From contig JASANZ010001948.1 of assembly GCA_030849805.1 (NCBI GenBank), positions 1 to 26,618 of the forward strand: 26,618 nt of DNA, read 5' to 3'. Origin of the DNA: Sergeia podlipaevii (taxonomy: Eukaryota; Euglenozoa; Kinetoplastea; Trypanosomatida; Trypanosomatidae). Below, one piece after another: positions 1 to 26,618 of the stretch (positions are counted from its first letter, which is position 1; every line of letters begins with the position of its first letter). Position numbers and translations under genes: made by a program. The notes under the pieces were generated by a model, which did not search any database, was not told where the DNA came from, and saw only the letters and a program-made list of their open reading frames with translations.

Positions 1-830
1 AAAAAAAAAACTGAAAAGAGGGGGAGAAAGTAAAAGCTTTGGAAAACGAAAAGAAATGAGAAATGAGAAAAAAAAAACTAAGTGCCCACCAGAACATTGC
101 CACACGTACACACATACACACAGATGTATGGCGTGTATGTGTATACATGTTCGTAATATGAAATTTTTTACCTGTAGAAGAACAAATAAAAATACATTCT
201 TTCAGGTTCACGCGCGCTTCAAGAAGAAGAAGAAGAAAAAAAAAAATGAAAGCGTTCGTTCTCACACTCGAGACAAATCATTCGTAATTTTCCTCGCAGT
301 TGCACTTTTTCGTTTAAAAAATCGAGTCACAGGTACTCTATTGTGATCGCATAAACCTCTCACCGCAGTGTTTCAAAATATTTCGCTAACTCATAAAATT
401 GGCTTTTAAAAAAAAAAGTTATTATCACTGTCTTGTATAAATCAAAACGGTAATCTCCTTCTCTCTCTCTCTCTATATATATATATCTCTGCAAGACTTT
501 ATCAGTAGCCAAACTGCATCACTATCATACATTCTTCTCTCAAACAAAACTAATGCTGCTGACGTAATGCTGTTTGTCTTTTTTTGTATTTTTTTATTAA
601 CATTATTATCTTCGCATTTCATTTTCTTCGTTGTTGCCGCTTTGTTCGCGTCCTTATCATCACAGCATCTCACGTATTTTCCCCTATATATATATATTAT
701 GAATGACCTCGAGAGAAATCTCCGCATGAGAGGAGGCACATATTATACGCTGCTTCTGTGACTAAGAAAGCATGAGGGGGGGAGGGGGAGAGGAGAACGA
801 CGTCCAGTCCCATCGCACCACCATCGCCAT
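1..830. other. Gene-free spacer downstream of the RRM protein gene
   Basis: This stretch lies 3' of the RNA-binding protein gene and probably holds its 3' UTR and part of the next intergenic region. It contains poly(A) runs on the plus strand, a GAA tract near 220-236, and a CT tract running into a TA tract at about 462-487. The short open frames here translate to low-complexity Lys/Phe/Leu-rich strings with no domain and no codon pattern like the real genes, so I call no gene. A purine-rich run of G lies at about 775-795. Confidence 0.7.
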
Positions 831-3800
831 CTAAACTCCCATCGATGCTGGTAAGCAGTACCCCGATGAATTTGCGATCACATAGGCCGTTGTGCCATCC
901 TGCAGACGTACTGGAACCTGCTGCTGCTGCTGCTGAACTGGAAATGTGTTGGTGTGTGACGAAGTGATACCCATCCCAAGACCTGTTGCTGCCATGAACG
1001 CGCCGCCTTGAGGAGCGGGAGAGACAAAAGCTGGAAGGACGTAGTTTGACTGAGAGTGCTGGAGATGCTGCTGCTGTTGATTCTGAAACTCCATCCTTGG
1101 AGACACTAAAGGCGATATCATGGCGGAAGCCAGCGTGCCTTCCGCTGTCATAGAAAGAGGTGATCCCACGCCCGTTGAGGAATGAGTTGGGGAAAGCATC
1201 GCAGCCGTGTTCATCAGCTGCGGATTCAGCCCAACGATGTGGCCACTAGCGGCACCACCAGGATGGGCAGCTAGGTGAGAAAAACTGCCGCTACTCTGGA
1301 TTACCATCATAGGCGCCATCATAGGCTGCGGCGGCGGCTGATGTGCGTGATGAATGTACTGAGGTGGCTGCTGCTGTTGCTGCAACTGCAGCTGCGACAT
1401 TTGAGCGTGATAGGAGCCAGGCGCCACACCGCTGACGCCGGGACCGGAGTACGGCGGGGGGGTCATCACACCACATTGGTACATGGGAACTCCAACTGGC
1501 TGTGACGGCAGTTGTGACGCCGGTGAAACGCACGGAGAGGTCACTGACGATATCGTCGCCTGGCGATGCGTTTGCAGCAATGAGCGGTTCAACGTCATGG
1601 GAGCAGTAACCGAAAGAACGTCCTTTTCAAAACAGTACAAGCCTTTGCGCGGTGCATCCATCGTTGCTGCTGCTGCTGAGAGTTTAGCGGCCTCATCACT
1701 CTTGGGTCCGGTACTTGTGCCCTCTGTCACTTCCCCATCTATGGCAGTGAGTTGAGATGGCGCAGAAGCACCCGACATAAGGCGCCCATCAACGAGTGCC
1801 TTGGCATCTGCTTCGCTGGCAAACGTGAAGCATGCGTGGTAGGAGTCTTTGTCTGCACTCTCACGGATGCGAAGCACATACACGCTAGTCGTACCCGCGT
1901 TAGCAGCGGGCCTCTTCTTCTTCTTCTCGTGAGAATCCTCTTCGTGGCAAACGACAGTCGCGTCCTCCTCTCTCACTTCGCTCTCGCTGCCCCGATTTTC
2001 TGGCTTCTCAATCACTTCAACCTCAGTTGCAAGTCCCTCGGCGCCACGCACCACCCCTGAATCTGTTTCCATCGTAAGGCCGTTGTCATCGCCTGATGGT
2101 GTACCAGAAGTAAGCAGACGTGCCACGCTTTCTGCGTCCTTCGTGGGCAATGAAACATCCAGCGAAACTGAATTCTTTATGTGGAAGTCTCCTGGCAGGC
2201 GGCTTGCATAAACCACCGCCGAGCCCATCATCTTGATAACTGCCTCCTCGTCTGTGTGATGCACCTCAGTCGCATTTGAGCTAGCAACTGCAGTTGCGGC
2301 AGCGGCAGCATTGGTGTTCTTGGTTATCGCATCACCAGTTGCCCCAGATAATTCTGGGTAGTCCGACGTACCGGTTTGTTGATCCATCTCCATAGCCGTC
2401 GCCGGTGTAGTGCATACCTCATCCTCGTCCATCATCGTAGTGCCACCCACAGCTGCCTTGTCCTTATCACTACTCTCCACTCCCGTAAAGCTGGTCGCTT
2501 TCTTGTCCGCCTGGGACGAAACGATACATCTGCACACGTGTCGTGCCACCTCTCTAAGAGCAGCAAACACGCTGCCGGGAAGCATCACGCGACCCTCCAT
2601 CATTTTGGATATCAACCCGGTGCTGTTCACCTGATCCCCGCCGCCATTGTAAGCGTGCTCGTCACTACCAGACATACTGAGAGAAGTTGCACTCGTACTA
2701 CTAGCCAAGTTGCGTGCGATGGACGGGGTTGCCTTGTCCTTCGCAAACCGGCACTGCAACGCGCCACCATGAAGCGCGCCAGGCACCCACAAGGTGTTCA
2801 ACTGCTCTACACAGGCAGCGGCAGACTCGTGGTTGTCATAGAGCACAAAGCCATATCCGAGAGAGTCGTTTGTGGTCGGGTGATGGGCAACCTTGGCGGA
2901 GACGATGGTGCCATAGCGGCTGCACAGCTCCGTCAGTTTTGTGGTGTTCCAGGTGAGAGGAATGTTGGTCACGTACACATTGCATGAAGATCCAGAGCCA
3001 GATCCACTCGGAGCGGCACTCTGTCGTCCCGTAGATTGCGGGTGTGAGTTGCCATTCTCCATTGATGAAGCTCCTTCCGCGACTTGGTTCACCGTCGAGA
3101 CCGGCGTAAGATACTGCTGCTGCTGGTGGTGGTGTTGCTGCTGCTGATTTAAATGCGATTGCTTGTGTAAGCTACCACTCAAGCTTTCAGCGCCGCTGCT
3201 GTTGCTGCAAGCCGTCGCCTCTCTCCCTGAGTTAGCCAAGCGACCGCTGCCCATCTCGCTACTTCTACGAGGCACATGAGCAGGTGTGTTCAGTGGGTGA
3301 TCGCTTGTGAGCCCCGCAAGATTGCCACCTGCGCTGGTAGAAAAGGCAAAAGATGAGAGTGCACGCACGGAATTACCGTTGCTCATTCCTGAATCCTCCA
3401 CTGCTGAGACAGGCCCTCCTGAAGAAGGAGCGGAAGTCGCATTGTTTAAAAGGACAACTTCCCCGTTGCTAAGACTCATAAGGAAAGCGTCCCGCTGTGA
3501 TTGCTTCGGCTGCACTAGTGACGGTGCAGGTACTTGCGGATAGCGAGCGGCGGCTGCCGCGGCGGCGGCGGTGACTTCCATGGTTGCGCTTGCGATACTC
3601 TCAAAGGAAGGCGCAGCGCGCTCGTGTGCGTAGCGGCACAACAACACCCGTGTACCTGGCGCAGCATTTTCAATTGCAGCAGTCGCAATACCATCCGGAA
3701 CTGGCATGCCAGGAATGCCAAAAGAACTTCCGACTTCTCCTGCTACCGCCGTAGGATCCTCCACCACACGCTCGTTAAGCTGTTCAATGCACATGGCGGC

Positions 3801-5249
3801 GTGTGCCTCGTGTTGAAACAGAACAAAACCATATCCAAGTGACGTATTGCTACGCTCGTGATGCATCACCTTGGCAGAGATGATAGTGCCATATGCCCCA
3901 CACACCTCTCGAAGTTTACTGGTGTTCCAGGATAAGGGAAGGTTTGTTACATACACATTCCTCCTCGCCTTACTGCCTGTAACAGCGCCTGTACCACCAC
4001 CACCGGCAGCGCCCCCACTACTGAAGCTGTTGTGCATGCTGCTATAGCCGCCGCCGCCCTGCATTTCAGAGCCCTGCGATGAAGAGAGTACATCTCGAGA
4101 TCCTAAACGGTCCAAACTTCCCGGGAGCATCATCACCGATGTGGCGTTGGGCAACTGCGGCACATACTGAAACGCCTGTTGCGAATGAGACTGTTGCTGT
4201 TGCTGATTCATAGCGGCGGCGAGCATCTGAGGGTTCGCACTGGTATCAAGAGAAGCCGCAGCAGAAGCGGCGGCGTAGTGAGGGGGGCTGTGTAGTGCAT
4301 CTAGCCTCGTGGCAGACGCAATAAACGGCTGAGGGGAGAGAACAACTGAGTCAGCGGTACCATGTTGCTGCTGCTGTGAGCTAAGTACACTTACTGGTTG
4401 CCCCGTAAGGGAGTTCACCGCATAATACATGACCGGCGGTGCTGGTGGAGTAGAGGTGAGAACACGGTGAGTAGCAGTAGCAGGATCAAACGAGTACATC
4501 ATGGGCAGTCCGCTACCATTTACCGATTGCAATGGTGGTGAGCCAAGAACTGGAACGGAAAGGGGGACTCCAGCTACCATATGGGCACCGGCGTTGCCTG
4601 TACCAGCTGCTGGATCTGCGTAAAATGTCGAAGTGATGAAACCCTCCGGTGGCGCCGAGGGCACCGAGGTGGTTGGTCCAACGCTGCACTGGAGCGTGCT
4701 GCCCTCATTACTAGGGATACTACGCATATCTATGGACTGGCCCATCTGCCCTTCGGTCCATGCCCCAGTTGTGTTCAGGATTGGCTGAACAATCGAAGAA
4801 AACAATGGGAGACTCGGCACTGCGGAAACACGTGTACTTACATGAGAAGCTGTACCGCTGCGATTGTTACTGTACTCGTACGCAGAAGCACCTCCTGTTG
4901 CTTCCGTTGCAACTCCTCCTCCTCCTTCTGCTGCTGCTGCTGCCGCTGGGGCCGTGTGAAACATCTGAAATACATCTCGATTGCCTATTGCATCTCCTGC
5001 ATCTCCTGTATCCGCAAATGCGCCGACTGGTGCCGCTACGGCGGCATCGTGTTGTTGTTGTTGTTGTTGTTGTTGTCGCTGTGGCTGATGCTGCTGCTGC
5101 TGTTTCTGGAGTAAACTGTCATTCAAGTGCAAGTTGACCGCGCTGTCATGCGTATCGTACATCAACCAGGGGCCTTCTCCTGAATTATTGCGGACGATTT
5201 GATCTTCGTGAGGCGCGGAATACTCAGTGCTTAACGCCTTGTCCGCCAT
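831..5249 (-). CDS. Gln-rich RNA-binding protein with two RRM domains
   Basis: The protein has 1472 residues from the ATG at 5249. The open frame extends 12 codons further upstream, but only through a TA microsatellite to a TTG. The first ATG sits in a CCATGG context, and no other ATG lies between it and the candidate splice acceptor near 5443. RRM1 is at about residues 430-545, with RNP2-like VYVTNL and RNP1-like LGYGFVLF and a long insert before its last strand. RRM2 is at about 756-839 and is closely similar to RRM1. A degenerate third RRM-like segment (VYVLRI ... HACFTF) lies near 1119-1159. The rest is low complexity: several Gln tracts, Ser/Gly/Ala-rich linkers and an acidic stretch. 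Known RRM proteins of this kind bind single-stranded RNA; in trypanosomatids they control mRNA stability and translation. That role is inferred and the RNA target is unknown. The stop is TAG. I recognise no named orthologue. Confidence 0.93.
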   Translation of the reverse strand: MADKALSTEYSAPHEDQIVRNNSGEGPWLMYDTHDSAVNLHLNDSLLQKQQQQHQPQRQQQQQQQQHDAAVAAPVGAFADTGDAGDAIGNRDVFQMFHTAPAAAAAAEGGGGVATEATGGASAYEYSNNRSGTASHVSTRVSAVPSLPLFSSIVQPILNTTGAWTEGQMGQSIDMRSIPSNEGSTLQCSVGPTTSVPSAPPEGFITSTFYADPAAGTGNAGAHMVAGVPLSVPVLGSPPLQSVNGSGLPMMYSFDPATATHRVLTSTPPAPPVMYYAVNSLTGQPVSVLSSQQQQHGTADSVVLSPQPFIASATRLDALHSPPHYAAASAAASLDTSANPQMLAAAMNQQQQQSHSQQAFQYVPQLPNATSVMMLPGSLDRLGSRDVLSSSQGSEMQGGGGYSSMHNSFSSGGAAGGGGTGAVTGSKARRNVYVTNLPLSWNTSKLREVCGAYGTIISAKVMHHERSNTSLGYGFVLFQHEAHAAMCIEQLNERVVEDPTAVAGEVGSSFGIPGMPVPDGIATAAIENAAPGTRVLLCRYAHERAAPSFESIASATMEVTAAAAAAAARYPQVPAPSLVQPKQSQRDAFLMSLSNGEVVLLNNATSAPSSGGPVSAVEDSGMSNGNSVRALSSFAFSTSAGGNLAGLTSDHPLNTPAHVPRRSSEMGSGRLANSGREATACSNSSGAESLSGSLHKQSHLNQQQQHHHQQQQYLTPVSTVNQVAEGASSMENGNSHPQSTGRQSAAPSGSGSGSSCNVYVTNIPLTWNTTKLTELCSRYGTIVSAKVAHHPTTNDSLGYGFVLYDNHESAAACVEQLNTLWVPGALHGGALQCRFAKDKATPSIARNLASSTSATSLSMSGSDEHAYNGGGDQVNSTGLISKMMEGRVMLPGSVFAALREVARHVCRCIVSSQADKKATSFTGVESSDKDKAAVGGTTMMDEDEVCTTPATAMEMDQQTGTSDYPELSGATGDAITKNTNAAAAATAVASSNATEVHHTDEEAVIKMMGSAVVYASRLPGDFHIKNSVSLDVSLPTKDAESVARLLTSGTPSGDDNGLTMETDSGVVRGAEGLATEVEVIEKPENRGSESEVREEDATVVCHEEDSHEKKKKRPAANAGTTSVYVLRIRESADKDSYHACFTFASEADAKALVDGRLMSGASAPSQLTAIDGEVTEGTSTGPKSDEAAKLSAAAATMDAPRKGLYCFEKDVLSVTAPMTLNRSLLQTHRQATISSVTSPCVSPASQLPSQPVGVPMYQCGVMTPPPYSGPGVSGVAPGSYHAQMSQLQLQQQQQPPQYIHHAHQPPPQPMMAPMMVIQSSGSFSHLAAHPGGAASGHIVGLNPQLMNTAAMLSPTHSSTGVGSPLSMTAEGTLASAMISPLVSPRMEFQNQQQQHLQHSQSNYVLPAFVSPAPQGGAFMAATGLGMGITSSHTNTFPVQQQQQQVPVRLQDGTTAYVIANSSGYCLPASMGV

Positions 5250-5262
5250 GGTAGCAAAAATG

Positions 5263-5282
5263 TATATATATATATATATATA
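5263..5282. repeat. TA microsatellite just upstream of the RRM gene start
   Basis: About ten TA units lie 14 bases upstream of the ATG at 5249, within the predicted 5' UTR. Read through in frame they give an artificial Tyr-Ile extension, which is why the open frame appears longer than the gene. Confidence 0.9.
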
Positions 5283-5442
5283 CAAAAAAAAGGTAAAAGT
5301 TTTTTTTTTAAGTTGTAAAGTGCAAGCAAGAAAAACTGCTATGCTCCTTTTCTTCTATTTCTGTTTCCTTCCTTCTTTCTTTCTTACTTTTTTTTGTTTT
5401 TTTTTCCCTCCCTTCAACCAGCAGTCGAGCTTGTCTGCTAGT

Positions 5443-5490
5443 CTCAGAATAGAAACAGTACACGAAGAACAAGAAAAAAAAAAAGGTTCT
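5443..5490 (-). promoter_or_regulatory. Candidate spliced-leader acceptor for the RRM gene
   Basis: On the minus strand a T-rich polypyrimidine tract (5490-5452, including an 11-T run) is followed by the first AG at 5444-5443. Trans-splicing here would give a 5' UTR of about 193 nt with no upstream ATG. Polypyrimidine-AG is the established acceptor signature in trypanosomatids; the exact site is inferred. Confidence 0.4.
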
Positions 5491-5689
5491 TGAAATTCGG
5501 ACCACGCCGAAGATCCTTCTTCCTATTCCTTTACCTCCTAGATTATTCCCCCCTCCCTTCTTTTCTTTTTTTTTTTTGGCTTATTCAAATAGTAACAGCT
5601 GTTTGTTGTTGATGTTGTTGTTGTTCGTGTGTTCCAAGTTTAAGTTCAAATGCCTTGTACCCACTTTTTCTCTCCTTGTCGCTCTCGCT

Positions 5690-5717
5690 CACACACACAC
5701 ACACACACACACACACA
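5690..5717. repeat. CA microsatellite, 14 units
   Basis: This is an uninterrupted CA dinucleotide run in the spacer upstream of the RRM gene. On the coding strand it reads TG. It is likely length-polymorphic. Confidence 0.95.
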
Positions 5718-6742
5718 ACACTTCGTTATTCACACAAAACTATATACTGCAGCCGCGCCTCCACAAAACACAGATGTGTAAAAAGGTGGTGTGGTGTACG
5801 CACTCTGCAAAAGAAAAAAAAGAAGTGAAGAAAAAAAAAGAGATTTTAGGAAGCCGCCTAGAAAAAAAAAAAAATCCCAGTAGCAGTAGTCTTACGTCCA
5901 AAAAAAAAGAAAAATATATATATAGTAACAATAAAGCAAACAATAATAATAATAATAAATGCTATCGTCACTTGTCTCTAACAAGTCCTTTCACCCTTCT
6001 TCTTTCTTTATCTATTTCTTCTCTTTTTAAAAAAAAAAAAAGAAAATCCCCCTTTTATATACAAAAAAAAGAGAATTCAATTTTCCTCTCTTTCTCTCTC
6101 TGAACTGATTGCGGAGTATATCAACACAAATATACGGTCTTAATGGGTCTTCTGGTTGACTGCGCACACGTTGTTGATGCTCTTTTTTTTTTTCCTCCTC
6201 CTCCCCCCCCTTTTTCTTCAGTAGAGTGAATAGAAAAAAGTTCCTCTGCTGAAGTGCTTCTTTTTCTCCTTACAAAAATGTATCTTAAAAAAAAAGAGAA
6301 AAAAATAATTGCTATCTTGCTTTGAACCCGCTTTCTTTCGCCTTTTTGTTTTGATTGTTTGCTTGCTTGCAATTCTCCTTGTTTCTCTGCTCAGTTATGC
6401 CTCTGCGATCGTCAATAGTTTTGATAAAGCAAAGAGTACTCTTACAATAACGACGAAAGAAGCAAAAAATAAAAAAAAAGAGAGAGCTAAATAAACAAAA
6501 GGAAGAAGAGTGCGAGAAAACAGTCAAGCAAATAGCTACAAAAAAAGTTTGTTTTCGTAAAAATGTAAATGTAATAGAAAGAAGAAGTAGCAACAAGAAG
6601 TGTGCAATGTTTTCAAAAAAAAAAAAAAAAAAGACAGAAGGGGATGTGAAAGTGCCGCAAGTATGTATTTATCCGCACAGACTCCCAAAGCAGCTTTTAC
6701 GATTGTAATTGTTTGGTTTCCTCTCTGTGCGTATCGCTCCTT

Positions 6743-6764
6743 CTATCTATCTATCTATCTATCT
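6743..6764. repeat. CTAT tetranucleotide microsatellite
   Basis: About five and a half CTAT units lie in the long gene-free spacer. A related tetranucleotide (TAGA) occurs at 11124-11150 upstream of the next gene. Confidence 0.9.
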
Positions 6765-8400
6765 AGATAACTATTTATATTTTTTTTAAGTGTTCTGAAG
6801 ATATGGATTAGATAGAAAACAATAAAGTGGTTCGCGTGTAGTTTCAAATAAATAAATAAAAATGAGAACCCCCCTCAAAGAAAAAAGGAACTAGAAAACA
6901 AAAAAAAAAAAGACGACTCGGAGAAAAAAAAATATCAATAAAAGAGTGCGTACTTGCTAACAAAAGAAAAAAAAAGAAGAAGGAAAAGATGAAAAAAAAA
7001 AGAAATATAAAGAAATGTAAATAAATAAATATATGCGTGTGTGTGTGTTTGAGTGTAGTACCCCCTACGCGATAAAGAAAATAGGTTCCCGCTAATCCTT
7101 CCTTTCTCTATCTTTCCTTCTCTCTTTCTCTCTGTTTCTTCTAGAGCTATTTTTTTTTCTCTGGTTGTGCCTTCTTCAAAAGTGACTAATAGGACAAAAA
7201 AAAAAAAAGCACGAATTTTCTTTAAAATGGCAATAATTAAATAATAATAATAATAAAGAGTTATGAAGAAATATCCACGCTCTCCTATATATAGTAAAGT
7301 CACACTTGCAAACAGTTTAAAAGAAAAAAAAGCAGAATACAAGAAAAAAAAAACTACAGAAAGGGAAAACTATATATGAATAGATTGATGTAGGTGGAAG
7401 TGAAAGAATAAGCCTTTCGGACTCTCTTTCTCCTTCTTACTTTGCTCTTTTTTTTTCTTTTCTTCTTCAGAAAAAAATTCTCTCCTGTAGGAACTAGATT
7501 AAGTCCAATCATATAGCAATGAAAAAATATTTATGTTTTTTTTTTATCATTTAGCAATAACAAAAACAAAAAAAAGAGAAAAGGGGAAGGAAATTAATAA
7601 GAAAATATATATACGAATAGGCAAACGCGATTGAAAGGCTCAGAAACAACAAACAGAAAGAGAGAGAGAATAGAGACCGTGAACCAAACTCACCACACCC
7701 GTGCATAAGGTGATGCAATGCAGAATTAGCCGCATTTATTATTTTATTCTGAGATAATCTGGATGATCAGTAATGCATTGTGTGCGTATATAATTGAAGA
7801 AAGAAAAGAAAAAAAAAATAGGCGAGACGCATACATATTTATTGGATCCCTTTTAAAAGTTCAAAGACATACAAAGATAAATACATACTAGAAAAAAAAA
7901 AATGCGAAACTTAAAATGCATCTGGGTAACAGAAAAATAAGAGTTGGAGAAAGAAAAGTGGGAACATGAAGCACATTTACTATCTTTTTTATTCTTCATT
8001 ACGTTCCCCTCCTCCTTCTCAAATTGCAAACGACACTATATATACCACTCGCATATTACCTTTGTACACCAAAAATGGCCAATAAGACACCAACCACCAT
8101 TTAAAAAAAAAAAAAAAAAAACAGTCGGTATGCCCTTCCCCAATTTTTTTTTCTTCTACAATAGTTATAGTAGCGGCACGCGGAAAAACTACCTGCATCA
8201 TCATCACACAAAAACAAACTGTATGATTCGAAAAAAAAAAAAGCAGTAGCATTATTGTTTAAAACATTGCGGGCACAGACTCACCAGAAGGGAATATGAT
8301 ACACATCTGAAGGAAGGAGAAAAACAAGAAAAATTAGATTCCGTGCAATATTCATAACTAAATGGTCACATACATCGCCATATGGTAATACACATACAAA

Positions 8401-8558
8401 TACACGTGTATATGTGCTTTTATGCACACAAACATACGCAAATACGCGCGCGCGTTATTGACTTTGGGGTGCAATCGAAAGAAAGAAAGAAACAAAATGC
8501 CTCAACGAGCGCCTCGCGTTAAACGTCAATACACACACATATGCACATATACGCAAAT
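8401..8558. repeat. Alternating purine-pyrimidine patch with palindromes and a direct repeat
   Basis: The patch contains a 10-bp palindrome (TACACGTGTA, 8401-8410), a small hairpin (TGTGC 8413-8417 with GCACA 8424-8428), and a 12-bp CG palindrome (ACGCGCGCGCGT, 8444-8455). A direct repeat of ATACGCAAAT lies at 8434-8443 and 8549-8558, each copy preceded by ATGCACA. It stands out from the surrounding poly(A) DNA. No function is known; Z-DNA propensity is an inference from the alternation. Confidence 0.6.
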
Positions 8559-9214
8559 GTGAGACTTTTATGACTTTTTTTTTTTTAAGTGGAAGCACAA
8601 CAAAATTTAATAACAATAGTAAAAAATGATAATAAATAGCAAGTGCTCATACATAGGATCACACCCTTTACTATCTTCACTCAGATTGCAATATAAACAA
8701 TAATAAAAAAAAAAAAGTCGCCCGCGTGTGCACTGTATGTGTATGAAAGTATACACGCTCTCGCTACACCGCCACATAATGGCCTCTTCATCAAATTTCG
8801 ATCCCTCTGCTATTGTAAAAACACATTTAGAAAAAAAAAGGGGGAAAAAAGGAAGAAGAAAATGAAAAAAAAAAAAGAGATAGAAATAAATAAAAATTTA
8901 ACAATAAAAAAAGAACAACGAAAGCAGCATATGATCGTATGAGTCAGCATAGCTTCCACATAGCACACACACACGCACATACATACGTATATACTTGAAA
9001 CAGGAATGCACAAGTGATGAAAATGCAAGCAGAGAACACAGACACAAAAAAAAAGGAGGGGAGAAGAGGAAAGATAGTAACGTCATATGTGAACAAACAG
9101 AAAGAGAAGGAGAACAACGAAAAAAAGGGTCTATCTATCTGCAAAAAGTAAAAATTAGATTGAGAAAACCAAACCTCACTCTTTTCTTTTTTCTTTTGGG
9201 GTGGAGGGGGGAGG

Positions 9215-10963
9215 CTATTTAAAAAATGAGAGCATTCCCCCTAAGTAGGCGCCAGATAGATCCATCTCGTTAAACGTATAGGGATCCGGCACAGGTCTTG
9301 TAGTAGTAGTAGTAGTGGGGTTCTTGCATACATCCTCCACCCCCTCATCGCTACCCTCCCCCTCCCCATCCTCCTCCTGCAGCTGCTGCTGCAGCTCGTT
9401 GTCGCCCCTGTCATCTTCGCCGCTGCTACCACTGATGGTGTTGCTGTCGTACTCGAGACCTCCGGTGTTATTTACATTCACCATCTCCACCTCTTCTTCT
9501 CCTCCTCCTCCTCCTCGTTGGGCAATTTGGTTGTGCTCTAGAGCAGAAAATAGAGAGCAAAGAGAAGCTTCTCGTTCGTCCTGCAGAGGCAAGAACCCTA
9601 ATGATGCACCATGATGATGATGATGATGATGACTATTGTTGTTGTTGTTGATGCTGCTGCTCATATCATTTGGTAAAAGAGCACAACTAGTCGCCTGTAC
9701 CGAACCGCGATCCCTTTCAAAATCCGCTACCCCGATTTCTCCACATAGCAGAGACTCTGTCTTGGGAGTGACAATCTCTACCATACTACTCCGACGACGG
9801 CGTGCGAAGCCGCCACTGCCTCTGCCGCTTAAACTCCCGCCAGTAGGTGTAGGCAGGCTGCTGCTGTTGCTGGTGTTGAGCGCAAGCGCGCAGCCCTTCC
9901 AGCGTAGAGGCGCCGCACCGGTGTTCTCACTATAGCCTTCGCCATGTCTCTGAGGTGCCACATCTACATGGCAGCGGCGGTTAGTGAAGGCGTTGATGCC
10001 GCCGCCGACACCTCGATGGCCTTCGTGTGATTCAGCAGGGGTAGAAGAAGGGAAACGAAATGAAGTCATATCAGCACACGTAGTCCACGGAGGCTGACAC
10101 CGCGTCTCTGAAATCTGGTATGAAGGAGTCGCAAGGAAAGCAGAGTTTCCTGCCAGCCGCAGGGGCAGCTGCCTCTGACCATATACAGTGGTGTACGAAC
10201 TATCGTTCGGCATCGGCGGCGGCCGGCTGACGCGGATAAACAAGGAGCTATTCTCTTTTTTTATCATCACGTTGGGCGTAAAATGGCGCTTGTTGGTTGT
10301 AGATGAAGAGGCGGCAACCCCATCAAGGGCAGCATCCGAACCGCAACAAGAACCCGACACGCGCCTCTGTGAGCCCTTCGCAAACGGATCTGCCTCTCGA
10401 TGTGCTTGCCTTTGCCTATCGTCACTCTGGTCCCCTTGCGACGGAGAGGCGGAAGTTTGGCGCGCGGCAACACCGCTGAATGCATCACTTGTCTCGCCTT
10501 CTCGCCCTGTCGATGCTGGCGTGCTAGGAACACGTCGTTGCTGACCCGCATTCTCGGAGCTCTCCGTCGTCGGCGTCATGGAATGCTTTCGCCATGGATA
10601 GGAAGAAAAGAAAGGATCTTCCTTCGGTTTCTGCGCATCTACGTTGTAGCCGGCAAGAACATTGATAGCGCTCCCCCGACGTTGCGCGTTTTGTTGTTGT
10701 TGTTGTTGCCGCTCTGCATCACCACCCACATCTCTCTCCCCATCCCCCACCTCTCTCAGCACGTCACGGAGGCTTCTCTGATGGACCTGATACGCAGCAC
10801 AAAGAGTGACAAAGGAAACGAGGCCGCCAAGGAGAACGGCAGAGGCGACGGCTAAAGTGATCCACCAGAGATGTTGCTCAAACACTGCACGGACACCAGT
10901 AGGTCGAATCGTCGAAATTGCAAAGGAGGTGGCGTTACGAGAAGTGCTCAGAGTCAAATGCAT
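9215..10963 (-). CDS. Single-pass membrane protein of unknown function
   Basis: The protein has 582 residues from the ATG at 10963. The open frame reaches 28 codons further to a GTG, but those codons lie in a T-rich tract downstream of a candidate splice acceptor and contain no ATG. One clear hydrophobic segment (about residues 32-58, Trp-Trp at its start) follows a short N-terminal tail carrying an N-x-S/T-type site (NATS). The tail is probably outside or lumenal and the long remainder cytosolic, but the orientation is a guess. The large C-terminal part is polar and looks disordered: a Gln run, a Ser/Thr-rich middle, an Asn run followed by a His run near residues 445-460, a Gly/Glu-rich stretch, an acidic stretch, and a short Thr run before the hydrophobic C-terminus. 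I see no catalytic motif or known domain. The stop is TAG. Confidence 0.82.
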   Translation of the reverse strand: MHLTLSTSRNATSFAISTIRPTGVRAVFEQHLWWITLAVASAVLLGGLVSFVTLCAAYQVHQRSLRDVLREVGDGERDVGGDAERQQQQQQNAQRRGSAINVLAGYNVDAQKPKEDPFFSSYPWRKHSMTPTTESSENAGQQRRVPSTPASTGREGETSDAFSGVAARQTSASPSQGDQSDDRQRQAHREADPFAKGSQRRVSGSCCGSDAALDGVAASSSTTNKRHFTPNVMIKKENSSLFIRVSRPPPMPNDSSYTTVYGQRQLPLRLAGNSAFLATPSYQISETRCQPPWTTCADMTSFRFPSSTPAESHEGHRGVGGGINAFTNRRCHVDVAPQRHGEGYSENTGAAPLRWKGCALALNTSNSSSLPTPTGGSLSGRGSGGFARRRRSSMVEIVTPKTESLLCGEIGVADFERDRGSVQATSCALLPNDMSSSINNNNNSHHHHHHHGASLGFLPLQDEREASLCSLFSALEHNQIAQRGGGGGEEEVEMVNVNNTGGLEYDSNTISGSSGEDDRGDNELQQQLQEEDGEGEGSDEGVEDVCKNPTTTTTTRPVPDPYTFNEMDLSGAYLGGMLSFFK

Positions 10964-11048
10964 ATGGTTGAGGTCAAGAGACAATTTAAAAAAGAAAACG
11001 GAAGGAGGCAAACAAACAAAAAAAAAGCCGAGGTCGCTGGCCGTCACG

Positions 11049-11073
11049 CTAGCGTTACAAAAAAAAAAAAAAA
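11049..11073 (-). promoter_or_regulatory. Candidate spliced-leader acceptor for the membrane protein gene
   Basis: A 15-base T run on the minus strand (11073-11059) is followed by the first AG at 11050-11049. This would give an 85-nt 5' UTR leading to the ATG at 10963, which excludes the upstream GTG reading. Confidence 0.45.
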
Positions 11074-11123
11074 GTCACTGGTCGTAGTCCTCACTCACAC
11101 TAAAGCGAACTACAAGTAATATA

Positions 11124-11150
11124 TATAGATAGATAGATAGATAGATAGAT
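11124..11150. repeat. TAGA tetranucleotide microsatellite
   Basis: About six and a half TAGA units directly follow a short TA run, upstream of the membrane protein gene's acceptor region. Confidence 0.9.
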
Positions 11151-11333
11151 GAAACTACAAAGTTAAAAAAATAGTAAAACGGGAAGTGCGCACTTGCCAA
11201 TCTTCAGTTTTGATTCTTGTTGTTTTGTATCACTTTTTTTTTATTCTTTTTGCATTACTATGATGAATTGTATTTCGTTCTCAATAAAGAAAACGGTTCG
11301 AATGTAAGGACGATAATTATCGCCAAAAGATAT

Positions 11334-11356
11334 TTAATATATATATATATATATAT
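11334..11356. repeat. TA microsatellite
   Basis: This is a TA dinucleotide run in the spacer between the membrane protein gene and the large low-complexity protein gene. Confidence 0.9.
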
Positions 11357-11747
11357 GCCAAACAAGCTTTTCAGTGTGTAGTGTATATAAGAATGGTCAT
11401 GCCTTTTTAAAAAAGAAGGAGGAGGAGTAAAAGAGAAAAACAAAAAAAAGAGATACTGTGAAATAGTCGTAGATGCGCTCTGTTGTTATTGTGGTAGTGG
11501 TCTTCAGTAATACGAAGCCAAGTCACCTCTCTGAGTGACACCCAACTTAAGAAACATACCTTTAGCGAAAAAAAGTCTATATACGAATAAATTATTTTTC
11601 TTCATGCTCACCTACCTGCTAGCTTAACACATTACTATAGTGCCAAATAATCTAGTTTTTCCTCCCTATACGCATGTGCTTGTTTTTATTTCTTTTCCCT
11701 CTTCAGGAGAGAGAGAAAAAGAATAAGAGCAAGATGATGATAGTATA

Positions 11748-11774
11748 CACACACACACATATATATATATATAC
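11748..11774. repeat. CA tract running into a TA tract
   Basis: This compound dinucleotide microsatellite lies about 80 bases downstream of the TAA stop of the large low-complexity protein gene. Confidence 0.85.
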
Positions 11775-11855
11775 CCCCAAGAACACATATTCATCCTACT
11801 TCAAAGAGCCTTCTACCACAACAATGAACAGCACATTCCTATTGAGTAGATACTT

Positions 11856-14800
11856 TTACGGATCGCGCGTGCATGAGAACATACGTGCAAACAAGCCCTT
11901 CTTCTTTTTCTTCTTTGGCTTCTCCTCCTTTTCAATTGTATTTGTCTGCCCAGCTGCGCCGCCCACCAGCTTGTGTGAGCTGTTGTGAGTCACTGAACGA
12001 GCTGCGCCATTGCCGGAGTTTCGCAAAGTAGTACCGGTACGATCGGTAACACCGCCTGTGCGGGAAGCAGCAGCTTGGACTAGGTGAACAATGCTCATCT
12101 CCTCTTCATCCTCTTCTGCTCCAGGCAGAGGCTCACTGTGCGGGGCGTCTGGTGACAAGGCGATGGAGCCCAGAGAGATCGCGCGGAGTTTCTCACGACG
12201 TCGCTCGTCGTCCAGCTCCCGCTGTCGCTGCTGTTTGAGCGCGTGCTCTTGTTGCCGCTCAGCTTCTCTTTGCTTTCTTTTCCGCTGCCGCTGCTCCACC
12301 GCCTCCCTCTCCCGCTGTCGTTGCGTGCATTGTTCCTTCCTTCTCCGTCGTCGTCTCCGCCGTCGACGCGCCGCGGTGGTCGTGTACAACTCTGACGTGA
12401 ACGCGTCTCGAGTGGCAGTCGCGGAGTCCAACGAGGATGGTGTGAGAGAGCCACTGAAGAACTCGTCGTCGTCAAAGTAATTGTCCCAGTATGAGTAGCG
12501 TCCACTAGGTCTTCCTTTCCTCCCGCCATAATGGTCAAAGTGTGAGTGGATCCTTCCCGCTCTACCCACGCCGTTGCGATGAGCAGCGGAAGAGGCAGAA
12601 ACTCGTGAAAACGATCGTGAGCGTCGGTCCCGAGGTCGATCCCCCTCCTCCTCCCCCTTGGCATGAGCGCTGCTGGTGTGGTTTCGGCGGTTGCGGCTGT
12701 CTCCGAGCACATGCACAGAGTTGACCACCGCGGTCATCTCTCTCATGTATGGCTCCCAGGAGGCCTCATTCATTCTCATGCAATGATCGTCGTCTTCGTC
12801 CTCTGCGTCCTTGCGCTCCGCCACTCCTGTTATCTTCTTGTGCTCTGCCATCTCATCCTTGCTCATGTGCCGCTGGTGCGGCTGCACGCTCGAAGGCTTG
12901 ACAATTGCAAAATCAGTGTTGCTGAGTGGCGAACTGGCATGATGGACATAATTATTATTATCGTTGTGGTGACTCCCTGTAGAGCTCTTGGCAAAAGGTG
13001 GAGTCGCTGGTACACTACGGACAGAACCGATTGAGTCGCGCCGCTGATGCGGTCGGTCCTCACCCTTCACGTCTTTGCCGCTAGTGCCGCCGTGATGATA
13101 CCGCGTATCCGCCTCGATTCGATCAACAGAGCCCAAAGCAGGCAGACTCACCGCAAGCTTACTTCCTGGAGACATAGCTGGCAGCAGCGATGGCGGCGCC
13201 TTTCCGTTTGTCTCTGCCGCCTCTATCACGCCAACACTCAGCAGAGGGAGTGCACTCGCGTCGCCGTCATCGCCCATCACGCCCCGCGATGGCCTGCTAG
13301 AGCGCTGTGTAGGGACAGACTTTGCCCAGTCTTTCCCCGTGTCCTCACCATCTCTCAACGACAGTTTCTTCTCTATTTCTCTGTCTCCCCTCCCGTCAGC
13401 AGCAAGGTGCTGCTCCTCGTCATCTTCCTCTTCCTCGTCATCATGCTCCTCGTCGTCGTCGTCGTCATATTCTTCCTGATCGTTAACGTACCAGACGCCG
13501 CCACGCTCGCGACGGCCTCGCTGCGTGTGCACTCGACTGCGCTGCCTCAGGCGCTGCTGCCGCATCAGAGCTCTGTTGAGACGTCGGCGTCGCATCTGAT
13601 GCTCGCGTAATTTCTGGTGAACCCGCTCGAGATAGCGGACCCACGGCGCATCCTCACCATACCCACCATCGAAGAGCAAAGATGCGGAAGACGGCGTGCT
13701 TCGCTCTCCACTGCCTCCGTCATCTATTGCTCCTTCAGGACGTGTGCCATGTGTACTTCCCCCAGTGTCGCCGCTGCCACCGCCCCCCTCACCCTTCTCG
13801 CGTTTTTTGGTCTTCTCCTGCTGTCTCTTCAAGTCCTGCACCACTCGATGCATGGCCGCATCCTGGGCGTATGCCTGGTAAATACGATGCAATTCTAGCT
13901 GAAGATCAACCGGCGGCGCTGCTGGCAATCGCCGGGAGTAGGGCGTGATGTAAAGCTGTGCGAATTGAATGCGGGGTGGTGGTGGTGGTGACGATGACGA
14001 CGAGGAGGAGGATGCGTGCTGGTGTGGAAGCAATCCCTTGGCAGCGGATGGTGAGAATGATACCGAAGACATACCGGTGGGAAGATGTCGCGGTTGTGAG
14101 TTAGAAAGCAACGCATCGGCATCGCAATCTCCCGCGCGACGCTGTACCCGTGCTTCTTCGTCCCACTGCTTTATAACCATTCCCCACTGTCGTTGCCGCC
14201 GTGCGTCAACCTGCGCCTCAACATCATCTCTGTAGTGGCTGCAGCTGCCTTCCATGAAGAGATCTCGAAACAAGAAAGGTTCAGACATGTGGCGAGGGTG
14301 CTCCTGTTGCTCTAGCGATTGCTTATCGTTGCTATTACTGTTGTTCCAAAGAGGAGGATACAATCCCTTTTCCCAGCAGCCCCACTCCCCACACGCGTGC
14401 AGCAGCGCAACCGTCATGTCCTCGGTTTGTCTCCGCAGCACGCGCACGGTTGAGAGTAGCGCTAAAGCCCTCCTTGCCTCCTCGTGGTCCTGATCCTCCT
14501 CCCCACCTGTCATCACCGTGGCACCTGCTACAGCAGCGGCGCCATCACCACTGATGGTAACTGTGCGGCCCTGTTTAGCCACAGTCGCAGCACGGGTCGC
14601 AGTAAGACAGGAAGATGTCGAGGTACCCGGATCAGCGACACTACGCAAGAAAGCAGTAGTCTGCTCCTGACACTGCGGGGACTGGATCCCTAACCCCCGA
14701 TGCTGCTGCTGCTGGAGACGTGATGCAGAGTAGTCGCCAAGTGGATACCCCTCCGCTGCATATGTCCCCATGTCCTCTTCCTTGTATGCCTCCTTCTCTG

Positions 14801-16766
14801 TGTCCCCGTCATCATCCGCAAAGACAACGGTGCCACGGAAGGTGGCAGTGTCGCCCAAGGCAGAATAATATGTCGCGGTTCGAGCGCCGACACCGCCACC
14901 AAGTAGCATCGAATCACTTCCAGCGGAGTGCTGTGTCTGCGATAACGCAGAGGAGCGGTCACCATTTGAGGAACGACGTTGATTTATTGCCTCAACAATC
15001 CGGTGGTGGGATAGAGCATTCACGTTGGATCGACCTCGCGCAGACACGGAGGAGCCAGAGCGTGTTAGTGGGTAGCGAGGCTCGTGCTCGACGGAGGATG
15101 CAGTTTGCCGCAAAGATGTTGGCGTGAGACTTGCGTTTGGGCTCGTCCATTTACGCACACGCACAAGCGCCACTCCACCATTCTGCAAAGAGTCCGGACT
15201 CCCGCCGCTGCACTCCCCACCATCCCTCACCCCGTGTTGGAGCGATGCTTCAAACCCGCGCGGATCGCCCCCTTTCATAAGAGCAATATACGTCGCCCTT
15301 GTCATATCTGCCTGACTTGAAAGATAGCTCATGCGGGCCAGCGTGTTATAGTGCAAAAGTCGACTGGCTCGCTCTCTGTCTGTCTTCCATTGAACTTCCT
15401 GCGACTTCAAGTAGACCTCCTCCCCACCACTTTTGCTACACGGGCTCATCCTCTTCTCCGTGCTGCTTAACTCCTGGTTATACCCGCGCGTAGGGGAATA
15501 GAGCTTCTTAAACTGCTGCCGCGTGTCTTGCGCACGCTCAACACCGCTGCTTTGTTCATCCGCACCAACGCCCGGGGCAGCCCCCGCGCTACCTTCTGCA
15601 GCGGATTGGCTTCGCCTAAACTCCTCAAGCAGATCCATCGCCTTGCCAACCTGCTCGGCATGAAGCCGTTCTCGTTGTGTCGAAGATATAGGGGAGGCGG
15701 AAGTAGCGCAAAATCCAGTGACTGCTGCCCCACTTCCGGATATCAGAGACAGTTGTACTGTGGAGGTGGCCGCCCTCCTTGCGTCTGCTGAAGTAGGCGG
15801 GAAAGGCCCGTCCCGTGATGAAGCTGGGTACACGTGGTGGCGCGGCTGTGCATACGAGCTAGAAGTTGCTCCAGCTGCGGCGGTGGCGGATGCCATGGCT
15901 CGTGTTGTCACCTGTGCAGACGGTACACAATGAGCCAAAGCGCCCCCAGAGAGATTTTTGCGTCTAAGGTTTTCATCAACTGCCCTCCCTCCCGCCGCAG
16001 ATGAGGATGGTGGTGGTGGTGGTGGTGGTGGTGGTGGCATCAAAGACGATGATGTCTGCAGAAGTGGTGCCTTCCCACATTGGATAGGTGATATGTCATG
16101 ATTGGCGCGAGAGGAAGAAAGCTGTGAGGCCCTCAGCTGTTGCTGTTGCTGCTGTTGCTGCTGTTGCTGGAGTAGAGTAGAAAGCGCTGAGGACTTGAAA
16201 AGCGATGACCCTTGAATAGTAGAACTCTCTTGCCGCGGCTGATCCTGCAGCCTTGGCTGTGGAGGCTCAAGTTTCATAGACTCCCGCACATCTTGCTCTG
16301 CTTGAAACTTCAACCACTGCGAGCCGACCTCCTCTCCCTCAAGACCACTGACATGCTGAGAGCGTGAGGGGTCCACGACAACAAGACGGTCCTCGTCTCC
16401 CTCTGTTGTATGAAGTCCTTGTGCCTGAAGCGTAGAGGCATCGCCAGAGTCACTCCATAGATGCGATGCTAAAGGATGTGGCAAAATGCTCGACATGTTC
16501 TCCACCATCCTCGAGTTTGGGGTCTCTGATATTCCACGAGGATGTGCATAGAGGTGACCGCTACCGCTGCCATGTGTGTGTGGCTGTACCTGCTGCTGCT
16601 TGGGGGTGCTAAAGAGAACCCTGCTGCTGCAGTTTGGAAGTGTCGGTGGGAGGAGACGCTGATTATCCTTTTCAGCGTTTCCACCACCGCCGCCGCTATC
16701 GCTGCGATGTGAACCTTGTTGATATAAATACAATCTATCAGGAGAGTTGCTTCCACTAGGTAACAT
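11856..16766 (-). CDS. Large low-complexity protein with acidic and poly-Arg tracts, function unknown
   Basis: The protein has 1636 residues from the ATG at 16766. The frame stays open 92 codons further upstream, but that part reads CA, GA and TA microsatellites, begins at a GTG and contains no ATG. In order it shows a Gly run near the N-terminus, a Gln run at about 197-210, a Pro run of ten at about 243-253, long Ser/Ala/Gly-rich stretches, and a Ser run followed by prolines near 910-930. A more ordered helix-prone part follows at about 930-1080. Next come an almost pure Asp/Glu tract near 1095-1115, an Arg run of about eleven near 1465, and a Gln/Arg/Glu-rich predicted coiled coil to about 1525. 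The C-terminus is a Lys run, then GLFARMFSC and a few residues, a pattern compatible with peripheral membrane contact. I recognise no enzymatic domain. A scaffold or cytoskeletal role is possible but not shown. The stop is TAA. Confidence 0.88.
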   Translation of the reverse strand: MLPSGSNSPDRLYLYQQGSHRSDSGGGGGNAEKDNQRLLPPTLPNCSSRVLFSTPKQQQVQPHTHGSGSGHLYAHPRGISETPNSRMVENMSSILPHPLASHLWSDSGDASTLQAQGLHTTEGDEDRLVVVDPSRSQHVSGLEGEEVGSQWLKFQAEQDVRESMKLEPPQPRLQDQPRQESSTIQGSSLFKSSALSTLLQQQQQQQQQQQLRASQLSSSRANHDISPIQCGKAPLLQTSSSLMPPPPPPPPPPSSSAAGGRAVDENLRRKNLSGGALAHCVPSAQVTTRAMASATAAAGATSSSYAQPRHHVYPASSRDGPFPPTSADARRAATSTVQLSLISGSGAAVTGFCATSASPISSTQRERLHAEQVGKAMDLLEEFRRSQSAAEGSAGAAPGVGADEQSSGVERAQDTRQQFKKLYSPTRGYNQELSSTEKRMSPCSKSGGEEVYLKSQEVQWKTDRERASRLLHYNTLARMSYLSSQADMTRATYIALMKGGDPRGFEASLQHGVRDGGECSGGSPDSLQNGGVALVRVRKWTSPNASLTPTSLRQTASSVEHEPRYPLTRSGSSVSARGRSNVNALSHHRIVEAINQRRSSNGDRSSALSQTQHSAGSDSMLLGGGVGARTATYYSALGDTATFRGTVVFADDDGDTEKEAYKEEDMGTYAAEGYPLGDYSASRLQQQQHRGLGIQSPQCQEQTTAFLRSVADPGTSTSSCLTATRAATVAKQGRTVTISGDGAAAVAGATVMTGGEEDQDHEEARRALALLSTVRVLRRQTEDMTVALLHACGEWGCWEKGLYPPLWNNSNSNDKQSLEQQEHPRHMSEPFLFRDLFMEGSCSHYRDDVEAQVDARRQRQWGMVIKQWDEEARVQRRAGDCDADALLSNSQPRHLPTGMSSVSFSPSAAKGLLPHQHASSSSSSSSPPPPPRIQFAQLYITPYSRRLPAAPPVDLQLELHRIYQAYAQDAAMHRVVQDLKRQQEKTKKREKGEGGGGSGDTGGSTHGTRPEGAIDDGGSGERSTPSSASLLFDGGYGEDAPWVRYLERVHQKLREHQMRRRRLNRALMRQQRLRQRSRVHTQRGRRERGGVWYVNDQEEYDDDDDEEHDDEEEEDDEEQHLAADGRGDREIEKKLSLRDGEDTGKDWAKSVPTQRSSRPSRGVMGDDGDASALPLLSVGVIEAAETNGKAPPSLLPAMSPGSKLAVSLPALGSVDRIEADTRYHHGGTSGKDVKGEDRPHQRRDSIGSVRSVPATPPFAKSSTGSHHNDNNNYVHHASSPLSNTDFAIVKPSSVQPHQRHMSKDEMAEHKKITGVAERKDAEDEDDDHCMRMNEASWEPYMREMTAVVNSVHVLGDSRNRRNHTSSAHAKGEEEGDRPRDRRSRSFSRVSASSAAHRNGVGRAGRIHSHFDHYGGRKGRPSGRYSYWDNYFDDDEFFSGSLTPSSLDSATATRDAFTSELYTTTAARRRRRRRRRRKEQCTQRQREREAVEQRQRKRKQREAERQQEHALKQQRQRELDDERRREKLRAISLGSIALSPDAPHSEPLPGAEEDEEEMSIVHLVQAAASRTGGVTDRTGTTLRNSGNGAARSVTHNSSHKLVGGAAGQTNTIEKEEKPKKKKKKGLFARMFSCTRDP

Positions 16767-16776
16767 AATGAGTTTC

Positions 16777-16834
16777 CTCTTTCTCTCTCTCTCTCCCTCT
16801 CTCTCTATGTGTGTGTGTGTGTGTGTGTGTGTAT
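16777..16834. repeat. CT tract followed by TG tract
   Basis: This compound dinucleotide microsatellite (GA and CA on the coding strand) lies immediately upstream of the ATG at 16766, inside the predicted 5' UTR. It produces the artificial Thr-His and Glu-Arg stretches of the extended open frame. Confidence 0.92.
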
Positions 16835-16885
16835 GCGTATGTGATATGATGTGCTCAACACTCCAACTTACACAGCTTATTCTGT

Positions 16886-17019
16886 CTGAAGCAAATGCAA
16901 AGACAAAATTACTGTGCAAGTTCGCTTCGTCGAGAAAAACGAAAGTGCTAGAGTGTGAAAATGCTAAAAATATATATATATATATGTCTATAAACAAAAA
17001 AAAATAATTAAAAAAAAAA
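16886..17019 (-). promoter_or_regulatory. Candidate spliced-leader acceptors for the large protein gene
   Basis: Two polypyrimidine-AG arrangements precede the ATG at 16766 on the minus strand. A T-rich tract (17019-16996) has its first AG at 16989-16988, giving a 5' UTR of about 221 nt. A shorter T-rich tract ends in CAG at 16888-16886, giving about 119 nt. I cannot tell which is used. Confidence 0.4.
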
Positions 17020-17911
17020 TTACTACGTACGAAGAGTGACACTATCTATATGCGAACACTGTAATTTGCAAATGATGCGACGTTTTTTTTTTTGGTGAAG
17101 TGCGTGCTTTATGTCTTTCCTTCCTACTGTTGTGCAGATAATCTATCTACGCATATCTTCATGCACTTCGTTAAGTAAAACTCTTTTTCAAAAAGCAAGG
17201 TGGTAAGAGGAAGAAAAAAAGGGGGGAAGGCGATAATAGAAAATAATCAAAGCAGCCACCTATGAGCGAGTTTTAAAGAAAAAAGAAAAAAAAGCATAAA
17301 ACATTCATAGAAGCTTCTCTTTCTCTTGTATTTAAATCGCAAAAAGGGAAAAATTATGCATTACTTTTTTGCTGTTGTTGTTGTTGTTGTAATTGTTGCT
17401 GATATCGTTAATACTTCTTCCGATGAAGAAGAAAAAAAAGAGAATGTGATCAACAATCGTGAGTAATTGGGGGAAAAAAAAAGTATAATTTTTTTTTTCT
17501 TCTTTAAGCTATCTGCGTAAGTATCTGCAATGAATATAAGCACACACGCACACAGAGAGAGAGAGAGAGCCATATGTATACGAAAGATAAGAAATAGCAC
17601 AAGCACAGGAAAATTGTTACAACAGTGCAACAAGTGAAGTGATAACACTTAATTATTACTGAAGTGTAGCTTACAATATAAAAGTGGTCACTCCCTTGCC
17701 TCTATACTCCCGTAAAAAAAGAAAATAGAAAGAGAGAAATAGTGCCAATGTTTCTCTAGCAGTTTCCCTCTCCCAGACTCGCTGTGTTCTTCAATTAAAA
17801 AAAAAAAATAATGATTAAGTGTTCCTTTATGTCGTTTTCATTTAAAAAAAAAAAAAAAAAACGTAACCTGTCTCATTCTTCACTTTCTCTTTCCTTAAAA
17901 AAAAAATCTGC
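17020..17911. other. Gene-free spacer
   Basis: This is the spacer between the PAQR gene stop and the splice acceptor region of the large protein gene. It holds poly(A) runs near 17800 and 17845-17862, a GTT tract near 17373-17391, and a GA tract near 17555-17568. I see no supported gene; the one 95-codon minus-strand frame is composed of repeats. Confidence 0.7.
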
Positions 17912-19900
17912 TCAGCATCGCATGAGTTCATATTCTATGCAGTCATAGTAGGCGCCGGTTAAGATGCAAAGTGCACTCAACACCCCACACAGGTGCCAAA
18001 TGTTGTGACTATTGCCAATGTAATCGAGCTCAGCACCAGAGATGACGTACGTGGTGAAGAGTTGGCACAAGGATACACGATCGCGGAGCTCATGAAAAGA
18101 CGCCTTAAGGGACTGCAGGGAAAGAGGAAAACGATTACTGAGAAAGATAGAGGAGTCCTCCTCTCCCCCACGAGCTCCTCTCCGCTGCTGCTGCCGCTGC
18201 TGATGATGATAAACAGAACCTTGTGTTTTGCGCCTCCGATCCTGTCCGCCACCATGCCTGGGGGCAGTGATGTCCTCCTCCTCCTCCTTGTCACTTCCAT
18301 ACTCCTTTTCATGACACAGCCGCTCCATGTTTAGTCGATGCTGACGACGCAGTGCAAAGTCGCTTGCTTGCTGCTCCATGTGTCGCACAATCCGTTCCGG
18401 CACACGAGTCGCATTGATGGCCCCGCCGCCCATAAGAAAAACGTAAGACATGCCATAGTAGAAGGAAGCTTGAGTAAAGCCGTGTGGAGCACGCGACTTG
18501 GGAAGGACTATCACCACGTAGCATACAAAGTGTAAGAGACAGTGAACACCGACAATAGCAGCGCGCTGTTGCACTGATACAGGACCCGCGCTGCCTCCTG
18601 CGCTTTCCACCCCATCAGGCTGTTGTGCATGGCGGTGATGCGTGTGAAAAGTGCTTGATGGTGTGGCAGCTCCAGCCCGACGCCACTTACCATAGCGGCA
18701 CCGCCCACGCCAGAGCAGCACCGCAAGAACATTTTCACTCTGCGGATGCGGAGCCTCCATTGGTGCCGCTCGTATGAACTCCACACAAAGACAGACCCCT
18801 TCTACCATGCAGGCAAGCACCGTGAGCACCACACGACCGCAGTCACGAAGCAGCGCCTCCTGTATGGGTGCGATGAGAATCGCATAACCGGTAAAGAACG
18901 TCGATGCCACCATCACTACTGCCGCAGCTTTCATCACCAAGGGCGATGTGCACGGGTTGCCTCGAACGAAGTAGGCGTAGGCACTACCAGTGATAGAAGT
19001 CAACACACCAGAGACATCACACTGGAGCAGCTGCTGATACCCGCGGCGGGTACGACAGCACGGCATGAAAAGATGATAAACAATGGAGAGAAGGAAGGTG
19101 GCGAGAAAGCTTATGCAGATCGGCACCACCACTGAAGCCGGGTCAAAATCATCGTAGGAAGCAAGAGCAGCACCAGAAGGCAATGAACCTCCGCGTAGGC
19201 CACGTCGGGTAAGCAGAGGAGCGGTGGCGGCTGCGCCGGTGCCAACAGGGTCTACAGAGACAGTAGGAGCCACACCGGCAGCTGAAGCACCCCTAGTTCT
19301 CCAGTAGTCTTCATCATAGGCAGCCTCAGAGCCCCACGACCCTCCGCCCTGTTGTTGATGTTGGTAGCGGTTGTGTTTGTCTTCTCCAGCAAGAAAGGCG
19401 GCACTGTCACCGCTCTGAAAGGCAGCACTGGTGGTGCCAAGCGCAGTCCTAAAAAACTGAGGCACGGGCGGGTAAAATATAAAATACAGCAACAATAAGC
19501 AAGGCAACAAGTGGGAAAAGACGTTAAATGTTTCATTGTGTGTGTACATGAAGAGGGAACCGATTGCCTCGCGTGGAGTCAGCGTGGTTGGTCGGTACCC
19601 TCCCTGAATGTACTTGTTATAGCGGAGCCACATGGGCACCTCATGGATGGATACAACCGACTTGCGCCAGCTACGGACCTCATCCAGCAGGCCCCACGGA
19701 GCGCGATCAGATCTTTCATTCTCTTCGTTATCATCGCCCTCCATCCGTCGCGCGGGAGAACGAGTGATATGAGATGGAATGCCAGGCACTGACTGAAGCG
19801 GTCCAGGCTCTGCTACTGTGTGTAGTCGTCGATTGAAAGTACCGTCAGCAGCTCGTCCACGCACTGGTGAGCTACGTGCATTCCGTACCTTTGGAGGCAT
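17912..19900 (-). CDS. PAQR family seven-helix membrane protein (adiponectin receptor/haemolysin III superfamily)
   Basis: The protein has 662 residues. Superfamily hallmarks are present in order. HNETFNVFSHLL at about 121-132 leads into helix 1. S272, H276 and D295 form the second motif (SIVYH ... CDVSG). A further set of hydrophobic helices follows, then ATRVPER at about 498-504, which matches the conserved RIPER segment before the last helix. H632 and H636 (SHNIWH) are the final pair. In the family the three histidines bind zinc, and Ser and Asp complete a site linked to ceramidase-like hydrolysis of lipids. All five positions are kept, so it is probably catalytically competent, although the substrate is unknown. 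Two features are unusual: a polar insert of about 110 residues (about 145-255) between helices 1 and 2, and an insert of about 125 residues (505-630) before the last helix, with Gln, Glu and Arg runs. The N-terminal 65 residues are polar. The stop is TGA. Confidence 0.9.
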   Translation of the reverse strand: MPPKVRNARSSPVRGRAADGTFNRRLHTVAEPGPLQSVPGIPSHITRSPARRMEGDDNEENERSDRAPWGLLDEVRSWRKSVVSIHEVPMWLRYNKYIQGGYRPTTLTPREAIGSLFMYTHNETFNVFSHLLPCLLLLYFIFYPPVPQFFRTALGTTSAAFQSGDSAAFLAGEDKHNRYQHQQQGGGSWGSEAAYDEDYWRTRGASAAGVAPTVSVDPVGTGAAATAPLLTRRGLRGGSLPSGAALASYDDFDPASVVVPICISFLATFLLSIVYHLFMPCCRTRRGYQQLLQCDVSGVLTSITGSAYAYFVRGNPCTSPLVMKAAAVVMVASTFFTGYAILIAPIQEALLRDCGRVVLTVLACMVEGVCLCVEFIRAAPMEAPHPQSENVLAVLLWRGRCRYGKWRRAGAATPSSTFHTHHRHAQQPDGVESAGGSAGPVSVQQRAAIVGVHCLLHFVCYVVIVLPKSRAPHGFTQASFYYGMSYVFLMGGGAINATRVPERIVRHMEQQASDFALRRQHRLNMERLCHEKEYGSDKEEEEDITAPRHGGGQDRRRKTQGSVYHHQQRQQQRRGARGGEEDSSIFLSNRFPLSLQSLKASFHELRDRVSLCQLFTTYVISGAELDYIGNSHNIWHLCGVLSALCILTGAYYDCIEYELMRC

Positions 19901-20955
19901 CGAAGAAAAAAGAATTTAAAAAATGCTCGACGCTAGTAGACTGTGTTGTGCTTTTGATTACTAATTCCGTCAATTGTTGTTTACTTTTTGTTTGGAGAGA
20001 ATAAATATGTAAGTAAGACTGTGCGTCTATATTTATGTGCAAAGGATGATGTGCGTGGTAGCCTTGCTTTCTAAAAATATATATATATATATTTCTTTCT
20101 TCCTTTCTTTTTTTTCCTTTGCTGTGTTTTGTGTGAGTGAGCGCAAAAGGAGAACTATCCTCCCTATATTGCCTGTCTCCTTATCGCTCAGGCCTTAGTG
20201 GTGGATTGCACTGCCTCTATTTTCTTTCCCTGCTGTATATGGATTTGCCTCCTCTATTTTGGTGGCTTCTTAAAAGAAAAAAAAAATGGGTAGCTGCTAA
20301 ACAGGGTGATTGTTTTCGAAAAAAAGGCAAAAAAAAAAAAAAAAAAAGAGGCAAAAAAGAAGAGGAATAAATGCGTTGATTGATCCTTATTTTCAATATC
20401 AGCTCTTACTTACTACCATATATTTTTTTCCATCAAGCTATTTTTTCTTTTTGTCGGCGTGTGCTCTCCTACTCTTGAGCACATCGATCTTCTATGTGCA
20501 AGTCAATTGTACGCTTATTTTCATTTAGAAAATTAAAACGTGTAAGATACAAGTGAAAAAAAAAAAAGATAGATAGCAAATTGCTATTATTGTCTTTTTT
20601 TTCTCCTCCTCTCGAAAGAATTCTATGAAACTGTATGTTGTGAACTGAGCGGTCGCCTCCAGTGGGTGCACACAAAGAACCTAACAAAAAGTGAACTTCT
20701 ATGAAAAAGGTAGGGGGAATAAACAATCATAAAGATCATATATATATATATATTAGAAAAGAAAAGTGAAGTGAACTATTGAAAAAAAAAAGAAAAAAAA
20801 TAATATACACGTGAAATATATATATATATATGTATATCACATCAATCATGATTATAAAAGAGGGGATTAGCATTATGCACACTACTCTTGAGAGAGAAAG
20901 AAAAATAAAAAAAGGTATGACAGCAAAGCTTTCCTCCCCCCTTCCCTCTCTTTCA
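19901..20955. other. Gene-free spacer and predicted 5' UTR of the PAQR gene
   Basis: The region contains a TA tract (about 20076-20092), a cluster of long poly(A) runs (20308-20368), TA tracts near 20738-20753 and 20816-20834, and further A-rich runs. Open frames here translate to low-complexity Phe/Leu/Lys strings. I support no gene. Confidence 0.7.
20297..20368 (-). promoter_or_regulatory. Candidate spliced-leader acceptor for the PAQR gene
   Basis: A long T-rich polypyrimidine tract on the minus strand (20368-20308, including a 19-base T run) is followed by TTTAG with its AG at 20298-20297 and a further CAG just beyond. It implies a 5' UTR of about 396 nt. The tract is the strongest in this spacer, but it lies some way from the start codon. 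Confidence 0.35.
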
Positions 20956-23900
20956 TCAGACACGTCTGCACTGTGCACGAACTGCCTTCACCGCCTCCTG
21001 ATGTGCCCTCGCAAAGCGTCTATGCACAGGTATGTCCTCCTCATACGCATCAAGAGCACTCAGAGTGGCACCCTCAACCGCTCCTTCCGCTGTATTGACG
21101 CCGCCAACGCTACCGCTTGGTTTCACAACGGTCACCGTCGGAAGTTGCAGCACATGCATCAACTTGCCATACAACGTAGCCTCTCGCTTCTTACCTTCAG
21201 CGATCTCTGCTTGAAGAGACCTCAGTTGCTCTCGCAGCGTCGCGGCGTCCTCAATGGCAGCCAGCTGCTCCGCTGCGTGACGGGCAGTCAGTGAGATAGA
21301 GTGCCTCTCCGCATCACAAGGTCCTTCCAGAGATTGAATACGCAGCTCCTCCTCGGAATCCTCAATGGCTGCTCGCGCCTTGGTCTCTTCAGCGACAAGA
21401 TAAGCAGCGACTGCATCTTGAACAAACCTGCTCCACTCCTTCGCGCTGCGCTGCTCCATCTCGGCAAGACAGCGCTCGCTCTCACGATGTGCCGCAGATG
21501 CCACCGCTGCTATCGCATTGCATAACAACCACCAGCAAGGTAAAAGAGCATCACTTCGAACGGCTTCCTCCGCCTCCATGCAAGCCAGCCTCCCCTCCGC
21601 CTCGCGAAGCTGCAGATTCACGAGGTACTCTTCGTATTGTCGCTGGAGTTGCTCTTGGCGTTAAGCCTCTTCTTGCATTTCGCGCTGCTGCTGTTGCTGT
21701 GCCAGTGCCTCTTGGCGTATCGTGCGCTCACTAGTCAGCATGGCCGCAAAGGCATCCCGAACGCACGCCTCTGCGAGTAATAGAGCATACATAAGGTGTT
21801 CCTGCTCATGCGCAAGGGTGCACCGTGCTTGCGCCTCACGCTCTTGGAGACTGGTGAGCTCATCCACGAGGCTGAAGCAGCGCACCGGGGAGGTGCCCCG
21901 ATCGTGCCTCTCCGATGCCTTCTTCATTGCAACCCTTCGCTCCTCTTCCTCTCCTTCCTTCCTCCTCTGGTCACGCTCGTGGGCCTCTTCTTCCAGTTGT
22001 TGTTGCTGCTTTTCTCTCTGTTCAATCCAGCGCGCCTCCCATTGCTGCAGCTGTGCTTGCATGGCCTCTTGTTGGGCCTCACAGGCCAGTGCTACCGCGG
22101 CCCGTATCATTTGAGAACTAGCGCCACCGCCGTCGATGTCATAATGATGGTCGCCGCTATGAAGGTCAGTCTGAGAAGTCACTTCGCAAGGTGCATCCGC
22201 CTTGGGAGCATCTGCCTTGGGAGCATCCAGACCGGCTGAAGAGCACTGAGGTGATGCAGCCTTGAGCTCTCGAGGCATATCTTCCTCCTCTCCATTGACT
22301 GCTCTCTGCTTGCCAATGGACACATTTTGACCCACTGGAATGGCTCCGGTGGTACCTGGCATCGGTGGGAGAGGGCTATATAGGCCTTCCCCTGTACTTA
22401 AAGGCGCGGCACAAGAAGAGAACTCCGGCCGCATAGGTAAGTACAGCAGTCGCACATCACTTGGGAAGAGATTCTGATGCGGGTTCGCGAAAGGATCCCT
22501 CAGTACCGCCTCTGCATCCAGACCCGAAGGTGAGAGGCGCCTCTTCATATTCCCCTCATCGCGCTCTTCAGTTGCATCACTAGAAAGCGCAGAGTCGTCA
22601 GAAGGGCAGCAGCAGCAGCAACCACGGCAGCAATCGTCACAGAAATGTGCAGCAGAGAAGACACCTTCGTGGGCTCGGCATTCACAACTGCTCGCACATC
22701 CACAAGAAGAAGAAGAGAAATTAGAGAGACAGCACGCTGAAGACGCGTCACCGCGCATCCGCATCGAGGCTGCAGCTCTGCTGTCATAGCACGCTCCACC
22801 ACATGAGCGGCACACCTCGCCCTTACGCAATATCTTCTCGCTCCTTAGAGCTGGTCGTGGTGGTGCGTCTGCGGTTGCATCTTCTTCACGAAGAAACGAC
22901 GAGAAGGTGTCCTCAAGCGACTGTGTTTGTACCTGTACCTTGTCAAGATATACAGGCCGCTCAACCATCGTTTGTACCACGCGTGGTGGTCCCTCCCGAG
23001 GAACTCGTCGCATCGCCACTTCGCTTTCTTCTTGAAAAATGTCAACATCATGGCGGTGCCTCCCTGTCATCGTCATGCGATCCGCCGTCACCACCTCGCT
23101 GTGCCTCTCCGCAATCATAATGGGATCTACACGCTTGTCAGCCTTGCGTGTGATCACATAACGGCGGCTCACAAAGTCTTCCCTTCGTTGTGCACACAAC
23201 GCAGAAGACGACAAACATGATGAAGTCGCGGTGCTGCTGACAGTTGCTGTCTCCGTGCGTAGCGCTGCCGCCGCTGATACCCGAGTGCCGTCAACTCGTG
23301 AGCGGTACGCTGGCGACAAGGAAGACGCAGAAGCAGCAACAGCAGCAGCAGCAGAAGAAGAGAGCTGATCCACAGGTACAGATGGGACGTACGACGATAA
23401 CGGTGAAGTCATCCGGCGCAAGGAAGACGAGGACGAGGAAGAAAACGAAGTGTTAGACAGCGTTGAGGTGCAAGAGGACTGCTCAGGCTGAGATGGAAAA
23501 AAGCGGGCAACATTGCTGTATTGTCCTGGAAGTACGTCGTGTGTGTGAGGTGCCGTTGTTGCAGCACAACAAGGGGCGGCTGGTTGATGAGGCTGTGATG
23601 AAGTGGGCACTGCTGTGTTGGGTGAAGCAAATTGACGAGATGCAGCAGCCGTGGTACCATCATCAATAGGCGCCGTAAATGACTTTGTTCCACTGTGCAT
23701 GTGATTTGTTCCGTTGCTGTTGCCAGATTCCCTATGGTATATTGCATCAGGGATGGCTCCAGTGTTGGCAGAAATGGGCTTATGCTCCGCTGGCAACGAA
23801 AGCCATGATGGAGGAAGTGGTATTGCAGCAGCAGTAGCCGCTGGAGCACATCCGTTAGATGCTTGCTGCTCATACACCGATGTTGTCACCCATGGCTGCT

Positions 23901-23991
23901 CTACCACGGCCTCAGTATTCTCAAGTCCACTCAAGGCATGAAAACGTAAAAACCGACGATTGCTGGTACCAGCAGCTTGCACCTCAGACAT
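20956..23991 (-). CDS. Ser/Ala-rich coiled-coil protein with Cys cluster, interrupted by one in-frame TAA
   Basis: The reading frame spans 1011 codons from the ATG at 23991 to a TGA at 20958-20956, which a second TGA follows at once. A single TAA at codon 777 (21663-21661) splits it into 776 and 234 residues in the same frame. The N-terminal third is Ser/Ala/Thr-rich. A basic segment with PRVVQTMVERPVYLDKV lies near 335-355. A cluster of 17 cysteines, with CRSCGGAC and a run of five Cys, lies at about 393-465. A DAPKA repeat lies near 595. From about 625 to the end there is a strongly charged Gln/Glu/Arg coiled coil that continues across the TAA in the same register of composition (REMQEEA, stop, RQEQLQRQYEEYL). 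The downstream part has no polypyrimidine tract or nearby ATG of its own, so a separate gene is unlikely. It may be a young pseudogene, a readthrough gene or a base error. Function is unknown; a cytoskeletal role is a guess. Confidence 0.8.
21661..21663 (-). other. In-frame TAA within the coiled-coil gene
   Basis: Codon 777 of the coiled-coil gene reads TAA. The preceding frame from 23991 and the following 234 codons to 20959 are in the same phase, so no indel is involved. TAA is one substitution from CAA (Gln), GAA (Glu) or AAA (Lys), any of which would suit the surrounding charged coil. The other genes here end normally in TAA, TAG or TGA and use TGG for Trp. Confidence 0.9.
22195..22230 (-). 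repeat. 15-base tandem repeat within the coiled-coil gene
   Basis: About two and a half copies of a 15-base unit encode the repeated pentapeptide DAPKA, just upstream of the coiled-coil part of the gene. Confidence 0.7.
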
Positions 23992-24002
23992 GGTAGAGCC
24001 CT

Positions 24003-24040
24003 CTTTTAAAAGAGAGAAAAAAAAACGAAAAAAAAGACAA
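24003..24040 (-). promoter_or_regulatory. Candidate spliced-leader acceptor for the coiled-coil gene
   Basis: A polypyrimidine tract of T runs with C (24038-24008) on the minus strand is followed by the first AG at 24004-24003. The ATG at 23991 follows after only 11 nt. It is the most compact acceptor arrangement in the window and supports that start codon. Confidence 0.5.
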
Positions 24041-24438
24041 TTTCGCGCCGCTCCTCACTTTTTTTTCTTTTTATATATATATGAAAAAAAAAAAATGGAT
24101 ATGTTTTCTCTCTATACAGGAAAGAGATTTATGTCTATGGTATGTATGTATGTATGTACGTATAAACGATGCAGTCGCAACGTATATATATATCCAAAAG
24201 GCTGCCTTGTTCTATGTATTTCTTCGTTATGATTTGACGTTTGCTTTCCCTTTTTTTAGTAAAAAAAGAAAAAAAAATGAAAAAAAGAAGCAGCAGTAAT
24301 TTGAGCTAAAACAGTGAAAAAAAAAAAAAAGTAATGCACTACGTGCTCTCGCACTCATGCTTGTATAAATAAAGACGTGTATTTTTTATTTTTATTTTTT
24401 AAAAGAAAACTCTTTGGCGTTGTGAAGCAATGTACGCA

Positions 24439-24466
24439 TTTATATATATATATATATATATATATG
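24439..24466. repeat. TA microsatellite, about 13 units
   Basis: This is a long TA dinucleotide run in the spacer downstream of the serine-racemase-like gene. Confidence 0.9.
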
Positions 24467-24971
24467 CTTTTTCTCTGGTTTGCTATCGATATATAGGCTG
24501 CCTTCTTTTTTATTTATTTTTTTTAAAAAAAAGGCTATACACGCTGCTTTTTGAAAAGCAACCGTTCACATACACACACAAAAAAAAAAATAGGTATATT
24601 ATACAAATTGGAAAAAAAGAAACTGAAAACAAAAACAGATACCGCGGCCAAACGTCAAGTTTTGCAAAAATGCAGGCTAAGAAGTAGAAAAAAGAAAAAA
24701 AAAAGCACAGAAAAGAATCAATGGTTATAATGATAATAGTAATAAGATGTATAGAGAAGGAGAGAGAGGAAGTAAATAGAGCCTACGCACGCAAAAGAGA
24801 GAAGAAAGCAGAAAAGAAAGAAAGGTAAACTAAAATAAATAAATATGCAGATGTAATTTCTCATGTTTTTTTTTTAAAGAAAAGGGATATCATTGCATTA
24901 CTTTCATTACTATTTAATTTTCTCCAGTCCTTCTAAACTAATGAAAAGATGGTGTTGCCTCGAATTCCCCA

Positions 24972-24996
24972 TGTCTTTCCCCCNTGTCTTTCCCCC
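24972..24996. other. Undetermined base flanked by identical 12-mers
   Basis: The single N at 24984 lies between two identical copies of TGTCTTTCCCCC (24972-24983 and 24985-24996). The pattern suggests two contig or read ends that overlap and were joined without merging, next to a hard-to-sequence C run. Confidence 0.6.
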
Positions 24997-25077
24997 TCCC
25001 CCCCCCCTTCTTGCTCTGCTTCTTACCTTTTTTTTTGCCTGCGTTATTGTTGACTTAATTTTTCTTTCCTTTTTTTT

Positions 25078-26115
25078 TTACAGTTTGGCGTCCTTCGTAA
25101 GTTGAGCAATCATCTGGAGACTCACATTTGCGCCACTTAGAACAATGCCAACCTTCTTGTACTTCTCCAGCTCTGGCGGCATGGAAAGCACGGCTGCGAC
25201 AGCCACGGCGGACTTCTCATCAATAACGAGCTTGCACCGCTCATAGACGTAACGGAGCGCGCGGTTGATGTCCTCTTCATTCACCTGAACGAGATTGTCT
25301 ACGTACTTGTTCACGTATGGGCGGACAGTAGCGGGGATCGTAGTGAGAAGTCGATCTGCCACGCCGCTATTAGAAGATCCCTCTGGCACCTTCTTGGCCT
25401 TCTCTTTGCCACCGCACTTGAACTCCGCGTAGTGGGTCCGCTTGCGCAAAGGCTCCGCCGCCACCACCGCTACGTTAGCCTTCATCCCCTTGACAGCAAT
25501 GGCCACAGCAGATATGAGAGCACCTCCGCCAACGGGGCACACAATGCAATCAAGATTGCAATCCGTCTGAAGCATCAGTTCTATCCCTATCGTGCCGTAG
25601 CCAATCATGACCGTCTCATCTTCGTAAGGCGGCACATAAATGGCGTGGTCGTTCTTGCCGGAGTTGTACTCCTTCACCAGCTCCTCCGTGGCCTGGCAGC
25701 GTGCTTCCAGCGTCGGAGCACACGCTACATAAGTACCCTTGTAGTGCTTGATGCTACGCTTGAGCGTCTCTGAGGAGTCATCCGGGAGAGCCACATGGCA
25801 CGTGCTTTGAAACATCGTCGCCGCGCACGCAAGGGCGGGTCCACTGTTGCCTGTGCTGTACGTTACGAAGTGGTTGACCTCAAGGTCCCTCTCCTTGGTG
25901 CGCATGACCTTGTACATCATGCCTCGGAAATGATAGCTGCCGGTGCGCTGGAGGCTCTCGCATTTGAGCACGACACGCTCGTGGCCTGTCTTTCCCTGAA
26001 GCGCCATGCTCTCGATCACGGGAGTTTCATAAGCGTAGCTCTTGATGGCACGATGCGCCGCCAGCATCTGATGAACAGACGGCATTTCTTTTTTTCTTAC
26101 CTGTTCAGTGAACAT
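25078..26115 (-). CDS. Serine racemase/threonine dehydratase-like PLP-fold protein lacking the catalytic Lys
   Basis: The protein has 345 residues, typical length for eukaryotic serine racemase. The fold-type II layout is clear: LKCESLQRTGSYHFRG (50-65), the substrate loop STGNSGPALA (87-96), PPYEDETVMIGYGTIGIEL (162-180), the glycine loop PVGGGAL (194-200), Glu221 at the usual metal position, and LSGANV (326-331). In active relatives the segment reads SFKxRG and its Lys forms the Schiff base with pyridoxal phosphate. Here that position is His62 (codon CAT at 25932-25930). The fourth Gly of the phosphate loop is Ala199 and SGGN has become SGAN. Family members racemise or dehydrate Ser/Thr; this one is predicted to be impaired or altered. 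It ends in AKL, a type 1 peroxisomal/glycosomal signal. The start may be Met1 or Met11 (26085). Downstream the TAA stop sits directly against an A run on the coding strand. Confidence 0.92.
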   Translation of the reverse strand: MFTEQVRKKEMPSVHQMLAAHRAIKSYAYETPVIESMALQGKTGHERVVLKCESLQRTGSYHFRGMMYKVMRTKERDLEVNHFVTYSTGNSGPALACAATMFQSTCHVALPDDSSETLKRSIKHYKGTYVACAPTLEARCQATEELVKEYNSGKNDHAIYVPPYEDETVMIGYGTIGIELMLQTDCNLDCIVCPVGGGALISAVAIAVKGMKANVAVVAAEPLRKRTHYAEFKCGGKEKAKKVPEGSSNSGVADRLLTTIPATVRPYVNKYVDNLVQVNEEDINRALRYVYERCKLVIDEKSAVAVAAVLSMPPELEKYKKVGIVLSGANVSLQMIAQLTKDAKL

Positions 26116-26353
26116 TTTTTTTTCTCCGTGTTTATATATGAATGTATGGATGTCACGCTCACCAATTTGTAAGAAACTTCACACAGCTGAATTCCATATA
26201 GTCAATCACGCTTCACTCTGTTGATGTTGACGAAGTTCACCAAATTTCCTCTCGTTCGTGAGTATCCCCCCCTCTCTCTCAGACGGAATGCAATGATGCA
26301 GATTGCAGATGGTAGGCAGTAATTATAAACGATAAGAAATGTTTATTTTTCTC

Positions 26354-26395
26354 CTATAATGTGGTATTAGCAATAAAAGATAGAAAAAAAAAGGT
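26354..26395 (-). promoter_or_regulatory. Candidate spliced-leader acceptor for the serine-racemase-like gene
   Basis: A T-rich tract on the minus strand (about 26394-26375) is followed, after a short stretch without AG, by TATAG with its AG at 26355-26354. The implied 5' UTR is about 238 nt. Weaker alternatives lie nearer the start codon. Confidence 0.35.
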
Positions 26396-26460
26396 GATCC
26401 AGAGTGTGCTATGCAAATCTATTAATCACAATCTGTTTTCCAAAATAAATGAAAAACCGT

Positions 26461-26483
26461 AGAGAGAGAGAGAGAGAGAGAGA
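26461..26483. repeat. GA microsatellite, about 11 units
   Basis: This is a GA dinucleotide run, CT on the coding strand, upstream of the serine-racemase-like gene. It could serve as extra polypyrimidine on the coding strand. Confidence 0.9.
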
Positions 26484-26618
26484 AAGAGAAAAGATTTTGG
26501 GAGGAACATATAAGATTAGTTCAGCGCATGAATTATAAAACAGAATGCAATACAGAGCGAGAGAGAGCATCTCTCATTTCTTTTTTATTCATTCATGACT
26601 TTCAAATCGCCCCCCCCC

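Follow-up and report, generated by a model that had tools for sequence, protein, structure and literature searches.

Does a protein with the fold of the PLP-dependent serine racemases, in which the Schiff-base lysine has been replaced, still work as an enzyme, or is it retained for another role? The question is raised by a gene on the minus strand of a 26,618-nucleotide stretch of Sergeia podlipaevii DNA (contig JASANZ010001948.1 of assembly GCA_030849805.1, the whole of which is referred to here as the window). The open reading frame from 26115 to 25078 encodes a fold-type II protein near serine racemase and threonine dehydratase. In a Pfam profile search, the match to PF00291 (PALP) extends over the whole length of the protein at 195 bits against a cut-off of 35, placing it within the PALP/fold-type II PLP fold. 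Among solved structures, the nearest is Dictyostelium serine racemase (6lut, 1.5e-54), followed by the mammalian serine racemases, and the best NCBIfam model is BhcB (NF045641) with 198.8 bits, which does not reach the curated cut-off of 550 bits. The codon score of the frame is 0.30 bits/codon, compared with -0.78 and -0.60 off frame, the reference being five other PALP genes of the same genome that themselves score 0.27-0.58; GC3 is 0.67. The predicted structure is a confident fold-type II model with the fold intact. The second methionine, M11 (26085), is the start or near-start of most aligned orthologues, so the true start may be M11 and the protein ten residues shorter.

Small weak points of the assembly are an N at 24984, beside a short repeated C-rich stretch, and a C run that closes the contig at 26610-26618, about 500 bases upstream of the coding sequence start; neither lies within the coding sequence. 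Elsewhere on the minus strand of the window, 17915-19900 encodes a protein with a partial HlyIII match (PF03006, 62.7 bits), in which residues 445-646 of 662 align to profile positions 133-223 of 224 and the long N-terminal part has no match, and 831-5246 encodes a large protein that on visual inspection is rich in Q and contains two RRM stretches (PF00076, 96.6 bits).

The features of the gene are as follows; human serine racemase numbering was transferred by counting along the pairwise alignment, and clade rows are the 28 rows of the alignment described below that have no Schiff-base lysine.

25078..26115 (stop included), minus strand: coding sequence of the Lys-less serine racemase/threonine dehydratase-like protein, 345 residues (profile match and codon score)
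25921..25950, minus strand: QRTGSYHFRG, the Schiff-base Lys motif of other family members (alignment and translation)
25933..25935, minus strand: Tyr61, at the position of the ring-stacking Phe (human F55); by alignment, Tyr in 27/28 clade rows and Phe in 143/144 others
25930..25932, minus strand: His62 (CAT), at the Schiff-base Lys position (human K56; alignment)
25843..25857, minus strand: STGNS (87-91), the SSGNH loop, with Asn90 retained and Ser at the human H87 position (alignment)
25699..25701, minus strand: Arg139 (human R135), retained in 23/23 rows outside the Trypanosoma branch and 2/5 inside
25516..25530, minus strand: GGGAL (196-200), the phosphate-binding glycine loop, with the fourth Gly replaced by Ala (alignment)
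25453..25455, minus strand: Glu221 (human metal ligand E210), retained in the window and absent in 10/28 clade rows
25435..25437, minus strand: Thr227, at the second metal ligand position (human D216; alignment)
25351..25359, minus strand: ADR (253-255), remnant of the ADG motif (human D238-G239; alignment)
25219..25221, minus strand: Asp299 (human E283), Asp in 28/28 clade rows and Glu in 144/144 others
25126..25137, minus strand: SGAN (327-330), SGGN with Ala329, which is in no other clade row

The minus strand at 25921-25950 (CAGCGCACCGGCAGCTATCATTTCCGAGGC) translates as QRTGSYHFRG, and in pairwise alignments both 6lut and human serine racemase carry the Schiff-base lysine where the window protein has His62. 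A PLP-dependent serine racemase or threonine dehydratase requires this lysine, in the motif [SA]-F-K-x-R-G, and it is absent here; the CAT codon is two base changes away from each Lys codon. A sequence-only reading of this DNA had claimed the histidine substitution, together with Ala for the fourth Gly of the glycine loop (A199, within PVGGGAL) and SGAN for SGGN near the C-terminus (A329). The histidine is confirmed at 25930-25932 and both alanines are present, A199 at a position altered in 22 of the 28 clade rows and A329 private to the window among them. The same reading had the rest of the fold, the substrate loop, the metal-site Glu and an intact frame kept. This was borne out for the open frame, the PF00291 fold and Glu221, but not for the serine racemase metal site, which pairs Glu with Asp and here has Thr227 as its second residue, nor for many residues lost clade-wide: the positions of Phe61 and of human His87, Gln89, Lys114, Asp238, Gly239 and Glu283 are changed in most or all clade rows.

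A protein search with the window protein gave 254 matches, of which 120 were listed, and an alignment of 172 rows was assembled from the window protein, P0001-P0059 and P0241-P0352 (171 of the 352 proteins fetched, with P0060-P0240 left out). The Schiff-base column holds Lys in all 144 rows outside the clade and in none of the 28 rows within it, which carry 22 His, 4 Asn, 1 Thr and 1 Cys. Among the 27 fetched clade members, 11 are named, from Novymonas, two Leptomonas, Porcisia, Leishmania tarentolae, two Phytomonas, and Trypanosoma grayi, conorhini, cruzi and vivax; the other 16, including P0026 of the Trypanosoma branch, are trypanosomatid by tree position only. Trypanosoma brucei is not found among the named rows of the 120 matches listed of 254. 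A maximum-likelihood tree was computed from 74 of these 172 rows, with the motif columns excluded, and midpoint-rooted for drawing. In it a single branch (support 100/100, length 0.62) separates the Lys-less rows from all others, and the lysine changes once. The basal split of the clade divides the Trypanosoma branch, with Asn or Thr, from the rest, with His and one Cys. An alignment had been proposed earlier as the way to ask whether His is fixed in a clade, and the answer obtained is a single loss of Lys, with His in 22 of 28 clade rows and in 22 of the 23 outside Trypanosoma.

The fewest single base changes are needed if Lys gave rise to His or Thr by way of Asn, from which we infer that Asn may have come first; a plausible path is a one-base change of Lys to Asn, after which Asn was replaced by Thr in T. 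cruzi and by His in the lineages outside Trypanosoma. In clade member P0013 the motif is TGNCCFRG, in which one Cys takes the place of the Lys and another that of the stacking aromatic. Seven Lys-bearing proteins (P0243, P0028, P0241, P0242, P0244, P0245 and P0248) lie close to the clade in the tree; they may be free-living kinetoplastids, in which case they would date the point at which Lys was lost.

Pocket positions within the clade were compared with those of human serine racemase. The equivalents of Arg58, Gly187, the Leu at 189, Lys279, Gly314 and Asn316 are retained in all 28 clade rows and that of Asn86 in 27. Retention is 3/28 at the His87 position, 1/28 at Gln89, 0/28 at Lys114, 2/28 at Asp238, 10/28 at Gly239 and 14/28 at the metal ligand Asp216; the Gln of the GQGT motif is retained in none of the 28 rows and the fourth Gly of the glycine loop (199) in six. 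Outside Trypanosoma, Asn90 and Arg139 are present in 23/23 rows, GGG in 22/23 and Ser327 in 21/23. The glycine loop for the PLP phosphate is GGGA in the window, and GGG is broken in all five Trypanosoma-branch rows, P0023-P0027, which read VGG, SEG, MGG, ACG and SGG at positions 196-198; with Asn or Thr at the Lys position as well, the PLP phosphate site looks lost in this branch.

Constraint on the pocket was measured over 22 columns hand-picked from human serine racemase and compared with random column sets drawn from columns 14-231 and 266-340, a range that does not include pocket column 255. For the 23 rows outside Trypanosoma, mean entropy is 0.45 in the pocket vs 1.15 elsewhere, with 1 of 10000 random sets equally low; for the Trypanosoma branch, which comprises five rows only, the values are 0.70 and 0.64 (6581 of 10000 random sets). 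The 13 Lys-bearing near relatives give 0.04 in the pocket vs 1.16 elsewhere, and all 144 Lys-bearing rows give 0.28 vs 1.55. By these figures, the His rows hold their pocket, though not as tightly as the Lys-bearing relatives do. Across the tree, whose length is 7.51, His62 and Tyr61 each changed once and Asn90, Arg139, Gly197, Gly198 and Asp299 never, the column mean being 4.46; no more than one change was seen at 100 of the 318 columns, and His62 is thus not exceptional. Ten or eleven changes each were counted at positions 254 and 255 (ADG), 227 (metal) and 93. Our own reading of these sequence comparisons is that the pocket was probably rebuilt and later held, while the parts that serve catalysis in serine racemase were released. 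The marks of a conserved pseudoenzyme are found at the protein level, in that the catalytic residue is lost, the loss is common by descent and the gene is retained with constrained sequence.

Whether another lysine takes the Schiff-base place, an outcome that the sequence-only reading had set against its own claim, was examined at columns where Lys is enriched in the clade: 22 (26/28 vs 13/144 outside), 74 (27/28 vs 5/144), 212 (28/28 vs 34/144) and 233 (21/28 vs 21/144). According to the secondary structure of the model, column 22, which is Arg in the window, lies in the N-terminal helix, column 74 lies 12 residues along the helix beginning at His62, and column 212 falls just beyond the helix following the glycine loop. 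Helix geometry in the model places all of these away from the pocket and predicts that they are too distant to serve as replacement Schiff-base lysines, and they were rejected; column 233 is in a low-confidence loop (pLDDT about 50-70), and its position relative to the pocket is not fixed by the model.

The account that we favor, with moderate confidence and on the strength of sequence comparison and structural modeling, is an ancient pseudoenzyme retained across much of the Trypanosomatidae with a repurposed ligand pocket. A conserved pseudoenzyme, an unusual PLP chemistry and a new ligand-binding protein had been named earlier as the main options, and the set is supported with no final choice among its members. 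The Schiff-base lysine of a fold-type II serine racemase/threonine (or hydroxyaspartate) dehydratase would have been lost once, before the sampled lineages split, and, judged by distribution, the changes of Phe61 to Tyr and Glu299 to Asp would fall on the same stem. The protein would then form no internal aldimine and carry out no ordinary PLP turnover. Outside Trypanosoma, it would most likely bind a small phosphate- and carboxylate-bearing ligand non-covalently (candidates are PLP, PMP, a pyridoxyl-amino acid or an amino acid), with contacts proposed from Asn90, the GGG loop, Arg139, Ser327 and His62. Its role may be that of a sensor, carrier or regulator whose output is the opening and closing of the small domain. 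In Trypanosoma, where the pocket has diverged more, cofactor binding has probably been lost. Against a pseudoenzyme stand the near-uniform His outside Trypanosoma, which is also expected of a catalytic base, the unexceptional rate of change of His62, and the activity reported for TcCLB.506825.70, probably the T. cruzi member of the clade (PMC11934319).

The retained His and the reported activity also speak for the strongest rival, a working enzyme in which His (or Asn/Thr) takes the place of Lys, either through non-covalent PLP or PMP with His acid-base chemistry, as in ColD, or through a slow direct aldimine route. We consider this unlikely. The retention of His, Asn90, Arg139, GGG and Ser327 outside Trypanosoma would suit such an enzyme, and ColD, E1 and SpnQ are described as having a catalytic His for the aminotransferase Lys (PMC8987622); the loss or drift of Re-face Ser84, the metal site, ADG and the invariant Lys118 position argues the other way.

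E. coli has several serine deaminases. The activity itself was reported in PMC11934319, which describes Ser/Thr dehydratase activity in T. cruzi extracts, the putative gene TcCLB.506825.70 found by genome search and cloned, and activity of the Ni-purified recombinant protein. Against its weight for a His enzyme, that protein came from E. coli through one Ni-affinity step with PLP added; the sections covered mention no site mutant or deaminase-free host, and the word 'lysine' occurs 0 times in the main text. TcCLB.506825.70 is probably P0025, since P0025 is named 'putative serine-threonine dehydratase' and the Lys-bearing type is apparently absent from Trypanosoma. P0025 (343 residues) has SYT at the motif, PAMGGAL as its glycine loop and Thr for the N1-binding Ser; with Thr at the Lys site, Met in the glycine loop and this further Thr, it is an unlikely catalyst. 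If the two are the same protein, either the activity has another source or Lys is dispensable. A reading in which His stands in functionally for the PLP lysine, making the trypanosomatid 'serine/threonine dehydratase' a real enzyme or a PMP/PLP carrier without an internal aldimine, strikes us as decidedly unlikely; if true, the T. cruzi activity would be its first measurement, in a member with Thr at the site.

A second rival is a dead activator subunit, or prozyme, paired with a Lys-bearing dehydratase, a proposal made by analogy that we rate as quite improbable. Trypanosomatids offer a precedent in two enzymes of one pathway, AdoMetDC and deoxyhypusine synthase (PMC3663545, PMC6221367, PMC5201418), and in eudicots a dead tryptophan synthase beta paralogue is reported to activate TSA (PMC12727527). 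In the genome itself, a PF00291 search found 6 loci. Two neighboring genes, L001 and L002 (contig C477, about 30.0-33.6 kb), read FRRTGAYKERG with the Lys in place; their best NCBIfam model is threonine ammonia-lyase TIGR01127, at 372.6 and 355.5 bits, below its cut-off of 378.75. Among the other loci, L003 is nearest to cystathionine beta-synthase (478.1, cut-off 510), L004 is a cysteine synthase (409, above 351) and L006 a threonine synthase (178, above 167) by NCBIfam. L001 and L002 extend about 100 residues beyond the PALP match, and neither an ACT domain nor any other Pfam domain was detected in these C-terminal residues at E 0.01. A genome search with the window protein recovered only itself, L001 and L002.

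These two Lys-bearing genes would supply a candidate partner, but they are merely 29-30% identical to the window protein, and are therefore paralogues of another subfamily and not a working copy of the Lys-less gene; the second Lys-bearing copy that had been suggested earlier as a search thus exists as two threonine ammonia-lyase-like genes of a different kind. They represent a duplication of the Lys-bearing type beside a single Lys-less gene. Relatives of L001, in 120 matches listed of 7958, come from Novymonas, Leptomonas, Porcisia, two Leishmania, Herpetomonas, Strigomonas, Angomonas and Bodo, under labels that include serine racemase, threonine ammonia-lyase and hypothetical protein; no named row among these 120 of 7958 is Trypanosoma, which does have the Lys-less protein. 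In the part of PMC3846528 covered, EC 4.3.1.19 genes are reported absent from Leishmania and Trypanosoma. With an obligate partner seemingly missing in Trypanosoma, the activator proposal is weakened. Contrary to the absence stated in that source, P0131 (Leishmania martiniquensis) and P0132 (L. enriettii) are Lys-bearing threonine ammonia-lyase-like rows.

A sequencing error at His62, or a decaying copy private to the window genome, is scarcely credible and was rejected. It is true that no other clade row ends in a branch as long as that of the window row (0.78) or shows as many private changes where columns are otherwise conserved (13/96, followed by 12 in P0026, then 10 and 9). Even so, the Lys is absent from all 27 other clade rows, which come from other assemblies, and the open frame, clear coding bias, intact modeled fold and held residues uphold the earlier view that this is not a decaying pseudogene. 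The number of private changes, higher than in any other clade row, suggests that constraint may be weaker in the window lineage.

Other reports touch the clade at a distance. A 37-kDa 'threonine ammonia-lyase' in Leishmania vesicles (PMC8851419) fits the clade by name and size only and is a hint of expression, and a passage on gene copy number in braziliensis (PMC7184772) is a putative match. A horizontal-transfer case (PMC5169069) was set aside, the trypanosomatid case in the part covered being Ala_racemase_N, another family. In the titles, abstracts and passages of open-licence literature searched, no mention was found of the missing Lys of this trypanosomatid clade; Lys-less PLP-fold proteins and dead paralogues are known already, and by sequence the Lys-less trypanosomatid serine racemase/threonine dehydratase clade appears to be an addition to them within that literature. 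In several database records, clade proteins are entered as serine-threonine dehydratase, threonine ammonia-lyase or serine racemase, labels on which metabolic maps of Trypanosoma and Leishmania may depend. Either the published T. cruzi enzyme assignment needs re-examination, or a PLP-fold enzyme works without its Lys. The clade also presents an old pseudoenzyme candidate in organisms known to use dead paralogues as regulators.

The closest known systems are serine racemase (human 3l6b, Dictyostelium 6lut) and aspartate racemase (5ybw), fold-type II PLP enzymes whose Schiff-base Lys is absent from the window protein. Relative to serine racemase, the window protein has Tyr for Phe55 and Asp for Glu283, and the equivalents of S84, H87, Q89, K114, D216 and G239 are changed in it and changed or drifting in the clade. 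The BhcB, threo-3-hydroxyaspartate ammonia-lyase and TdcB-type threonine dehydratases include the best NCBIfam model, BhcB, but the window protein lacks the catalytic Lys and scores far below 550 bits. The trypanosomatid threonine ammonia-lyase-like proteins (L001/L002; P0124, P0134-P0141) belong to the same Pfam family, and L001/L002 differ in keeping GAYKERG, with Lys where the window protein has His62, and in having about 100 residues after the PALP match. The trypanosomatid AdoMetDC prozyme and DHSp are catalytically dead paralogues in the same organism family, but are known heteromeric activators, whereas the candidate partner of the Lys-less clade seems missing in Trypanosoma (PMC3663545, PMC6221367, PMC5201418).

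The TSB-like family of eudicots is of fold type II, and the aminotransferase relatives of ColD, E1 and SpnQ are of fold type I. As is proposed for the Lys-less clade, eudicot TSB-like is a non-catalytic PLP-family member kept for another role, but its activity was lost via two other residues and its partner TSA is known, whereas the clade lost the Lys itself (PMC12727527). The sugar 3-dehydratases ColD, E1 and SpnQ have His for the PLP Lys, as the window protein does, but are PMP-dependent sugar enzymes with aminotransferase relatives (PMC8987622).
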